In this document: one piece after another, positions 1 to 64,000 of the stretch
Layout of the letters: the number at the start of each line of letters is the position of its first letter
Position numbering within the stretch: the stretch's first letter is position 1
Assembly (NCBI GenBank): GCA_020444065.1
Contig: JAHLLQ010000002.1
Coordinates: 620,001-684,000, forward strand
DNA length: 64,000 bases
DNA from: a bacterium
Lineage (GTDB): Bacteria; Sumerlaeota; Sumerlaeia; SLMS01; JAHLLQ01
Direction of reading: 5' to 3'
Program-made: the position numbers and the translations under genes
The notes under the pieces: model-generated
Told to the model about the DNA's origin: nothing
Databases searched by the model: none
The model's input: only the letters and a program-made list of their open reading frames with translations

Positions 1-1
1 G

Positions 2-49
2 TTCCCGCGTCCGGTCAACGAGACGGAATCCACCTACCTGTACGAATAA
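2..49 (+). CDS. C-terminal end of an upstream gene (partial)
   Basis: The frame starting at base 2 is open and ends in TAA at 47-49, giving a 15-residue tail ending STYLYE. A strong intrinsic terminator follows 27 bases later, which supports this being a real gene end. Too little is visible to name a product; it does not look like the basic tail of ribosomal protein S21, which often precedes yqeY in other bacteria. Confidence 0.4.
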   Translation, partial: FPRPVNETESTYLYE

Positions 50-75
50 ACCGTACAGAAAAACCTGAACCTCTC

Positions 76-108
76 GCCGCCCCGGGCTTGCCCCGGGGCG
101 GCTTTTTT
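76..108 (+). terminator. Rho-independent terminator
   Basis: An 11-bp GC-rich stem (GCCGCCCCGGG at 76-86 pairing with 92-102) is followed directly by six T residues at 103-108. It separates the partial upstream gene from the YqeY-like gene. Confidence 0.9.
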
Positions 109-151
109 GATGCACTTCCAACCGCAACATTTGCCTAATGGGAGACTCGCA

Positions 152-607
152 ATGGCACTCGCAGAACAGATTACCGAAGACATGAAAACGGCCATGAAGG
201 CCAAGGACGCGGAGCGCCTGGGCGCCCTGCGTATGATTCGCGCCGAGATCCTCAAGCGCGAGAAGGAGGAGGCGGGAAAGAAGCTCACCGATGCTGAAGT
301 CCAGGCCGTACTCCAGACGCTCGCCAAACAGCGCAAGGACTCCATCGAGCAGTACACTGCCGGTGGCCGCCAGGATCTCGCCGACAAGGAAGCCCGCGAG
401 CTCGAAGTCATTCAGTCCTACCTGCCGGAAGAGCTCTCCGACTCAGAGATCGTGGCGGCTATCGATGCCGTCATAGCCGAGACTGGGGCCTCGGCCCCCA
501 ACGAGATGGGAAAAGTGATGGGGCCCGTGATGGCCCGATTGAAGCAGACTGGCAAACCCTTCGATGGCAAGAAAGTGAACGGATTGGTCAAAGATCGCCT
601 GAGTTGA
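152..607 (+). CDS. yqeY: GatB/YqeY domain protein
   Basis: A 151-residue protein matching the YqeY family, which is homologous to the C-terminal tRNA-binding region of the GatB amidotransferase subunit. The whole length is the family domain: a helical N-terminal half with DMKTAMKAKD and LGALRMIRAEI, then the typical SYLPEELSDSEI and a C-terminal KVNGLVKDRLS. Its cellular role is unsettled; in other bacteria it is a small standalone protein often near translation or replication genes. The ATG at 152 is chosen over upstream in-frame codons because GGGAG lies at 140-144 with 7-base spacing, and an upstream start at 107 would sit on the terminator. Confidence 0.9.
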   Translation: MALAEQITEDMKTAMKAKDAERLGALRMIRAEILKREKEEAGKKLTDAEVQAVLQTLAKQRKDSIEQYTAGGRQDLADKEARELEVIQSYLPEELSDSEIVAAIDAVIAETGASAPNEMGKVMGPVMARLKQTGKPFDGKKVNGLVKDRLS

Positions 608-634
608 TCGCTCGGCCAGCTTCCGACAAAAGAA

Positions 635-670
635 AACCGCCGGCGAAGGGAGATTCCCTCGCCGGCGGTT
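635..670. terminator. Bidirectional terminator between yqeY and gyrA
   Basis: AACCGCCGGCGAAGGG at 635-650 pairs with CCCTCGCCGGCGGTT at 656-670. On the minus strand the stem is followed by GGTTTTCTTTT, so it should terminate gyrA; on the plus strand it sits 28 bases after yqeY. A shared terminator for two convergent genes. Confidence 0.85.
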
Positions 671-703
671 CTGTCTGTTGATTTGAGAGATCGTGGGGAG
701 CGC

Positions 704-3205
704 TTACTCCTCGCCGCCCTCTTCGGTCTCACCGATCATCTCTTCGCCGTTTGCCTCGTCGTCATCTTCTTCATCGGACTTCTCGCTTTCTACGCGAGAA
801 ACGGCGGTGATGCGGTTGCCTTCGCTGACATTGAAGAAGCGCACGCCCTGTGTCGCACGGCCGATGATGCGGACGTCCTTGGCCGTGAAGCGAATCGACT
901 GTCCCGCTTCCGTCATCATGATCAACTCGTCCTCATCGACGACTTCGTTGATACCGACGACTTCGCCGTTCCGTTCCGTGACCTTGATGTTGATCACACC
1001 TTTACCACCGCGCTTGATCAGGCGATAGTCTTCGACCTGACTGCGCTTGCCGTAGCCATGCTCGCACGTCGTCAGGATTGTCGATCCGCTTCGCACGACC
1101 TCGGCACCGACGACTTCATCGCCCTTCTGCAGCGAAATGCCGGCGACGCCCTGCGTAAAGCGGCCCGCTGCGCGGACATCGCTTTCCTTGAAGCGAATCG
1201 CCATGCCCTTGCGCGTCCCGATGAACAGCTCTTCTTCGCCGGTCGTCTGCTTCACCGTCACGAGCTCGTCGCCGTCGGTGATCTTGATCGCCTTGATGCC
1301 GACCTTGCGTGGGTTGCTGTACAAGTCTAACGAGTTGCGCTGCACACGTCCCATCTTCGTGAAGAAGACGAGGAAGCGATCCTCCTCGAACTTACTGACA
1401 GGCACGACCGACTCGATCTTCTCGCCCTTGTCGAGATTCTCCAGAAGGTTCACGACCGGGCGGCCCTTGCTGGCGCGGCCGGCCTGCGGCAACTCGTAGA
1501 CCTTCAGCCAGTGCGCCATGCCCTTGTTTGTGAAGAACATCAGGTAGTCGTGGGTCGTGCCCACGAACAGATGCTCGACCCAATCCTCGTCCTTCGTCTC
1601 GGCGCCGATCACACCCTTGCCGCCGCGACGCTGGCGACGGTACAGCGCCGTATCCGTGCGCTTGATGTATCCCTGATGGCTGATGGTGATGACCATCCGC
1701 TGCTCGGCGATCAAGTCTTCGATCGTCATCTCGCCCGGGTTGTCGATGATCTCCGAGCGGCGTGCATCGCCGAACTTCTTCTTCATCGCCAGGAGATCGC
1801 GCTTGATCACCTGGTATTGCTTCTTTTCCGAGGCCAGGATCGATTCCAGTTCCTCGATCAGGGTCTTCAACTCCTTGCGTTCCTGCTCCAGCTTATCGAC
1901 TTCGAGAGCCGTCAACGTGCGCAGGCGCATCTCAAGGATCGCATCGGCCTGTCGCTTCGACAGCAGGAAGCGCTCGATCAAGCGTTCGCGGGCATTATCC
2001 GTATCCCGGCTGCTGCGAATGATCGCAACGACCTCGTCGATATCGGCCAGCGCAATCAGCAGACCCTCGACGATGTGCAGCCGCTCCTGGGCCTTGTTCA
2101 AATCGAATCGCGTTCCGCGCAGAAGAACCTCGCGACGGTGCGCGATGTACAGCGACAGCATGCGCGGCAGGCTCAGGTAGCGCGGCTGGTTGTGGACGAT
2201 CGCCAGCAGAATCACGCCGAACGACGTCTGCATCTGTGTGTGCTTGTAGAGATTATTGAGAACAACCTGGGACTCTTCACCGCGGCGCAGCTCGAGCACG
2301 ATCCGCATACCGTCGCGGTCGGATTCGTCGCGCACCTCGGTAATGCCCTGGACCTTCTTGTCCTTGACCAGGTTCGCAATATCGACAATCAGGCGTGCCT
2401 TATTCACCTGGTAGGGGAGTTCGGTCACGACGATCGCTTCGCGATTGCCCTTAAGCTGCTCCGTGGCCACGCGGGCGCGCATCAACACCTTGCCGCGGCC
2501 CGTCTTGTAGGCGTCTTTGATGCCCTTTCGGCCCAGGATATAGCCGCCCGTCGGGAAGTCAGGCCCCGGGATGAACTGCATCAGCTCCTCGAGGCTGATC
2601 TGAGGCTTGTCGATCATCGCCACCAGGGCGTCGGTCACTTCACTCAGATTGTGCGGCGGGATGTTCGTTGCCATACCGACGGCGATGCCGGCGCTGCCGT
2701 TGATCATCAGGTTAGGAACGGAGGAAGGGAGCACGATTGGCTCCAGTTCCTTGCCGTCGTAGTTCGGCATGAAGTCGACGGTGTTCTTGTCGATATCGAC
2801 CAGCAGCGATTCGCCCAGCGGCAGGAGGCGCGTTTCCGTGTATCGCATGGCTGCCGCGGGGTCGCCGTCGACCGAGCCGAAGTTGCCTTGGCCGTCCACC
2901 AACGGATAGCGCATGTTCCAGTCCTGCGCCAGGCGGACCAGCGTATCGTAGATCGCTGAGTCGCCGTGCGGGTGGAACTTGCCCATCACTTCGCCGACGA
3001 TCTTGGCCGACTTGTTGTAGGCGCGGTTGGCTCGATAGCCGCCCGTAAACATGGCGTACAGAATGCGCCGGTGAACGGGCTTCAAGCCGTCCCGGACATC
3101 GGGAAGGGCACGGCCGACGATGACGGACATCGCATAGTCCAGATAGGACGTGCGCATCTCGTCTTCGATGTTAATGGGAATGATTTGCTCGCGTGCGTCC
3201 TGCAT
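704..3205 (-). CDS. gyrA: DNA gyrase subunit A
   Basis: Breakage-rejoining subunit of gyrase, introducing negative supercoils with GyrB (not in this window). The 833-residue protein has the GyrA N-terminal domain starting [20 protein letters not shown], the catalytic tyrosine in [11 protein letters not shown], and the GyrA box QRRGGKG that distinguishes gyrase from topoisomerase IV ParC. Six C-terminal beta-pinwheel repeats follow, then a very acidic tail. The quinolone region reads [10 protein letters not shown], so the residues equivalent to E. coli Ser83 and Asp87 are the sensitive type. The start at 3205 is preferred over an upstream in-frame ATG at 3274 because GGAGAG precedes it by 9 bases and homology begins there. 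Confidence 0.97.
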
Positions 3206-3423
3206 CAGCGGGGTCTCTCCAAGGAACGAGAATCTGCGCTTTGGACACAAATCAGGCGGCCCGGAAAGCGCCACCCCTCGGGCTTTCCGCGTGTCCAGCG
3301 CACCAACGGGATTCGGGCGAGATCAAAACTGCTGCCTGCCAAAATCTTTCACGCGAGGGCGCCAAACTCAGCCCTCACAAGAGTCTTGATTTTGCCCCAG
3401 CCGAGGCCTCGGATCAAGGCATT

Positions 3424-3448
3424 AAAAGCCATATCTGGCAGGCTTTTT
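3424..3448 (-). terminator. Weak intrinsic terminator after the dockerin-tailed protein gene
   Basis: On the minus strand AAAAGCC (3441-3447) pairs with GGCTTTT (3424-3430) around a 10-base loop, with a T-rich end, 57 bases beyond the stop of the gene at 3505. The rest of the 3206-3504 gap shows no further gene and should hold the gyrA promoter, though I could not fix its -35/-10 elements. Confidence 0.5.
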
Positions 3449-3504
3449 CTGCGTTTTCGCGATTCTTTGAGATGTGTGCGTCTGAGGGGGCAAGAACCCC
3501 CGGG

Positions 3505-5097
3505 TCAACGGCCGGAAAGGATCGTTGAACGATAGGCCAGGGTCACCGCGTTGAGCTCTGCGATATCGATAGATCCATTGCGGTCCGCGTCCGCGCTGGC
3601 AGGAGCCGCGACCGCTCCACGGAATGACAGAATCGTCGCGTTCAACTCGCCGAGGCTCACTCGTCCATCGCCATCTTCGTCCCCCGGCAGGACAGCCGGC
3701 GTGGGGGTCGGCGTGATCGTCGGGGTGGGCGACGGCGTGACAGTCGGGGTGGGTGTTGGAGTCGGAGTGGGAGTCGCAGCGACTGGGAGCTCCAGGCTCA
3801 GGATGTTCGCGAAACCACGTCCGCTGAATGACGGGAAGGCGATGATTCGATCGCCGACGGCCGATTGGCGGATCGACATCTTTGTGAACGAGCCGCCGGG
3901 GAAGTACTGAATCCGCGTAATCCAAGATGTGTTGATGCCCGAAATCGACGTGTCGAAGGAGTAGAGGCGGCTCTCCGCCGTGCTGGAGCTGGCGCTGGTT
4001 CGCATCATGAAGACGCCGTACAGCCCATCCTCAGTCAGGCACAGCGGATCCAGGTTCTCCTCCCCCAGGTGCATCTCATCCGATTCCGGCATGAAACTGC
4101 CACGGTAGGTCAAGGTCCCGTCCGAGTTGATCGTCAGGTAGTTCACCCCGACCGGAGTGCCGCCGGCGGGGGATTGGCCGACGAATGCCAGCGTATCGGC
4201 GCGGGAGAGCATGAAATCTCCGCCCCGGACCGCGCCGGCAGTCGTGATGTCGCCCGTAATCGGCGTCAACGTGCCGGTCTGTGTCGCATCGAATCCCATC
4301 AGCAGTCCGCCATTCGAGATCGCCACATATGCGTAATTCCCATCGTCGGAGAAAGCCACCGACCCATCAGAGAATGCCGCCAGCGACCGTGTGTACGACG
4401 CGACCTCGATTAACTCGTAGGTCGCCGGATCGATCGAATAGAGATAGAGCTGGAGTTCAGAACTCCGGCCCGGCTGCAGCAGAGCCAGCATCGAACCGTC
4501 GACCGAGATGTCGATATCGACGATGAAACCATTGCGATTCTGAAAAGAGGCGAATTCCGACGCCGTCCCGTCGCCATTCGGCGCCAAACCAAACACGTAG
4601 CCCTGCAACTTGCTGCCCGAGATGTAGCCTCGCAGGAACGCAAACCGTCCGAGCGGATCGACCTTCAATTCCTGCCAGTAGCTGGGAACCGTTGAGACAG
4701 CCACTGTTCCCGCCTGCGACATGACGCCGCTGGCCGGGTTGATTCGCAGGAAGTCGACGTTTCCGGAAGGCAATGACGTAGCCACGCCGAGCGTTCCATT
4801 CCTGGAGACGTTGCTGAATGTCGAGTTTGGCGAGGACGGCGCCTCGTCCAGCGTCGCGTAAAAAGTCCCTTCAGTATTGGCGTTTGCAGTGATTCCCGTC
4901 CCGCCCCAGACGGAACTTGGCCCCGAGCTGAAGATCAGATTCCCCGATCCATCGATCGAATGAAAGTACATCTCTGCATTGCTGAACTTACCCGTCTGTA
5001 CTAACTCCCCCGGAACGGCCGAGGATGAACTGGTCAGCAGCAATGCGCACAGGAAGGCTAGCGCCGAAACGAGCCGGCGACGAACACTGCAAGTCAT
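3505..5097 (-). CDS. Secreted beta-propeller-like protein with C-terminal dockerin-like domain
   Basis: A 530-residue exported protein. Residues 1-28 form a signal peptide (basic MTCSVRRR, hydrophobic core, SSSSAVPG). Residues about 40-440 carry repeated beta-rich units such as DPLGRFAFLRG and FSDDGNYAYVAISNGG, like seven-bladed lactonase/YVTN-type propellers. A Pro-Thr linker (TPTPTPT) follows, then two dockerin type I calcium-binding loop-helix repeats: GDEDGDGRVSLGELNATI and ADADRNGSIDIAELNAVT. Function of the propeller is unknown. The tail predicts binding to a cohesin-type partner, or simply calcium-stabilised surface attachment. The start is the only good one before the signal peptide. 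Confidence 0.85.
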   Translation of the reverse strand: MTCSVRRRLVSALAFLCALLLTSSSSAVPGELVQTGKFSNAEMYFHSIDGSGNLIFSSGPSSVWGGTGITANANTEGTFYATLDEAPSSPNSTFSNVSRNGTLGVATSLPSGNVDFLRINPASGVMSQAGTVAVSTVPSYWQELKVDPLGRFAFLRGYISGSKLQGYVFGLAPNGDGTASEFASFQNRNGFIVDIDISVDGSMLALLQPGRSSELQLYLYSIDPATYELIEVASYTRSLAAFSDGSVAFSDDGNYAYVAISNGGLLMGFDATQTGTLTPITGDITTAGAVRGGDFMLSRADTLAFVGQSPAGGTPVGVNYLTINSDGTLTYRGSFMPESDEMHLGEENLDPLCLTEDGLYGVFMMRTSASSSTAESRLYSFDTSISGINTSWITRIQYFPGGSFTKMSIRQSAVGDRIIAFPSFSGRGFANILSLELPVAATPTPTPTPTPTVTPSPTPTITPTPTPAVLPGDEDGDGRVSLGELNATILSFRGAVAAPASADADRNGSIDIAELNAVTLAYRSTILSGR

Positions 5098-5419
5098 GTG
5101 AGTAGATCCCCCAGGACGGCCGCGAGAAGTCTCGGTGCGAACGCGGCCACTGTTGAGTCAATGGCGCTGATCTATGCGCATTTTACACACATAGCGTTAA
5201 CGATGTCGTTGTACGAGGCTTCACGTGAAGCTGCACGTCATTTCAGCCATCAGGCGCGCGATATAGCACGGGTTCACGATCTCGTCATATTCCGCAGCTT
5301 GTGCGACTCTCATGACATTTTGATTGAGACGCATGCGTCATGCGGATCAGCATCAAACTGTTGTCTATTGCTTATGGATCATGCCCGGTACTCAAGAACT
5401 GGCGGGAAATGAGGAACTG
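5098..5419. other. Divergent intergenic region, no gene seen
   Basis: This 322-base gap lies between two divergent genes and should contain both promoters. A plus-strand frame is open across much of it, but its translation has no recognisable domain and no ribosome binding site. I could not identify convincing -35/-10 pairs. Confidence 0.5.
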
Positions 5420-6313
5420 ATGCACCCGGACCAACTGCCCTACTACCGATTCTGCTCACGCTCGATGCTCGACAAGTCGATCAATTCACTTTTGGGCCTT
5501 GTCGAAGGCGTTTCTATCGATGGTGCAGTCTCCGACCAGGAAATCGACTACCTCATCCAATGGGTCCACGATCATAGGCAGTATCAAGATCGGCATCCCT
5601 TTAATGAGCTTCTGCCTGTGGTTGCGGAAGCTGTTGCAGACAGGGTCCTCACCGAGGAGGAACGCTACGACATCATTTGGCTTTGCGAGAATCTTCGATC
5701 GACGGAGTATTTTGATCTGGGGACAGCCGACATTCAGCGGCTGCATGCTCTGGTAAGCTCGATCGCTGCGGATGGGATCATTACCAAGGAAGAGCTGGAG
5801 GGGTTGTCCTCTTGGTTGGAGGAGCACGATTATCTGCGTTCCTGTTGGCCATACGATGAAATCGAAGGCCTCGTCGCCGCCGTCCTCGATGATGGCAAAA
5901 TAGACGAGAGAGAGCACGAAGCACTGCTGTCCTTTTTCTCCGAATTCACGGAAACTCAAGGGAAGAAGACTCTGGACATCGATAGATCGATGATCACCGT
6001 GCAAGGCGTTTGCGCATTTTGCCCGGAAATCACAATTCCCAACTCGGTCGTTTGCTTCACTGGGGCTTCGTCTCGATATACTCGCGATGAATTCGAGCGG
6101 ATCGTTTCAGATGCGGGCGGCAGGCCCGTCAGGAACGTCTCAGGGAAGCTGGATTACCTTGTTATCGGCGCAGATGGAAACCCCTGCTGGGCATACGCCT
6201 GCTATGGACGGAAGGTCGAGAAGGCCGTGGAACTGCGCAAGAGCGGATGCAAGCTCCTGCTGGTCCATGAAAACGACTTCCAGGACGCCCTTGCCGACTC
6301 GCTTGGCTTATAG
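5420..6313 (+). CDS. TerB-like repeats plus C-terminal BRCT domain protein
   Basis: A 297-residue protein. The first about 200 residues contain at least three related acidic helical units (GVSIDGAVSDQEIDYL, VADRVLTEEERYDI, IAADGIITKEELEGL, VLDDGKIDEREHEAL), each like the D-G-x-hydrophobic-x-x-x-E metal-binding pattern of TerB/DjlA-type domains. The last about 80 residues form a BRCT domain of the NAD-dependent DNA ligase type (VVCFTG, GGRPVRNVSGK, LDYLVIG, then GRKVEKAVEL). Such standalone BRCT proteins are thought to bind phosphopeptides or DNA ends, but the role is unknown. The start at 5420 follows GAGGA at 5411-5415; in-frame ATGs at 5324 and 5381 are possible. Confidence 0.8.
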   Translation: MHPDQLPYYRFCSRSMLDKSINSLLGLVEGVSIDGAVSDQEIDYLIQWVHDHRQYQDRHPFNELLPVVAEAVADRVLTEEERYDIIWLCENLRSTEYFDLGTADIQRLHALVSSIAADGIITKEELEGLSSWLEEHDYLRSCWPYDEIEGLVAAVLDDGKIDEREHEALLSFFSEFTETQGKKTLDIDRSMITVQGVCAFCPEITIPNSVVCFTGASSRYTRDEFERIVSDAGGRPVRNVSGKLDYLVIGADGNPCWAYACYGRKVEKAVELRKSGCKLLLVHENDFQDALADSLGL

Positions 6314-6348
6314 AGAGAGATTCTGATATATGCCGATGCAGCCTGCGG

Positions 6349-6561
6349 CTACTTCCTGCTGAACCGATCGCGGGAGAAACGCGCTGCCAGGGAGGCTGTG
6401 TTCAGACTCGACCAGTCCTTCTTGTAAAGGGGGCACTTCTTCGCCTCCAGATACATTGCCTTGTCGGGGTGCGAGCAGTCGCACTCCTCCGGCTTGGCGA
6501 ACTTCCCAGTGGCCTGATGGTAGTAAGCACAGTCCTTCAGCGGGCATTCAACGCGGATCAT
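6349..6561 (-). CDS. Small Cys/His-rich protein, possible zinc-binding
   Basis: A 70-residue protein with Cys at 6, 11, 27, 29 and 43 and His at 15 and 31 (VECPLKDCAYYH, ECDCSHPD, KKCPLYK), a spacing consistent with a metal-binding knuckle. No named family recognised. The ATG at 6561 is preceded by GGAG with 8-base spacing; an upstream in-frame ATG pair at 6588-6591 would add ten residues but lacks a binding site. It is convergent with the BRCT gene, with 35 bases between stops. Confidence 0.6.
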   Translation of the reverse strand: MIRVECPLKDCAYYHQATGKFAKPEECDCSHPDKAMYLEAKKCPLYKKDWSSLNTASLAARFSRDRFSRK

Positions 6562-6827
6562 TCCTATCTCCAGGTCAGTAGTAGCCATCATGCAATCCCG
6601 GTCACAGGTTCGTTACGTCTTTCAGGGGGCGTCACGGGAAAAGGTCGTTTGGACCGTACAAAACCAGAATCGACAACGGTTTGTGTCAGCAAAGTGGGGC
6701 AGGTATGCCACAAAGCGGATAGATTAGATAACATTTCTCCGATTTGAGTTGCATCCGGCCGGACCCATGCGGTCTCACTTGGGGCGTTCCGGGGCTGTCG
6801 GCTCCGATTCCCCGGGGCGGACCCTGG

Positions 6828-8396
6828 ATGAAAGGTCCCCAGCAAGGCGTGGAAACCTGGAAATCTGTTCTAACGCCCGAGAGTCTTGTCGTGGCCGGTA
6901 TCTCCGGCGGACCAGACTCCGTATACCTGCTGCTGAACCTCATGGAGGCTGCCGCCGAGCAGGGTTGGCAGGTCCATGCCGTTCACGTTCATCATCACCA
7001 GCGCGGAGCCGAGGCCGACGCTGACGCGGAGTTCGTGCGTCTGCTGGCCGGCGAACTGGGCGTTCCCTGTGCCGTGCTGGATATTCACCCCGACCAGATT
7101 TCCGGTGTCGAGTCGGAAGGCGATTCCCTGGAGGGCCGGCTGCGCGAGGCCCGCCTCTCCCTTCTGCGGGCCCAGGCGGCTGCCCTCGGGGCCGATGCCA
7201 TTGCACTCGGGCATCATGCCGGCGACCTGGCGGAATCCTTCCTCCTGATGGCCCTGCGTGGCTCCGGCCCAACCGGGCTGGGCTCGCTGCGCGAGGCTCG
7301 CTTCCTTGAGGACGACGGGATCTGGCTGATTCGGCCACTCCTTTCGCTCTCGCGTGCCGACATTGAGGCCGAACTCCGCGAGCGCGGACAGGATTGGCGC
7401 GAGGACAGCAGCAATCGCGACCCGAAGTTCCGCCGCAACCGACTCCGGATGGAAGTCATGCCGCTGCTCCAGGACATCGAATCCGGCGCAACGGAGGTCC
7501 TGGCCCGTTCGGCGTGCCTCTGCGCCGAGGAATCGGAACTTCTGGACGAAACCGTGGCCGAGCGCCTGGCAGCAGCCGTCCGATCCCGCCTGGAAGGTTC
7601 GATCTTGCTCGATGCGGCCTGTCTGCGGCGGCTCAAGCCGGCGATGGCGTCGCTGGTGATCCGGCGTGCCTGGGCCAGGCTGGATGGGAGAAACTCGGAC
7701 AAAGAGGATATTTTTTCTACGAATCGGCCGGGGATCGTCTTGCCTCCACCGCATGCCCTCACCAAGGATCTCGTCCGCCGCCTGAGGCTCTCCGAGGGCG
7801 AGGCGGCCCATTTCGGTCCGGTCCGCGGCTTCGCGGCGATGGTCAGTAATCATGAAGTCCTCCTGTATCGCGAGTCCGACCCCCCGGCGGAATTGCTGGC
7901 GGCGCACTATCGGGAGATGCAGCGTATGATCCTGCTTCCCGATCCTCCGCCGCCGATTGCCGTTCTGAACTCCAGCCAGCGGGCAACCGTTGGCCACTAT
8001 GAGGTGCCCCTCCCCGCGGAGGCCGGTCGCCTCGAAATTGATATCCTTCCCGCCTTGGAATTCACCGTCGATTGGAGCGCGCCCGAGTTCACGGAGCAGC
8101 GCACAGCCGTTTTCGATACACGCAGCTTGAAGAAAGACCTGATCCTTCGGTCCATCGATCCGAAGGAGCCCCTCTCTATTTCCGGGGGGCAGAAGAAGGA
8201 TGCGGGCGACGTCCTGCAGGAAGGCCGAATTCCCGCCGACATGCGTCGGCGCGTGGCCGGCCTGGCCGACGATCGGGGGGTGCTCTGGATCCCCGGCGTT
8301 CGCCGCGCAGCCGCGTCCGTTGTAACGGACCGGACGGAATTGATCGTCCGAGTTCGATGGATTTCCAAAGAGGAGGTGTCGGAGGAAAACCCGTAG
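6828..8396 (+). CDS. tilS: tRNA(Ile)-lysidine synthase
   Basis: TilS adds lysine to C34 of the tRNA-Ile CAU anticodon, changing decoding from AUG to AUA, and is essential in most bacteria. The N-terminal PP-loop ATPase motif SGGPDS is near residue 27, followed by HHHQRGAEAD and GHHAGDLAESFLLMALRGSG, the substrate-binding region. The family reads HHADDQAET at that point, so one Asp is Gly here. The C-terminal TilS_C domain is recognisable (KEPLSISGGQKKDAGDVLQE ... GVLWIPGVRR). About 522 residues is long for the family, with an extended middle. The start at 6828 is chosen because upstream in-frame sequence from 6744 shows no homology; the ribosome binding site is poor. Confidence 0.9.
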   Translation: MKGPQQGVETWKSVLTPESLVVAGISGGPDSVYLLLNLMEAAAEQGWQVHAVHVHHHQRGAEADADAEFVRLLAGELGVPCAVLDIHPDQISGVESEGDSLEGRLREARLSLLRAQAAALGADAIALGHHAGDLAESFLLMALRGSGPTGLGSLREARFLEDDGIWLIRPLLSLSRADIEAELRERGQDWREDSSNRDPKFRRNRLRMEVMPLLQDIESGATEVLARSACLCAEESELLDETVAERLAAAVRSRLEGSILLDAACLRRLKPAMASLVIRRAWARLDGRNSDKEDIFSTNRPGIVLPPPHALTKDLVRRLRLSEGEAAHFGPVRGFAAMVSNHEVLLYRESDPPAELLAAHYREMQRMILLPDPPPPIAVLNSSQRATVGHYEVPLPAEAGRLEIDILPALEFTVDWSAPEFTEQRTAVFDTRSLKKDLILRSIDPKEPLSISGGQKKDAGDVLQEGRIPADMRRRVAGLADDRGVLWIPGVRRAAASVVTDRTELIVRVRWISKEEVSEENP

Positions 8397-8476
8397 GTCC
8401 GGAAACTCTCGCTTCATCGCAGTGCTTGGCTGCGAAGAAGTGTTAAACCTCATCCCAACGAGGGGAATGTAAAACC

Positions 8477-9604
8477 ATGAAAGTCGGAGTACTCAAAGAA
8501 ATCCGAGAAGGGGAAAATCGAGTCGCGGCGACCCCGGATTCGATCAAGAAACTCCTCCCCAAAGGCGTCGAAGTCCTCGTCGAGACTGGTGCAGGCGATC
8601 ACTGCAGCATCTCCGATCCGTTGTACGAGGCCGCCGGTGCCAAAGTTGTATCTCGCGAGGAAGCCGCTGCGGCTGACATCGTGCTCAAGGTCCAGTGCCC
8701 CCTGGAAGAAGAGCTCTCTCTTCTTAAAGAAGGCACCCTGCTGATCACCATGATCGATCCGTTTGGCGATGGCCCGGACATCATGGACAAGCTGGCCGCG
8801 GCCAAGGTCAACTGCTTCGGCATGGAACTCGTCCCGCGCATCACCCGTGCCCAGGTCATGGACGTGCTTTCGTCGCAGGCCAACGTGGGCGGCTACAAGG
8901 CCGTCCTCGAAGCAGCCCATCACTACACCAAAATGTTCCCGATGCTGATGACGGCCGCCGGTTCGGTGCCGCCCAGCAAGTGCATGATCCTCGGCGTCGG
9001 CGTGGCCGGTCTGCAGGCCATTGCCACCGCGCGTCGTCTCGGCGCGCAGGTCGAGGCTTTCGATGTTCGCCCCGAAGTGAAGGAGCAGATCCTGTCACTC
9101 GGCGCGAAGTTCCTCGAGCTTGGCATCGACGAGTCCGGGTCCGGCTCGGGCGGCTACGCCAAGGAACTGTCGGAAGAGTCGAAGCAGAAGCAGAAGGACG
9201 CGCTCACCCGCGAACTGGCTCGCGCCGACATCGTCATTACCACCGCGCTGATTCCCGGCCGGCCCGCTCCGGAACTGGTCACCGAAGAAGCCGTGAAGAA
9301 CATGAAGGAAGGCTCTGTGATCGTCGACATGGCGGCGGCCCGCGGCGGCAACTGCCCGCTCAGCGAAGCCGACAAGGTCGTCGTGAAGCACGGCGTCACC
9401 CTCATCGGCCACACGAACCTGCCGTCGATGGTGCCGAACCACTCGAGCCTCTTCTTCGCCCGCAACTTGGTCAGCACATTGGAACTCTTCCTCAAGAAGG
9501 AAGAGGACAAGACCACGTTGACCGTCGATTTCGAAGACGAAATCGTCGATGCCGCGATGGTGTGCTACGACGGCAAGCGCCGTTGGCCGAAGCAAGAATC
9601 CTGA
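8477..9604 (+). CDS. pntAA: NAD(P) transhydrogenase subunit alpha, part 1 (domain I)
   Basis: The NAD(H)-binding soluble domain I of the proton-translocating transhydrogenase, which couples hydride transfer between NADH and NADP+ to proton import. The 375-residue protein begins MKVGVLKEIREGENRVAATP, as in the alanine dehydrogenase/PNT family, and has the Rossmann motif ILGVGVAGLQA near residue 172. It ends before any membrane segment, so the alpha subunit is split as in Rhodospirillum-type three-gene systems. AGGGG lies 11 bases before the start. First gene of pntAA-pntAB-pntB. Confidence 0.95.
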   Translation: MKVGVLKEIREGENRVAATPDSIKKLLPKGVEVLVETGAGDHCSISDPLYEAAGAKVVSREEAAAADIVLKVQCPLEEELSLLKEGTLLITMIDPFGDGPDIMDKLAAAKVNCFGMELVPRITRAQVMDVLSSQANVGGYKAVLEAAHHYTKMFPMLMTAAGSVPPSKCMILGVGVAGLQAIATARRLGAQVEAFDVRPEVKEQILSLGAKFLELGIDESGSGSGGYAKELSEESKQKQKDALTRELARADIVITTALIPGRPAPELVTEEAVKNMKEGSVIVDMAAARGGNCPLSEADKVVVKHGVTLIGHTNLPSMVPNHSSLFFARNLVSTLELFLKKEEDKTTLTVDFEDEIVDAAMVCYDGKRRWPKQES

Positions 9605-9643
9605 ACGCGAGATCCGCGCTGAATTGAAAGGAGCAAGTTACTC

Positions 9644-9964
9644 ATGCCTGCTTTATTGCTTGGTGCCGCCGGGGGAGCTGCTGCGTCCCCATTTATGGTT
9701 GGCCTCTTCATCTTCGTGCTGGCGTGCTTCGTCGGTTATCACGTGATCTGGAACGTGACGCCGGCTCTGCACACGCCGCTCATGGCCGTTACAAACGCGA
9801 TTTCGGCGATTATCCTGGTCGGGTGCATTCACGTTCTCGGCTCCGTACACTCGCCATCCGAGGCGAAGATCATTGCCTTCATTGGTCTCGTGGTCGCCTC
9901 GATCAACGTCTTCGGTGGGTTCGTCGTCACCCAGCGAATGCTCTCCATGTACAAAAAGCGCTAA
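9644..9964 (+). CDS. pntAB: NAD(P) transhydrogenase subunit alpha, part 2 (membrane)
   Basis: A 106-residue membrane protein with about four hydrophobic segments (PFMVGLFIFVLACFVGYHV, NAISAIILVGCI, IIAFIGLVVASINVFGGFVV). It has the typical PntAB end, VTQRMLSMYKKR, and lies between pntAA and pntB. It supplies the alpha-subunit part of the proton channel. A ribosome binding site, GAAAGGAG, precedes the ATG. Confidence 0.95.
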   Translation: MPALLLGAAGGAAASPFMVGLFIFVLACFVGYHVIWNVTPALHTPLMAVTNAISAIILVGCIHVLGSVHSPSEAKIIAFIGLVVASINVFGGFVVTQRMLSMYKKR

Positions 9965-9976
9965 GGTGATGCCGTT

Positions 9977-11443
9977 ATGATTGAGAATCCCAATATCTTC
10001 TACCTTGTTTACCTGATTGCATCGGTCTTCTTCATCTTCGGATTGAAGGGCCTCTCTTCACCCGCCACGGCGCGCCGTGGCAATACCATGGCCATGGTGG
10101 GTATGATCCTGGCCGTCGGCATCACGCTGCTGCATCATGACATCGCGATGAGCAACATGGTCTGGATTCTTCCGGGCCTTGCCATCGGTGCCATCATCGG
10201 CGTGCCCCTGGCGCTGAAGATCAAGATGACCTCCATGCCCGAACTGGTTGCCGCGCTGCACAGCTTCGTCGGTATCGCGGCCGTCTTCGTCGGAATCGGC
10301 ACCTACATGATGCACGCCAACGCTGGCGATGCGATCTCTGCCGTCTCCACCATCGAAATCTGGGTCGGCGTCTTCATTGGCGCGATCACCTTCACTGGCT
10401 CCGTCATCGCCTTCGGCAAGTTGAGCGGCAAAATGAAGTCCGCGCCGATCGTCTTCACCGGCCAGCACTTCGTGAACCTTGCCATCTTCCTCGTCATGGT
10501 CGGCTTTGGTGTTGCCTTCACCATGATGGCGAAGACCTCCGGCGACGTTGGTACTCAGGCGATCAACGCCCTTGGCGGCGAGGCCGGAATGAACACGCAG
10601 GCCCTGATGATGCTGATTGTCGTGACGGCCCTCGCGCTGATCCTCGGCATCACGCTGATTATCCCGATCGGCGGCGCCGACATGCCGGTCGTCGTGTCGA
10701 TGCTCAACTCGTACTCAGGTTGGGCGGCTGCTGCGACGGGCTTCACGCTCGAAAACAACCTCCTGATCGTGACCGGCGCTCTCGTCGGTTCGTCCGGCGC
10801 GATTCTGTCCTACATCATGTGCAAGGCCATGAACCGCGGCTTCATCAGCGTCATCCTCGGTGGCTTCGGTGGCGATGAAACCGCCGCGGCAGGCCCCGGC
10901 ATGGAAGGCAAGACCTTCACCGCCGCCGGCGTCGAAGACGCTGCATTCATGATGAGCAACGCCTCCAAGGTCATCATCGTCCCCGGCTACGGCATGGCCG
11001 TCGCCCAGGCGCAGCACGCCGTGCGCGAACTGACCGACCTGATGATCGACCGGCACGTCGAAGTCAAATTCGCCATTCACCCGGTTGCCGGTCGTATGCC
11101 CGGCCACATGAACGTTCTTCTGGCCGAAGCTGATGTCCCCTACGACATCGTGTTCGAGCTCGAAGAGATCAACGGCGAGTTCCAGGACTGCGACGTGGCG
11201 CTTGTGATCGGCGCTAACGACGTCGTGAACCCCGCGGCCAAGACCGACAAGAGCAGCCCGATCTACGGCATGCCGATCCTCGATGCGTACCGTTCGCGCC
11301 TGGTCTACTGCATCAAGCGCTCGATGAAGCCCGGATACGCCGGCGTCGAAAACGAACTGTACTACTCCGACAACTGCAACATGGTGTTCGGCGACGCGAA
11401 GGAAGTGATCGAGAAACTCGCGAGTGCGATCAAAGAAAGCTGA
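9977..11443 (+). CDS. pntB: NAD(P) transhydrogenase subunit beta
   Basis: The 488-residue beta subunit: about nine transmembrane helices (to about residue 285), then the NADP(H)-binding domain III. Diagnostic motifs include LKIKMTSMPELVAALHSFVG, the domain III fingerprint PGYGMAVAQAQH, HPVAGRMPGHMNVLLAEA and the invariant KRSMKPGYAGVENELYY. Only 12 bases separate it from pntAB, so the three genes are one operon. A terminator follows. Confidence 0.97.
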   Translation: MIENPNIFYLVYLIASVFFIFGLKGLSSPATARRGNTMAMVGMILAVGITLLHHDIAMSNMVWILPGLAIGAIIGVPLALKIKMTSMPELVAALHSFVGIAAVFVGIGTYMMHANAGDAISAVSTIEIWVGVFIGAITFTGSVIAFGKLSGKMKSAPIVFTGQHFVNLAIFLVMVGFGVAFTMMAKTSGDVGTQAINALGGEAGMNTQALMMLIVVTALALILGITLIIPIGGADMPVVVSMLNSYSGWAAAATGFTLENNLLIVTGALVGSSGAILSYIMCKAMNRGFISVILGGFGGDETAAAGPGMEGKTFTAAGVEDAAFMMSNASKVIIVPGYGMAVAQAQHAVRELTDLMIDRHVEVKFAIHPVAGRMPGHMNVLLAEADVPYDIVFELEEINGEFQDCDVALVIGANDVVNPAAKTDKSSPIYGMPILDAYRSRLVYCIKRSMKPGYAGVENELYYSDNCNMVFGDAKEVIEKLASAIKES

Positions 11444-11468
11444 TCGTCACGACAAGACGAACAACGAA

Positions 11469-11508
11469 CCGGGCGACTTCCAATGCGAAGTCGCCCGGTC
11501 TTGTTTGT
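11469..11508 (+). terminator. Rho-independent terminator of the pnt operon
   Basis: ACCGGGCGACTT (11469-11480) pairs perfectly with AAGTCGCCCGGT (11489-11500), followed by CTTGTTTG. It lies 25 bases after the pntB stop. Confidence 0.9.
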
Positions 11509-11694
11509 CCGACCCACCGCCGGGGCTCTCTTAGGGATCCCCTGCCGTGCTCAGCGAAGCGGTGCTCGCCAATCGTAATCGATTCTACTGATCTGTGAAC
11601 AACGACTACGAGCACGAGCACGAAGGCGCTCCTTTGCCCTGGAAAGACCTCCTGCTCCAAGATCGCTCTGAACACTGCGCCATTCGCCTTCACG

Positions 11695-11809
11695 TCTCCT
11701 TGCAGATCCCCGGCTTTCGGCATCTGCTTGTTTTGCGTTCGCATTTGACCTCCGGAGGAGGTCCAGTTGAATGGCCCGAGCGACCGAAGGGAGGCGAGCC
11801 CGGACCTCC
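11695..11809 (+). repeat. REP-like element, distal direct copy
   Basis: First of two direct copies about 163 bases apart. Bases 11695-11793 match 11858-11957 with only a few differences, including TCTCCTTGCAGA, TTTCGGCATCTGCTTG, TTTTGCGTTCGC, CCTCCGGAGGAGGTCC and AGTTGAATGGCCC. The copy contains a small hairpin (CCTCC/GGAGG) and an outer inverted repeat, GGAGGTCC (11757-11764) with GGACCTCC (11802-11809). No gene is evident in 11509-12014. Confidence 0.8.
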
Positions 11810-11857
11810 ATAGTTCTTCCATCATCGAACAACGACACATCGGCGATCGTCCTCACT

Positions 11858-12008
11858 TCTCCTTGCAGACCCCTGGCTTTCGGCATCTGCTTGTTTTGCG
11901 TTCGCCTTTGACCTCCGGAGGAGGTCCAGTTGAATGGCCCCGAGCGACCGTAGGGAGCTCGGGGTACCTGATGTCTTCCCGTTGGTCCCCGGAGGGGGCC
12001 AAGAAAGG
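11858..12008 (+). repeat. REP-like element, proximal left copy with three hairpins
   Basis: Second direct copy, immediately upstream of the transposase. It has hairpin 1 CCTCC/GGAGG near 11910-11922, the conserved AGTTGAATGG, and hairpin 2 CCCCGAGC / GCTCGGGG around an 11-base loop GACCGTAGGGA (11938-11964). Hairpin 3 is CCCC-GGA-GGGG near 11987-11997. The same three hairpins recur in inverted orientation on the other side of the gene (12473-12575). Confidence 0.8.
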
Positions 12009-12014
12009 CCTCCT

Positions 12015-12461
12015 GTGTCCGCCTACACGCAGCTCTACTACCACATCGTGTTTTCAACAAAGGAACGAAAGCCCGTCCTGGACGCGCCGAATCGCAGGCG
12101 CTTCTTCCAATACGCCTGGGGGTTCCTGAAGAAAAAGAGCTGCCACCTCTATCGCATCGGTGGTGTGGAAGACCACGTCCACATTCTCACGCACATTCAC
12201 CAGACCATCGCTCTCGCAGATCTCGTTCGAGACCTTAAGACCAGCACCAATCAGTGGATTCGATCCGAAGATGTCTTCCCATTCTTCGATGGCTGGCAGA
12301 TCAGTTACGCTGCATTTACGAAGTCACACGCTGATAAAGACAAGCTGATCGACTACATCAAGAACCAGGAAGAGCATCACCGCAAGGTCACCTTCATTGA
12401 AGAGTTGCGTGCTCTTCTCGAAGCCGAGGGCATTCCTTTCGAGGAGCGATATCTGGAGTAA
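12015..12461 (+). CDS. IS200/IS605-like Y1 transposase (REP-associated, RAYT-type)
   Basis: A 148-residue HUH-type single-strand transposase. The HUH metal-binding motif is DHVHILTHI near residue 55. The catalytic tyrosine lies in LIDYIKNQEEHH near residue 116, with the C-terminal EGIPFEERYLE typical of TnpA_IS200. It begins SAYTQLYYHIVFSTKERKP from a GTG at 12015, where AAAGG sits about 8 bases upstream. Homology starts at this GTG, so the longer open frame from 11934 is not used. It is enclosed by inverted REP-like hairpin elements rather than classic IS200 ends, so it may be a domesticated RAYT that mobilises or maintains the REPs. Both key motifs are intact. Confidence 0.88.
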   Translation: MSAYTQLYYHIVFSTKERKPVLDAPNRRRFFQYAWGFLKKKSCHLYRIGGVEDHVHILTHIHQTIALADLVRDLKTSTNQWIRSEDVFPFFDGWQISYAAFTKSHADKDKLIDYIKNQEEHHRKVTFIEELRALLEAEGIPFEERYLE

Positions 12462-12472
12462 CGCTCGCGTTG

Positions 12473-12575
12473 ACGGTCTTCTTCGCCCCCTTCGGGGACG
12501 GAGTTCTTTCGTCCCTTTACCCCGGGCTCCCGCTGGTCGCCCGGGGCCATTCAACTGATCCTCCTTCGGAGGATT
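12473..12575 (-). repeat. REP-like element, right inverted copy
   Basis: Read on the minus strand this region repeats the left element in order: CCTCC-GAA-GGAGG, TCAGTTGAATGG, CCCCGGGC-GACCAGCGGGA-GCCCGGGG, then CCCC-GAA-GGGG and GGGCGAAGAAG. Stem 2 differs from the left copy by a compensatory A-T to G-C change, so the structure is conserved. Together with 11858-12008 it forms an imperfect inverted repeat of about 100 bases around the transposase. Confidence 0.8.
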
Positions 12576-12647
12576 TCCTCGCCGGGCGTGGTCGTAGTCG
12601 ATGCACGAGGTCCCCACCTTGGTTCAGGCGCCCGAATCTCAGTGTAC

Positions 12648-14921
12648 TTACCCCAATTCCTCCAGAAAATCCAGTTGCCGATCTTTTTGTTTGGGTGGGG
12701 GAGCAGGTTTCTCCCATGGCGGGTGGATATTCTTCTCCAGCAACTCCTCGTCCGCGGGCCACAGGAGCGTATTCACTGCGCGCCGCAACAATTCAATGTA
12801 CGCCACCGGATCGTATGTCGTCTCCGCATTCATCAGCGGCGTCAGACAAACCCGTCGCTCCCGATCGGCGTTTTGCGCGTCGGTGATAATGTACTCGATC
12901 GTCTCGCCGGCGTGCATGTTCAGGCCGGCGCGCTCGGATTGGCGCGCAGCAAGTGCCTGGCGGCCGTTGCCTTTGTACTCGGTTGGTTCGTGGGACAGAT
13001 TCCCTCGAACTGCCAGCTTATCGATCGGGATCTCGCCGCGCCACAGCATGCCTTCCCATTCTGCCACGCGCTCGCGGATGGACGGAATCATTGCGCGATA
13101 CTCTTCCGCTGTGCGCGCAGCCGACAATTCATCCAGCAATACCTTCTGTGCGGAGCGAATGAAGATTGGCAGATCGCGACGCCGGCATTCGATACCGCGG
13201 AACTTCAGCGATCCATCCTCGAACGCTCCAAAATAACGCGTCGGCACAGGCCGATCCGCAAATTGTCGCGATGGCAGGAATGCGATCCAGCGATAAACCC
13301 CTTCGAGAGAAATCGTCAGCCCCGTTGCCGCATCGATCTCGCGTTGCAGTTCGGCGATTTCCTCGCGTTTGAAGTCGGGCTTCACGATCCACACACAATC
13401 CACATTCGCGTGCAGCATGTGCCAGCCGCGGTCTTCGCAAACCTCCCGCGCGACCGTCAGCAATTCGCGCGAGAACGCAGAGACGGACTCGTGGGCCTCG
13501 ATGCGACCGAATCGCGCGTTGCGATAGCCGAGATAGCCGAAGCAGCAAACCAGCAGCCACTTGATCGCATTCTGTCGGTCGTCGAAACGTTGAGCATCGA
13601 ACTCATCGGCACGTTCCCGGGCATCGCCACGCAGTTGTTTGTATTCGACGCGTTTGTCGATCAATGGCGCCAGCGCCCGCGAAACCAATCCCACGCGCCG
13701 TTCGCAGATCGTGTAGCCAATCTCCGGCACGCGCACGTTCTGGCAACACGAGCAATTCACCGTCTCCGGCGAGACATTGAACCGCGACATGATCGTCGGG
13801 TACATGGACATGAAATCCAACTCGACGACATTCTCATAGAAGCCGATCTCCGGCGCGTACACCAGCCCGCCGCGATCGGTCTTCAGCAATTGCGATGCGC
13901 TTTTCCACGCCTCCGGCTGCGTCTTCTTCCATGGGATCAGGTACTGCTCGTGGTACGCGACATCAAGCTGCACTGACGTGATTCCCGTGCCGATGCTGCG
14001 GCGTGCGATGCGCTGCGGCGGCAGACGACTCAGTCGCGTGACTTCGTATAGGCCCTCGAGGTTCGTGTGCTCGACCATGAAGGAGTTGTCGCGATCCAGA
14101 TGCCAGCGCCCGTAGAGCGTGTATTCCGGCGCCTGGTAGAGAATGCGGCCGTAGGACATGAACGATCGCCCATCGATCTGCGCCTTGCGCTCACGCGGCG
14201 GCGGCTCGCGATCCAGCCGCAGCGGAAAGCGCATCTGTCGCGCCGCGCTCAGCAGCAGCGGAAAGACAAACCCATCGCCGCCATTGGTCATCAGAACATC
14301 GGGGTCGATTCGATCGATCGCATCCTGGAAACTCTCCAGCATGGTCGCCGGATCATCCCACGTCATTTCGATCCCATCGTGTTCGAGTGTAATCGATTCC
14401 AGACGCGGCCGCCGACCGAGCAATCGCCCCTCTGCGCGTATTTCTACCGTTCTCAACGGTGGCGCATCGTAGCGCGTATCCCAACGATCGTCCTCCAGCC
14501 GCAACGCCGCCAGGGTGCCGTCGCGCGCTTCGAACTCGCATCGACAAAGCGGAAAGATCGCGCGCTCGTAGCAATAAAGCTGCTCCGGCATCAGGTCCGC
14601 ATTGTACCACGAAACCAGTGGATAACGATCGGCGTAGCGTTGCAGCTTGAAACGCCACGTTTCCGCCTCGCGTACACGCAACGCAAACACGCGCCGCATA
14701 TCGCCGGTCCAGAAATCGCGCCGCTCCGTCCAATCGAGCAGTTCTGCGTCCCCACTTTTCTCGATCGCACGCAGGCACCCCCTCACCGATCGCCCGTCGC
14801 CATCGAGATACACAATCGGGCAAAACTCGTCCTCCACACGCACGCGCTTTCCATCGTCCGTCAGAAACCAAAGGACCATAGAAGAACCGCGTGCATAGAG
14901 ATCGAAGAGCCAGGATTTCAT
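12648..14921 (-). CDS. Family B DNA polymerase, PolB2-like (archaeal type)
   Basis: A 757-residue polymerase of the B family, shorter than E. coli Pol II. Motif A is VVELDFMSMYP (Asp369). Motif B is KWLLVCCFG (Lys454), where most B polymerases have K-x3-N-S-x-Y-G. Motif C is HANVDCVWI, in which the first Asp of DTD is Asn506 and the second is retained as Asp508. The thumb motif LKFRGIE is near 572. The 3'-5' exonuclease region (about 170-310) is degenerate: ExoII-like DPDVLMTNGGDGFVFPLLL exists, but I find no D-x-E ExoI. The C-terminus has QLDFL (749-753), close to the bacterial beta-clamp pentapeptide. These features match the PolB2 group, first described as inactivated archaeal polymerases with a few bacterial members. 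Third gene of an operon; no clear ribosome binding site. Confidence 0.85.
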   Translation of the reverse strand: MKSWLFDLYARGSSMVLWFLTDDGKRVRVEDEFCPIVYLDGDGRSVRGCLRAIEKSGDAELLDWTERRDFWTGDMRRVFALRVREAETWRFKLQRYADRYPLVSWYNADLMPEQLYCYERAIFPLCRCEFEARDGTLAALRLEDDRWDTRYDAPPLRTVEIRAEGRLLGRRPRLESITLEHDGIEMTWDDPATMLESFQDAIDRIDPDVLMTNGGDGFVFPLLLSAARQMRFPLRLDREPPPRERKAQIDGRSFMSYGRILYQAPEYTLYGRWHLDRDNSFMVEHTNLEGLYEVTRLSRLPPQRIARRSIGTGITSVQLDVAYHEQYLIPWKKTQPEAWKSASQLLKTDRGGLVYAPEIGFYENVVELDFMSMYPTIMSRFNVSPETVNCSCCQNVRVPEIGYTICERRVGLVSRALAPLIDKRVEYKQLRGDARERADEFDAQRFDDRQNAIKWLLVCCFGYLGYRNARFGRIEAHESVSAFSRELLTVAREVCEDRGWHMLHANVDCVWIVKPDFKREEIAELQREIDAATGLTISLEGVYRWIAFLPSRQFADRPVPTRYFGAFEDGSLKFRGIECRRRDLPIFIRSAQKVLLDELSAARTAEEYRAMIPSIRERVAEWEGMLWRGEIPIDKLAVRGNLSHEPTEYKGNGRQALAARQSERAGLNMHAGETIEYIITDAQNADRERRVCLTPLMNAETTYDPVAYIELLRRAVNTLLWPADEELLEKNIHPPWEKPAPPPKQKDRQLDFLEELG

Positions 14922-14955
14922 GAGAATGGCCAGTGGCGAGTCGTTGCAACCGCCG

Positions 14956-15216
14956 TCAGTCGCCGGCCGCGATCTTCTCCAACTCCTTCCGCAAGCGCTC
15001 GATTTCCAATTCCTGATCCAGTAGGATCGCCATCACAAGGCTGTCGAATGGAACGGGGCGCGCGACGTGCGTGGCTTCCGCGGTGTGGCGGCGAGCGCGG
15101 GTAAAAAGACGATCGAACGCCGCCTGGTGCTCGCGCCGCAGCGCCCGGCGAAATGGTCGCCAGGAATCGATCTCTTCCTGCAGGTACGTGTTAAAGGTTG
15201 GTAATGTCCGGCCCAT
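14956..15216 (-). CDS. Small helical protein of the PolB2 operon
   Basis: An 86-residue, probably all-helical protein rich in Arg, Glu and Leu (EEIDSWRPFRRALRREHQ; C-terminal LLDQELEIERLRKELEKI, a likely coiled coil). GGGAGG precedes the ATG by 6 bases. It lies between the RadA-like gene (15 bases upstream) and the polymerase (34 bases downstream). No named domain is certain. Its conserved position suggests a subunit or adaptor that bridges the two proteins, which is inference. Confidence 0.75.
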   Translation of the reverse strand: MGRTLPTFNTYLQEEIDSWRPFRRALRREHQAAFDRLFTRARRHTAEATHVARPVPFDSLVMAILLDQELEIERLRKELEKIAAGD

Positions 15217-15231
15217 TGGCGGCCTCCCATA

Positions 15232-15837
15232 TCATTGAATCTGGCGAACGCGCACATCCGGCAAACCCTCCGGCGTGCGATGCACGGTTCCGCGAAAATC
15301 CGCCAGCCGATCGATCACCGGCCGCCACCATCCCCGTCCCTCCATCGGCGGATCGTGCGTCAGCAAAATCATCATTCCCTCGCGCCGCAGACGAGTCAGG
15401 TGACCCGCGATGCGCTCCAGTACCTGGCGCCTCTCGCGCAGCGCCAGTGACTCCTCCAGAAACAAATGCTCGATCCCGAGCACCGCCCCGATCGGCTGTG
15501 GCCGACGTCCCGCCAGCGGCGGTAACAACTGCGCCGCCACCGCCTCCAACTGGTGGATCGTGAACGTTCGCGTGACAAACACCCGATCCAGCGCCAGTGC
15601 TGGATCGACCCCGCGACGGCGGGCGTAAGTGCTGAAGACATAAGGATCGAAGCTATTCCCGCCATCCACGCAATAGAGCTCCCGCTCGCCCTCCAGCACC
15701 TGCGGCGCCAGCCCGCCGAGAACCTCCGCCGTCACCCGCCGGGGGACCTCTAAAGCCAGGATCCCTCCCTGCGCCGCCGGCCCTAGAATGCCGGCGACAG
15801 GCGCTGATTCCCGAAGAATGAGGTTCGTCTTGCTCAT
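15232..15837 (-). CDS. RadA/RecA-fold ATPase-like protein lacking Walker A
   Basis: A 201-residue protein with the Rad51/RadA core layout: YCVDGGNSFDPY (55-66, where RadA has the DTE strand), then GVDPALALDRVFVTRTFTIHQL, a Walker B-like strand PIGAVLGIEHLF (115-126), and MMILLTHD (155-162) where RadA has TNQ. The N-terminal segment GILGPAAQGGILALEVPRR (17-34) has no GKT/S, so nucleotide binding by a P-loop is doubtful. It heads the operon with the small helical protein and the PolB2-like polymerase. The start at 15837 is chosen because a near-consensus promoter ends 6 bases before it and no ribosome binding site exists; a longer in-frame extension to 16014 would cover that promoter and the divergent gene start. 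Confidence 0.75.
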   Translation of the reverse strand: MSKTNLILRESAPVAGILGPAAQGGILALEVPRRVTAEVLGGLAPQVLEGERELYCVDGGNSFDPYVFSTYARRRGVDPALALDRVFVTRTFTIHQLEAVAAQLLPPLAGRRPQPIGAVLGIEHLFLEESLALRERRQVLERIAGHLTRLRREGMMILLTHDPPMEGRGWWRPVIDRLADFRGTVHRTPEGLPDVRVRQIQ

Positions 15838-15843
15838 GGCGAA

Positions 15844-15872
15844 AATAAAGCGAAAGTCCGCCGGTAAGTCAA
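15844..15872 (-). promoter_or_regulatory. Leaderless promoter of the PolB2 operon
   Basis: On the minus strand TTGACT (15867-15872), a 17-base spacer and TTTATT (15844-15849) precede the ATG by only 6 bases. Transcription would therefore begin at or next to the start codon, giving a leaderless mRNA, consistent with the absence of a Shine-Dalgarno sequence. Confidence 0.65.
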
Positions 15873-15949
15873 GCGCTGAGATTTCTTTTGCGCCCTCGGG
15901 ATAGACAGGCGAAAAACATTCTGAAGCCGAGTCACAGGAGGAAGCGCTC

Positions 15950-16687
15950 ATGAAACGCGCAGCCATTATCTTGGTACTCGTGGTAGCCGTTGCTATCGGT
16001 GCTCTTGTCTTCATGCGCAGTGCAGAGAATGTGCGTCTTGATGCCCAGCGAATCGCGGCCGAAAAAAGGGCAGACGATCTGAGTCATCCGATTAAGAGCG
16101 ACGATCCGGGGGGCGAACACACTCCCGTGACATCGCAGAACGCAGCCGAACTTGTCTCGGGTATGGCGCCGGTGCTGCACCACGCGCCCGCCTCCGAAAT
16201 GTCCGACGAAGACTTGAAGGCCATCCAGTTTGCGAAGAAAATGAATCTGGCGATTCTGAAAGCACTTGCCCTTCACGATCGCTCAGAACTGGACGGCCTC
16301 GATGTCCAGGGTGTCAGCAAGTCGTTTGCGGATCAACTGGCCGAGTCCCAGGAGGAATCGCCCAACTACAACTGGACGGCGCTTAATCAGTCCGCATCAA
16401 ACGCTGCCGTGTGGGATCTCGAATCGGACGAGTACGCCGACTGGGAAAAGAATCGTTGGTTCCCGGAATCCATCGCCCAGGCCGAACGAATGCTCGGCAA
16501 GAAGCCGCGTTATCTTATTCTGAATCATTTCCAGGTCGAACACGCCGGCGACGCTCGAAACTTCCTGGAGTTCCAGACGTTTCTGGCCGAAGATGGAAAG
16601 GCGGTCAGTTTCTCCATTCTTGCCAGCAATCAGTTCGGTGGACACGGCGCACCGGCCACGATTCCGCAGGATGCAATAGATCCGTAA
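15950..16687 (+). CDS. Membrane-anchored or exported protein of unknown function
   Basis: A 245-residue protein with one N-terminal hydrophobic segment (AAIILVLVVAVAIGALVF, 4-21), then a soluble, acidic domain (DWEKNRWFPESIAQAERMLGKK, split by Trp-rich stretches, and ILNHFQVEHAG near 186-196). No family recognised. A perfect AGGAGG at 15936-15941 precedes the ATG by 8 bases. It is divergent from the RadA-like gene, sharing a 112-base promoter region. Confidence 0.75.
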   Translation: MKRAAIILVLVVAVAIGALVFMRSAENVRLDAQRIAAEKRADDLSHPIKSDDPGGEHTPVTSQNAAELVSGMAPVLHHAPASEMSDEDLKAIQFAKKMNLAILKALALHDRSELDGLDVQGVSKSFADQLAESQEESPNYNWTALNQSASNAAVWDLESDEYADWEKNRWFPESIAQAERMLGKKPRYLILNHFQVEHAGDARNFLEFQTFLAEDGKAVSFSILASNQFGGHGAPATIPQDAIDP

Positions 16688-16843
16688 CGGAAACTGGCAA
16701 AACCACTCCGTGTGCTCCGTGCAATCCGAGGTTCGATGAATCGCGCCACAGATGGAGGGGATGAACACAGATGAGAAGCGCCGAGGTAATGACGAGGCGC
16801 CCGAAGACTCGTGCGGGCGCCTCGTCCGCCCTGCTCTCAGAAG

Positions 16844-18583
16844 TCACTTCTGAACAAGCCGGCGCAGCAGCGCGCGCGCTCGGCTGACCAGAGCCTCCGG
16901 CGTAAACGGTTTCTGCAGCACTTCGATGCCGCGGTCGTCGGCCAGAACGTGCTGAATATCCTCGTTCGGGTAACCCGTCATGAACAGAATCTTCAGATTC
17001 GGGTATCGCTCCAGCAGTCCGTCCGCCAGTTCCATCCCGCCCAGACCCGGCATGATCACGTCGGTGATCAGCAGATCGAGCGGCGGGACATACTCGGCCT
17101 TCAGGATTCGATTCGCCTCGCGTCCGCTGCGCGCTTCCATGACGGCAAATCCCGCTTCGATCAGGGCATTCCGAAGGATGAGGCGGATCTCATCGTTGTC
17201 CTCGACCAGGAGAATCGTGCCCGTCACCGCCTCGCCCGATGGAACGAAGTCATCCGGCTCGGGTGTCGGGACTTCGCCGGCGGCTGCGGGGAAGAAGATC
17301 CGGAATGTTGTTCCTGTGCCCTCGCCGCTCTCAACCGCTATGAAGCCGCCATTCTGACTGATAATGTCTTGCGCGGAGGCCAAGCCCAGCCCGGTTCCTT
17401 CGCCCCGCGGCTTCGTCGTGAAGAAGGGCTCGAAGAGCCGCCGCCGCGTCTCTTCATTCATCCCGATCCCCGTATCGGAGATCGACATCCGCACGCCAGG
17501 CGTTCCGATCGCCAGTCCCGTGTGTGCGGCGCCGCACTCACACACTTCCCAGTTTTCGGTCGAGATCGTCAGGCGCCCGCCCTCGGGCATTGCATCTCGC
17601 GCGTTGATCGCCAGATTCAGAATTACCTGATCGAGCTGTCCATGATCTGCACGGATTGGATGCAGTTTCTCGCCGAGGTTGATCTCCAGATGGATGTGCT
17701 CGCCGAGGACGCGCTCGAGCAGTCGATCCGCCTCGTAAACAACTTGGTTCAAATCCAGGATGCGCTGGATCGGAACCTGGCGGCGACTGAATGTCAGGAG
17801 TTGCTGCGTCAGAGCCGCTGCCCGGCGGCTTGTGCGCTGGATGGCGCGAGCCGCTTCGGCAACATCATCCGCCACATCCTTACGCCGCATGATCAGGTGA
17901 TTGTAGCCGTTGATGATAGTCAGCAGATTGTTGAAGTCGTGCGCGATTCCCGCGGCCAGACGACCCACCGCCAGCATCTTCTGCGTCTGCCGGAGTTCAT
18001 CGCGCGTCTCGCGCAACGCCTCTTCTGCATCCCGCCGCGCGCTGATATCCATGATCGAGGAAGCCCGCGCAGGTCGCCCATTGAAGTTGATTGTATGCCC
18101 GCGCACTTCAACAAAGAAGGTGCTTCCATCCTTCCGTTGACCTACCCCGCAGAACAGTTCGCGCGCGTCCTCCGCAACGCGCTCGATCACGCGATCACGA
18201 CTTTGATTCGCGACAAAATCATAGACACATCGCCCGATCACCTCCTCGGGCTCATAGCCGTGCATCGTTGCAAAACGGTGATTGGCCGCCAGGACTTTTC
18301 CGTCCCGGTGGATGACAATGGCTTCGAAGGTGGCATCGACGACAGCTCGCAACAACTCTGTCTCATCCAGAGCCGCTTCTCCTTGCGAGCCAAACTCCCG
18401 CGTACAAATGCTCTCCTGCGGCCACTCCTCGTAGGCCTTGCCAGTCGAGTCGAGCATCGCCCTGTTGTCCCCCACGACGCAACGTCCGACCCACTGGGTT
18501 CGGAGGTCGTGTGTCAGGTGTTCACACGCTTTCTGCTCCAGACGTATCTGGCTGAACAGACGTGTGCTTCCCCACCTAAACAC
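16844..18583 (-). CDS. Hybrid histidine kinase (PAS-HisKA-HATPase-REC)
   Basis: A 579-residue sensor kinase without transmembrane helices. A PAS domain is at about 75-185 (AIVIHRDGKVLAANHRFATM; DGSTFFVEVRG). The HisKA phosphorylation His215 is in GIAHDFNNLL, followed by the N box NLAINARDAMPEGG, G1 SDTGIGM, and G2 GEGTGLGLASAQ. A C-terminal receiver has the acidic pair E461-D462, phosphoacceptor Asp508 (LLITDVIMPG) and Lys558. The layout resembles CckA-type hybrids that pass phosphate to a separate phosphotransfer protein, not visible here. The GTG at 18583 lacks a good binding site and the first about 70 residues look unconserved, so the true start may be downstream. Confidence 0.9.
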   Translation of the reverse strand: MFRWGSTRLFSQIRLEQKACEHLTHDLRTQWVGRCVVGDNRAMLDSTGKAYEEWPQESICTREFGSQGEAALDETELLRAVVDATFEAIVIHRDGKVLAANHRFATMHGYEPEEVIGRCVYDFVANQSRDRVIERVAEDARELFCGVGQRKDGSTFFVEVRGHTINFNGRPARASSIMDISARRDAEEALRETRDELRQTQKMLAVGRLAAGIAHDFNNLLTIINGYNHLIMRRKDVADDVAEAARAIQRTSRRAAALTQQLLTFSRRQVPIQRILDLNQVVYEADRLLERVLGEHIHLEINLGEKLHPIRADHGQLDQVILNLAINARDAMPEGGRLTISTENWEVCECGAAHTGLAIGTPGVRMSISDTGIGMNEETRRRLFEPFFTTKPRGEGTGLGLASAQDIISQNGGFIAVESGEGTGTTFRIFFPAAAGEVPTPEPDDFVPSGEAVTGTILLVEDNDEIRLILRNALIEAGFAVMEARSGREANRILKAEYVPPLDLLITDVIMPGLGGMELADGLLERYPNLKILFMTGYPNEDIQHVLADDRGIEVLQKPFTPEALVSRARALLRRLVQK

Positions 18584-18747
18584 CCATTCAGGAACTCAGT
18601 ATCACACTATCCGATTTCCCCGATCCTGGTCAACAAGTCTAGCGTGAGGGGATGTGATAATTCCCCTTTCGGCCCTCCTGGACTTGCGTTCAGGTTGTTC
18701 CTGGACAAGGTTTTTGGATTAGCCGGGCAATTCAGGAGAGGTATCCC

Positions 18748-19740
18748 GTGGCGCGCCGAGTTGAAGGACGATACTACGTAGTCGAAGAGTGGGACTCTGT
18801 CGTTTGTCAGATCTGTCCCCACCTGTGCTCCATTGCGCCTTCCCGGTCGGGCACCTGCGGCGTGCGGTCGAACCGCCATGGGGCTCTCTACGTCGACAAC
18901 TACGGCAAGGTGGCTTCAACCGAGGTCGTCGACGCCTCCACGCTGCCGCTTTACCACTTTCGTCCCGCGGACAGGTGGCTGCTTGTCGGAATGAAGGGCT
19001 GCGTCATGCGTTGCCCGTTCTGCAACACGTACCGCTACAGCCAGACCGGCGGTGTGCAGACCAGCGGCGTGGCTCCAAAGACTCTCATCGACAGGGCGCT
19101 CGAGGCTTCCGCGATCGGCATTGCTTTCGGCATCAACGAGCCCGCCGTCTCCCACGAGTTTGTTGTCGATACCTTCAAGCTTGCGCGCGAGGCCGGACTC
19201 CAGACCTTTCTGCAGACTTGCGGTTCCTGGAATCACGAACCCTTTCGCGAGGTTCTTGAGTTCACCGACACAATCACCTTCGGATTCAAGGGCTTCGATG
19301 CCGAGACGCTGACCCGGGAGTGTGGGGGGCACCTGGATCGCGTCCGTCAGAATCTGGAAGTTGCTCGAACCCTTGGCGTTCACGTGGAGACGACCTATCT
19401 CGTCATTGATGAATATCCGACCTGGCGCGAACAGCTCGCGGCCTTTGGCAAGTGGCTTGCCGGTGTGGACACACGCATTCCGGTCATTCTCCTTCGTCTG
19501 GAGCCCGCATTCACTTGGACGGCGAAGACTTCACGCGAAACCGCCCGCCAAGCCCACGAAGAGCTTTCCCATCATCTCGATTTCGTCTATGTGGACGACG
19601 AAGAGATGGGGCTGATGAATACGCACTGTACCGACTGCGGCAGGACGCTGATCCGGCGGGGGATGGTCGAAAATCTGACCCCGACGGAGATTGAAGACTC
19701 TTGTCCCAGTTGCGGTGCACGCCTGCCTTATGTTCAGTAG
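18748..19740 (+). CDS. Radical SAM enzyme, AmmeMemoRadiSam/PflA-like
   Basis: A 330-residue radical SAM protein. The N-terminal Cys cluster CQICPHLCSIAPSRSGTCGVR and the 4Fe-4S motif GCVMRCPFCNTYRYS (C-x3-C-x2-C) match the radical SAM member of the AmmeMemoRadiSam set, related to pyruvate formate-lyase activases. A C-terminal zinc ribbon is present (HCTDCGRTL ... SCPSCGARLPYV). The usual partners, AMMECR1 and Memo, are not adjacent. Substrate unknown. The GTG start follows AGGAGAGG. Confidence 0.88.
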   Translation: MARRVEGRYYVVEEWDSVVCQICPHLCSIAPSRSGTCGVRSNRHGALYVDNYGKVASTEVVDASTLPLYHFRPADRWLLVGMKGCVMRCPFCNTYRYSQTGGVQTSGVAPKTLIDRALEASAIGIAFGINEPAVSHEFVVDTFKLAREAGLQTFLQTCGSWNHEPFREVLEFTDTITFGFKGFDAETLTRECGGHLDRVRQNLEVARTLGVHVETTYLVIDEYPTWREQLAAFGKWLAGVDTRIPVILLRLEPAFTWTAKTSRETARQAHEELSHHLDFVYVDDEEMGLMNTHCTDCGRTLIRRGMVENLTPTEIEDSCPSCGARLPYVQ

Positions 19741-19779
19741 ATTCGATTCTTGAAAGACTTCCCCACGAGGAGCAATTCC

Positions 19780-20886
19780 GTGAAATTCGCCGATCGCCGT
19801 TTCCAAATCGACTCCAGCGGAATCCGCAAGGTCTTCGATCTGGCCGCTACGCTTGAGAATCCCTGTAATCTGTCCATTGGTCAGCCCGACTACGATGTTC
19901 CCGACGCCGTCAAGGACGCGGCTATCGATGCCATTCGCTCTGGCAAGAACCGCTATACGCTGACCGCGGGGACGGTTCCCCTGCGCGAGAAGGTTTCGGA
20001 CCTGTACAAGCAGCGCGGCCACGATGGTGGCGGCGTCATTGTCGTCGCCGGCACCAGCGGTGGGCTCCTTCTGAGCCTGCTCGTACTGCTCAATCCCGGC
20101 GACGAGATCATGTTCACGGACCCGTACTTCGTCATGTACAAGCATCTCGCCAAGTTCATCGGTGCCGTGCCTCGCTACATCAACACGTACCCGGACTTCC
20201 GCCTGCGTCGCGAGGAACTCGAGAAGGCGTGGACTCCCAAGTGCAAAATGATCATCGTCAACTCTCCGAACAACCCGACCGGTATCGTCTACAGCCGCGA
20301 GGAACTGGAGATGGTTGGGAAGTTCGCCGAAGAGAAAGACCTGATCGTGCTCAGCGACGAAATCTACGAGCACTTGACCTACGATGGGGAATTCGAGTCC
20401 CCCGCGAAGTACACCGATCCCGAGCGCACGATCATTGTGTCCGGTCTCTCGAAGAGCGCCGGCATGACCGGTTGGCGTCTTGGATGGACATACGGGCCAA
20501 AGGACCTGATTCAGGCAATGTCCGAGGTGCAGCAGTATTCCTTTGTTTGCGCCCCATCGCCTGCACAGGAAGCCGCCCTTGTCGGAATCGATCTCGACAT
20601 GACGGAGACGCGTCGCCAGTACCGGGGTCGCCGCGATGTGATCTACGAAGGCCTCTCAGGGCTCGGTTACGAAGTCAGTAAGCCAGGTGGCGCGTTTTAC
20701 ATTTTCCCGAAATCACCGACCGGAAACGGCAAAGAGTTCGTCAAGGAAGCGATCAAGAACAACCTCCTGGTCGTGCCGGGCAATGTCTTCAGCGAACAGA
20801 ACACGCATTTCCGAATCTCCTTTGCCGTGACCGAGGAACAACTGAAGCGCGGTATCGGTATTCTGGGAGGGATGCTGGCGAAGTAG
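19780..20886 (+). CDS. PLP-dependent aminotransferase, class I/II
   Basis: A 368-residue fold-type I aminotransferase. The Schiff-base lysine is Lys225 in SGLSKSAGMTGWRLGW. Other cofactor residues are NSPNNPTG (about 161-168), LSDEIYEHL (Asp193, Tyr196) and the C-terminal substrate Arg in THFRISFA. The N-terminal SIGQPDYDVP is typical of aspartate/aromatic-type enzymes. The amino donor cannot be fixed from sequence. GTG at 19780 follows GAGGAG at 8-base spacing; a TTG at 19750 in the same frame is unlikely. It lies 39 bases after the radical SAM gene and is probably co-transcribed. Confidence 0.9.
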   Translation: MKFADRRFQIDSSGIRKVFDLAATLENPCNLSIGQPDYDVPDAVKDAAIDAIRSGKNRYTLTAGTVPLREKVSDLYKQRGHDGGGVIVVAGTSGGLLLSLLVLLNPGDEIMFTDPYFVMYKHLAKFIGAVPRYINTYPDFRLRREELEKAWTPKCKMIIVNSPNNPTGIVYSREELEMVGKFAEEKDLIVLSDEIYEHLTYDGEFESPAKYTDPERTIIVSGLSKSAGMTGWRLGWTYGPKDLIQAMSEVQQYSFVCAPSPAQEAALVGIDLDMTETRRQYRGRRDVIYEGLSGLGYEVSKPGGAFYIFPKSPTGNGKEFVKEAIKNNLLVVPGNVFSEQNTHFRISFAVTEEQLKRGIGILGGMLAK

Positions 20887-20936
20887 CGCCCCTCGCCGGC
20901 CCATGCCGGCCACTTCATCGCTGTCGTTGAACAACA

Positions 20937-22679
20937 ATGCTGAGAATTATCCCGACCGCTGTCATCGTCCTGCTCAACGTGATCGTGATCTACTACGTAT
21001 TGCGCGAGCACGATCGCACGCGGTCGGGGTTCTTTCTGATCGTCAATGCGTTCTGTCTGATTCTGTGGTCCGGCGGCACGGAATTCTGGCATGCCCTGGA
21101 TCATGAACCCTGGGCCGTCGGGTTGCCGATCCTCGGCACCATGTTGATTCCGGCGAATATGTTGTACTTCGCCGGGACGCGGCCCATCCCCATGCGAAAG
21201 TGGTGGGGGAGACCCTGGGTTCTCGCAGCGGTCTTTCTACCCGCAATCGTAGTAACAGCGATCACGGACTTCCGTGTCGCCGGGGAGATGCAGCAGTACT
21301 ACCCCTTTCAGACGCCAACGTGGGAAGCAATTATCAACTCCGTTGGCCAATGGCCGCTGATCTACCTTGTCGGCTACTTCTCTGCGACCATTCTGATTCT
21401 GGCGACGCGATACAATCAGGCCCCCCGCGGACCCGAACGGAATCTTCCCAAGCATCTTCTGACCACGATCCTCGGGCCGATTCTCTTTACGGCCATCTTT
21501 GCACTGACGGCGACGAATCGCTCGATCACGCCGATCCCCGGCCCCGGTCTTCTGATGGCCCTGATTGCGCAGGTCGGCATCCTCGTCGTGATTCGCCAGG
21601 AGGAAGTCGAACGCCCTCTCTACCTTTCGCGCTGGATTTACTACTCGATTATCATCCTCGTCGGGTTCCTCATTAGCCACTTCATTTACACGCTCTATGA
21701 ATCTGTCACGGCGCAGGTCCTTCTTGTTCCGACCATCCAGCGCACCGTGCTTGCGACGATCATTCTCGTCGTGCTGATGGCGAGCCTTCCACGCGTCCAG
21801 ACATACTTCGACCGTCTGCTCTTCCGGCGCGCCTGGGAATACAGTCGGCTAGTTAAAGAAGCCCGCGCCGAGTTGCGCGAGACCCGCGAACGACTTCGCC
21901 GGGCGGAGCGCCTTTCCGTCGTCGGCGAAATGGCTGCCCGGATCGCACACGAAATCAAGAACCCCCTCGGCCCGATCAAGGGCTACACCCAGATGATGCG
22001 CGAGCGAATCGAGAAGATGGACGAGTTCCCACAGCGCGACTCCTTCCTGCGCCACCTCGGGATCATCTCCGAGGAAGTCGATTCACTTGATAAGAAGGTC
22101 CGCCATCTGCTTGGCCTTGCACGAAAGCCCGACGTACGACTTGAAGAAGAAGACTTGAATCCCATGGTCGAGCGCGCTGCGATTCTTCTCCGCCTCGAGT
22201 CCGAAGTAACGCGCGGCGAGGGCGATGAGACCGCCGGCATGCTCGATGTGATCGAAGACCTTGAGTCCGAGCTCCCCCACGTTCATTGCGATCGTGCCCG
22301 GATCGAGGAAGCCCTCTCCAATCTGTGCCGCAATGCCTTCGAGGCGTCCGGACCGACCGGGCGCATCACGCTGCGTACGTACTCCGAAGTCGGTTCGGAA
22401 GGAAGCCCCGGCGTCTCGATCGAGGTTGAGGACAACGGTCCCGGTTTCTCGGAGGCCGCTCGGGCTCAGCTCTTCGAACCGTTCTACACAGAGAAAGCCG
22501 GCGGCACAGGCCTGGGGCTTTCGATTGTGAAATCACACATCGACCTGCACGGCGGCACCGTTGAGTTCATCGATCGTCGTGGCGGCGGAACCATCGCTCG
22601 TCTCTGGCTTCCACTCGAGCCGCCCCGGGCTCGACGAGGTGAACAACTCACTCCGATGCCTGAAGAAGACGATCTGTAG
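20937..22679 (+). CDS. Membrane sensor histidine kinase with seven-helix N-terminus
   Basis: A 580-residue NtrB-class kinase. The first about 290 residues contain seven or more hydrophobic segments, like 7TM histidine-kinase sensors, followed by a coiled coil (EARAELRETRERLRRAERL). HisKA has RIAHEIKNPLGPIKGY; HATPase has NLCRNAFEAS, VEDNGPGFS and GGTGLGLSIVKSHIDLHGG. There is no receiver domain, and no cognate response regulator is next to it. Given the rpoN gene in this window, a sigma-54 enhancer-binding partner elsewhere is plausible but not shown. No clear ribosome binding site. Confidence 0.88.
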   Translation: MLRIIPTAVIVLLNVIVIYYVLREHDRTRSGFFLIVNAFCLILWSGGTEFWHALDHEPWAVGLPILGTMLIPANMLYFAGTRPIPMRKWWGRPWVLAAVFLPAIVVTAITDFRVAGEMQQYYPFQTPTWEAIINSVGQWPLIYLVGYFSATILILATRYNQAPRGPERNLPKHLLTTILGPILFTAIFALTATNRSITPIPGPGLLMALIAQVGILVVIRQEEVERPLYLSRWIYYSIIILVGFLISHFIYTLYESVTAQVLLVPTIQRTVLATIILVVLMASLPRVQTYFDRLLFRRAWEYSRLVKEARAELRETRERLRRAERLSVVGEMAARIAHEIKNPLGPIKGYTQMMRERIEKMDEFPQRDSFLRHLGIISEEVDSLDKKVRHLLGLARKPDVRLEEEDLNPMVERAAILLRLESEVTRGEGDETAGMLDVIEDLESELPHVHCDRARIEEALSNLCRNAFEASGPTGRITLRTYSEVGSEGSPGVSIEVEDNGPGFSEAARAQLFEPFYTEKAGGTGLGLSIVKSHIDLHGGTVEFIDRRGGGTIARLWLPLEPPRARRGEQLTPMPEEDDL

Positions 22680-22778
22680 CATCCCCCGACAAGTGGCCTT
22701 CGACTTGCAACCTCTCCCCTCGAAATCGCGTTTCTCATCGGGGGCAAACGCTTTATTGCTTCGACCATCGGGGGTACG

Positions 22779-24776
22779 ATGCAACATCTCACTCATTCTG
22801 TGCAGAAGATTTCGCGGTGGCGCAACGTCGCGGCCGCCGGAATCCTCTCGCTACTTGTTAGTTTCGCTATCGCAGAACCGTCCGCTCGCAACGGCATGGG
22901 AGCCATTCCATACGATGGCGGCGTGACTTTTCGTGTGTGGGCGCCGAACGCAGACACCGTTTCCGTGGCTGGCCAATTCAACGGATGGAGCAGCTCTTCC
23001 AATCTTCTCTCCCCAGAAGACGGTGGGATGTGGTCCGCCGACGTTGCTGCAGCGGAGGCCGGCGACCAGTACAAGTACGTGATCAAGACTGATGGCGATA
23101 CGATGTGGAGAACCGATCCACGTGCAGGCGCTGTCGTCAATTCCGTCGGCAATGGCATCATCGTCGATCAGGACAGCTTCAACTGGACTGCCGACTTCAC
23201 GATGCCATCCTGGAACGAGACGATCATCTACGAGATGCACGTTGGGACGTTCTACTCTCCGACTGGGGGAACGCCGTCTTCGTGGTACTACGCCACTCAG
23301 AAGCTCGATCACCTGGCCGACCTGGGCATCAACATGATCGAGGTCATGCCCATCAACGAGTTCGCAGGCGATCATTCCTGGGGCTACAACCCCGCGCATC
23401 TCTTCGCGCCGGAGAGCGCGTACGGCTCCGTCCACGACATGAAGAATTTCATCAACGAAGCCCACAAGCGCGGCATCGGAGTGATGATCGACGTGGTCTA
23501 CAATCACTGGGGGCCCAGCGATCTCGATACGGCTTACTGGTGCTTCGATGGACCGTGCTACGACAACGGTGGGATTTACTTCTACGACGACTGGCGGGCC
23601 GTTACAGAATGGGGCGACACGCGGCCGAACTACGGTCGCTCCGAGGTGCGCGATTTCATCTCAGACAATGCCTATTTCTGGCTGAACGAGTTCAACGCCG
23701 ACGGATTGCGATGGGACTCGACCAGCAACATCCGCACGCAGAACAGCGGCGGCGGAGGAGACATCGGCGATGGCTGGTGGACGATGCAGATCGCCAACGA
23801 TCGCATTGATGGAACCTGGCCCGAGAAGCTGATAATCGCCGAAGATATGCTCAACAACGAGTGGCTGACGAAAACCACCGGGGCCGGGGGTGCGGGCTTT
23901 GACTCGCAATGGGACTCCAGCTTTGTGCATACGATTCGCAACGTGATCATCACAGGCAGCGACAGCAATCGCAACATGTGGGACGTGTACGACATGCTCG
24001 TTCACGGCTACAACAATGAGCCCTTCCAGCGCGTCATCTACACCGAAAGCCACGACGAAGTTGCCAACGGAAAGGCGCGCGTTCCGGAGGAGATCTGGCC
24101 CGGCAATTCCGACAGTTGGTTCTCGCGCAAGCGCTCCACCGCCGGAGCGGCGTTACTTTTCACCGCGCCGGGCATTCCAATGATCTTCCAAGGCCAAGAG
24201 TTCCTGGAAGATGGATGGTTCCACGACGACGATCCCTTGGATTGGTCGAAGCGCACCACGCAGTCGGGAATCTACGCTCTGTACCGCGACCTGGTTCACC
24301 TGCGCCGCAATATCGATGGCACGACACGGGGTCTGACTGGTGAGGGCCTCAATATTCACCACGTCAACGATGGCGCAAAGGTCATTGCCTATCATCGCTG
24401 GATGAACGGTGGCGAAGGCGACGACGTTGTTGTGGTCATTAACTTCTCGGCGACCAGCTTCACCGAGTATCGCGTGGGCTTCCCACGTGCAGGCGCATGG
24501 CACGCCCGGTTCAACAGCGACGATTCAGACTACGGCGCAGACTTCACGAACCTTGGCAATACCTTCGTGGAGACAGAAGATATCGATCGCGACGGAATGG
24601 GCCAGAGTGCGAAGTTCACGCTTCGTCCGTACACGGCGATCATCTTCTCGCAGGGCGGCGACGTTGTCGCCCCGGCGGACGTTGATGTTGTCGATGCGAT
24701 TCTCGGCAAGCGCACCGTCCCGGATAATTACGACGCGAACCAGGATCGCACTTTGGACATCGCGGACGTGAATTAG
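22779..24776 (+). CDS. Secreted GH13 alpha-glucan enzyme (branching-enzyme-like) with dockerin-like end
   Basis: A 665-residue exported glycoside hydrolase family 13 protein. A hydrophobic signal (NVAAAGILSLLVSFAIA) lies near 17-32, an N-terminal CBM48-like domain at about 45-130 (FRVWAPNADTVSVAGQFNGW), then a TIM barrel. Region I is DVVYNHWGP, the nucleophile Asp313 is in DGLRWDST, the acid/base Glu355 in LIIAEDM and the third acid Asp426 in YTESHDEV. This order resembles 1,4-alpha-glucan branching or trehalohydrolase-type enzymes; export argues for a role on external glucan. The last about 30 residues (DVDVVDAILGK ... YDANQDRTLDIADVN) look like a dockerin type I module, ending at the second calcium loop. 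Confidence 0.88.
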   Translation: MQHLTHSVQKISRWRNVAAAGILSLLVSFAIAEPSARNGMGAIPYDGGVTFRVWAPNADTVSVAGQFNGWSSSSNLLSPEDGGMWSADVAAAEAGDQYKYVIKTDGDTMWRTDPRAGAVVNSVGNGIIVDQDSFNWTADFTMPSWNETIIYEMHVGTFYSPTGGTPSSWYYATQKLDHLADLGINMIEVMPINEFAGDHSWGYNPAHLFAPESAYGSVHDMKNFINEAHKRGIGVMIDVVYNHWGPSDLDTAYWCFDGPCYDNGGIYFYDDWRAVTEWGDTRPNYGRSEVRDFISDNAYFWLNEFNADGLRWDSTSNIRTQNSGGGGDIGDGWWTMQIANDRIDGTWPEKLIIAEDMLNNEWLTKTTGAGGAGFDSQWDSSFVHTIRNVIITGSDSNRNMWDVYDMLVHGYNNEPFQRVIYTESHDEVANGKARVPEEIWPGNSDSWFSRKRSTAGAALLFTAPGIPMIFQGQEFLEDGWFHDDDPLDWSKRTTQSGIYALYRDLVHLRRNIDGTTRGLTGEGLNIHHVNDGAKVIAYHRWMNGGEGDDVVVVINFSATSFTEYRVGFPRAGAWHARFNSDDSDYGADFTNLGNTFVETEDIDRDGMGQSAKFTLRPYTAIIFSQGGDVVAPADVDVVDAILGKRTVPDNYDANQDRTLDIADVN

Positions 24777-25234
24777 TCCGACTCCGTCCCCATTTCCGAA
24801 AGGCGCCCCGCCCAGATCTTCGGATTGGCGACGGCGAACCGTCCCTCGACGACGCCGTCGGGATCCTGGCGCCATGCGAGATAAAGGACATTCTTGCCAA
24901 GGTCACGCCCAATCGGACCCGGATCTGTTCCGACACGCAGCAGCGCACGGCGCTCCACGCAGACGCCCCGACGCGGACGATCCACTTCAATCCAGAGGTC
25001 TGTATCCGTCAGAAACAGCGCTGCCCGCCCGCGCCGGATGCGATGATCGTTTCGCCGGCAAATGACAGCCGGCACGGGCCATTCTTCGGCTGCCAATCGA
25101 CCCGATTCATGCAGGTACTTGCGCGTGTCGGCCATTTTGCGGCGCCACGCAGCGCGCTGCCATTGCATCACGCCCGCCCAGCCCAGCAACCCGGCGCCCG
25201 CAAGAAATGCCAATGCTGCCAGTACCTTGATCAT
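24773..25234 (-). CDS. Single-pass membrane protein of unknown function
   Basis: A 153-residue protein with one N-terminal helix (VLAALAFLAGAGLLGWAGVM), a basic stretch (WQRAAWRRK), and a cytosolic domain ending WAGRLSEMGTESD. The start ATG overlaps the stop of the MBL-fold gene as ATGA, so translation is probably coupled. Its stop overlaps the stop of the convergent GH13 gene by 4 bases, leaving no room for a terminator. No domain recognised. Confidence 0.7.
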   Translation of the reverse strand: MIKVLAALAFLAGAGLLGWAGVMQWQRAAWRRKMADTRKYLHESGRLAAEEWPVPAVICRRNDHRIRRGRAALFLTDTDLWIEVDRPRRGVCVERRALLRVGTDPGPIGRDLGKNVLYLAWRQDPDGVVEGRFAVANPKIWAGRLSEMGTESD

Positions 25235-25845
25235 TCGTAGGGATTCTGAATCTCCACCGGTACGGAGCACGCCGCCTTGAACGCTTCGGCATCCTCCAGC
25301 GTTCCCACGATGTCGCCCCAGTGATACGGGATGCATCGACCCGGGCGAATGCACTCGGCGGCCCTGGCCCCTTCCTCGGGATTCATCGTGTATGTGCCTC
25401 CGATCGGAAGCAGAGCCACATCGATGTTCTCCAGCTCTTCCATCTCCGGAATCACATCCGTGTCGCCCGCGTAGTAGATGTTTTCTCCACCAAGGGCGAT
25501 CACGTAGCCCACCCAGCCGTTCTCCTTCGGGTGAAACTGCTTCCCGATGTTGTACGCCGGGGTTGCCTTCAGCGAGAGTCCTTTGCCCGCCAGCGACTGC
25601 CCCGGCTGCGCCCACCAGACATCGCCGGTGATCTTCCCCTGGCACTCTTCAGGAGCCACAATCACCGTGTCCTTACGTCGAACCTTCTCGATGTCCTCTG
25701 CGGAGAGATGATCGAAGTGGCTATGCGAGATCAGGATGAAGTCCGCCTTCTCCTGCTTCCCCTTCAGTTTCCACGGATCGATGTAGAGAACGATATCTGC
25801 CCGGATGCGGAACGAAGCATGCCCGAGCCATTCGATTTCTGCCAT
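25231..25845 (-). CDS. MBL-fold metal-dependent hydrolase (UlaG-like)
   Basis: A 204-residue metallo-beta-lactamase fold protein. Metal-binding residues are in HSHFDHL (near 55), the Asp in YYAGDTD (near 135) and the final YHWGD (near 182). The start MAEIEWLGHASFRI is typical of the UlaG/YtkL group, which hydrolyses phosphodiesters or sugar lactones; the substrate is unknown. An AGGAGG precedes the ATG at 25845, so the longer frame to 25914 is rejected. Coupled to the downstream membrane protein. Confidence 0.9.
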   Translation of the reverse strand: MAEIEWLGHASFRIRADIVLYIDPWKLKGKQEKADFILISHSHFDHLSAEDIEKVRRKDTVIVAPEECQGKITGDVWWAQPGQSLAGKGLSLKATPAYNIGKQFHPKENGWVGYVIALGGENIYYAGDTDVIPEMEELENIDVALLPIGGTYTMNPEEGARAAECIRPGRCIPYHWGDIVGTLEDAEAFKAACSVPVEIQNPYE

Positions 25846-25883
25846 GATGAGACCTCCTGCCAACGGCGGGGGAGCGTCGGCGA

Positions 25884-27251
25884 TTAGAGCAAAATAATCG
25901 CAATCGCCAGGCACGCCAGAATCAGAATCGCGATGGCGGCCGCGACAGCGATCACCTGGGTGTCCGACCGGGGCATGACGTCAGGCCGCTGCGGGCCCAG
26001 TCGTGGTGTTGGGGTCGGTCCGAGATGCAGCGGCTTTGGCGAGTATTCCTCGTCCTCTTCAGTCCCCTCGTGTGCCGGACCGGGCGTGATAGGAACGGGT
26101 TCTTCGTCTCCTGGCCGAGGCCGAGGCGAATCTCCAAAGAAACGTAATTCCACTGGGCTTGGCGACCGGCGCCAACTCGGCGTTTCCTCCCCCTCGAGTA
26201 CTGATACATCCACGTCGCCTGAAGGCTTCGGGCTGTCATCGCCCCCGCCAGCCAGTACAGGCATGGCCGCGGCATGGACGAAAACCTCGGGAGGGGGTAC
26301 ATCCGCGGGGCGCTTCAGACTTCGGCGGAATGCACGCATGAACTGCCGCATCGATGGATAGCGTTTCGATGCATCGCGCGACAGCGCACGCAGTAGTACC
26401 GTCTCGGCCTCGGGTGTCAGCTCCGGGCACATCTTGCTGGGAGGCTCGAAGACTCCCATCGGCAACATACCTGTCAGCATTTCGTAGATGATCACTGCGA
26501 GCGAATACTGATCCGCCGCGAAGCCCACTTTGCTGCCGTCGCGCAACTGCTCGGGAGCAACGTACTGCGGAGTGCCGATCATTACGCCATCTTCCGTCTG
26601 ATCGCCCAGGCGCTGGATCAGGTTCGCGATGCCGAAGTCCGTCACGAGCACACGTCCATCCTGCGAGAGGAGAATGTTCGCCGGCTTCAAGTCGCGATGC
26701 ACCAGGCCTAGCTCGTGGCAGGACTGAATCGCTTCGGACACCGGCGTGGCGATGGCCGAAATCTCATCAATCTTCAGCGGCGCCGCCTGGCCGATGCGAT
26801 CCTTCAGGGTACAGCCGGGAATGTAATCGACGACGATGAAGTAATGCTCACTGATCCGCCCTCGGTCCAGAATCGGCACGATGTTGGGATGGCTGAGCGT
26901 CGCCATCATCTGGGCTTCGAGATCGAAGCGATTCACGAGTTCCGGATGGGCGGCGCACTCCGGCGGCAGGACCTTGATCGCCACCAACTGCTCGTCCGAC
27001 AGTCGCACGGCGCTGAAGACCATTCCCATGCCGCCCTTACCGAGGACGCCGAGAAGTTCGTATCCGGGAACCCGAATCCCCTCGCCGAAGCTCATCACCG
27101 CATCCGAGCGCCGCGGCGCGTTGGACGGCCGGTGGATCGCCAGCAGCATGTTGCACACGCGGCAGCGCACGCGCGCCTCGCCTCCGTCCCGCTGGATACG
27201 GGGAATCGGAACGCCGGCCCCACAGTTCGGGCACTGGACGGTAACGGACAT
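25884..27251 (-). CDS. Ser/Thr protein kinase with N-terminal zinc ribbon and C-terminal membrane anchor
   Basis: A 455-residue Hanks-type kinase. Cys7, Cys10, Cys30 and Cys33 (CPNC ... CRVC) form an MJ0042-type zinc ribbon. The kinase has GKGGMGMVFSA, Lys93 in VAIKVL, HRDLKPAN (Asp187) and DFG (205), then GTPQYVAPEQ. A Pro/Glu-rich linker (about 330-430) follows and the last about 23 residues are one hydrophobic helix, so the protein is tail-anchored with the kinase in the cytoplasm. This is common in Planctomycetes-like genomes. The motifs predict full activity. Homology begins at the chosen start. Confidence 0.92.
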   Translation of the reverse strand: MSVTVQCPNCGAGVPIPRIQRDGGEARVRCRVCNMLLAIHRPSNAPRRSDAVMSFGEGIRVPGYELLGVLGKGGMGMVFSAVRLSDEQLVAIKVLPPECAAHPELVNRFDLEAQMMATLSHPNIVPILDRGRISEHYFIVVDYIPGCTLKDRIGQAAPLKIDEISAIATPVSEAIQSCHELGLVHRDLKPANILLSQDGRVLVTDFGIANLIQRLGDQTEDGVMIGTPQYVAPEQLRDGSKVGFAADQYSLAVIIYEMLTGMLPMGVFEPPSKMCPELTPEAETVLLRALSRDASKRYPSMRQFMRAFRRSLKRPADVPPPEVFVHAAAMPVLAGGGDDSPKPSGDVDVSVLEGEETPSWRRSPSPVELRFFGDSPRPRPGDEEPVPITPGPAHEGTEEDEEYSPKPLHLGPTPTPRLGPQRPDVMPRSDTQVIAVAAAIAILILACLAIAIILL

Positions 27252-27341
27252 GAAGACTCGCTCCCGAGAAGGGAAACCAACTCGGCCAAACCGTCTCGCG
27301 AGACTGCACGACTGTCAAGGGCGGTTGGGCCTTAACGGACG

Positions 27342-27370
27342 ATGCCGGACCCAGCTTGAGGGTCCGGCAT
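27342..27370 (-). terminator. Stem-loop after the M32 carboxypeptidase gene
   Basis: ATGCCGGACCC (27342-27352) pairs perfectly with GGGTCCGGCAT (27360-27370) around a 7-base loop, 26 bases beyond the stop of the M32 gene. No strong T tract follows, so termination may be partial. Confidence 0.65.
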
Positions 27371-27395
27371 TCCTATTCGTTCAGGGCTGTAGCGT

Positions 27396-28898
27396 TTACT
27401 TCACGCCGTACAGCTCACCGTATTTGGTGGTCAGGTAGTTCAGATACGCCGTGCTCTCCGGCAGCTTGCCGGTGATGCCCTCAATCAGCTGCGGAGCTTT
27501 CTTGCGGCGCCCCACCTCGTGGACGTTCTTACGCAGCCAATCCAGCAGCGGCAGCATATTCCCGCCCGCGATGCTTTCCCACAGGTTCGGGATGTCCTGG
27601 AGGATCTTCTCAAACATCTGCGAAGCGTACAGGTTGCCGAGCGCATAGGTCGGGAAGTACCCGAACGAGGCGCCGGACCAGTGAACGTCCTGCAGGCAGC
27701 CCTGCGCGTCGTTCGGAACGTCGACACCCAAGTACTCCTTGTACTTCGCGTTCCAGACTTCCGGCAGTTCGGAGACCTTCATGCGGCCTTCGAGGAGCGC
27801 CGTCTCGATCTCGAACCGGATGATGATGTGCAGATTGTAGGTGCATTCGTCCGCCTCGACGCGGATCAGCGACGGCTTCACCGCGTTGATCGAGCGATAC
27901 ATCTTGTCGACGTCCACGTCGTTTAGCTGGCCGGGGAAATGCTCCTTCAGTACCGGCAAGTAGTGCTGCCAGAAGGGACGGCTGCGGCCGATTAGATTCT
28001 CCCACATGCGGGATTGCGATTCATGCACGCCGAGCGAAATGGAAGACCCGAGCGTTGTGCGCGCGTCGCTTTCCAGGAAGCCCTGCTCGTAAAGCGCGTG
28101 GCCCCCCTCGTGCATCGTCGACGACATCGCGGAGAACAAGTCCTTCACGTCGAATCGCGTCGTTACGCGAACATCTTTCAGGCCAAATTCTGTCGTAAAC
28201 GGGTGCGTCGACTTATCCTGGCGTCCGGCATCGAGATCGTAGCCCATCTCGGTCAGGACCTTCATGCCGAAGTCCCACTGGGCCTGCTCGTCCCAATCCT
28301 GCTCGAGCCAGGCGATGTCCGGTTGATTCGGAGAAGCGACGATCTTCTCGATCAGCGCCGACTGCTTCTCGCGCAGGTCTCCGAAAATCTGGGTCAGACG
28401 TTCCGCCGTCATGCCACGCTCGTAATTCTCGACGAGTGCGTTGTATGGCGAACCTTCGAAGCCGAACATGTCCGCCATTTCGCGCTGCTTCACGACCAGC
28501 CTCTCCAGGAACGGCTGGAAGGCCGCGAAGTCGGAGTCTTTCCGCGCTTCCTGCCAGGCGGCGAAGGCATTTGCGTCCAGCTCCGTCAGCTCTTTCACGA
28601 ACGCTTCGGGAAGCTTCGTCGAGCGCTCGTAGTCCCAAAGCGTCTCCTCGACCATCTTGGCCTCGTCCGCCGACAGCTTATCGCGCTCATCGTTCAGCTT
28701 CCGGAGCATGTCGCCGAACTCCGGCGCAGTTGCCATGCGGTGATAGATCGCCGACATAGTCGCCAACTGCTGTCCGCGTCCCGGTGCGGCCTTCTTGGGC
28801 ATGTTGACCTGCTGATCCCATCCCATCAGCGCCACCGTCGCACCGATATCCGACAGCTCGCCGAGTTTATCTCGAAGATTCTGAATAGTCGCAGTCAC
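27396..28898 (-). CDS. Metallocarboxypeptidase, M32 (Taq carboxypeptidase) family
   Basis: A 500-residue zinc carboxypeptidase, the usual length for M32. The zinc motif is HEGGH (His263, Glu264, His267) in SSTMHEGGHALYEQG. The third ligand is likely Glu293 in GVHESQSRMWENLIGRS, the M32 signature. The C-terminal half contains FRIEIET-like RFEIETALLEG. It removes C-terminal residues from peptides in the cytoplasm; there is no signal peptide. Confidence 0.95.
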   Translation of the reverse strand: MTATIQNLRDKLGELSDIGATVALMGWDQQVNMPKKAAPGRGQQLATMSAIYHRMATAPEFGDMLRKLNDERDKLSADEAKMVEETLWDYERSTKLPEAFVKELTELDANAFAAWQEARKDSDFAAFQPFLERLVVKQREMADMFGFEGSPYNALVENYERGMTAERLTQIFGDLREKQSALIEKIVASPNQPDIAWLEQDWDEQAQWDFGMKVLTEMGYDLDAGRQDKSTHPFTTEFGLKDVRVTTRFDVKDLFSAMSSTMHEGGHALYEQGFLESDARTTLGSSISLGVHESQSRMWENLIGRSRPFWQHYLPVLKEHFPGQLNDVDVDKMYRSINAVKPSLIRVEADECTYNLHIIIRFEIETALLEGRMKVSELPEVWNAKYKEYLGVDVPNDAQGCLQDVHWSGASFGYFPTYALGNLYASQMFEKILQDIPNLWESIAGGNMLPLLDWLRKNVHEVGRRKKAPQLIEGITGKLPESTAYLNYLTTKYGELYGVK

Positions 28899-28986
28899 GA
28901 TAAGTACCTCTTCTGGGAAATTCGATCCCTCGGGGCGCCGTTTACGCCACCCAAGGACGCACTGGTGGTTAAAGACCCACCCAATC

Positions 28987-30072
28987 TTACTCGTTCGATC
29001 GGGAACCCTTCACTTCCGCCCGGAACTCGTCCATAATCTCCTCCCACGTCGTCCGCGTGACGGGTGTGGAGGGTTCTTCGACTGGGCGGAGTTCATAGCC
29101 GTCTGCGACGCGGATTTCGGCCCGATCGCGCAGCCGCATCAGCAGACGACGCTCGGCGTCCGCGATGGCCTGATAATACTCCTCGCGGCGCGGCGTCTCG
29201 AAGTCCTGCAACTGCAGAAGGTGATATCCCGCCGGGCCGAGAACCGGCGAGCTGACCTCGTCCAGGCTCATCGTCCGAAGCGCCCCCGAAAGGCTGGGCG
29301 CCAACGACTTCGCCTCGATCCAGCCGAGATCGCCACCGCGGCCGGCGCTTTCCTGGTCGTCGCTGTACAACGATGCCGCCCGATCGAAGGGCAGGCCGTC
29401 CGTGATGGCAAACCACACGCGCGTCGCGCGCTGCCGTGCATCTTCCCAGCCCCTTGCCGAATCCGTCTGGGGTTCGACGAAGATGTGCGCCACGTGGAAG
29501 TTATCCGCGCTTGCCGGACTCTCCTCAGCGACCTCCAGATCCGGCACATCGAGGCCCTTCATCAGGCCCGCGCGAATCCGCCAACTGCGCGCCAGCCGTT
29601 CCTCCATCCAACGCTTCATCTGCGCCGGCTCGATGTCCATGTCGTCCAGCATCGTGTCCAGCATCGCCGGTGACCCGGCAAGGCGCACATAGCGCTGCCA
29701 GATTTCCTCCACCGTCGTCTTGACGTCTTCCGGAGCAGGCTCGGGCGTGTGCTGCCAGAAGTAATCCTCCAGCACCAGGTCGTCGACCGCGTTCGTCAGG
29801 ACCTCCTGGCGCAGACGCTCCTCCGGGACGCTCCAGAGTTCTTCTTCGTAGAGGCGAGCCTCGAAAATCCGATACTTCAGATCGCGCGCGCTCACGATGC
29901 GTTGGCCGACACTCGCGATCACTGGGTCGTTCGCCTGGCCCAGAGCCAGCCCGACCAACACCAACATCAGAAGGCCGGCCAGCAATGGAAGACGGCCACC
30001 GGTCCATTCCAGGAGCCGGCGGCCGTCTTTGAAGGTCTTGCTGCAGTGTGGTTGCATTCGATGCACCGGCAA
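28987..30072 (-). CDS. Exported PpiC/parvulin-type peptidyl-prolyl isomerase
   Basis: A 361-residue SurA/PrsA-like chaperone. A membrane or signal segment lies near 28-46 (PLLAGLLMLVLVGLALGQA), then a helical SurA_N-like region (about 48-185). The parvulin domain is about 193-295 (FHVAHIFVEP; GLPFDRAASLYSDD; GRGGDLGWIEA; PVLGPAGYHLLQL). It probably assists folding in the periplasm. It follows the ABM-like gene by 7 bases and is likely co-transcribed. The first ATG is taken; the ATG five codons later is equally possible. Confidence 0.88.
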   Translation of the reverse strand: MPVHRMQPHCSKTFKDGRRLLEWTGGRLPLLAGLLMLVLVGLALGQANDPVIASVGQRIVSARDLKYRIFEARLYEEELWSVPEERLRQEVLTNAVDDLVLEDYFWQHTPEPAPEDVKTTVEEIWQRYVRLAGSPAMLDTMLDDMDIEPAQMKRWMEERLARSWRIRAGLMKGLDVPDLEVAEESPASADNFHVAHIFVEPQTDSARGWEDARQRATRVWFAITDGLPFDRAASLYSDDQESAGRGGDLGWIEAKSLAPSLSGALRTMSLDEVSSPVLGPAGYHLLQLQDFETPRREEYYQAIADAERRLLMRLRDRAEIRVADGYELRPVEEPSTPVTRTTWEEIMDEFRAEVKGSRSNE

Positions 30073-30079
30073 GTCCGCC

Positions 30080-30391
30080 TTAGCCGGAGAAGTGTCCGCT
30101 CACGTAGACTTCCTGGCCGGGCAGCAGATTCACCGGGCCAGAGTGGTACTTCCGCACAAAATCGGCGACCGCTTCGTCGCTCTCCCAAGCCATCGTCACG
30201 AAAAACGTGCGCTCCGGATCCTCGATCTGGAAGCCTTCCAGGGATTCGGATTCGCAATCTTCGGGACTGAAATAGCTGGCCCAAATATGCCCTTCAGCCT
30301 TGCGGGCCGCGGCGATCCACTTGTCCAGGGTCCGCCGGGCGGCTTCCGCCTGCCCATGCTTGACAACTGTCTTGATCACTTCAACGTACAT
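30080..30391 (-). CDS. Antibiotic biosynthesis monooxygenase-like dimeric alpha/beta barrel protein
   Basis: A 103-residue protein with the ABM fold pattern: a first strand MYVEVIKTVVKHG, a helix with EAARRTLDKWI, ERTFFVTMAWESDEAVADFVR and a final strand. This fold serves monooxygenases, haem-degrading enzymes and non-enzymatic dimers; the role here is not defined. AGAGGA precedes the ATG by 6 bases. It is the first gene of a pair with the parvulin gene. Confidence 0.7.
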   Translation of the reverse strand: MYVEVIKTVVKHGQAEAARRTLDKWIAAARKAEGHIWASYFSPEDCESESLEGFQIEDPERTFFVTMAWESDEAVADFVRKYHSGPVNLLPGQEVYVSGHFSG

Positions 30392-30630
30392 TCTGGTTCC
30401 TCTTTACGCATCCCTTGCGAGATGGTGATATCCACATCCTAAGAGACTGTGGCAATTGACTTTATGTTTGGCCCAGGTGCTCGTCAGATTTTCCGGAAAC
30501 GGAGAAAAAACCTCCCCTTGCCGACAAGCCCGGGCCTTTTACAGGAACCCCGTTCGCGAAATCAATCATTACCTTTGGATAGTACGCTGAAAAGACAGGA
30601 CATAAGGAGGTGGGAAAGAAGCGGAAGCGC

Positions 30631-31230
30631 CTAGCGTCCTTCGCCGCCGTGCCAGTTTTCATTCGTCAGCGACGTCAGCACGTGGTCTTCCCAGCGGCCG
30701 TGAATCATCAGGTAATCCCGGGCATAGCCTTCCACCGTGAACCCCAGTCGGCGCAGCAGTCGGCCGCTGCGCTGGTTGTGCGGCATGTAATTGGCCTGGA
30801 TGCGATGTAGCGACAAGTCCGCAAACGCCATGTGGATCACTTCGCGGAGTGCCTCCGACATCAGCCCCTTGCCCTGCTCGTGCTCCGCCAGGTTGTAGCC
30901 CATGAAGCAGAACTGCGCCGGTCCGCGCGTGATCCCCGTCAGGCTGATGTAGCCGGAGATGGCGCCAGGATCGTCTCGCCGGAACAGGAACAGCCGAACG
31001 GCCACGCCGGCGCGGAAGTCCTCGTGACTGCGCCGGGCCTGCAGTTCCCAGAATCGTTTTGTGTAGAACCCCGGCGGCCGCAGCGGCTCGTAGGGCGCCA
31101 GGAATTCGCGGTTGTCTCGATAGTATGCGACAATCGCCTCCGCATCGCGTTCGTTCGCCAGGCGTAGCACAAGCCGCTCCGTCGTCAGTACGGGCGGCAT
31201 CAGGGCAGTCGGTCTTTCTGTCAGAGCCAT
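30631..31230 (-). CDS. GNAT N-acetyltransferase, RimJ/RimL-like
   Basis: A 199-residue acetyltransferase. LTTERLVLRLANERDAEAI is the typical RimJ beginning, followed by PGAISGYISLTGI, the acetyl-CoA loop EHEQGKGLMSEALREV and the C-terminal HNQRSGRLLRRLGFTVEGYA. The family acetylates N-termini of ribosomal proteins or other substrates; specificity cannot be read here. It lies 24 bases downstream of the diguanylate cyclase and is probably in the same transcript. Confidence 0.9.
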   Translation of the reverse strand: MALTERPTALMPPVLTTERLVLRLANERDAEAIVAYYRDNREFLAPYEPLRPPGFYTKRFWELQARRSHEDFRAGVAVRLFLFRRDDPGAISGYISLTGITRGPAQFCFMGYNLAEHEQGKGLMSEALREVIHMAFADLSLHRIQANYMPHNQRSGRLLRRLGFTVEGYARDYLMIHGRWEDHVLTSLTNENWHGGEGR

Positions 31231-31254
31231 AATGAATCGTCGATTCCGCGGGAC

Positions 31255-32661
31255 TTATTCCGAAGGGGCCGAAGCCACTTCCTCCGGGTCCTCGACCGTC
31301 GCAGCGACAACCTGGTTCCCGCCGCGTTCGAAGGCCTTTCTCGCCGTTCGCAGTCCCCACTCCATCAACGCCTCGGCGTCGTAAATCTCAGGGACCGCGG
31401 TTACAACGCCAACGCTTGCCGTCACGCTGACTTCGTGACTTTCCACTCGGATCAGGTTCGCCGCCAGCGCCCGGCGGATTCGTTCTGCGTAACGCAACGC
31501 GCCGTCCAGGTCCGTTTGCGGCAGTAGCACCGCATACTCGTCGCCACCCAGTCGCCCCACCGCGTCCGTCTTTCGTGCCGTCGCCAGCACCATGCGTCCG
31601 CTGTGCTTTAGGACCGTGTCGCCCGCCGTGTGGCCGCAACGTTCGTTGATCGCCGTCAAATCGTCCAAATCGATCACCAGCACAGACAGCGGCTGACTCG
31701 AATGGTGAGCGTGCAGGGCCTGATCCTTCAGGCGCGTCATGAATGTTCCATGGTTCAGCAAACCTGTTAGCGAATCGTAACTCGCCTCGACCGATTCGGC
31801 TTCCGCCTCATAGACGAGGCATTCAATGCGTGCGGCCAGAATCTCCGCTGTCACGAAGAGCGCATTCAAATGATGCCGAAGGATGATCGTCCCTTCGCGA
31901 GGCGCCAGCGTCAGAAAGCCTGCATGTTCGCCGCGCAAAACCAGAGGTGCACTGGCGAAGCACAACGCATCGTCTGTCTGAACCGGTTCAGCCGTTCCAC
32001 CATTCAAGCCATCGTGGAAATTCCAGGCTACGATCGGCCCGGCCTGGCTGCGCCACATGCTCAGAAGGTGCGTCGACAGTTGCGTGAGCTGCGCCTCGGA
32101 AAGCGCCTGGCCGCCTGCGTACCGCACCGGCGTATCGCCAGCCGGCAGTGTGACCGATACATAGCACGCGTCGAGAATTCCCGACAGAATCGAGCGCAAG
32201 GCATCGCCCAACCGACTCATACTCGCAACGGACCGGAGGCGTCGGGCCAGTCGATACAGTTCGCGCGGGGTCGCCCCTTTCCGCCCGCAGTCGTCGACCT
32301 CCAGGACCTCAAGCCACTCTGCAATCGCCTCGGCCTTGACCGGCTTTCCGAGCACTTCCTCGACGCCCAGGTCGTAGCCCTCGACGATCGAGATTCCGTC
32401 GTTCGCATCCACCATGGCTGCGATGCGCGGCGGATCCTCCAACTTGCGCGCATTATGAATGAGTTCGAGGGCGCTGAGACGATCCACCGCCAGCGCGACC
32501 AACAGCGCCCGGGGGGGATCTTCTTCCAGGTGGGGGAGGGCCTCTGCCGCGGTCGGCACTGCCAGCACCTCCGCTTTGCCCTCCAGCAGTTCGGCGACGG
32601 AGCAGCGAGCCTCCTCGTCCGGTTCCACGATCAACAGCCGCGGCAACGATGGTTTCGTCAT
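31255..32661 (-). CDS. Diguanylate cyclase with degenerate receiver and GAF-like region
   Basis: A 468-residue c-di-GMP synthase. The receiver (about 8-120) has the acidic pair and the conserved Lys106 (GKPVK), but the phosphoacceptor position is Ala (LLVALAVDRLS), so it cannot be phosphorylated in the usual way. A GAF-like region (about 140-285) follows. The GGDEF domain (about 295-450) has GGDEY at 372-376 and an RxxD inhibitory site (RKTD, 363-366) exactly five residues before it. The Tyr variant is usually active. ATG at 32661 follows GGGAG; the frame extends to 32712 without support. Confidence 0.9.
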   Translation of the reverse strand: MTKPSLPRLLIVEPDEEARCSVAELLEGKAEVLAVPTAAEALPHLEEDPPRALLVALAVDRLSALELIHNARKLEDPPRIAAMVDANDGISIVEGYDLGVEEVLGKPVKAEAIAEWLEVLEVDDCGRKGATPRELYRLARRLRSVASMSRLGDALRSILSGILDACYVSVTLPAGDTPVRYAGGQALSEAQLTQLSTHLLSMWRSQAGPIVAWNFHDGLNGGTAEPVQTDDALCFASAPLVLRGEHAGFLTLAPREGTIILRHHLNALFVTAEILAARIECLVYEAEAESVEASYDSLTGLLNHGTFMTRLKDQALHAHHSSQPLSVLVIDLDDLTAINERCGHTAGDTVLKHSGRMVLATARKTDAVGRLGGDEYAVLLPQTDLDGALRYAERIRRALAANLIRVESHEVSVTASVGVVTAVPEIYDAEALMEWGLRTARKAFERGGNQVVAATVEDPEEVASAPSE

Positions 32662-33265
32662 CGGATTCTCCCACACTTCAAACGTGCTGGCACTCCATTC
32701 AGTGCGCCGCATTCTCCGAAGCGTTGGCGGTCAATGCAATCCCTTTTGGTCTGATGTTTCGCCGCCGCAAATGCTTGCTTCGCCACGCAGTCCAGCACGC
32801 GCCAAGCCATCCTCTTGGCACCCATGGAAGGAGCAAGAATTCGATCTGAAAAAATGGACTTTCCCTTGACAACTCGAATCCGATTTTCGGGGCCGGGTCA
32901 AAAACAGAATGAAAAATGAAGGCAGTATTCGGTAGAAGCAGTCCTTCGCTCAGTCTGCTCGACAGTTCCATGTGCCGCCGGCGCTACTTTGCGGATTTGT
33001 TGTAAAGCATTGGAAACAAATGGGTTGAGATGGGGATCCTGCCGGGCTGCAGAGGAGGGAATCCGCATCCGTGGAAAAAAACAGGTCTTTGTCTTGACGA
33101 GTGCAATGTTCTCTAGCTACATTCGGGCCAGAAAACGTGACCGATTCTTGCTAAGGAGCTTTCTCGGGAACGTAAATACTCTGACCCAATATGGTCAAAC
33201 TGGCAAGCACATTCGCCTTTTGGCACGACGAAGGCGCGACACCTTGACCGGCCCGGGAAACCACT
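32662..33265. other. Long divergent intergenic region upstream of rpoN
   Basis: 604 bases without a supported gene between the diguanylate cyclase and rpoN. It holds a promoter candidate for rpoN (33094-33123) and a consensus -35 hexamer TTGACA at 32866-32871 without a good -10. The region is more AT-rich than its neighbours. An untranslated RNA cannot be excluded. Confidence 0.5.
33094..33123 (+). promoter_or_regulatory. Candidate sigma-70-type promoter of rpoN
   Basis: TTGACG (33094-33099), an 18-base spacer and TACATT (33118-33123). Transcription would start near 33130, leaving an untranslated leader of about 135 bases. Confidence 0.45.
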
Positions 33266-35134
33266 ATGTCCCTGTCACTCCAACAAGTTCTCAAACAAAC
33301 CCAGAAGCTCATCATGACGCCGCAGATGCAGCAGTCTATCCAACTGCTGCAACTGAACTCCCTTGAGCTCGAACAGATGATCCATCAGGAGATGATGGAC
33401 AATCCGTTCCTGGAGTTGACGGACGACGAGGAGGAACTCACCTCCGAGAAGGTCTCCGAAGAAGAGGACGGGGGCGATCGGCAGGAGGCCGCAGACGACA
33501 GCGGACTCTCCGAGCAAGAGAAGGAGAAGGACCGCGAGCGGGAGATCGAGGAGGAGCCGGCCGAGAAAGACACTCGCGAATCCGACGATTCTCCATCCCC
33601 GGAGGAAGAAACCGATACTTCCGAGGACTTCGAGAAATTCGAGCAGAGCGATGTCGACTGGGATACGGAATACAGCGAATCCGACAGTTCGGCCTATTCG
33701 GCGGCTCACGAGAGCTTCGAGGAACACGATTTCACGACCTACACGGCCCTCGAGCAGAGCCTTTACGATAGCCTGATGCGCCAACTTCGCCTGTCCGCCC
33801 TGGATGGCAACGAGGCGAAGATCGGCGCGTTCCTGATCGGCAACATCGACGAGAACGGATTCCTGGACTCGTCTCTGGAAAATCAGGCCAAGATTCTCGG
33901 CTATCATCCCGATCTGATCGACATGAAGGGCGGCACGGATTCAGAGAAGACCCTGCGCCGGATTCTCTACAAGCTTCGCCACGGCCAGGACAAAGAACAC
34001 ATCAAGCAACTCAATCGGAAGCAACTCGTGGCCTCCGTCGTTGCCGAGTATCTCGAAATTACTCCCGACGAAGCCATGACGATGAGCCGCCTGGATTGGC
34101 TCCGCGGGCTGATCGCGAAACGTCTCGGACGCTCTGTCGAAGAGATTGCCGATATGCGTCTCGGCGAGTTGATTCTCCATACAATTGCCTGGCGTACGAA
34201 GGTCGATCCGCAGGACGTCTACGATATCCTGGAGATCATCCAGGAATTTGAGCCCACCGGCGTCGCTGCGCGCGACCTCGGCGAGTGCTTGCGCCTGCAG
34301 TGCGAAGAGAAGGGCATCCGGAACCGCCTGCTCTACACGGTGCTGGATGACCACCTCGAGGACCTTCAGCAGAAGAAGTTCCGCGAAATCGCCCGGGCGC
34401 TTGAAGTTCCCGAAGCAGAAGTCGTTGAAGTTTTCCACTTGGTCTCGAAGCTGGAACCGCGTCCGGGCCGCTCCCAGACCAAGGAAACCGCCCGCTACAT
34501 CACACCCGACGTCTACGTGAAGAAGATCGAAGGGCGTTACATGTACTTCCTGAACGAGGGCGACGCCGGCCGTCTGCGTGTCGCTTCCGCCTATCGCCGG
34601 ATGCTTGCCCGAAAGGCCGCCGCCGAGGGGAAGGACTCCAGCGACGCCCAGTACGCCCAGGAGAAGTACAAGAACGCCGTCTGGCTGATCAAGAATATCG
34701 AGAAGCGCAAGTCCACCGTCTTGCGTGTGACCGAAGCGATCATGAACTACCAGAAGGATTTCCTTGAGAAGGGCATCGAGCATCTGCACCCGCTGACGCT
34801 TCGGAACATCGCCGAAGTCGTCGGTATGCACGAATCGACCATCGCTCGTGTCACGACAGGGAAGTACGTTGAGACACCGCGTGGTATCTTCGAGCTCAAG
34901 TTCTTCTTCTCCTCCGGCCTCGAGACGGACAGCGGCGAGGATGCGTCTTCCCGGTCCATCAAGGAGATGATTACGCAGCTCATCCAGGCCGAAGACACGA
35001 AGCATCCACTCTCCGACCAGAAGATTGCCGACATGCTGCGAGACAAGGGCATCCAGATCGCCCGACGCACGGTCGCGAAGTACCGCGAGCAACTGAAGAT
35101 CTTGCCCGCGAAACTGCGAAAGCAAGTTCCGTAA
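33266..35134 (+). CDS. rpoN: RNA polymerase sigma-54 factor
   Basis: Sigma-54 directs RNA polymerase to -24/-12 promoters and needs enhancer-binding ATPases. The Gln/Leu-rich region I is typical (SLQQVLKQTQKLIMTPQMQQ), followed by a core-binding domain and the DNA-binding domain with HTH motif LTLRNIAEVVGMHESTIARV. The RpoN box ARRTVAKYRE is at 599-608. At 622 residues it is long (E. coli about 477); the excess includes a strongly acidic, Ser/Glu/Asp-rich region II at about 50-150. A weak GGGA precedes the ATG. Confidence 0.97.
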   Translation: MSLSLQQVLKQTQKLIMTPQMQQSIQLLQLNSLELEQMIHQEMMDNPFLELTDDEEELTSEKVSEEEDGGDRQEAADDSGLSEQEKEKDREREIEEEPAEKDTRESDDSPSPEEETDTSEDFEKFEQSDVDWDTEYSESDSSAYSAAHESFEEHDFTTYTALEQSLYDSLMRQLRLSALDGNEAKIGAFLIGNIDENGFLDSSLENQAKILGYHPDLIDMKGGTDSEKTLRRILYKLRHGQDKEHIKQLNRKQLVASVVAEYLEITPDEAMTMSRLDWLRGLIAKRLGRSVEEIADMRLGELILHTIAWRTKVDPQDVYDILEIIQEFEPTGVAARDLGECLRLQCEEKGIRNRLLYTVLDDHLEDLQQKKFREIARALEVPEAEVVEVFHLVSKLEPRPGRSQTKETARYITPDVYVKKIEGRYMYFLNEGDAGRLRVASAYRRMLARKAAAEGKDSSDAQYAQEKYKNAVWLIKNIEKRKSTVLRVTEAIMNYQKDFLEKGIEHLHPLTLRNIAEVVGMHESTIARVTTGKYVETPRGIFELKFFFSSGLETDSGEDASSRSIKEMITQLIQAEDTKHPLSDQKIADMLRDKGIQIARRTVAKYREQLKILPAKLRKQVP

Positions 35135-35146
35135 AGAGCAGATTCG

Positions 35147-35170
35147 GGGGCGCCGCGTGCGCCCCTTTTT
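35147..35170 (+). terminator. Rho-independent terminator of rpoN
   Basis: GGGGCGC (35147-35153) pairs with GCGCCCC (35159-35165), followed by TTTTT. It lies 12 bases after the rpoN stop and before the SDR gene. Confidence 0.85.
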
Positions 35171-35197
35171 GATTCCAACGATTACCAGGAGGTACAC

Positions 35198-35890
35198 ATG
35201 GAAAAACGTCGTTTCCTGATCACCGGCGGCAGCCACGGCATCGGAGCCGCCACCGTGAAGCTGGTCTGCCAGGCCGGCCATACCGTTGTCTTCACCGGTC
35301 GTAACAAGGATCGCGTGAAGGAAGTCGCCGAGGCCACCGGCGCGACCGGTTTCCACGCCGACGTGACAAAACCCGAGGACAACGAAAAGACCATTGCATT
35401 CTGCAAAGAGAAGATGGGCGGCATCGATGTTCTGATCAACAACGCTGCGTACGGTTATGGGGCGCCCATCGGCGAGATGGACGTCGACGCGATGCGTGCC
35501 ATGTTCGAGACGAATATCTTCGGCCTCGTCGATCTGACCAACCGCGTTGTTCCTCTGCTGAAATCTCAAGGCCAGGGCGACATCGTGAACATCGCCTCGA
35601 CTTCCGGCATCAAAGGCCACGCAAACGGCACCGCCTATTCCGGCAGCAAGTGGGCGCTACGCGGCATCACGCAGTGCTGGCAGGCAGAACTGCGTCCCCA
35701 CAATATCCGAGTCTTCTGCGTCTGCCCGTCCGAGGTTCAGACCGGCTGGGGCGGCAAAGAGCCCGGCCAGAATCCGAACAAGCTCTTCGCCGAGGACATC
35801 GCCGGCTCCATCATGGGGGTGCTCTCCATGCACCGCCGCGGCTTCATCCCGGAGTTCGCCGTGTTCGCTACGAATCCCTGGGCCGAGTAG
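35198..35890 (+). CDS. Short-chain dehydrogenase/reductase
   Basis: A 230-residue classical SDR. The cofactor motif TGGSHGIG is at 9-16, FTGRN favours NADP(H), NNAA is at 81-84 and the catalytic Asn107, a Ser in NIASTSG, Tyr147 and Lys151 (YSGSK) are all present. Substrate unknown; it most resembles 3-ketoacyl-ACP-reductase-type enzymes. AGGAGG precedes the ATG. It stands alone between two terminators. Confidence 0.93.
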   Translation: MEKRRFLITGGSHGIGAATVKLVCQAGHTVVFTGRNKDRVKEVAEATGATGFHADVTKPEDNEKTIAFCKEKMGGIDVLINNAAYGYGAPIGEMDVDAMRAMFETNIFGLVDLTNRVVPLLKSQGQGDIVNIASTSGIKGHANGTAYSGSKWALRGITQCWQAELRPHNIRVFCVCPSEVQTGWGGKEPGQNPNKLFAEDIAGSIMGVLSMHRRGFIPEFAVFATNPWAE

Positions 35891-35915
35891 TAAATCCAAC
35901 CAAGCAGCAAAAGAA

Positions 35916-35950
35916 AGAGGCCGGGGTTCGCGCCCCGGCCTCTTCTCATC
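35916..35950. terminator. Shared terminator between the SDR and the respiratory operon
   Basis: AGAGGCCGGGG (35916-35926) pairs perfectly with CCCCGGCCTCT (35933-35943), with a T-rich end on the plus strand (TCTTCTC) and TTTCTTTTGC on the minus strand. Serves convergent genes. Confidence 0.9.
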
Positions 35951-35965
35951 CTGTTGTCTGTTTGA

Positions 35966-37444
35966 TCAGTGTTCCGCTTCAGCCAGTTCCTTCACCGGCC
36001 GAGGTTTCGGAGCGTTATTGATCAGGTGATTCAGATAGTCACCCAACGCCTCGACCTCTTCCGGCTGGCCAACAAGAGGTGGCATGTAGGAACGATACGG
36101 CGAATCCTCTTTGTATTCATGCAGCATCGTCAGGATGTTGCCAATTGATTCGCGGTCGCGCCCTGCCATCAGTCGGCGCAACGACCGATAACCGTCGACC
36201 GTGTGGCAGGACATGCACTGACCGCGCATCATCAGTTCACCGCGCAGCAATTGCGCTTCACTTGGCGTCGCAGCGGCATCTGTCGAGGCTTGAACAACTT
36301 CGGTATCGTCCGTAGTCGCTTCGTCTTCGGCCTTCCACGCCAGCTTCTCGGCCTGGCTGGCCCACGGCGAGTTCTTCAGGTAGCCTTCCTCGTTGAACTT
36401 CGCGACCTGCGACTTGCGGACACCATTCGAGAACATGTGCTCGCGAATCACGTAGGGTTTACGGATCATCTCGCGGGCCTGCTCCGTCGAGGCCGTCGCA
36501 GCCAGCGCCAGAATCAGAACCGAAATCGCGTGTCCCATCGTGAAGTCCCGCGGGTTACGCCAGCCAAAGAAGTAGATAATCGGCAGAATCGTCGCCGACG
36601 TCATGATGATTACGAGTCCGGCGCGCGTCACCTGGGTGAATGTGCCTTGGCCAATCGTCGAGATTCCGAGTTGCAGAAGTTCACGCTGCGATTCCGGAAC
36701 CATGTACAGGTACCATGCAAAAGCAAACGGCATCAGGACGAATGCCGGCACCAGCCACTTCACCGACCAGCGAATAAAGCTCTCCTTCAATTCCGGCTCC
36801 TTGAAGCCATTGATGCGGCTCGCCGTCACCATCGCCCAGACGCCTGCCAGGGCGATCGTGACCAGCGTGCGCAGCACCAGGCTCGGCCAGTACGTCGGAT
36901 TGAAGAATGCCTGGATGAAGGCATTTGCCTCCGTCCCCGTTCCGACCAATTCCAGCCAGGCCGAGCTCGGCGTCAGCATGAACGTCAGGATGCCGTTGAT
37001 GATGAAGAGACTCATCCACGCCGCGCCTGCATAGATCCAACCGATGATCAGGTGCAGCTTCAGGGGAATGCGCCCCCAAGTGTAGTAGTAGACGGCCGCA
37101 GCCGTGATTTCGACGATAAAGAAAACCCATTCAATCGCCCACCCGAACACGAAGTAGTGAATGAGCGTGCTTGTTCCTTCCGGACTCGCCAGACCAATGG
37201 CAAACCAGATGCCGACGCCGGTCACGGCGCCGAATACTGCCGTCAGGATCAGGAAGAATTTCGCGTGCGACTTGACGACGCGCATCCAGTCGTCACGCCC
37301 TTCGCGAGCAGCCTTCGCTTCCGCCATGGGCAGATAGAATCCGCCGCCGACAGCGAAGTGCGAAACGAGAACGTGGAAGATCGCGATCGCGCCGATCACC
37401 CACCCGCTTCCGATAATTGGTACATCCCACATGGGGTAATTCAT
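35966..37444 (-). CDS. CydA-like quinol oxidase subunit I with C-terminal c-type haem domain
   Basis: A 492-residue membrane protein related to cytochrome bd subunit I (CydA): conserved His24/His29 in AIAIFHVLVSHFAVGG, FGAVTGVGIWFAIGL and a helix pattern of about eight to nine segments to about residue 340. A linker then leads to a monohaem cytochrome c domain with CMSCH (near 427) and a likely distal Met in YMPPLVGQP. The standard CydA quinol-binding loop and a CydB partner are missing. It is the last gene of a Rieske/cytochrome b operon, so it may act as an electron acceptor or haem-relay subunit. AAGGAG precedes the ATG by 9 bases. Confidence 0.8.
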   Translation of the reverse strand: MNYPMWDVPIIGSGWVIGAIAIFHVLVSHFAVGGGFYLPMAEAKAAREGRDDWMRVVKSHAKFFLILTAVFGAVTGVGIWFAIGLASPEGTSTLIHYFVFGWAIEWVFFIVEITAAAVYYYTWGRIPLKLHLIIGWIYAGAAWMSLFIINGILTFMLTPSSAWLELVGTGTEANAFIQAFFNPTYWPSLVLRTLVTIALAGVWAMVTASRINGFKEPELKESFIRWSVKWLVPAFVLMPFAFAWYLYMVPESQRELLQLGISTIGQGTFTQVTRAGLVIIMTSATILPIIYFFGWRNPRDFTMGHAISVLILALAATASTEQAREMIRKPYVIREHMFSNGVRKSQVAKFNEEGYLKNSPWASQAEKLAWKAEDEATTDDTEVVQASTDAAATPSEAQLLRGELMMRGQCMSCHTVDGYRSLRRLMAGRDRESIGNILTMLHEYKEDSPYRSYMPPLVGQPEEVEALGDYLNHLINNAPKPRPVKELAEAEH

Positions 37445-37519
37445 CTGTTCAATCTCCTTTAAATCGAAAAGGACAGAGCGCTCTCACCGGCTACCGAAAT
37501 TCGGCAGCCAGTGGCGGCT

Positions 37520-38632
37520 TCACAGGGCCACGTAACCCCAGATTGTCAGCACGACCAGCCCGGCCAGTGCGCCCAGGCCAAACCACGTCGCGACCTTGGC
37601 ACGTTGCGCTCTCTTGCTGTCTTTGTCGTACAGCGGAATGAGCGCCCACAGGATGCCGCCGATGGTGAAGATGCCGATACCGACAAGCTCCCCAAAGACG
37701 GCCCAATTGCCCTGGAATATTTGTCCCAGCGCTTTCAGCAATTGGAACTGGCTCATGAAGTACCATTCCGGGTGAATGCCTTCGGGCGCGGGTGCCAGCG
37801 GATCCGCCTGGGGATGCAGCGGCCAAGGGAACATCGACGCGAGCACGGCGATCGCGCAAAGCGCCATCAGCCACATCGCCATGTCCTTCATGAAGAAGTT
37901 CGGGAAGAACGGAATCGACTCGCGCTCTGCCTTCGGCTTGGCCTCTTCGCTTGGCGGTGAGCCACTGCCGTGCTTGACGATCAGCATCAGGTGGAAGCCG
38001 AGCACCGGCAGGAACATCGCCGGCAGAACGACCGCGTGCAGAGCAAAGAAGCGCTGCACGGTGGTTTCATTCACTTCCGGGCCACCACGGATCAGGCCAA
38101 CCAGCCATTCGCCGATCAACGGCGTCTTTGCCGGAATATCCAGGCCGACCTTCGTTGCGAAGTACGAGAGCTCATCCATCGGCAATAGATAGCCGCTGAA
38201 TCCGAACACCATCGTCAGACCCAACAGAATCAGGCCGCTCCACCAACCGAACTCGCGCGGGTTGCGATACGTCTTCATGAAGAAGACCGAGAACATGTGC
38301 ACGAAGACCGCGCCGACCATCAGGTTCGCCGACCAGGAATGCGCCGACCGGATCAACCAGCCGAAATCGATATCGTAGGTAATGCTGCGGACCGAGTTGT
38401 ATGCATCCGGTCCCGGACGGTAATAGACAAGCAGCAGAATGCCCGTGATGGCCTGGATCAGAAACAGGAAGAGCGAAATGCCGCCCCAGTAATACCAGAA
38501 CGAGTGCTTATGCTGCGGGACGGTCTTGGACTTGGCCAGCGCCAATGCGCCATCCAGGTCGAGTCTTTCGTTGGCCCAGGCATAAAGGCGGGCCAAACGG
38601 GAATCAGATGCGAGAGATGTTGATTTGCCCAT
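37520..38632 (-). CDS. Cytochrome b (bc-type complex, b6/IV fused)
   Basis: A 370-residue di-haem cytochrome b with N- and C-terminal parts in one chain. Haem ligands His98 and His112 (AHSWSANLMVGAVFVH), and His199 and His214 (LHAVVLPAMFLPVLGFH); the second pair has 14 intervening residues, as in cytochrome b6 rather than mitochondrial b. The Qo motif PEWY is in GIHPEWYFMSQF. Its ATG lies inside the Rieske gene (29-base overlap) after GGAGG, so the two are coupled. Confidence 0.93.
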   Translation of the reverse strand: MGKSTSLASDSRLARLYAWANERLDLDGALALAKSKTVPQHKHSFWYYWGGISLFLFLIQAITGILLLVYYRPGPDAYNSVRSITYDIDFGWLIRSAHSWSANLMVGAVFVHMFSVFFMKTYRNPREFGWWSGLILLGLTMVFGFSGYLLPMDELSYFATKVGLDIPAKTPLIGEWLVGLIRGGPEVNETTVQRFFALHAVVLPAMFLPVLGFHLMLIVKHGSGSPPSEEAKPKAERESIPFFPNFFMKDMAMWLMALCAIAVLASMFPWPLHPQADPLAPAPEGIHPEWYFMSQFQLLKALGQIFQGNWAVFGELVGIGIFTIGGILWALIPLYDKDSKRAQRAKVATWFGLGALAGLVVLTIWGYVAL

Positions 38633-39083
38633 CGGCCACCTCCACGTTGAAGACTGTCAGGGGCTTCGGCGGCGGACCCGCGATGTTCTTGCCCGTATTC
38701 GGATCGTAAATGCCGCCGTGGCATGCGCAATAAATGCGATCCTGATCGGCCTGGAACTGCACCGTGCAGCCCAGGTGCGTGCAGATCGCATCAAATGACA
38801 CGATTGAACCGTCTTTGTGGTGAATCAGCATGGCCGGGTGGCTGCCGAACTTGAACATCAGCACCGAACCGGGCTCCGGCATATCGGACTCCGCCAGGCT
38901 GATCGAGGTCACCTGCCCCATCTCCTCCGCGCGAATTGCGGGAGTCGCCAGGTAACGGTAAATCGGATAGCCGATCGCTCCCGCGTACACAGCCCCAATC
39001 GCCGTGATTCCCAGGGCGACGAACTTGCGACGAGAGACCGACTCTTCCGTTCCTTCGGGAGCTTTCTTCTTGTCGTTAGGCAT
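38604..39083 (-). CDS. Rieske iron-sulfur protein
   Basis: A 159-residue Rieske subunit. Twin-arginine-like VSRRKFVALGITAIGAVYAG (about 16-35) is a Tat-type anchor. The 2Fe-2S motifs are CTHLGC and CACHGG, followed by PPPKPLTVFNVEV. It takes electrons from quinol at the Qo site of the adjacent cytochrome b. GGAGG precedes the ATG; the start overlaps the end of the upstream membrane-protein gene by 8 bases. Confidence 0.94.
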   Translation of the reverse strand: MPNDKKKAPEGTEESVSRRKFVALGITAIGAVYAGAIGYPIYRYLATPAIRAEEMGQVTSISLAESDMPEPGSVLMFKFGSHPAMLIHHKDGSIVSFDAICTHLGCTVQFQADQDRIYCACHGGIYDPNTGKNIAGPPPKPLTVFNVEVADGQINISRI

Positions 39084-40191
39084 AGACTTCCTCCACCTGC
39101 TTGGCTTTGGCGACCACCCAGACCATCCAGCCTATACCGGCGACGCCTGCGACAAAGAGCACGAGGAACGTCCCGACAATCAGCCAGTTCGTTTCAATCG
39201 TGCGGTCCCACACATTGTAGCCATGCATGCCGAGAGTGACGTCGCGAATCGCATCGCGGAACACTGTCATGCCGGCAACGGCGAGGAAACCTGCCAGGGC
39301 AGAACCCCACGCCAGAAGTTTGTTGCTCTTCTGCCCGGAGAACGAAGCGACGGCCGTCAGAAGGAAGAGAAGAACTCCGCCCGCGGCCCAAAGCAGTGCA
39401 GACAGCTTGTACCACTGATTCGCCATGACCTGCTCGGCGATCTCCTGAGGCTGGCGGCTGAAGACCCAGAAGCCGGCTGCCAGCATCGCGATCGAGAAGA
39501 TCGCGCCGAGGCGAGCACCCGTTGTGCGAAGGAAGCGGCCTGTGTCTTCATCCACCAACTTCTTGGTCCCGACCAGCATCATGCCGACGCCCGCCATCGC
39601 GATCGACGTCAGGATCATGTAGGCCCAACGCGGATGCACTGTCGGATCGGCGGCATTCAGGTTCACACCGTTCGGGCTGTTCCGGTACATGTCGACCCAG
39701 AGTTCCGGCCGCGCCAGGAGGGTCATGTTGTTGTTATAGATGAATGCGACGAACAGCGCTGCCAGGAGCGACACGAGCGCGAAGATACCCCAGTGTTTCT
39801 TGGCCGCCGCGCGCATCGAAGCAAGGTATGCAAAGTAATAAGACAAGATGACGAGAAAGATGACGGATATCCAGAATACGCCTATCAAAACACTGCTCGT
39901 ATACAACGCGCGCCCATACAACACCTGCGCGAACAGCAGCGGCGGGATACCCAGATTGACCACGTAGGCCATGACGATAGGCAATCGATACGACATCATT
40001 CCTGACGATGTCCTGATTGCCGGTTTCCCTTTTGTTCCTCCCAAGAACGCCAGGATTGTTGCGACCAGAATTCCGCCCAGAAACAAGTGCACTGCACAGA
40101 AGTGCAGCGTCAGTGTCACCAGGTGCAGCAGCTTAAACAGATACACCGGCGCTGGGAGTGGAATCGGGTCGACGGCTGGAAATGCATCCAT
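39076..40191 (-). CDS. Polytopic membrane subunit of the Rieske/b complex (unknown)
   Basis: A 371-residue protein with about nine hydrophobic helices. Histidines cluster in helix 1 (FKLLHLVTLTLHFCAVHLF), which could ligate haem. I do not recognise a family, though the N-terminal pattern is faintly CydA-like. It opens the four-gene operon; AAGGAGAG precedes the ATG by 9 bases. A membrane anchor, an alternative quinol site or a cytochrome c docking partner are all possible. Confidence 0.7.
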   Translation of the reverse strand: MDAFPAVDPIPLPAPVYLFKLLHLVTLTLHFCAVHLFLGGILVATILAFLGGTKGKPAIRTSSGMMSYRLPIVMAYVVNLGIPPLLFAQVLYGRALYTSSVLIGVFWISVIFLVILSYYFAYLASMRAAAKKHWGIFALVSLLAALFVAFIYNNNMTLLARPELWVDMYRNSPNGVNLNAADPTVHPRWAYMILTSIAMAGVGMMLVGTKKLVDEDTGRFLRTTGARLGAIFSIAMLAAGFWVFSRQPQEIAEQVMANQWYKLSALLWAAGGVLLFLLTAVASFSGQKSNKLLAWGSALAGFLAVAGMTVFRDAIRDVTLGMHGYNVWDRTIETNWLIVGTFLVLFVAGVAGIGWMVWVVAKAKQVEEVYA

Positions 40192-40304
40192 CGAGAAGAC
40201 TCTCCTTTTGCTTCAAACTGAATATCCAACGCAGCCGAGGAAGACCGTCCGTTCGGCGCGAGGATGAATTTCCGTGGATTAGAATTGGGGGCGCGCAAGC
40301 CTCA

Positions 40305-40778
40305 TCAGAGACCCGGCTCCGGCGCATCGGGAAACGGAATTCCGATCCGGCAGTCAGCCCTGGCCGCCAGCGGGCCCGTCGGAGACGGTCGAGTGGCCAA
40401 TTTCTCCAAGGTCCACCGAGAAAGGACCTCTAACGTCGCCTCGTGCACCTCCACCATGGCTTCGTGGAAGGCGCACGCCGGGATCGGATGGCCCTTGATG
40501 CCCTCGCAGTAATTCGCCACCAGAAGACCCTGACAGGCTTCGACGATCTCCAGCAGGGTGATGTCTTCCGGGGCGCGGCTGAGGCTGACGCCTCCTGCGG
40601 CTCCGCGATGCGAACGCAGGATATTGGCTTTTGCCAGCATCCGCGTGATTTTGGCCATGTAAGATGGCGATTCCGACAGCTTCTCCGCGATCTGGCGCGG
40701 CGTTGTCGGTTCCTTCCCGCCATAGATGGCGAGGTATATCAGTGCGCGAATTGCGGATTCAGACGTTTGAGTTAACAT
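40305..40778 (-). CDS. Rrf2-family transcriptional regulator
   Basis: A 157-residue winged-helix regulator (SESAIRALIYLAIYG; QIAEKLSESPSYMAKITRML; RGAAGGVSLSRAPEDI). Cys82, Cys91 and Cys102, with His97 between the last two, resemble the Fe-S ligand set of NsrR/IscR-type members but are not an exact match. It lies 113 bases before the respiratory operon on the same strand and is the natural candidate to regulate it in response to Fe-S state, redox or NO. Confidence 0.9.
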   Translation of the reverse strand: MLTQTSESAIRALIYLAIYGGKEPTTPRQIAEKLSESPSYMAKITRMLAKANILRSHRGAAGGVSLSRAPEDITLLEIVEACQGLLVANYCEGIKGHPIPACAFHEAMVEVHEATLEVLSRWTLEKLATRPSPTGPLAARADCRIGIPFPDAPEPGL

Positions 40779-40799
40779 TTTATCCAGTGCCTAGAAAGT

Positions 40800-40823
40800 G
40801 GACAAGTGCTATCGGGCTTGTCC
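40800..40823. promoter_or_regulatory. Inverted repeat, candidate Rrf2 operator
   Basis: A perfect inverted repeat GGACAAG (40800-40806) and CTTGTCC (40817-40823) separated by 10 bases, 22 bases upstream of the regulator start on the minus strand. Position fits autoregulation. Confidence 0.5.
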
Positions 40824-40896
40824 GAGCCGTGTCAAGCCACTTAGCACATCAAACCGTCGAAAAAATGTCATGCAGTATCTGGAATGGAAAATAAGG

Positions 40897-43032
40897 TCAG
40901 CCGGCGCGGCGCTTCCGGCTCTTCAGCGCCCTGATTCGCGCCCGCAATTGCGCCTCCGGCTGCGCCTGCCCCCCGTAGCGCCATTGGCTGTAAAGACCGA
41001 TTAATTCTCCGGTTTCTGCCGAGTTCAGTCCCCGCTCGGTCGCCAGCGATGCAATCAAGTCTCTCGCCGTCTGGCTGCTGGCCAGGTGATCGATCTCGTG
41101 CCCCGCACCCAGTGCCCTCGCCAGATCTCGCAACAGGCGCGGAATTGCACGGCGATGCCTCTCGTGACGGCGCTTCTCCCAGCGCGACAGACGTCGTCGC
41201 AACCTGCCACCAACAAGCCAGAAACCAAGATTCAAGAGTGTCAGCGCGACGAAAGCCACGATCACTTCCTGTCTCTTGGCGTTTTCCCGAATCCTTTGGA
41301 ACGTTCGCGTCAGCAGGCCATTCTCGTAGCCCGACGCCCACTTCCCGAGGCCTTGCAACATTCCGCTCATCAGTGACTGCTGCTTGCTGCGATCGTATCC
41401 TTCCATCAGGCGGCCGAATCGCGCAGATGCGACCGAGGCCGTATCACGCAACCGATTAAAGAGGAGGCGATCGGAAGCGGGAGCGAGGGGAGCGGAAGGC
41501 GTCGGGTCAAACGCTGTCCAGCCCGTCCCCGGCAGATACACCTCGGTCCAGGCGTGCGCATCGGCGTGGCGAACGATCACCTCGGAACTGCCCGGCGCGG
41601 TCTGTCCTGGGCTGTACCCAACAACGAGACGCGAAGGGATTCCTCGCGCGCGGGCAAGCAATGCCATTCCCGTTGCGAAGAGCTCGCAATGGCCCTGCGG
41701 ACGATGCAGGAACTCCATGACGCCATCTGGGCCGGACTTCAGGTGGCGCAGGTCAGTCGTATAAACTCCGTTTCGCCGGAACCAGTTCCAGATCGCACGC
41801 GCCTGCCCTTCCGGAGTCTCCTCGCTTCCAACGATCTCGCTCGCCAGACGCTCGATTTCCTGCCGATCGAGCGCCGCAGGAATTGCCAGGTGAATGTCGC
41901 GCACATCGCCGCGACTTGCGAGTGGCCGAATCGCAGGATCGAGCGCCACACGCGGTGAAAACGAGAACGGTGGGGGAGTCTCTGGCGGCAGGGCCAGTCG
42001 ACCGTCCGGTTCGAGCAGAAGTGCTGGCGCAGGAACTCTGAGTCCCAACGTTCCTTCGGGAACCGGAAGCACTTCCGTCGGGAAGTCCACGAGCATGATG
42101 GTCAGTTCTTCGCTCGCCGGCAGCGCGGCATCGTTCGAATGATAGAGCACAAACGCCGGCTCGCCGACCTCGCGACTCAATCGCTCCGGACCGGGCGAGC
42201 CAGGGGCCTCCATTCGGAACCAGTGATCGCCGGTGAATCCACCGAGCGTCCCGAGGCGGAACTTCAAGCTCGAGAGACGAAGGCTTGGGCGATCGGTCTG
42301 CACGCGCAGCGCAATGCCCGGCTCTTCCTTCAGGCGCGTCATGGTTGTCAGTTCGACACTGTCGCTCAGCCCTGACCGCAGCAGGCGCGCGCGGTTCTTT
42401 TGAATGGCTTCGCCGGACAACCACGCCGCCTGCATGTGTCCCGGGCGCGGGAGCAGAAAGAAAACCATCGTTGTCAGGATCGCCAACACTGGAATGTAAC
42501 GGGCGATTCGCGGCGGTTCGGCTGTCGGTTTGCTGGGCTTTGAGCTCCCGACTAATTCCATCGAGCGGCGTTGCGCCATACGCGCCAGCATCGTCATGGT
42601 CAGCAGAGACCACACAAGAACGAATGGGACGATCAAGGGTGAGCTTGCCCGCGCGGCGCCGATCGTCAGCAGTGCCGTACTGATCGCCCAGATCGTCATG
42701 TAGTCGCGTTGCCGGCGGGGGAGGTAGACCGTTCGCAGAAGCAGGATTCCGCACACAGCCAGCAAATGCAAAGCGATCGAGCGATCAGCGAGGAAGAAGT
42801 CCATGGCCGCAGCGAGAACGACGAGCAGGGCCGCCGCATTCCATGCCCGGCGATAGGCCGGCGCCTGGGGCCAGTTCGACAGCACAAAGCCCGGCAGTGC
42901 AAGAGCCAGCAGGAAGATACACGCCACAAACGAAAGCTGGTCCGACATGGCCGCACCGAACAAGCCCACGGCCGTGAGCATCGCGGCGAGCGGTTCCAGC
43001 GTGAATGGACGATGTTTGCGGATTCGCCTCAT
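40897..43032 (-). CDS. Transmembrane transglutaminase-like protease (DUF3488/TgpA type)
   Basis: A 711-residue membrane protein. About six hydrophobic segments (12-150 and 180-196) are followed by an extracytoplasmic transglutaminase-like domain (about 395-515) with Cys449 (GHCELFATG), His493 (DAHAWTEVY) and Asp509 (WTAFDPTP), a complete catalytic triad. One further helix near 615-635 and a basic C-terminal tail complete the TgpA layout. In Pseudomonas the TgpA homologue is essential and acts in the periplasm; the substrate is unknown. It follows the pseudopilin gene by 23 bases. Confidence 0.88.
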   Translation of the reverse strand: MRRIRKHRPFTLEPLAAMLTAVGLFGAAMSDQLSFVACIFLLALALPGFVLSNWPQAPAYRRAWNAAALLVVLAAAMDFFLADRSIALHLLAVCGILLLRTVYLPRRQRDYMTIWAISTALLTIGAARASSPLIVPFVLVWSLLTMTMLARMAQRRSMELVGSSKPSKPTAEPPRIARYIPVLAILTTMVFFLLPRPGHMQAAWLSGEAIQKNRARLLRSGLSDSVELTTMTRLKEEPGIALRVQTDRPSLRLSSLKFRLGTLGGFTGDHWFRMEAPGSPGPERLSREVGEPAFVLYHSNDAALPASEELTIMLVDFPTEVLPVPEGTLGLRVPAPALLLEPDGRLALPPETPPPFSFSPRVALDPAIRPLASRGDVRDIHLAIPAALDRQEIERLASEIVGSEETPEGQARAIWNWFRRNGVYTTDLRHLKSGPDGVMEFLHRPQGHCELFATGMALLARARGIPSRLVVGYSPGQTAPGSSEVIVRHADAHAWTEVYLPGTGWTAFDPTPSAPLAPASDRLLFNRLRDTASVASARFGRLMEGYDRSKQQSLMSGMLQGLGKWASGYENGLLTRTFQRIRENAKRQEVIVAFVALTLLNLGFWLVGGRLRRRLSRWEKRRHERHRRAIPRLLRDLARALGAGHEIDHLASSQTARDLIASLATERGLNSAETGELIGLYSQWRYGGQAQPEAQLRARIRALKSRKRRAG

Positions 43033-43055
43033 GGGTCGGTTGGGCGACGCGGGAG

Positions 43056-43844
43056 TCAGAACCGGACGACTGTGATGATGTCGCCGTCTGTGGAGGAACT
43101 GTCCGGAGACCAGCTCTTGTTCTGAAGGTAATACTCCAGGATTGCCTCCTCGAATTCTGCAAGAGTCGCCTGCTCTGGAGCGGACGTCTCCGGTTTCTCC
43201 TCCGGTTCGAGCGACGGATCCCGCGGGGGGCCGTCCAAACCGAGAGTGGACCAGAAGGCCGCTTCCTCCTTGTCGATCGGGCGGCTATTGACCGCTTGCG
43301 GTTGGGCCCTCAGGCCCGCGACCCGCAATGTCTCCACGGGCACCGATCCGAATTCGTCCTTTGGCAGGCTTGTGTAGCCCCGCAATTCATTCGGAATATC
43401 GTAGTCGCCGTCGGGTCCCGTACTCACAAGAACGAACGCTATCCCCGGGATGTCCAGGCGCATGTACTGATAATTCGCCTTTTCCCCACGATGGAAGGGA
43501 TCCCCCGGGATCTGGGCCATGTAGGCCGTTGGCCGCTCCAGCGAATCAAGTCCGCCAGTTGAATCCGGCAGGTTCGAGTAATCCATCATGTAGTTCTCGA
43601 GGGCCCTGGTCAGTACACGGTGATCTTCCTGAACGCGGCTGTATTTCGTCCGCATCACCAGTGTACCGGTCGAGAAGATCGCCAGCGCCGCCAGGACGGC
43701 TGCTACAGAGATCACGATCATCAGTTCGTTGAACGTCAGACCCGCCAGACCGTGGCGCGACGAGAACTCGCCACCCCGAATCGACCTTCGCGAGGCCGAA
43801 CGGCAAACACCCTGCTTGATTCCTGGGGCGGTCTGGGTCTTCAT
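43056..43844 (-). CDS. Type II secretion/type IV pseudopilin-like protein (GspG-like)
   Basis: The prepilin motif is GLTFNELMIVISVAAVLAAL, with Gly before the cleavage site, Glu at +5 and a hydrophobic helix. DHRVLTRALENYMMDYSNLPDST follows, then PGDPFHRGEKANYQYM, as in GspG-type major pseudopilins. A Pro/Glu-rich C-terminal extension (about 195-250) is unusual. Other T2SS/T4P genes are absent nearby. I take the ATG at 43844; the open frame continues to 43913, where its ATG overlaps that of the divergent MlaE gene, and no start has a clear ribosome binding site. Confidence 0.75.
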   Translation of the reverse strand: MKTQTAPGIKQGVCRSASRRSIRGGEFSSRHGLAGLTFNELMIVISVAAVLAALAIFSTGTLVMRTKYSRVQEDHRVLTRALENYMMDYSNLPDSTGGLDSLERPTAYMAQIPGDPFHRGEKANYQYMRLDIPGIAFVLVSTGPDGDYDIPNELRGYTSLPKDEFGSVPVETLRVAGLRAQPQAVNSRPIDKEEAAFWSTLGLDGPPRDPSLEPEEKPETSAPEQATLAEFEEAILEYYLQNKSWSPDSSSTDGDIITVVRF

Positions 43845-43911
43845 CCAACGAAGCGAACGGTTCGAGTCCCGCCGCTGTACTCGACTTTCTGGCCTGAGGC
43901 CCGGATAAGCC

Positions 43912-44715
43912 ATGCTCCACTACTTGAACGACACCTTCATTGAAGCTCTAGGAGCTGTAACCCTTCGGTTCCTACGCGAAACGGGTGCCTTCACGAAATT
44001 CTGCTTCAAGGCCTCGATTCGGGCGATTACACCGCCCTGGAATTACCGATTGATTATGGATCAGGCCATGGCGATCGGAGTTCGTTCGCTTCCAATCGCC
44101 CTGATCACGGCCGTCTTTGTCGGACTGGTGATGGTGCTGCAGACGGGTGTTCAGTTGATTAAGTTCGGTGCGAAGAACACCGTTCCGGGCATTTCGTTCA
44201 TCGCGAATGCCCGTGAGATGGTCCCCGTTTTCACCGCATTTGTCGTCGGCGCCCGTGTCGCTGCCTCCATCGCGGCCGAGCTCGGAACCATGCGCGTGAC
44301 CGAGCAAATCGACGCTATGGACATCCTGAATGTCGACCCAATGCGCTACCTCGTCGCGCCGCGGATCATTGCTGCGACTGCACTTCTGCCACTCATCAGC
44401 GTCCTGTGCCTGGTTGCCGGTTTCTTCGGCGGCATGATCGTCGCCGCAACCGGCCTCAACATCCATCCGGTCGAGTACTACATCATCACTTTGAAGTTCG
44501 CGAATCTCCAGGACGTGTACACCGGGCTGGTCAAAACGGTTGTGTTCGGGAATATCATCGCGCTGGTGGGATGTTACTTCGGTTACAAGAGCCACGGCGG
44601 CGCGGAAGGCGTCGGTCGCTCCACCACGACGGCGGTGGTCGTTTCGCTCGTATTGATCCTGCTGTGGGACTTCGTCCTCACTCGCTGGATTTTGATCTTT
44701 ACCGGCAAATTCTAG
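43912..44715 (+). CDS. mlaE: MlaE-family ABC transporter permease
   Basis: A 267-residue permease for phospholipid transport between membranes. Typical features are ALITAVFVGLVMVLQTG, VPVFTAFVVGARVAASIAAELGTM, the signature EQIDAMDILNVDPMRYLVAPR and about five helices. The usual ATPase (MlaF), MCE protein (MlaD) and MlaC are not next to it, so it is either orphaned or paired with genes elsewhere. The ribosome binding site is poor. Confidence 0.92.
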   Translation: MLHYLNDTFIEALGAVTLRFLRETGAFTKFCFKASIRAITPPWNYRLIMDQAMAIGVRSLPIALITAVFVGLVMVLQTGVQLIKFGAKNTVPGISFIANAREMVPVFTAFVVGARVAASIAAELGTMRVTEQIDAMDILNVDPMRYLVAPRIIAATALLPLISVLCLVAGFFGGMIVAATGLNIHPVEYYIITLKFANLQDVYTGLVKTVVFGNIIALVGCYFGYKSHGGAEGVGRSTTTAVVVSLVLILLWDFVLTRWILIFTGKF

Positions 44716-44960
44716 GAAACGTGTGAATATCGGCGTAAGAATCTGACCGACCGGGAAAGTTTTTACTCTCTCAGGCGTTGCAGGGAAGCCACACTGTCGA
44801 CGGCCGTTCCTGGCGGGTGGATGAGCGACCAGCCGGTTGACGATGCCAGAGAGTTTTTACGCCAGTTCGGAATGCCTTGCTGCCGCCCCGTCGTTTCGGC
44901 TCTCAACATAATCGAATCGCATGACTTCGAATGAAGGCGCCTTTGGAGAGGGAAGCGATC

Positions 44961-46400
44961 ATGCCACGAGTTGTCTTTTGGGCGGTGGTCATCTTGTTGT
45001 GTGGAGTCCGAGCGGCGATCGGGCAAACACCAACGTTAGCTTGTCCGACGGAACCCGTTGGGGCGACGCTCGAAGCCTCCATCGAGGCATTCGAACCCGA
45101 GACGACCTTCACCTTGTCGTTGCGTCCTGAGGCAGGCGACTGGCCTTCCACCGTGACGACCGTGTACTGGAACTCAGACTTCGGATTCTCACAAACCACA
45201 TCGACGACGTCGCTTGATCTGGTCATTCCGGAGCCAGCACCTGGGAGCGTCCTCTTCACCGCCCGTGCCGAAGGCGAACCGCCTGATCCCAATTGCACAG
45301 TCTGGGAGACCGAACTTGCCAGCCTCTCCGTCCCGCTCGCCGCACAAACGCCAACGTCCGAACCGCTCATACTGGAGATTCAGTCAGTGGAGGACTACTT
45401 CTCCTGGTACGGAATGTTCGTAGATGTTGAAGCTGGAGGCGAGCTTCTGATGACTCAGCGGATCGATCTGCTCAGTTCCGCCCCTGTGGCCTTGGACATT
45501 CCCCTGGTCTCCGAAGAGACGATCATATCTTACCGTATGAGTTCGGACCGCGGGAGCAGAACCGAGATAAACGTGGATCTTCGGCGGGGCGAAACTCTCC
45601 TGCGCCAAGGACATTACGAGGCCAATCTTGTGCGGCACCGTGTTCATCTGTTGTCCGATGCGACCACCAGCACACTGCTGGAACGAACGGTTCCATTCAC
45701 TTTTGACATTACCCTTGGAGATGAAGGCGCAACTGTGTATATCATTGGAGATGATGCGCCTCGTGGCCTTCTTGACAAGTCAATAGATGCCCGTTTCCTC
45801 TCTTATCGCTGGGATTTCGATCTGTATCCCGATTGCTACACGGTAGGCGCATCGGCATACGATTCGGGAGGACCCTTTTTTGATGGCTCTGGCGGACAGG
45901 GAACCCTGCGGGGCGGCGGCGGAGAAATCTCGGTAGGTGCTGGAGATCAGTGCTTCCAATACTGCCGTGGTTCTTATTCAAGGTGGCCCGTCAAAGTATC
46001 GCTGAACGGATGCCTGTTTGGCGAAGATGCGTTGGATTCCTGCCCGGGCGAATTCGGTGTTTTCCAGTTGGATTGCTCGCATGTGTCGGCTTGTTCCCCC
46101 TCACCGACTCCCATATGTCCCTCAAATCCCGATCCTCCCCATATCGAATCTTCCGTCGATCGCTTCCAGCCAGGCATTGTCTTCACGTTGTCACTCGTGC
46201 CTGAGGAACCCGGCTGGCCTTCGCCGATCGACGCGGTTTATTGGGAGTCAAGCGATGGGCTGGCGGAGACCACGCAATTGACCTCAATCGATGTCATTGT
46301 CCCTCAGCCTGCGCCAGAGAGCGTTTCCTTTAACGTTCGCGTGGAAGGGAGCAACCCTACGACCCCTGCCCACCATGGGAAGCTGAATCGACGACTCTGA
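44961..46400 (+). CDS. Secreted two-repeat protein, frameshifted near its 3' end
   Basis: Signal peptide MPRVVFWAVVILLCGVRAAIG, then two homologous modules of about 100 residues (IEAFEPETTFTLSLRPE ... VIPEPAPGSV and VDRFQPGIVFTLSLVPEE ... VIVPQPAPESV) around a unique middle. The open frame ends at 46400 just after VEGSN, but homology to module 1 continues in another frame (YDPCPPWEAESTTLTLQ, then AAPTPSPTPAAP) up to a stop at 46529-46531. One missing C in the run at about 46355-46360 would explain it. Either the gene is broken or the assembly has a one-base error. ATG at 44961 has GGAGAGG upstream. Function unknown. Confidence 0.7.
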   Translation: MPRVVFWAVVILLCGVRAAIGQTPTLACPTEPVGATLEASIEAFEPETTFTLSLRPEAGDWPSTVTTVYWNSDFGFSQTTSTTSLDLVIPEPAPGSVLFTARAEGEPPDPNCTVWETELASLSVPLAAQTPTSEPLILEIQSVEDYFSWYGMFVDVEAGGELLMTQRIDLLSSAPVALDIPLVSEETIISYRMSSDRGSRTEINVDLRRGETLLRQGHYEANLVRHRVHLLSDATTSTLLERTVPFTFDITLGDEGATVYIIGDDAPRGLLDKSIDARFLSYRWDFDLYPDCYTVGASAYDSGGPFFDGSGGQGTLRGGGGEISVGAGDQCFQYCRGSYSRWPVKVSLNGCLFGEDALDSCPGEFGVFQLDCSHVSACSPSPTPICPSNPDPPHIESSVDRFQPGIVFTLSLVPEEPGWPSPIDAVYWESSDGLAETTQLTSIDVIVPQPAPESVSFNVRVEGSNPTTPAHHGKLNRRL

Positions 46401-46602
46401 CGCTGCAGCGTGCCGCACCAACACCGTCCCCAACGCCTGCGGCACCCTCCGGATGGCTGATGGGATCTGCCCCGGACAGTCGAAGTTACGTCTCATCAGG
46501 ACACTCCGTCACCACAGTCCCCAGGCACTGAATTCGAGATTTATTGCCCTCTTCGCCAGACCATTCTTGACGACGCTCCGTCGTTCAGTGGAAGGTTATG
46601 CC

Positions 46603-47265
46603 ATGGCACGAACTGCGAGAATCATCCTTCCAGGCAAACCTCATCATGTCCTGCAACGTGGGGCTGCGGGTGAGACCGTGTTTTATGAGGACATCGACCG
46701 AACCACTTACCTCGAGCATCTGGCGCGATGTGCCGAGGAAGAACAGCTCGATATTCTCGCCTATTGCCTGCTCGAGAATCGAGTCCATCTCGTTGCCGTT
46801 CCAAAAACCGAAGATAGTCTCGCGATGACCCTGCGACGCACGCACAGCTTCTATAGTCGCTGGCTGAACGCGCACCTGGGTCGATCCGGGAACGTCTGGG
46901 GCGGACGTTTCATGTCCTCGCCGCTCGACAACGAATGGATGCTGAAGGCCATCCGCTACGTCGAGCGCCTGCCCGTCGTTGAGACAAATCTCCGCAAAGC
47001 CGAACGCTATGCCTGGAGCAGCGCCGCCGCCCACTGCGGACAGCGCGAAGACGACGTGCTCTCGAAGCGCCTGAGCCTGGCCAAAGAAGTTCCCAACTGG
47101 TCGAAGTGGTTGGCGGAGAAACAGCCTGAGGAAGAAACGATGGCGCTGGCTCGCACGATCAAGCGCAACCAGGCCATCGGAAGCCCACAATTCCTCGGTC
47201 GTTTAGAGAAGAAATTCGGACGCAACGTCGGCCCCAAACCCATCGGCCGGCCACGGAAGCGCTAG
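46603..47265 (+). CDS. RAYT-like Y1 transposase, possibly inactive
   Basis: A 220-residue REP-associated-type transposase: MARTARIILPGKPHHVLQRG, VFYEDIDRTTYLEHL, GNVWGGRF, AIRYVERLPVV and YAWSSAAAH are family hallmarks. The HUH motif, normally NHVHL, reads NRVHLVAV, so the first metal His is Arg. The candidate catalytic tyrosine (AIRYVERLPVV) is present. A 6-bp hairpin ACGACG-CTC-CGTCGT lies at 46570-46584, just upstream, but I see no clear REP copies. GGAAGG precedes the ATG; an open frame to 46453 is not supported. Confidence 0.8.
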   Translation: MARTARIILPGKPHHVLQRGAAGETVFYEDIDRTTYLEHLARCAEEEQLDILAYCLLENRVHLVAVPKTEDSLAMTLRRTHSFYSRWLNAHLGRSGNVWGGRFMSSPLDNEWMLKAIRYVERLPVVETNLRKAERYAWSSAAAHCGQREDDVLSKRLSLAKEVPNWSKWLAEKQPEEETMALARTIKRNQAIGSPQFLGRLEKKFGRNVGPKPIGRPRKR

Positions 47266-47282
47266 GCTCTCGTAACCAAACC

Positions 47283-48716
47283 CTAATCCACAATCCGGAA
47301 CTTCTGGAACCGGCGGACTTCTTTGTAGAAGTGCCGTTGCGGGTCGTCCGGATGTTCGTTCACGACGTCCGCGGCGCGGAATCCCATGTGGATCGAATGG
47401 TCCATGTTGTTGTGCAGGAACAGGCCCTGGCGCCCGACGCTGATCAGGCGCGGGTACCTTGCGAGGTAGCGCCACACGAAGTTCAATCGTCTGCGGTAAT
47501 CCAAATCGTACAGCGGATAGGTGTGCGGAATACGATGCACGAGCGTATTGGCAATCTCGCTGCTTTTTAGCAGTCCGGTCTTCTCCAGACCATCGAGCGT
47601 CGCCCTGGTCAGTTCCTCGTCCGATGAGTTCCAAATCTTGTCACCATGGTGGCATGTGATCTCCAGAACGAGCATTGTCTGATTCGGCGATCCCATGGTG
47701 GGGGAGAAGTTCTTCGGCTCGTAGCCGCGATTGAAGATCGTCTCCGGTCCGGGGAAATACAGCCACGTGTTTTCCGTGACGCGCGGGCGATCGACAACAA
47801 CGGCCACCAGGAAATTCGCGATGAATCGCATCTGCCGACGGGCCTCGGCGACCTGGTCGTTTGGTCGCCGGGCGAGCAACACATCCAGCAACTCGGTCAC
47901 GGGCATCGTAGAGAAAACCCATTCGGCCGAATCCGTGCGACGACCTCCGCGCGGGCCTTCGGAGATCACCTGCCATTTGCCGTTATTCATGCGCCGCAGA
48001 TCCGTCACGCGGGTTCCTGTTGCGATCTTGCCGCCTGCGGCTTCGACGCGTTCGACCAGCCGATCGACCAGTCGTTCGACGCCGCCTGGAATGTAAAGGA
48101 ACTTCTTCAGCGCCGTCTCCTGGCCCTTTTTTTCCGGGATGAAGACGCGCTTCACCATCTGATCCAGGCCGCCGGCGGACACGCGGACTCGCGCGATATC
48201 GGCGTGGATTTCCGTCGGGTCGATCTTCCAGACCTTTTCCGTGTAGCCGAGCACGATCAGGCGATACAGTTCCTCGCCGAACGCATCCGCCATCACGGTT
48301 TCAAAGTTCTCACGCTTCGATTTTCCGAGCGCAATGTTGCGCGCCTTGCGCATGGCGTAGCTCGCGCCGACGGCCGCGATCTTCCCCGGTCCCAAAAGAC
48401 GAAGAATCTCCATCGGGCGCGGCGGATAATCGATCCACGACCCCTGCAGGAACATCTGCGACGTGCGCTTCACCGTCACCATGTCCTCGCCGGCCAGATC
48501 CTGGAGGAACTCCTGCACATCGGGCAATTCCGTGAAAATCCGGTGTGGGCCCAGATCCGCCACGTGCCCATCCAGCGTCAGGGATCGCGCCAGCCCGCCC
48601 GGCTGATCCTCTGACTCCAGCAGCGTGACATCCAGTTCCGGGTCGTTCTCCAACAACCGAACGGCCGTCGCCAGGCCGCAGATTCCAGATCCAATGATGA
48701 GGGCTCGCCGTTTCAT
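47283..48716 (-). CDS. FAD-dependent amine oxidase/protoporphyrinogen-oxidase-like protein
   Basis: A 478-residue flavoprotein with an N-terminal Rossmann motif (LIIGSGICGLATAVRLLE, ending with an acidic residue), the FAD-binding SLTLDGHVADLGPHRIF and a C-terminal FAD motif (SVGRQGLFLHNNMDHSIHMG). The layout resembles the NAD(P)-binding-like flavoproteins of cell-surface sugar or UDP-galactopyranose-mutase-like enzymes and PPO-like desaturases; I cannot fix the substrate. Start at 48716 matches the Rossmann beginning; the frame to 48824 is not supported. It ends convergent with the RAYT-like gene, 17 bases apart. Confidence 0.85.
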   Translation of the reverse strand: MKRRALIIGSGICGLATAVRLLENDPELDVTLLESEDQPGGLARSLTLDGHVADLGPHRIFTELPDVQEFLQDLAGEDMVTVKRTSQMFLQGSWIDYPPRPMEILRLLGPGKIAAVGASYAMRKARNIALGKSKRENFETVMADAFGEELYRLIVLGYTEKVWKIDPTEIHADIARVRVSAGGLDQMVKRVFIPEKKGQETALKKFLYIPGGVERLVDRLVERVEAAGGKIATGTRVTDLRRMNNGKWQVISEGPRGGRRTDSAEWVFSTMPVTELLDVLLARRPNDQVAEARRQMRFIANFLVAVVVDRPRVTENTWLYFPGPETIFNRGYEPKNFSPTMGSPNQTMLVLEITCHHGDKIWNSSDEELTRATLDGLEKTGLLKSSEIANTLVHRIPHTYPLYDLDYRRRLNFVWRYLARYPRLISVGRQGLFLHNNMDHSIHMGFRAADVVNEHPDDPQRHFYKEVRRFQKFRIVD

Positions 48717-48838
48717 GGCCGAGAGCCTGGAAAAACCAGGGCCTGGCCGCAACAGCGTTTGTTGCGGAGGGAGCTTTGTCGCAAGCGTCAGCCGCATTTT
48801 CTCTCGCCGTGGCGATCGATGCACGGTAGTCCTCTGCC

Positions 48839-49126
48839 ATGGACGAGGGGTTCAAATCACCCGGCGATGAGGCTTCGATCCCGATCACCGGCCGGGATCG
48901 ACAGCAGCGCATCGATGCCGAGAGTCTGCTCGCAGATCCGGAGCAGACGCTATGCTTCTGTCGCGGCGTCCCAGCCAGCGAGGTCCGCGACGCCATTCTC
49001 GCAACCGCGTCGCCCTCCATCGCCGAACTGCAGCGCCACTGTCCCGCAGGGACTGGCTGCGGGAGTTGCCATCCGGAAATCCAAGCGCTGATCCGTGAGC
49101 TACTGAAATGCGAGCCGAACGAATAG
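48839..49126 (+). CDS. BFD-like 2Fe-2S ferredoxin domain protein
   Basis: A 95-residue protein with the bacterioferritin-associated ferredoxin pattern: Cys39 and Cys41 (LCFCRGVPASEV), then Cys74 and Cys77 (GTGCGSCHPEI), with AGTGCGSC-type spacing. These domains bind one 2Fe-2S cluster and often regulate iron release or electron transfer. The N-terminal 30 residues are unconserved, so the start may be later. Divergent from the flavoprotein gene. Confidence 0.8.
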   Translation: MDEGFKSPGDEASIPITGRDRQQRIDAESLLADPEQTLCFCRGVPASEVRDAILATASPSIAELQRHCPAGTGCGSCHPEIQALIRELLKCEPNE

Positions 49127-49144
49127 CATCACGATCATCGTGAG

Positions 49145-50272
49145 CTACTTCCCGGTTACGGCTCGCTCGTACACTTCGTGGACGCGTTCCGCCATGCGAT
49201 CCACCGAGAACTCCTCGTGGGCGCGGCGGTACGCGTGCTCGGCCATGCTCAGCCGGCGCGATTGATCGTTCAGGAGTTCGGCAATCGCCGTGGCAAGTGC
49301 CTGATCGTCGGCCGGTGGCACGATCAAGCCCGTCTCACCGTCGCGGTTAATGTAGGGAACGCCCGTCGGCAGGTTTGTGCTGATCACCGGCAGTCCCGCG
49401 GCCATCGCTTCGATCTGAACGAGGCCGTATGCTTCCGAAGTCAAGTGACTCGGCAGCACGAAGATGTCTGCTGCGTGCAGATGCGCGACCATGTCTTCAT
49501 CGTTCAGCTCGCCCAGGAAGTGCCAGCGATCGGTGAGGTTGAACTCCTCCGCGAGCCCCGCCAGCCGTCCGCGCTCAGGACCATCGCCAATGATCAGCGC
49601 ATGCACATTCGGCAAACCGCGCAGGGCAGAAACCAGGAAGTGCAGTCCCTTATAGTATCGCAGCTTGCCGACAAACACGATCAGCGGAAAACCGCGATAC
49701 TTCTTCTTCACCTCGCGCGCCTTCAGTCCCGCTTCGGCCGTGCGTTCAAATCGCTGCAGTGGCATCCCCAACGGGACCGGCGTGCATTTCTCGCGCACGG
49801 CGCTCAGGAATGGCGAGCACTCGATCAGGTGTGGCGACGTCGGCATCACGGTGTGGCAGCGCTTCAGAAACGCGCGCAGCATCGGACCATAAGCCCACAG
49901 CGCCCACTTCTGGCGAACAATGTCGCTGTGGTACGTCGCGACCACGGCCCCCGCAGGGCGCTTCAGCAAATACGAAACATCGCCCGTGGGGTTTGGAATG
50001 TGGAAGTGCCACACGTCCGGCTTCAGCTTTTTCAACCAGCCAGGGAATGATGGAGACAATGGCGCAGAAAACGCACGTCCCCATTCGCCTACTTCGATGA
50101 TGCGCAAGCCCTCGTACTCGCGTTCGCGCGTTTCCTTTGTTCGCGAGTTCACAAGGACCGTAATCTCGTCGCCGAACAAGCGCTGGCATCCGAGCGCCAT
50201 CCAGTTGATCGATCGCTCGATGCCACCCACGATCGGGGGCCAGAAATCCTTGTAAACATGAACGATTCGCAT
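49145..50272 (-). CDS. Glycosyltransferase family 4
   Basis: A 375-residue GT-B glycosyltransferase. The N-terminal YKDFWPPIVGGIERSI, a C-terminal nucleotide-sugar domain (VFVGKLRYYKGLHFLVSAL) and the EX7E motif in SEAYGLVQIEAMAAGLPV are typical. It acts on a sugar-nucleotide donor in the cytoplasm, acceptor unknown. It is 9 bases after the ABC permease gene and probably belongs to its operon, suggesting that the exported substrate is a glycolipid or glycan. Confidence 0.93.
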   Translation of the reverse strand: MRIVHVYKDFWPPIVGGIERSINWMALGCQRLFGDEITVLVNSRTKETREREYEGLRIIEVGEWGRAFSAPLSPSFPGWLKKLKPDVWHFHIPNPTGDVSYLLKRPAGAVVATYHSDIVRQKWALWAYGPMLRAFLKRCHTVMPTSPHLIECSPFLSAVREKCTPVPLGMPLQRFERTAEAGLKAREVKKKYRGFPLIVFVGKLRYYKGLHFLVSALRGLPNVHALIIGDGPERGRLAGLAEEFNLTDRWHFLGELNDEDMVAHLHAADIFVLPSHLTSEAYGLVQIEAMAAGLPVISTNLPTGVPYINRDGETGLIVPPADDQALATAIAELLNDQSRRLSMAEHAYRRAHEEFSVDRMAERVHEVYERAVTGK

Positions 50273-50281
50273 CGAGTGGTC

Positions 50282-51070
50282 CTATGAAGAAGCCGAAGAG
50301 TAAGCGCGCAATCCCTTATTCCAGAACCAGACAAGGAACGCAAACATTCCAATGAGAACGGCAACAATGTGCAGGATTCGCGTAACCGTAACGCCGGTGA
50401 ACAGAATATGCGTCGGATACGAAATGATCAGCGCAAACGGCAAAATGGAAATCAGCAACCGGTGCACAAAGCCATAGAAGATCTGATCGGGTCGCTCCAT
50501 GTAGCGCTGGACGTTGAAGAAGACCTCGCGCAGCCCAAAGTGGCTGTGAAACCAGAACGTGGGAATCAGGAAGATCAACTGGATGATGGCGTAGAGGATA
50601 TTTCCGGCCAGCAGCATCAGCAGATATACGAAGATCGTGAAGAAGCTCAATTCCCCCGGATAGCGCATCAGCGCCCAGACGAGAATGCCCGATGCAATGA
50701 TGAGGTTCACGAACGAATTCGCTGCCAGGTCGCGCATCGACAGGAAGAAGAGCGAAGACACAGGCCGCACGAGATAATAGTCCACATCGCCCTGATTGAT
50801 CATCTGCGGCAGATGCCAGAGGTTGTTCGAGAAGAACGTCATGTTCACCGCGTCGGTGAAGAGAAAGCCCGCCACAAACACCACGACTTGATCCCAATTC
50901 CACCCACCCAGTTCCGCGATGTGCCGATACAGGACGCCAAAGAAGGCAAACTGAACCACGTAGAAAATCGAGTCCATGAAAATGCGGAACGTGAAGTCCA
51001 CGCGGAACTCCATCGCTCTGCTGAACGAGAATTGTACGAAGTACGCGTAGAGTCGGAGATAGCGCGTCAT
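50282..51070 (-). CDS. ABC-2 permease, second (DUF990-type)
   Basis: A 262-residue membrane protein with six predicted helices (FVQFSFSRAMEFRVDFTFRI; VFVAGFLFTDAVNM; ILYAIIQLIFLIPTF). It carries the YYLVRPVS-like segment (DVDYYLVRPVSSLFF) seen in DUF990/ABC2_membrane_6 permeases. The ATG overlaps the upstream stop as TGATG, so translation is coupled. Confidence 0.88.
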   Translation of the reverse strand: MTRYLRLYAYFVQFSFSRAMEFRVDFTFRIFMDSIFYVVQFAFFGVLYRHIAELGGWNWDQVVVFVAGFLFTDAVNMTFFSNNLWHLPQMINQGDVDYYLVRPVSSLFFLSMRDLAANSFVNLIIASGILVWALMRYPGELSFFTIFVYLLMLLAGNILYAIIQLIFLIPTFWFHSHFGLREVFFNVQRYMERPDQIFYGFVHRLLISILPFALIISYPTHILFTGVTVTRILHIVAVLIGMFAFLVWFWNKGLRAYSSASS

Positions 51071-51882
51071 CAGATGCCGACCCCCGTGTAGACGTACGAT
51101 CCGCGCGCCCAAATTAGGCGCGTCAGTCCGGCAAAGACAAGAATCCACACCGCCGTAACACCCATTCCAAAGAGCCACTCCGATGGCGTGACATGACCCA
51201 TCAGAGTCTGAACGGGGAAGAAGTATACGTACTGGAACGGCAAGAACTGGTTCACAGACTGGATCGTCTCGGGGAATAGGGTCAGCGGCAACATCTGCCC
51301 GCCGAGGAATCCCAATGTGAACCGCATCATCACGCACAGGCTCCAGACGTTGTCCGCCCAGAAAGCCGTGCCCTCGATCGGGCAGTAGATCAGGAAATGC
51401 AGCAGATTCCCCATCAGAACCGCCCCGACCGTCATCGCAATAGTGGCTGGCGTGATCTGGATGCTGTCGGGCACTCTCAAGAAGACCGCGAGTAGCGCGC
51501 CAAACAGGACTAACTGCATCAACGCAGGCGTGAGATTTCCGAGGTGTTGCGCGTACTTGAACGGGAAGTACTTCACGGGGTAGATCAGGTAACGCGTGTA
51601 ATGCCCCTGGTAGATTTCATCGGACATGCCGGACCACTGATCGAGCCCGCGGACGATCTTGCCCAACAGGATCACCAGAACGTAGTACGTCAGCATTTCG
51701 CTGAACGTGTAACCTGCAATGACCGTCTGTCCGGTGCCCGCGTAGATGGAATCCCACAGGAAGTAAATGACGCCCAGCATGATGAAGAACGCCGCCAGGG
51801 CGTTCACCCAGAAGTCGGCCCGATAGCTCATCATCTTCCGGGCCTGCATGCTGACGATGTTCATGAACAAGCGGGGCGTCAT
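51070..51882 (-). CDS. ABC-2 permease, first (DUF990-type)
   Basis: A 270-residue six-helix membrane protein (MQARKMMSYRADFWVNALAAF; YTFSEMLTYYVLVILLGKI; HYTRYLIYPVKYFPFKY). Paralogous in layout to the next permease, with which it probably forms the heterodimeric channel of an exporter. Start at 51882 follows GAGGAG loosely; 10 bases after the preceding gene. Confidence 0.88.
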   Translation of the reverse strand: MTPRLFMNIVSMQARKMMSYRADFWVNALAAFFIMLGVIYFLWDSIYAGTGQTVIAGYTFSEMLTYYVLVILLGKIVRGLDQWSGMSDEIYQGHYTRYLIYPVKYFPFKYAQHLGNLTPALMQLVLFGALLAVFLRVPDSIQITPATIAMTVGAVLMGNLLHFLIYCPIEGTAFWADNVWSLCVMMRFTLGFLGGQMLPLTLFPETIQSVNQFLPFQYVYFFPVQTLMGHVTPSEWLFGMGVTAVWILVFAGLTRLIWARGSYVYTGVGI

Positions 51883-51892
51883 GCGCGAACGA

Positions 51893-52774
51893 TTACTCCT
51901 CGGGCGTTTGCGGCTCTTCCGCCGCCGGCTGGGGATGCTGGTTGGTGGCACCGAAGACGTACGGAATCAGATCCGCGATGATCATGCGGCGTTGTTCCTG
52001 TGTCGCGTTCTCATCTTTTGGAAGTGCCTGCTCGATCAGGTCGATCCGATTGATAACGTACAACTGCGCCACATCCACGCCATAGGTCTTTTCGATCTGC
52101 TCGATCGTGTGCACGTCGATTCCAATTTCCTTCAGCGACTCAATGTACTCATCCAGTCGTTCCTGGAAGAGCGGCGAGCTATTGGACAGCGCGCGCAGTA
52201 CCGCCAGTTGATCGCGCATCTTGGCGAACTGATCTGCCAGCGCTCCTTTGTCGCTCTTGAATGGTTCCGGCAACTCCGTGACAATCTGTGCGCGCTCGAT
52301 CAGCGTGGCCGCTTCGGAGTTCTCAGGGTTCGCCAGAATTTGTGCATAAATGTTCCAGAGTGATGCCGCCTGTTCAGCCATCTCGGGTTCGGCTGCGCCA
52401 GATACTGCCTGCGCTGCCGCCGTCCACTGTTGAGCCTTGGCGATTGCCTGATCGCGCAACTCAGGCGGTGCATCCGGATAAATCTGCAGGAACAGTTGCC
52501 ACGCGTAGGCTTTCTCCTCCGGAAGCAGCAGATCGGAATCCGTCATCTCGGTCACGATCTTCGCATCTTCTTCGATCGACTCACGGCGAGCCTTGCGCTG
52601 CTGATAAGCCTCATAAAGGGCCTGCAGTTGTTGCGCTTCAGGCGACACCTGCGGAGCCGCTTTGGGGGCTTCTTGAGGTGCCGGTGGCGCTGGGGGGACG
52701 GAGTCTTGACCGACGGCCGTCGCAGCGAGTGCCAGTGCCATCGCGATACACATCATCCATTGCATGAACTTCAT
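51893..52774 (-). CDS. Exported helical protein in the ABC exporter operon
   Basis: A 293-residue protein with a signal peptide (MQWMMCIAMALALAATAVGQ), a Pro-rich linker, then a largely helical Glu/Ala/Gln-rich domain and an acidic Pro/Glu tail. No family recognised. Its place between the ATPase and the permeases suggests a periplasmic partner of the exporter. The start follows AAAGGA. Confidence 0.75.
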   Translation of the reverse strand: MKFMQWMMCIAMALALAATAVGQDSVPPAPPAPQEAPKAAPQVSPEAQQLQALYEAYQQRKARRESIEEDAKIVTEMTDSDLLLPEEKAYAWQLFLQIYPDAPPELRDQAIAKAQQWTAAAQAVSGAAEPEMAEQAASLWNIYAQILANPENSEAATLIERAQIVTELPEPFKSDKGALADQFAKMRDQLAVLRALSNSSPLFQERLDEYIESLKEIGIDVHTIEQIEKTYGVDVAQLYVINRIDLIEQALPKDENATQEQRRMIIADLIPYVFGATNQHPQPAAEEPQTPEE

Positions 52775-52790
52775 TGAATCGTCCTTTCGA

Positions 52791-53792
52791 TCAATCGTCT
52801 TCGTGCTGCTTGTCTGTCATGATTGCTTCAATGATCTCGCCGATTTCAACTTCCTCGATATTCAGATCCACGACGGGATACTCATTCACCAGATGTGCCG
52901 CTGCGGAGGCGACATCCTCGCGCGGTACATGGAGTCGAATCTCGCGGTCTCCCGCGTCTTCCATACGGCCGATCTTCTCGAGCTTCTCGCGGTCGAGCGT
53001 GAACTCTTTGTCGTCGCGCAAGTGCGCCGTTACAACCTTGCGTTTCGCGTAGGTGTGTACGACCTGTTCGAGACTTCCGTCGTACACGATCTCGCCCTGC
53101 CGAATGATCATGATGCGTTTGCAGAGGCGCTCGATGTCCTCCATGTAGTGACTCGTCAGAATCACTGCCGGCTTGAACTTCTGCTGATAGCGCAGGATGA
53201 ATTCGCGGATTGCGTGCTGTGCGGAAAGGTCGAGACCGATCGTCGGTTCGTCCAGGAACACAACGCGCGGCCGGTGAAGGAGCGCCGCGATCAACTCCAT
53301 CTTCATACGTTCGCCGAGCGACAATCGGCGAATCTGGACGTTCAGTTCCTTCTTGATATCCAGAACCGTTGTCAGCTCCTCCAACGTTTCGTGGAACTGT
53401 TCGTCCGGCAGTCGATAGATTTCCTTCAGCAACAGGAAGCAGTCCGCGGCAGGGAGATCCCACCACAGTTGGGCCTTCTGCCCCATGATCAGCGCAATCT
53501 GGCGACGGAAATCGTTCGCACGTTCCCAGGGATCGTGGCCTAGCACACGGGCCTTACCGCCTGTTGGGTGAATGATTCCGGCTAGCATCTTCACCAGCGT
53601 GGTCTTCCCCGCGCCGTTCGCCCCGATCAAGCCGACGATCTCGCCTTCACCTATTTGGAAAGAGACATCGTTCACGGCATGCTTGGCGTACTTCTCCCGA
53701 ACGATCAGGGATTTCACAGAACCCCAGAAGCCCGGCGCCTTCTTGTGAACCATGTAGGTTTTGCGGAGATTTTGAACTTCGATCATACTCAT
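52791..53792 (-). CDS. ABC exporter ATPase
   Basis: A 333-residue ABC ATPase of the ABC-2 drug/polysaccharide export class. Walker A is GANGAGKTT, the signature is LSLGERMKME, Walker B is VVFLDEPTIGLD, and the H-loop is LTSHY. A C-terminal extension (about 235-333, RKVVTAHLRDDKEFTLD) is typical of DUF990-linked ATPases. First gene of a five-gene operon with the exported helical protein, two permeases and a glycosyltransferase. Confidence 0.95.
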   Translation of the reverse strand: MSMIEVQNLRKTYMVHKKAPGFWGSVKSLIVREKYAKHAVNDVSFQIGEGEIVGLIGANGAGKTTLVKMLAGIIHPTGGKARVLGHDPWERANDFRRQIALIMGQKAQLWWDLPAADCFLLLKEIYRLPDEQFHETLEELTTVLDIKKELNVQIRRLSLGERMKMELIAALLHRPRVVFLDEPTIGLDLSAQHAIREFILRYQQKFKPAVILTSHYMEDIERLCKRIMIIRQGEIVYDGSLEQVVHTYAKRKVVTAHLRDDKEFTLDREKLEKIGRMEDAGDREIRLHVPREDVASAAAHLVNEYPVVDLNIEEVEIGEIIEAIMTDKQHEDD

Positions 53793-54119
53793 TGGTCACC
53801 AGTGGCTGACGGGCTCTTCAATTCTCACCCGCTCTCACTGCGAAGGCTTAGCCTTGCGGGGGCAAGGCCATTCCCCAGGGCGCCCCTCTTGTGCCAGGCT
53901 CTTCGTTGCGCTGCGGTCGGCTGCCTCGGTCACGTACTTCAGTACGCTCCCATAGGCTCCCGCCTTGCACGCCTCGATCCTGGCCCAAGCAGGATGCCCT
54001 CAAGTCTTGGGGACATCCCGGGCCATTCCCCCAATCCCTCAAATTGACACATCGTTCGGAGCCGGAGCACACTGTTGCCGTAGTCTGAATCGCAATCCGA
54101 ATCCTCGAGGGGGTCCCTC
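53793..54119. other. Intergenic region with hairpins
   Basis: 327 bases between divergent genes. It contains a 7-bp hairpin GCCTTGC (53851-53857) / GCAAGGC (53862-53868) with loop GGGG, and a palindrome CGTACT-TC-AGTACG (53933-53946). GGCCATTCCCC occurs near 53867 and again near 54021. TTGACA lies at 54044-54049 with a weak CACACT 18 bases later (54068-54073), a possible promoter for the lipoprotein gene. Confidence 0.5.
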
Positions 54120-54593
54120 ATGAGAGCCTTCCTGCTTGTACTGTGCCTTTCGATCTCAATGGCAGGGCTGACCGCATGCAAATCCGTCCCAGCCGTCGAA
54201 TACACAAAGGACGAGGCTGGGCGCGTCTCCGCCGATCTGCTGAAGATCCGTACCGCCGTGGTCGGCGAGGATCTCGCTCCGGAGAAGGCGTTCGAGACCT
54301 ATGCCCCCTCCGCCGTGAAGGATGGGAAGCTCCCGATTCTCATCAGCGCGGATTCGACGGATGAGGATCTGATCAATTCGATCAAGGAAAGCGGCCTTCA
54401 GATCCGTGGAGTTTACGATTTACCATCAGACCTCCACCACATCACCGCGTATCTCACTGATCCCCGCCAACTTGACGACCTGGTCTCGCGTTCCGACATC
54501 AGGCAGATTGTGATCGATAACCCCGAGGCGACCCTGCATCCGAACGGCCGTCGGCCCCAGCCGCCTCCACCAAATGTGCCCAAAATGCCATAA
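54120..54593 (+). CDS. Lipoprotein paralogous to the adjacent protease propeptide
   Basis: A 157-residue lipoprotein: signal peptide with lipobox Leu-Thr-Ala-Cys20. Residues about 35-145 match the N-terminal region of the protease encoded 168 bases downstream, sharing for example SADLL/SSDLL, the spacing of GKL...IS.D, SGLQI-x-G/QGLQI-x-G, YDLP-x-DLHHI and ATLH/PTLH. The protein has no protease domain of its own. It probably arose by duplication of the propeptide and could inhibit or chaperone the protease at the outer face of a membrane, which is inference. GAGGGGG precedes the ATG. Confidence 0.8.
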   Translation: MRAFLLVLCLSISMAGLTACKSVPAVEYTKDEAGRVSADLLKIRTAVVGEDLAPEKAFETYAPSAVKDGKLPILISADSTDEDLINSIKESGLQIRGVYDLPSDLHHITAYLTDPRQLDDLVSRSDIRQIVIDNPEATLHPNGRRPQPPPPNVPKMP

Positions 54594-54760
54594 GCCACTA
54601 TGGTTTTGGCATTTGTGCAGCGCGATGTTTTGATTGCCGACCGCGCGCTTCCGACTTAGCATAAGAATGAACGGTTTTTCCCGTGCATGCAGTACTTGCC
54701 TCCCTCCTTGCAGATCCTTAGGAAGGCGGGAGGATTTCATTCATGGAGGTCACCCATAAT

Positions 54761-57319
54761 ATGAAGAGACTTCTGCTCGGAGGTCTTCTGATCCTGGCGG
54801 CCGGTGGTTTGAGCGCTGCGGATCTCAATCCCAAAATGGCCTATCTGACCGATGGCGATGCGGGACTCGTAAACATGTCCAGCGACCTGCTTCAGGCTCG
54901 ACTGGAAGTCCGCAAGGGCGCGTCCGCCCGCGCGGTGCTCGATCAGTTCCCGAAACACGCCATTCGGAACGGCAAACTGCAGTGCATCATCAGCGTCGAT
55001 GCGATCACTCCTGAGATCATCGACCAGGTGAAGAGCCAAGGGCTGCAGATTGTCGGCACCTACGATCTTCCCGGCGACCTGCATCACATTGTCGTCCACG
55101 CCACAAACCCGCTCCAGTTCGACAGCATCGCCCGCAGTTCCGGCGTTCGCGCAGTTGTCGTCGAGCCCGAGCCGACCCTGCACGTTGGAGCCGTCACATC
55201 TCAGGCCGATTCGGCAATCGGTGCAGCCACAGCCCGCACTAATTTCTCGGTCGACGGAACCGGACTTCGCGTCGGCGTCCTCAGCGACAGTGTTCACGAT
55301 GTGATCGGCGGCACCCTGTCAGGGGGATTCCTCACAGGTTCCTCATCCCAGGGCACCGGCGACCTGCCGGCCAGTCTTCGCGTCATCGATGCCGGCCCCG
55401 GCGGCGGCACTGACGAGGGCGCCGGCATGGCGGAGTTGGTCTACGATCTGGCCCCCGGCGCTGATATCTCCTTTGCATCTGCCTTCAGCGGATACAGCGC
55501 ATTTGCTTCGAACATCACGGCACTCGCGACCGATGCCGGCCTGGAATGCGACGTCATCTGCGACGACGTCAGCTATTCCGTCGAGCCCGTCTACCAGGAT
55601 GGCCCGATTGCGCTTGCCGCACAGAATGCCGTAGACTCTGGCATTCCTTACTACTCCAGCGCCGGCAATCAGACTGACGACGGCCACGAGCGTCCTTACA
55701 CCGACGCGAACTCTGGAACCGACGACCTGGTCTTCCCGCCCACGGGCAACGATCTGCATGACTTCGGTTTGGCAATGGGGTTGTCCTCCGACACGCATCT
55801 GCAGTTCACCCTTGCGAACGGCGAAGCAATCACTCTCGGCTTGCACTGGACCGAACCGTACGGTGGAACTTACGGCGCCGGTCCGGGCTCTGAGGCCGAC
55901 TACGATCTCTACATTGTGAATAGCGCCACACTTCCCGTCACCAATCCCATGGTCCTGGCAGCAAGCACAAATGTCCAGGGCACAAGTGGCTCGCCCAGCG
56001 GACCGGCTTTCGAAGGTTGCTCTTACCAGAACACCACCGGAAGCCCCCAGACTGTTTACGTGATTATTGATCACTACGACGGCAAGAAGGACGACGACAT
56101 TCATCTCTGGGTCAAGTACGACGGATCCGGCGGTATCGACGACAAGGTCTTGCTGACTGACCGCACGCTCTTCGGCCATGCCGCGGCACCGGGAGCAATC
56201 GCGACTGGCGCCATGCTCTACTTCGAGATCTCCACCGGCGGAAATGCCTATGCGCCGAACGGTGTTCTCAACGTAAACAGCTTCTCGTCGCTCGGTGGCG
56301 ATCTGCCATTCTACTTCGATAGCACCGGCGCGCTGCTCGGAACGGTTGAGACCCGCGCCAAGCCGGAAGTCACGGGCCCCGACGGGGCTGACACGACGTT
56401 CTTCGGCAGCGGCGATTGGGACAGCACCAGCTTCCCGAACTTCTGGGGGACTTCTGCGGCCGCTCCGCACGTTGCAGCCGTTGCAGCCCTGATGCTCGAG
56501 CGAAATGCCGCGCTGACTCCTGCGAACCTGAATCAGATTCTGATCAACACAGCAGTCGATGCGGAAACCGCCGGATGGGACTCTCTATCCGGACACGGTG
56601 TCGTTGATGCGCTGGCCGCTGTGACAAACGCGGTTTCGACACCTCCGACCGTGACAATCGATGAGAACGCTTCGCAGGATGATCCGACGAATACATTGCC
56701 GATCGTCTTCGACGTGGTCTTCTCGGAAGATGTCACTGGATTCACCGGCGGTGCCGATGTTTCCTTCTCCGGCACGGCCTCGGGAATCACCTACAACATC
56801 ACCGGCGGACCGGCCAGCTATCAGGTCAACGTCACCGCCATCACATCTCCGGGAACCGTGATCGCCAGCATCCCATCAAGTGCCGCCAACAGCGTTGGCA
56901 CGGGCCTTGGCAACACGGCCAGTTCCTCGACCGACAACAGCGTTACCTACGACAACGTGAGCCCGACGATGGATACGCTGCAGGCAGCCGCCGGACAGGC
57001 CGATCCTGCAACGACTCTGCCGATCAACTTCACGGTCGACTTCGACGAAGCCATCAACGGCTTCGATGCCAGCGACGTTGACACATCGGCATCGACTGCA
57101 TCGGGAACACTCACAGTGGGGATCACCCCCTCATCTCGTGGCACCAGCGGACCGTTCACAGTCTCTGTCGATGGCGCGGCCGGCGCAGGCGATATCACGA
57201 TCAGCATCATTGGCGGCGGTATCACCGACGACGCCGGCAATACGGTGAACGCCAGCGGCAGTGCCACCGTTACCTACAATCCGGCTGCCGCCGTGGAAGA
57301 ATGGTGGGTTGTTAAGTAA
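54761..57319 (+). CDS. Secreted subtilisin-like (S8/S53-type) protease with Ig-like domains
   Basis: An 852-residue exported protease. Signal peptide 1-20, propeptide about 25-145, catalytic domain about 160-625. Catalytic Asp176 (VGVLSDSV), oxyanion Asn303 (SSAGN) and Ser565 (GTSAAAPHVA) are clear. The histidine position is Glu219 in TDEGAGMAELV, a sedolisin-like substitution. A jelly-roll insertion fills about 320-460. Two Ig-like beta repeats follow (about 635-735 and 740-845). The ATG at 54761 has GGAGGT 10 bases upstream and begins the signal peptide; an ATG at 54743 is less likely. Confidence 0.88.
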   Translation: MKRLLLGGLLILAAGGLSAADLNPKMAYLTDGDAGLVNMSSDLLQARLEVRKGASARAVLDQFPKHAIRNGKLQCIISVDAITPEIIDQVKSQGLQIVGTYDLPGDLHHIVVHATNPLQFDSIARSSGVRAVVVEPEPTLHVGAVTSQADSAIGAATARTNFSVDGTGLRVGVLSDSVHDVIGGTLSGGFLTGSSSQGTGDLPASLRVIDAGPGGGTDEGAGMAELVYDLAPGADISFASAFSGYSAFASNITALATDAGLECDVICDDVSYSVEPVYQDGPIALAAQNAVDSGIPYYSSAGNQTDDGHERPYTDANSGTDDLVFPPTGNDLHDFGLAMGLSSDTHLQFTLANGEAITLGLHWTEPYGGTYGAGPGSEADYDLYIVNSATLPVTNPMVLAASTNVQGTSGSPSGPAFEGCSYQNTTGSPQTVYVIIDHYDGKKDDDIHLWVKYDGSGGIDDKVLLTDRTLFGHAAAPGAIATGAMLYFEISTGGNAYAPNGVLNVNSFSSLGGDLPFYFDSTGALLGTVETRAKPEVTGPDGADTTFFGSGDWDSTSFPNFWGTSAAAPHVAAVAALMLERNAALTPANLNQILINTAVDAETAGWDSLSGHGVVDALAAVTNAVSTPPTVTIDENASQDDPTNTLPIVFDVVFSEDVTGFTGGADVSFSGTASGITYNITGGPASYQVNVTAITSPGTVIASIPSSAANSVGTGLGNTASSSTDNSVTYDNVSPTMDTLQAAAGQADPATTLPINFTVDFDEAINGFDASDVDTSASTASGTLTVGITPSSRGTSGPFTVSVDGAAGAGDITISIIGGGITDDAGNTVNASGSATVTYNPAAAVEEWWVVK

Positions 57320-57349
57320 TCGACCACCGAACCTCAACGCTTCTCCCTT

Positions 57350-57388
57350 GCCCGGCGCCCCAATAGTGGGCGCCGGGCTTGTATTTTC
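57350..57388 (+). terminator. Rho-independent terminator after the protease gene
   Basis: GCCCGGCGCCC (57350-57360) pairs with GGGCGCCGGGC (57368-57378), followed by TTGTATTTT. It lies 31 bases after the protease stop. Confidence 0.9.
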
Positions 57389-57686
57389 CTTGCGCAGGTT
57401 GAAACTGAGTAGTACAGGTAAATTGGAGTCCGAACGAAGAACGAAATTCAGCAGTCGGCTGCGGTGGGCATATGCGCATATATGCTGTCGCCGCAGCGGG
57501 GGGAATGCGACTGCGTTTAGGCCTTCTCTCATCACTCCCCCCTCCGCCCGCGGTCCGTCGTTTGCAGTCTGAGCGGCGGACCGCGATTATTCACCCACTC
57601 CCAACGCTCAGAAAAGGCTCGCGTCCCCTCGTGCGATTGCCTTTAACCCCAAAGTGGCACCCTGATAGGGCCGCCAAATCTCTGAA
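57389..57686. other. Intergenic region, no gene seen
   Basis: 298 bases between the terminator and the M16 gene with no supported coding sequence. It should contain the promoter for the M16 pair; I found no clear -35/-10 combination. Confidence 0.5.
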
Positions 57687-58940
57687 GTGCGAGCCATCGT
57701 GGAAACCCACCAGCTATCCAACGGCCTGACCGTCTATACGGTCGAGAATCACGTCATCCCCCTGGCAACACTGGACATGTGGGTGCGAGTCGGATCCAAG
57801 GACGAGCCCACCGAGCATGCCGGCATCAGCCATTTCCTGGAACACATGCTCTTCAAGGGCACAGACCGCCTGGCGGTGGGGGAGTACGATCGCCGCATCG
57901 AAGAACTTGGCGGCTACCTGAACGCAGCCACCAGCACCGATTACACGCATTACTACATCACGCTTCCCAGCGAGAGCCTCGAGAAGGCCATGGAAGACAT
58001 GGCCGATGTCGTCCGGAACTCGAAGATCGATCCGCGCGAAGTCGATCGCGAACGACTCGTCATTCTTGAAGAAATTCGCATGAAGCAAGACAATCCGCTC
58101 GCATTCTTGTACGACGAGATTGTCCGCTCCATCTACGCGACGGGTCCGTACGCGAACACCGTGATCGGCAGCCACGAGAGCGTCTCCGCGATGAAGCAGG
58201 AGACAATCCTCTCGCACTACCATCGTTTCTACTCGCCGCAGAACATGGCGTTGGTCGTCGTCGGTGATATCGATACGCAGCGCATCGTTGTTCGTCTCGA
58301 AGAACTCCTTGGCGATCTGGAACGTCCCGTCGACCCCTGGCGCGGTGCCGCACCCAAAACCGAATACGCAGAATCTCCCGGTCGCACCTGGGATCGCGAC
58401 TGGCAGCAGCACTACTTCTTCCTCGCCTATCCAGGCGTTGCCTGCGACTCGATAGAGACGCTGGCGAAGCTGGAGATCGCCGAGACCCTTCTGCTCGGCG
58501 GACGCAGTTCCCGCCTCGTCAATGCGATTCAGGAGAAGAAGCGCCTCGTCACATCGATTTCAGGCTTCATCCATCCGACGCGTCATCCGGGCATGGTTGG
58601 AATTTACGGAACCTGTGAGCCGCAGAACCTGGACGCCGTTCGCGAAGCGATCGACGACGAGATTCGCAAGCTGCGCAACGACGGCCCGACGGACCGCGAA
58701 ATGCGACGGGCCATGCGCCAGATCATCAACTCGCACCTTTACAGCACAGAGACGAATACGGGAAAGGCCCAGACGATCGGATACAGTTATGCGCTGTTCG
58801 ACGATCCGTGTCTGCTGGATCGATTCCCGGATGCAGTGGGTCGTGTGGTCGAAGAGGACGTTGCAGAAGTCCTGGACTTATTGGCTCCGGAGAAGGCCAG
58901 CCAGTTTGTGGCACGGCCTGCTCGGGCCGCGGCGAGATGA
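57687..58940 (+). CDS. M16 zinc peptidase, active subunit
   Basis: A 417-residue pitrilysin-type peptidase. The inverted zinc motif HFLEH (His49, Glu52, His53) and the downstream acidic ligand in LEEIRMKQDNP (about 128-129) are intact. The N- and C-terminal halves are M16-like, with TNTGKAQTIGYSYAL near the end. No signal peptide. The gene begins with a GTG; no good ribosome binding site. It pairs with the following lipoprotein-type M16 homologue, as in many two-subunit M16 systems. Confidence 0.92.
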   Translation: MRAIVETHQLSNGLTVYTVENHVIPLATLDMWVRVGSKDEPTEHAGISHFLEHMLFKGTDRLAVGEYDRRIEELGGYLNAATSTDYTHYYITLPSESLEKAMEDMADVVRNSKIDPREVDRERLVILEEIRMKQDNPLAFLYDEIVRSIYATGPYANTVIGSHESVSAMKQETILSHYHRFYSPQNMALVVVGDIDTQRIVVRLEELLGDLERPVDPWRGAAPKTEYAESPGRTWDRDWQQHYFFLAYPGVACDSIETLAKLEIAETLLLGGRSSRLVNAIQEKKRLVTSISGFIHPTRHPGMVGIYGTCEPQNLDAVREAIDDEIRKLRNDGPTDREMRRAMRQIINSHLYSTETNTGKAQTIGYSYALFDDPCLLDRFPDAVGRVVEEDVAEVLDLLAPEKASQFVARPARAAAR

Positions 58941-58947
58941 CGCCGAC

Positions 58948-60336
58948 ATGGAGAATTGCCGGGCCCCATTGCTGCTGGCTGCTGCCCTGGCCGCCCTGCT
59001 GATTCTCAGCGGATGCGTACGCAATACCCAGCCGATCACCGCGTCGCCCATCGCGCCCGTGACCGGCCAGACGATTGACTATCAAGTCGGAGAGATTAAC
59101 GTGCACCGATTTCCCAACCGCCTGACAATGATCCACCGTCAGAACCAGACAAATCAGATTGTTGCGGTCACTTGCTTGATCCGCCCCGGAGCCGCCCAGG
59201 ACCCGGACGACAAGATCGGCCAATCACGGCTGATGATGCGTACGCTGACGAAAGGCACGAAGAATCGCACCTCCGACGAGATCGCCGAAGAGCTCGAAGA
59301 TCTCGGCGCAAGCCTCAACACGTCCGATACGTACGATTACGTTGCGGTTTCTCTGAAGTGCGTTCGCTCCGACCTCGACAAGACACTCGATATCTTCGCC
59401 GACGTTATCCGGCACCCAACTTTCCCGCAGGAAGAACTGGACGCCGAGAAGACCCGCCAGTTGGCAGAGATTCGAATTCGCGAAGACCGTTCGCCATCTG
59501 CCGTCATGACTCGATTCCGCGGACAACTCTTTGGCGCTTACCCCTACGGTCGCCCTCTCGAAGGCCAGCCGGAAATCGTCTCCGCCCTGACCCAGCGCGA
59601 TGTCGGAACCCTGCATGAGCAGGTCGTTCGACCGGAAAATATGGTGATATCGCTCGTCGGAGATGTTGATGAAGAAGAAGCCCGGATGCTCATCGACAAG
59701 TACTTCGGCGACATGGCGGATTCCGGCAGCCAGCGCGTGGACGCACGGAAGAGCTTTGCGCCGTCCGGTTCTCGCTTTGAATTCGTTCGCGATGTCGAGC
59801 AGGGCTTCGTTGCCCTCGGCCACGTCACCTGCCCGATCGACGACGAAGATGCGCCCACCGTCGAGGTCGCTTCCGCGGTCTTGGGACGCGGAATGTCGTC
59901 GAGGCTCTTCTCCGAATTGCGCGATCGCCAGTCGCTCGCCTACATGGTCGGCGCCTCGGCCAACGAGATGTACACTGCCGGATACTTCGTTTCCTATATC
60001 GCCACGTCCCCACAGACTGTCGATAAGGCGCTGAACGGCCTTTGGGAGCAAATCGAGCTCCTCCGCTACGAGCCGGTCACCGACGAGGAACTCGACCGCG
60101 CCCGTACATACCTGATCGGCGGGTACTTGCGCGGCCACGAGACCAACTCCCAGCAGGCTTACCACTTGGCCAACTGGCAACTGGCGGGCATGGGCGTGGC
60201 CTACGACGAAATCTACCCCGATCGTATCCGAGCCGTCACGAGCCGAGACGTCATGCGGGTCGCCAACAAGTACTTCCTCGACCCGACGGTCGTCATTCTT
60301 CGTCCGATGGGAAAGAAATCGCCTGCCTCCGAGTGA
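58948..60336 (+). CDS. M16-family lipoprotein, catalytically inactive subunit
   Basis: A 462-residue M16 homologue with a lipoprotein signal (LLILSGC23). It has the family fold (SQRVDARKSFAPSG; the C-terminal LGRGMSSRLFSELRDRQSL segment), but the HxxEH site is replaced by GQSRLMMRTL, so it has no metal centre. It lies 7 bases after the active subunit. Known two-gene M16 systems combine an active and an inactive partner. The signal implies export, while the partner lacks one, so whether they meet is uncertain. Confidence 0.88.
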   Translation: MENCRAPLLLAAALAALLILSGCVRNTQPITASPIAPVTGQTIDYQVGEINVHRFPNRLTMIHRQNQTNQIVAVTCLIRPGAAQDPDDKIGQSRLMMRTLTKGTKNRTSDEIAEELEDLGASLNTSDTYDYVAVSLKCVRSDLDKTLDIFADVIRHPTFPQEELDAEKTRQLAEIRIREDRSPSAVMTRFRGQLFGAYPYGRPLEGQPEIVSALTQRDVGTLHEQVVRPENMVISLVGDVDEEEARMLIDKYFGDMADSGSQRVDARKSFAPSGSRFEFVRDVEQGFVALGHVTCPIDDEDAPTVEVASAVLGRGMSSRLFSELRDRQSLAYMVGASANEMYTAGYFVSYIATSPQTVDKALNGLWEQIELLRYEPVTDEELDRARTYLIGGYLRGHETNSQQAYHLANWQLAGMGVAYDEIYPDRIRAVTSRDVMRVANKYFLDPTVVILRPMGKKSPASE

Positions 60337-60682
60337 TTCAAGCGTCCCCCGACACGATTTTCCGCTTCCGGAAGTTCCTCCGGCGGGCACGGCCTGCTGC
60401 CAGATTTCGGTTGACGCTACTTCCCCCCGACGGCTCTCTTGAATTGTCACAAAGAACACTGGTGTAAGGGAGCTTAGAACGACCAGCGCAAAGGCCAGGG
60501 CTCATGATTTCCGGTTGCCACAGCGGGGATGCCTCCTGTTGTGGCGTTCGCCTGTTCCACGGGCTGGTTCTTCTGCGCGAAAAACACCGTGAATTTCTTC
60601 CGCTTCGAGTAACTCCCTGCTTGTCCCGGTGGCGGAAACATACTACCCCGTAAGTGTCGACATCGAAAAGGAGACTTACTCC
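60337..60682. other. Intergenic region with one hairpin
   Basis: 346 bases with no supported gene. An inverted repeat GCCACA (60517-60522) and TGTGGC (60540-60545) is present. A ribosome binding site AAGGAG at 60668-60673 belongs to the next gene. Confidence 0.5.
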
Positions 60683-63600
60683 ATGTCTAGGAACTTGTTC
60701 CCGATCCGGTCGCTACGGCCTGTTGCTTTGGGATTGGTGGTCTTCGCGATACTCATCATGAGCCTGCCGGATGCGGCTTGGGCGGTAACATTCAGGCACC
60801 GCCCCTCGGATGCCGGAAACAGCGGAGTCTTTATCGATCCTGTGCCCTCTTGGGATTTTGCGAGCCGAGAGGTCATTAACCCTGGTATTCTGGATTCGGT
60901 GTGGGTTGACCGAGCCCAGTTCTTGGGACTCACCTCTTTTGAGGAGACAATCGGCGACCTGGACGTTTTCGTGGAGATCGATCATGACGTGACCGGCGAT
61001 GTCGTGATCATGCTTTCGCGATATCCACTTGTCTACGGGCCAGATGCCTCCAATATCGATATTCCGCATGGTTTCAACGGTTCTGGTCCGGGCATTGCAT
61101 ACATTGCCCGCACGCTAGAACCGGTCCCAGCAGATCCTCCCACATCTGGTTCCACACGGATGACGGTCACGATGCCTTATGGCACCAATGACTCCGAGCA
61201 AATACCATTCGGATTCTTCCTGATGCTGGGATACAACACAGAGAAGACCGTCGTGTACCCAGAGACTGCCACAGGAGGAGACTTCGGATCTCTCACCTAT
61301 TATCCGGTCATCAGTAATGCTGGCGCATTCGAAGGATACGCGTTCGCTGCCGGTCCCAACTACAAGATTCGTCGTCTCGATGACTTTCTGCTTTTCAGTG
61401 TCAATTTCGATGGCGAGATACCCGAACTCGGCAATCCTCCGGACTACATGAGTCTTCCTGAATATCGGCCCCTGCTGGGTTATGCACAGCCCACATCGGT
61501 CGTGCTGAAGAATCCGGTTCCTTGCGATACGAAAGATATCTTTGTGGCATTCGATGATCAGGCAGGTATCGTTCCGGATCAAAGCGTTCAGGATCCGGAT
61601 GATAACGTTCTGTTCTTTGCCGACCGCGCATGCGACCTGCTCGCCCCAGGGTTTGCAGGTCGTCTCGTGCCGACCAGGCTCAATTATCTCGGTGGCCGCT
61701 ATCCCGTCGGCTATTCTGATTTCTTTGGACATGGATCCAGCCTGGGAGCGGATCTCGATGGTGACGGGTTCGAGGATGACTTGGACATCGCCATCAGAGA
61801 TGGCGCCACCATTCCTCTCGGAATCAATAGCACTTTCGTGGAGACCGAAGGCCTTTGGATCTTGCGTGCTTTCGATTATGATCGAAATGGAATGTCCCCG
61901 GGAACCATCAAGGAGTGGGGTCTGACTTTTGAGGATGAGGAATCGGACTTGGCGCCGCGCCATGATGTTGACGGCTACAACGGAAACGATCTTCTTACCA
62001 TTTCTGATTGGCTGGAGTCCTCACTCTTCTTGATCGGCTTGAATTGGGTCAACCAGATGGACATGGCCACTGGTACTGTCAGAGATGGCGATGCCGCATC
62101 TGCGCTGAGCGAGTTCAATCGTCTCGATTCCTCGCCGAAGAGCAGCTTTGGAGATGGCTTGGTGACCATCGCTGACTGGGTGCAGGCTGGACGTTATTCA
62201 GAGAATGAAGCGGGATTCGACGATGAGGTCAACGAACTTGGTCCCATTCGCAACGACGATCGCATTGTCCGAGTCGACAATGTTATCCTGAATCGCGGCT
62301 ACACGCAGGAAGTCTCGATCCGGATGTACTCGAAGGGCGTCGAGCATGAAGTCGGTCTGACCCTGGAGTTCGATCCCAACAAGTTGCAGTTCGTAAATGC
62401 TATCCGAGGCCGCGATGTTCCCCCGGATTGGGAATTTGTACTGAAGAACGAGACTGACGCCGTGTCAGGCAAGATCGGAGTTCAGGTCGGTCTGCTTCCT
62501 GCCAATCCTGATCCTCCAGTCAATCTTAATACATTCCCCGGCGGGGATGTCGAAATCGCACGAATCACGTTCCGGGCGACCGACGGGATTGGTACTGTCG
62601 GCACTCCTTTGACCTTCTCGGATTCGATCTTCAGCCGGGCTGTGCGTGATATCACAGGAACACGCATTTACGCGGTCTTTGCAAATGCTGCAGCCACTCT
62701 CGTTGACCCCAATGCGGATCAGCCGATTGTGCGCTTTAACAACGCCGTGCTTGAGCGAGGCGAATCCGGCGATGCTTACCTGCTGCTCGACTCCGTCGGC
62801 CAGGAAAACGCCATGGGATTCACTGTGGTTTACGATCCTGCCCTCCTGACGCTCAACAGCATCGAGAAGGGCTCCGATGTCCCGACCAATGCAATCCTGC
62901 TGACAAATCCGTTCTTCCCATCGATGGCGACCGGTGAAGTTCAGTTCCTCCTCGGTCTTCAGCCTGGCGAGACCTTCCCGGAAGGCACCGTCAATTTGGC
63001 GAAGTTCAACTTCACCGCCGCGGCAGGAACAGACACGGTCCCGAGCGTCATTCGATTTACGCCTCTCTATGATGCGCGCGAGATCGTCGACATCGAGGCC
63101 GACCGCCTGATCTCTCGCTTCAACGACAGCATTGTGACCCTGACTACCGGTGGCGATACGTGCTTCTATTCGCTGGATCGTCCGAATCAGCAAGTCTCCC
63201 CGGACGGTGGCACGTTTGCCCTCATTCTCGATACGACGCCTGACTACCTGTCGTGTCCCTGGAATGCCAGTTCCTCCGACGCCTGGATCACCCTCTCGGC
63301 GCCAACGTCCGGAAATGGCGATGCAGTCTTGAGCTACACCGTGGCGCCGAACAATGGCCCGGCTCGTTCCGGCCAGATCACCGTGGGCGATCAGATTCAC
63401 ACCATCAGCCAGACCGGTGGCGGTCAGTTCTTCTTCGGCTTCGATACCGACGATGAGGGCTGGATGTTCGACTCTCAGGCGCCATTCACTCCCGCCGGCC
63501 ACGCCTACAACGGCGGCGCAGGGCAACTGGACCTGACCACCGTGAATAACACGGACACATTCGGCTTCTGGTACTCGCCCATCATCCCGTTGGATGAGGC

Positions 63601-64000
63601 GGTTCCCTCCAATAATGTGTTCCGTGCGACCTTCGCTCTGAACACCACGACGAGCCCGCAGTCGATCGTGCCGAAGTTCCGCGTTCGTTCCGCGACAGTA
63701 GACTTCCAGCAGAGCGACGTGCTCGACATGACATCCAACCTCAATGGCGCGCTGGCGCCGACGAATCTGAATCGCGAGTTCTATCACTACTTCACGCTGC
63801 CTTCGGGACAAGACTCCTTCCGGCTTGCCTTCGATATCCTCGGCTTCGATCCCAACGACGCCGCGGTCTCGACGATCGGTCTCGACTTCGTCGAAATCGA
63901 ACAACTGACGAGCGGCAACCTGGGAACCCGGCGCTCCGAGCTTCTGCTCGACTTCTCCGGCAATCCAAACAGTTGGAACTTCGGTGGCTACCCGACACTG
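60683..64000 (+). CDS. Large secreted multidomain protein: P-domain, dockerin-like, two cohesin-like, BACON-like regions (partial)
   Basis: The frame opens at ATG 60683, 9 bases after AAGGAG, and stays open to the window edge (1,106 codons). Residues 1-34 are a signal peptide. A proprotein-convertase P-domain-like region spans about 90-420 (DLDVFVEIDHDVTGDVVIML at its start, GTIKEWGLTFE at its end). Dockerin-like loops lie at about 427-502 (DGYNGNDLLTISDW, FGDGLVTIADW). Two cohesin-like beta domains follow at about 526-672 (VGLTLEFDPNKLQFVNAI) and 680-820 (MGFTVVYDPALLTLNSI). A BACON-like domain is at about 824-911 (DAWITLSAPTSGNGDAVL), then another beta region. The cohesin call rests on pattern resemblance only. 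The C-terminus is outside the window. Confidence 0.75.
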   Translation, partial: MSRNLFPIRSLRPVALGLVVFAILIMSLPDAAWAVTFRHRPSDAGNSGVFIDPVPSWDFASREVINPGILDSVWVDRAQFLGLTSFEETIGDLDVFVEIDHDVTGDVVIMLSRYPLVYGPDASNIDIPHGFNGSGPGIAYIARTLEPVPADPPTSGSTRMTVTMPYGTNDSEQIPFGFFLMLGYNTEKTVVYPETATGGDFGSLTYYPVISNAGAFEGYAFAAGPNYKIRRLDDFLLFSVNFDGEIPELGNPPDYMSLPEYRPLLGYAQPTSVVLKNPVPCDTKDIFVAFDDQAGIVPDQSVQDPDDNVLFFADRACDLLAPGFAGRLVPTRLNYLGGRYPVGYSDFFGHGSSLGADLDGDGFEDDLDIAIRDGATIPLGINSTFVETEGLWILRAFDYDRNGMSPGTIKEWGLTFEDEESDLAPRHDVDGYNGNDLLTISDWLESSLFLIGLNWVNQMDMATGTVRDGDAASALSEFNRLDSSPKSSFGDGLVTIADWVQAGRYSENEAGFDDEVNELGPIRNDDRIVRVDNVILNRGYTQEVSIRMYSKGVEHEVGLTLEFDPNKLQFVNAIRGRDVPPDWEFVLKNETDAVSGKIGVQVGLLPANPDPPVNLNTFPGGDVEIARITFRATDGIGTVGTPLTFSDSIFSRAVRDITGTRIYAVFANAAATLVDPNADQPIVRFNNAVLERGESGDAYLLLDSVGQENAMGFTVVYDPALLTLNSIEKGSDVPTNAILLTNPFFPSMATGEVQFLLGLQPGETFPEGTVNLAKFNFTAAAGTDTVPSVIRFTPLYDAREIVDIEADRLISRFNDSIVTLTTGGDTCFYSLDRPNQQVSPDGGTFALILDTTPDYLSCPWNASSSDAWITLSAPTSGNGDAVLSYTVAPNNGPARSGQITVGDQIHTISQTGGGQFFFGFDTDDEGWMFDSQAPFTPAGHAYNGGAGQLDLTTVNNTDTFGFWYSPIIPLDEAVPSNNVFRATFALNTTTSPQSIVPKFRVRSATVDFQQSDVLDMTSNLNGALAPTNLNREFYHYFTLPSGQDSFRLAFDILGFDPNDAAVSTIGLDFVEIEQLTSGNLGTRRSELLLDFSGNPNSWNFGGYPTL

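Follow-up and report, generated by a model that had tools for sequence, protein, structure and literature searches.

Three closely packed genes of a Sumerlaeota genome, carried by a window of 64 kb (the whole stretch of DNA analysed here), raise the question of whether a bacterium of this phylum possesses the PolB2 mutasome and how the production of such a complex would be controlled. The PolB2 mutasome was first noted by Makarova et al. in 2014 (PMC4104785) and modelled by Timinskas et al. in 2025 (PMC11791011), in a paper whose main text does not name Sumerlaeota. A preliminary description had read the locus as a bacterial version of the PolB2 operon of archaea; the protein hallmarks, the tree and the gene co-occurrence presented below agree with this reading, and the unit has already been published as the PolB2 mutasome. 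The kind of system is thus already known, and what is added here is this member, its predicted operator and a clamp motif. We hold it to be very probable that the iRadA, PPB2 and PolB2 proteins form a translesion polymerase of several subunits, the PolB2 mutasome, under predicted LexA control, which would work through the MGRT arm, iRadA and a clamp contact.

Organization of the locus

The genome carrying the window has a size of 5.2 Mb and is 97% complete. Reading of the open reading frames revealed a minus-strand operon in the order iRadA, PPB2, PolB2 (Table 1), with 15 bases between the first two genes and 34 bases between the last two. The three tightly spaced minus-strand genes of the preliminary description were recovered with exactly the same limits, and the protein types given to them (RadA/RecA-like, 86-residue helical and family B polymerase) are borne out by profiles, models and conservation. 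The iRadA and ppb2 genes do not overlap in the window, unlike those of several relatives: in L015, L016, L017, L018 and L024 the end of the iRadA frame overlaps ppb2, which is read in a different frame, by about 35 to 200 bases. A gene of 245 amino acids without Pfam match (window positions 15950-16687, plus strand) diverges from iRadA, and the promoter region is common to both. Just downstream of polB2, an IS200-like (Y1_Tnp) transposase gene is found at 11934-12461 on the plus strand; on either side of it, at 11672-11966 and 12518-12572, lie inverted and direct repeats 55-106 nt long, an arrangement looking like a REP-associated transposase.

Table 1. Genes, promoter elements and protein motifs of the PolB2 locus (window positions)
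Feature	Position	Strand	Size	Description
iRadA	15837-15232	minus	201 aa	RadA/Rad51 fold, without Walker A
ppb2 (PPB2)	15216-14956	minus	86 aa	small helical PolB2 partner
polB2 (PolB2)	14921-12648	minus	757 aa	family B DNA polymerase, PolB2 group
predicted -35, TTGACT	15867..15872	minus		TTGAC at the same place in 7/7 genomes of the order
predicted LexA operator, TTCGCTTTATTTTCGC	15839..15854	minus		direct repeat with a period of 11 bases; a single base separates it from the iRadA ATG
predicted -10, TTTATT	15844..15849	minus		lies within the operator; spacer of 17 bases; 6 bases separate it from the ATG
PPB2 MGRT N-terminal arm	15205..15216	minus		assigned from sequence
PolB2 motif C	13398..13406	minus		residues 506-508 (NVD), with Asn in place of the first catalytic Asp and the second retained
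PolB2 beta-clamp-like motif	12663..12677	minus		residues 749-753, QLDFL

The polymerase belongs to the PolB2 group

The polymerase was matched by the NCBIfam type-B polymerase model PRK05761.1-4 over residues 6-724 (E=2.7e-121), and its residues 294-710 by thermococcal PolB structures. Haloarchaeal type-B polymerases match it over the full length, with E values down to 1e-96 and about 32% identity, and the orthologues within Sumerlaeota are 49-66% identical. A tree of 62 polymerases was computed with Pol II, PolB3, one archaeal PolB and one phage PolB (six other B polymerases) as outgroups. The window PolB2 groups with other Sumerlaeota (SH-aLRT 98 and 100) within a large bacterial PolB2 group, the haloarchaeal PolB2 stand beside the bacterial ones, and the Pol II, PolB3, archaeal PolB and phage PolB sequences fall outside (SH-aLRT 100), with some outgroup branches long and the branching order among outgroups unreliable. 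The placement in a B-family tree that had been proposed as a check thus put the polymerase within PolB2 and apart from Pol II, from PolB3 and from the B polymerase of a phage.

In an alignment of 79 bacterial PolB2, the first position of motif C is occupied by I (53), L (15), N (9) or Y (2) and never by D, the asparagine being the form of the window PolB2 and its near relatives; this aspartate is retained in all six aligned non-PolB2 polymerases. The second motif C aspartate (residue 508), the motif A Asp369 and the motif B Lys454 are invariant in 79/79. The loop before the palm contains a D(K/R) motif (RWHLDR, D276-R277 in the window protein), the aspartate of which is present in all 79 sequences. 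The Exo II aspartate has been replaced in 78 of the 79 proteins, by V in the window PolB2, and the Pfam exonuclease match reaches an E value of 0.2 only; as judged from these residues, the 3'-5' exonuclease active site of PolB2 is lost.

The partners iRadA and PPB2

As a single sequence, iRadA lies near noise (Pfam Rad51, E=0.3). The profile of its family matches archaeal RadA structures of the PDB with an E value of 2.4e-9, and its AlphaFold model (pLDDT 84.9) matches Rad51/RadA structures with an E value of 4e-11. The Walker A pattern GxxxxGK[TS] is absent from the sequence. The adjacent RadA homologue without ATPase site is the published iRadA.

No convincing match to PPB2 was obtained in Pfam or NCBIfam. 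The protein is 53-74% identical across ten other Sumerlaeota genomes, and its start, MGRTxPTFN, is invariant in the 11 Sumerlaeota genomes. In the published description, the MGRT arm is conserved and touches both PolB2 and iRadA (PMC11791011). The PPB2 model is all-helical (pLDDT 79), and its comparison with solved structures gave no significant match, the weak one obtained being to a chain of a transcription-initiation complex (E=8).

Co-occurrence and distribution of the three genes

In the phylum set of 40 Sumerlaeota genomes, PolB2 is present in 12, the window genome included, and wherever enough of the contig is available iRadA and PPB2 are always encoded upstream on the same strand. For a wider sampling, an alignment-based scan of genome_contigs highlighted 518 stretches with PolB2 relatives; a single-protein scan of the same set gave none. 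Among the best 80 of these 518, which cover many phyla, 68 bacterial loci were informative and 62 of them carry the three genes in the order iRadA-PPB2-PolB2; the co-occurrence check proposed for the locus is thereby answered in favour of a common unit. No other order of these genes has been reported for bacteria (PMC11791011, PMC4104785). At the other six informative loci polB2 stands alone, and five of these six genomes hold an iRadA-PPB2 pair elsewhere. Such a split between polB2 and an intact iRadA-PPB2 pair was seen in Omnitrophota, Hinthialibacterota, Methylomirabilota (NC10), an Ignavibacteriales MAG and one further bacterium (pieces L118, L119, L129, L130 and L160, paired with L195-L199). 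At haloarchaeal plasmid loci, both partners are upstream in four out of five cases, and some of these loci are near orc1/cdc6 genes.

A complete iRadA-PPB2-PolB2 operon is also carried by the Leptospira LE1-type phages KF114879 and KF114878 (L202:3189-6445 and L203:3213-6265). Their iRadA was detected with E values of about 1e-20 to 1e-23, their PPB2 starts with MGRT and their polymerase is ~34% identical; the PPB2 gene is annotated there as a fragment of 43-55 amino acids. The main text of PMC11791011 makes no mention of phages.

Promoter and predicted LexA operator

The region before iRadA contains a direct repeat, TTCGC-N6-TTCGC, which is the sole exact copy in the 64-kb window. In the order to which this genome belongs, TTCG-N7-TTCG was found upstream of iRadA in 7/7 readable genomes, with TTGAC, a spacer and the repeat placed directly before the start codon, for example TTTCGCTTTTATTTCGCC-ATG; the spacing between the predicted -35 and -10 is conserved in these relatives. 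Since only six bases separate the predicted -10 from the ATG, too few for a ribosome-binding site, the mRNA of the operon is probably leaderless.

The genome encodes LexA and RecA, and pattern searches for the same repeat located exact copies before lexA, recN (two copies), ruvA and dinB, and a one-base variant upstream of recA. Another exact copy is found 143 bases from a gene with a match, in its first 70 residues, to the OB-fold domain typical of xseA, and one more before a DinB_2-family gene. The combination of TTGAC and repeat occurs in this genome at recN and at the DinB_2-family gene, and the reversed control gave no match. The DinB_2-superfamily gene (G000:C4:168646; L028:920-1453, minus strand) has a TTGAC and direct-repeat promoter like that of the PolB2 operon. 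Genome-wide, the strict repeat is present in 52 copies, versus 14 for the reversed pattern, and about 40 exact copies are not evidently linked to repair. The repeat by itself is no proof of function, because most of the remaining genome copies do not precede repair genes.

The upstream regions of 30 lexA genes were then submitted to a word-pair search from which the PolB2 data were left out. TTCG-N7-TTCG was found in 12 of the 30, the maximum for any pair after shuffling being 4. This pair precedes lexA in 5/5 genomes of the window's family, and TTCA-N7-TTCG does so in 6/6 readable genomes of a sister family. Within the order, TTCG-N7-TTCG precedes recN in 8/9 and recA in 5/7 genomes, for a chance of 0.24% per upstream region; in the genomes outside the order, none has the repeat before recN or recA. 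In another family of the same phylum (f13), several genomes have GAAC-N4-GTTC before lexA or recA, so that a phylum-wide LexA box is ruled out. GAAC-N4-GTTC, which most lexA genes of f13 have in front of them, is the form of the Gram-positive LexA box. One f13 genome (G030) has a PolB2 operon preceded neither by the TTCG repeat nor by GAAC-N4-GTTC. The pieces compared were L027, L254, L106, L045 and L061-L089. No description of a LexA box TTCGC-N6-TTCGC for Sumerlaeota was found in the literature.

As the same direct repeat precedes lexA, recN, ruvA and dinB, with a variant at recA, the shared sequence predicts LexA control of the PolB2 operon in one order of Sumerlaeota, and this predicted operator supports an induction of the operon by DNA damage.

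A clamp-like motif at the C-terminus of PolB2

The residue Q749 of PolB2 is invariant in ten Sumerlaeota sequences, which end in QLDFL or similar. A clamp-like motif was present in 10/10 readable Sumerlaeota PolB2 C-termini, against 2/70 for the PolB2 of other bacteria and 2.4% for shuffled tails, suggesting that the tail of the Sumerlaeota protein probably binds the beta clamp. In published mutasomes, clamp motifs are reported more often on iRadA (PMC11791011). A general clamp motif on bacterial iRadA was rejected, as a strict pattern, which is less refined than the profile search of that paper, was found in only 4 of 62 iRadA, in 11 PolB2 and in both proteins at 1 locus.

Alternative explanations

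Could the polymerase be a common B polymerase, Pol II-like or derived from a phage, with unrelated neighbours? The family B core, common to PolB2, Pol II and phage polymerases, would be compatible with this idea, but the Pol II models match just part of the protein, the tree separates all PolB2 from the other B polymerases in spite of some long outgroup branches, and the partner genes are its regular companions. The protein neither groups with Pol II nor keeps the DxD and the exonuclease of that family. The tree and the co-occurrence together refute a Pol II or phage identity, to which we leave practically no probability. A more serious reading is the view of 2014, according to which PolB2 has no catalytic activity and the complex acts at stalled forks in a structural or regulatory capacity. 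The first motif C aspartate missing from every bacterial PolB2 aligned, the vanished exonuclease residues and an iRadA that is itself without ATP site speak in its favour. The full conservation of the motif A aspartate, the motif B lysine and the second motif C aspartate is, on the other hand, unexpected for a dead enzyme, and archaeal Dpo2, with the same aspartate loss, is reported as an active mismatch extender in PMC11791011, which cites the original work. We therefore regard a dead PolB2 as unlikely. The term "often inactivated" which the preliminary description had applied to PolB2 needs correcting: with the activity reported for Dpo2, the group is no longer viewed as inactive.

The control of the operon could also be of another nature, with a regulator other than LexA bound to the direct repeat and the operon induced by damage through a different route or not at all. 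The assignment of the repeat to LexA is sequence-based, and the many exact copies elsewhere in the genome would suit such a regulator. Against this, the repeat stands before the usual SOS set and is conserved across the order, and its 11-base direct-repeat form is that of the alphaproteobacterial LexA box. LexA boxes are indeed known to vary between groups, the alphaproteobacterial LexA recognizing GTTC-N7-GTTC (PMC3323433, PMC8565304). A non-LexA regulator appears quite improbable to us, and LexA remains the favoured candidate.

Proposed mechanism

The PolB2 mutasome would have reached bacteria from archaea. In the proposed scheme, the operon would be held off by LexA bound to TTCGC-N6-TTCGC, a site overlapping with the spacer and the -10. 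Damage would lead, through RecA, to the self-cleavage of LexA and then to the synthesis of a probably leaderless mRNA. PPB2 would form a trimer and insert its MGRT arm where PolB2 and iRadA meet; iRadA, as a dead RadA, would dock on PolB2 in the way one RadA subunit does on the next. The 1:1:3 PolB2:iRadA:PPB2 complex is a published AlphaFold model and not a solved structure (PMC11791011). PolB2, devoid of a working proofreading domain and with a single motif C aspartate, would extend mismatched or lesion-containing primer ends like Dpo2, a function that we infer from this distant archaeal relative, and in Sumerlaeota the beta-clamp motif at the C-terminus of the enzyme itself would probably keep it at the fork.

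UmuC and ImuB were not found among the Y-family genes of this genome, which has a single one, a DinB; the PolB2 operon may therefore be its main multi-subunit mutagenic polymerase. That the mutasome is, throughout the order, the main SOS-induced mutagenic polymerase, with the LexA box TTCGC-N6-TTCGC, a leaderless promoter and a clamp contact through the polymerase tail, is put forward tentatively, its chances being in our opinion slightly short of even. These data would indicate an archaeal-type mutasome wired into the bacterial SOS response via a specific operator. For a phylum that has been little studied, they provide a predicted LexA box as well as a small set of target genes that lend themselves to testing. 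How the three parts cooperate can be approached through the clamp motif particular to this lineage, the split genes and the phage copies.

Comparison with known systems

With the published PolB2 mutasome, the Sumerlaeota locus shares the three families, the gene order, the motif C loss, the dead exonuclease, the dead RadA, the MGRT arm and a link to LexA. This link is a neighbouring lexA gene in the published cases, whereas it is a predicted operator in Sumerlaeota; likewise, the clamp motif is on PolB2 in all readable Sumerlaeota C-termini and more often on iRadA in published mutasomes. The Sulfolobus Dpo2 operon encodes the same complex, but its regulation is archaeal and its motif C is IID instead of NVD; Dpo2 is described in the summary given by PMC11791011 as damage-inducible in Sulfolobales and required for targeted mutagenesis. 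Pol V (UmuC-UmuD'2-RecA) and the ImuA-ImuB-DnaE2 mutasome are comparable in that a polymerase under SOS control works there with accessory proteins and a partner of the RecA family; their polymerases are of families Y and C, whereas PolB2 is of family B.

Follow-up and report, generated by a model that had tools for sequence, protein, structure and literature searches.

A small lipoprotein encoded directly upstream of a secreted subtilase-like protease is homologous to the prodomain of that protease, and we infer, with about even confidence, that it is a trans-acting inhibitor of its neighbour that serves in self-protection. Both genes lie in the window (the whole stretch of 64,000 nucleotides analysed), which comes from a 5.2 Mb genome of the phylum Sumerlaeota. 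The features of the locus are as follows:

54120..54593, forward strand: lipoprotein gene, a stand-alone prodomain of 157 aa with lipobox LTA-C20, prodomain at about residues 24-140 and Pro-rich tail at 141-157 (PNGRRPQPPPPNVPKMP)
54594..54742, forward strand: intergenic gap of 149 bases between lipoprotein and protease genes, with no terminator-like site and no catalytic-domain remnant
54743..57319, forward strand: secreted subtilase-like protease gene, 858 aa, with signal peptide, prodomain (about 27-149), catalytic domain (about 150-630) and C-terminal region to 858
54818..55189, forward strand: segment of the protease gene that encodes the prodomain (residues 26-149), the homologue of the lipoprotein
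55175..55198, forward strand: predicted autocleavage region, residues 145-152 (TLHVGAVT), where the family has its conserved G-x-V
57350..57378, forward strand: strong terminator-like hairpin 3' of the protease gene, 11 G-C pairs followed by TTGTATTTTC, closing the two-gene unit

The lipoprotein gene is the first of the unit, and the genes upstream of it run in the opposite direction. The two genes look like one transcription unit, since the gap contains no terminator-like site and the region 3' of the protease gene has a strong one. A scan for sigma-70 promoters found none, an Rfam search gave no match, and the intergenic region folds no better than its shuffles (z -0.64) when examined for a regulatory hairpin. 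The lipoprotein frame is intact, has a codon signal like that of the neighbouring genes and is preceded by a G-rich stretch before its ATG. The protease may instead start at 54761, which is M7 when the longer form is numbered. Elsewhere in the window, a pair of M16-type peptidase genes lies after the protease gene (57687-60336), and an M16-type peptidase gene also lies directly upstream of a related protease in another genome (G024, locus L054). Dockerin-like EF-hand repeats are found at the ends of two secreted proteins (3505-5097 and 22779-24776; GDEDGDGRVSLGELN... and VDVVDAILGKRTVPDNYDANQDRTLDIADVN).

The original prediction held that the lipoprotein matches the propeptide region of the adjacent protease and shares with it the motifs YDLP-x-DLHHI and GKL...IS.D. 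Both motifs are present, and BLASTP confirms the match, with 47 of 120 residues identical (39%; 59% similar, E 5e-23) between lipoprotein residues 24-140 and protease residues 30-147. Aligning the two regions, as had been proposed, gave a local alignment score of 231, against a maximum of 57 among 500 shuffles of the lipoprotein. The homology is confined to the prodomain and stops at the start of the protease catalytic domain; the signal peptides of the two proteins can be aligned at low identity. Genome-wide, the protease is the best match of the lipoprotein, and no other protein matches as well. A frameshifted or split protease was considered and rejected: the gap and the upstream region contain no remnant of a catalytic domain, and the similarity of the two genes at the DNA level has decayed until they can no longer be aligned.

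The predicted secondary structure of the lipoprotein (E51-58, H63-71, E75-82, E86-93, H96-103, E108-113) and the VIA-align ranking of its model both bear on its fold. The best VIA-align match is the prodomain of the Thermococcus pro-subtilase ProN-Tk-SP (3afg; Z 8.4 over 84 residues, rmsd 2.5). Pro-subtilisin E, fervidolysin, the A. fumigatus protease propeptide, the subtilisin BPN' prosegment (1spb_P, Z 5.8) and POIA1 (1v5i_B, Z 5.6) follow at Z 5.6-6.3, interspersed with other ferredoxin-like proteins. The ferredoxin-like fold is a common one, and the fold alone is weak support, because known prodomains are mixed with other ferredoxin-like proteins in this ranking. Foldseek returned no match to the lipoprotein model with E below 0.001. 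The assignment as a prodomain is therefore based on VIA-align combined with the homology to the protease's N-terminal domain; the model of the protease itself matches 3afg_B along both prodomain and catalytic domain (345 residues, Z 27.4). The Pfam and NCBIfam propeptide models match neither the lipoprotein nor that N-terminal domain; one relative matches the Fervidolysin prodomain model PF22148 weakly (E 0.088). The lipoprotein is thus homologous to the N-terminal domain of the protease alone, and that domain is well supported as a subtilase-type prodomain by its predicted fold and position; the label "propeptide" given to the shared region is upheld on the same grounds.

What the lipoprotein has gained and lost relative to the protease copy is concentrated at its two ends. 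Near the N-terminus, inspection identifies a lipobox, MRAFLLVLCLSISMAGLTA-C20, of the bacterial lipoprotein type, which the protease copy lacks; lipidation at Cys20 is plausible from this motif. Lipidation and an outer membrane are also plausible for the host, because its genome encodes signal peptidase II (PF01252) and an Omp85 protein. At the C-terminal end, relatives have a conserved G-x-V junction ahead of the catalytic domain, whereas the lipoprotein has TLH-PNGRRPQPPPP, so that the junction octapeptide reads TLHVGAVT in the protease and TLHPNGRR in the lipoprotein. The ranges aligned by structure end at residue 77 of 1spb_P, residue 76 of 1v5i_B and His140 of the lipoprotein. In subtilisin, an acidic pair of the prodomain, E69/D71, caps helices of the catalytic domain (PMC6993865); plausible counterparts of this pair are E141/E143 of the protease and D133/E136 of the lipoprotein. 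This pair and the catalytic-domain alignment suggest a cleavage site two residues beyond His140, with a register uncertain by about 2 residues; whichever register applies, the scissile bond of the lipoprotein contains or adjoins a Pro. This Pro and the lipobox would suit the role of a lasting inhibitor in trans better than that of a substrate. The lipoprotein keeps 18 of the 40 columns conserved in its closest proteases.

The protease matches PF00082 (E 4e-15), and its model aligns with subtilases at Z 26-28. Ser571 (in GTSxxxP), the oxyanion Asn309 and Asp182 are conserved. The place of the subtilase catalytic His64 is taken by Glu225, in the motif DEGxxM. This Glu is invariant in 11 of 11 aligned proteases and is the first residue (model residue 200) of the corresponding helix (model helix 200-211). 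The S8 label of the original prediction therefore holds for the subtilase fold and not for the catalytic His. In sedolisins (S53), the triad is Ser-Glu-Asp, its Glu and Asp share one helix, and the oxyanion hole contains an Asp. The present enzyme has a Glu at the His place, yet it keeps the S8-type Asp182 and Asn309 (AGN); it also carries a paired Asp274-275. It thus differs both from standard S8 members, in having no catalytic His, and from the serine-carboxyl group, which is defined by Ser-Glu-Asp (PMC11593635). Judged by its residues and model, it combines the subtilase fold with a Glu in the His position and lies outside standard S8 membership, and the conservation of its active-site residues suggests that it is catalytically active. 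The same DEGxxM Glu-for-His arrangement, with Asp, Asn and Ser kept, defines a Sumerlaeota group comprising this protease and nine further loci (L008-L013 and L016-L018). A short C-terminal motif resembling VADWTVY, VADWQIY or VEEWWVVK is found at 57270-57319 and in three of these loci (L009-L011), and could be a sorting or anchoring signal.

The two copies of the prodomain have diverged for a long time. Pairwise NG86 estimates are dN 0.59 and dS 1.66 (dN/dS about 0.35), and third codon positions are 39% identical, against a random level of 33%, whereas amino-acid identity is 40%. The pattern points to an old duplication constrained at the protein level. In neutral simulations with 0.8-1.5 mutations per site, merely 2.5-6% of frames remain open. 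In a tree of the N-terminal domains, the lipoprotein groups with its own protease with moderate support (85-91%), on a branch about four times longer (1.8-2.2, against 0.4-0.5 for the protease copy), in line with faster evolution. AU tests leave placements with other proteases unrejected (p 0.11-0.15), so that the lipoprotein is likely, short of proof, the sister of its own protease's prodomain. Derivation from the neighbour's propeptide, as originally claimed, is to that extent favoured by the tree.

The survey covered 40 Sumerlaeota genomes and about 350 others (386 relatives in another count). Of the 40 Sumerlaeota genomes, 30 contain the prodomain family at E 1 or better; all matches at E 0.001 or better lie in large frames except the lipoprotein, so that no other stand-alone copy is significant. 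Among the roughly 350 genomes from outside the phylum, a single one has a match, again in a large frame. A search for the pair in other genomes had been suggested as a check, and the stand-alone lipoprotein beside its protease was found in this genome only among the 40 Sumerlaeota genomes and the 350-386 others. An additional scan of genome contigs added one relative, a protease. Orthologous proteases in five genomes (G001, G036, G035, G024 and G022) have no adjoining lipobox gene of similar size. Short frames in G021, G035 and the host genome (G000) were discarded as noise (E 0.1-0.8). Two lipoprotein-like frames near the protease of G007 are 350-400 aa long and unmatched by the prodomain profile. 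Since the stand-alone copy occurs in one genome alone, the pair is either a lineage-specific invention or has closer relatives that are unsampled. The host encodes about 15 subtilase-family genes, many of them in frames that exceed 1000 residues.

The following model can be proposed for the pair. A partial duplication probably copied the protease's own prodomain, and the copy would now work in trans. After export and lipidation at Cys20, the lipoprotein would be kept at the cell envelope, where it could bind its neighbour's catalytic domain in the way known for the prodomain in cis and place its C-terminal stretch ATLHP in the substrate cleft. Having lost the conserved junction and carrying a Pro in or next to the scissile bond, the lipoprotein should resist cleavage there; the result would be a lasting inhibitor that shields the envelope against prematurely active or re-adsorbed protease. 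Binding, inhibition, self-protection and the side of the membrane are all parts that we infer in this model. Inhibition is favoured because the protease retains its own prodomain for folding. If true, the pair shows the birth of a protease inhibitor from the protease's own prodomain, relocated to the membrane beside its target. With the parent gene still adjacent, the origin of propeptide-like inhibitors could be tested on this pair, both partners of which can be produced without the lipid anchor and are simple to assay.

Other roles have to be weighed against inhibition. Two points suit a product that aids the folding of the protease at the envelope: prodomains are commonly chaperones, and in this unit the lipoprotein gene precedes that of the protease. 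Such a trans-acting foldase would resemble ORF2 of Aeromonas sobria, the chaperone encoded just downstream of the protease ASP that requires it, in an arrangement repeated as asp-orf2 operons in four further genera (PMC5638518). The protease here has a complete prodomain of its own, unlike ASP, and its relatives lack any such partner, which makes a foldase unlikely. The lipobox and the prodomain homology would also suit a surface anchor that retains the mature protease at the cell surface through the prodomain-catalytic contact and keeps its products near the cell. Binding at the prodomain site would block the active site, however, and leave an enzyme held in this way without activity until the lipoprotein was cut, and we regard an anchor as quite improbable.

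Occurrence in a single genome means that no conservation stands behind the stand-alone form, which counts against a function; together with the fast branch and the many conserved columns lost, it could point to a neutral or decaying product of partial tandem duplication with no present role. The intact frame with its neighbour-like codon signal and the G-rich stretch before the ATG speak against decay, as do the dN/dS of about 0.35 with third positions near saturation, the small chance of an open frame under neutrality, and a lipobox that the protease copy is missing. We consider such a relic rather unlikely. The lipoprotein might instead target another protease, of its own cell or of competitors, given the number of subtilase genes in the genome and one further protease with a distant version of the prodomain (C1:583687, E 1.3e-6). 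Since its closest relative by a wide margin is the neighbour, encoded in the same unit, this seems highly improbable.

We know of no free inhibitor of MEROPS family I9 that derives from an adjacent parent gene, and Plasmodium SUB1 is a classical Ser-His-Asp subtilase, unlike the Glu-type protease here. Inhibition has precedents in SUB1-ProM, in the free inhibitors of I9 and in Spi (PMC6993865; PMC2873492), and a foldase has one in ORF2 (PMC5638518). In Plasmodium, the propeptide-like ProM inhibits SUB1, which is encoded next door; that pair is eukaryotic, related by predicted structure and conserved across the genus (PMC6993865). The free inhibitors of family I9 (Pleurotus POIA1, yeast peptidase B inhibitor and Arabidopsis SPI-1), as well as TgMIC5, are known (PMC6993865). 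The I9 proteins likewise have the prodomain fold as a separate small protein, and the POIA1 structure aligns with the lipoprotein model, although they are eukaryotic and not bacterial lipoproteins. Isolated propeptides can inhibit very tightly and selectively (PMC10580911).

Other parallels are bacterial. In Streptococcus pyogenes, a propeptide analogue, Spi, is encoded beside the protease SpeB and inhibits it, and self-protection has been proposed; SpeB is a cysteine protease of family C10 with another propeptide, and Spi is not called a lipoprotein in that account (PMC2873492). Bfi1B and Bfi4 of Bacteroides fragilis are predicted lipoprotein inhibitors beside their own C10 protease, but they are staphostatin-like and not propeptide-derived (PMC2873492). 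ASP and ORF2 also form a bacterial two-gene unit of subtilase and separate helper; ASP, which a study cited by PMC5638518 calls propeptide-deficient, has no propeptide of its own and needs its chaperone, whereas the protease here keeps its prodomain (PMC5638518). In Myxococcus xanthus, the subtilisin-like PopC is complexed with PopD, which differs in blocking PopC secretion from inside the cell (PMC6434023). Set beside these systems, the pair may, as we put forward tentatively, be a Glu-type subtilase under the control of a lipid-anchored copy of its own prodomain that resists cleavage. Such a copy would be an immunity-like inhibitor that originated through partial duplication of the protease gene, perhaps the first for a bacterial subtilase. 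Propeptide-like pairs are known elsewhere; the lipid-tethered form beside this type of enzyme appears to be new.
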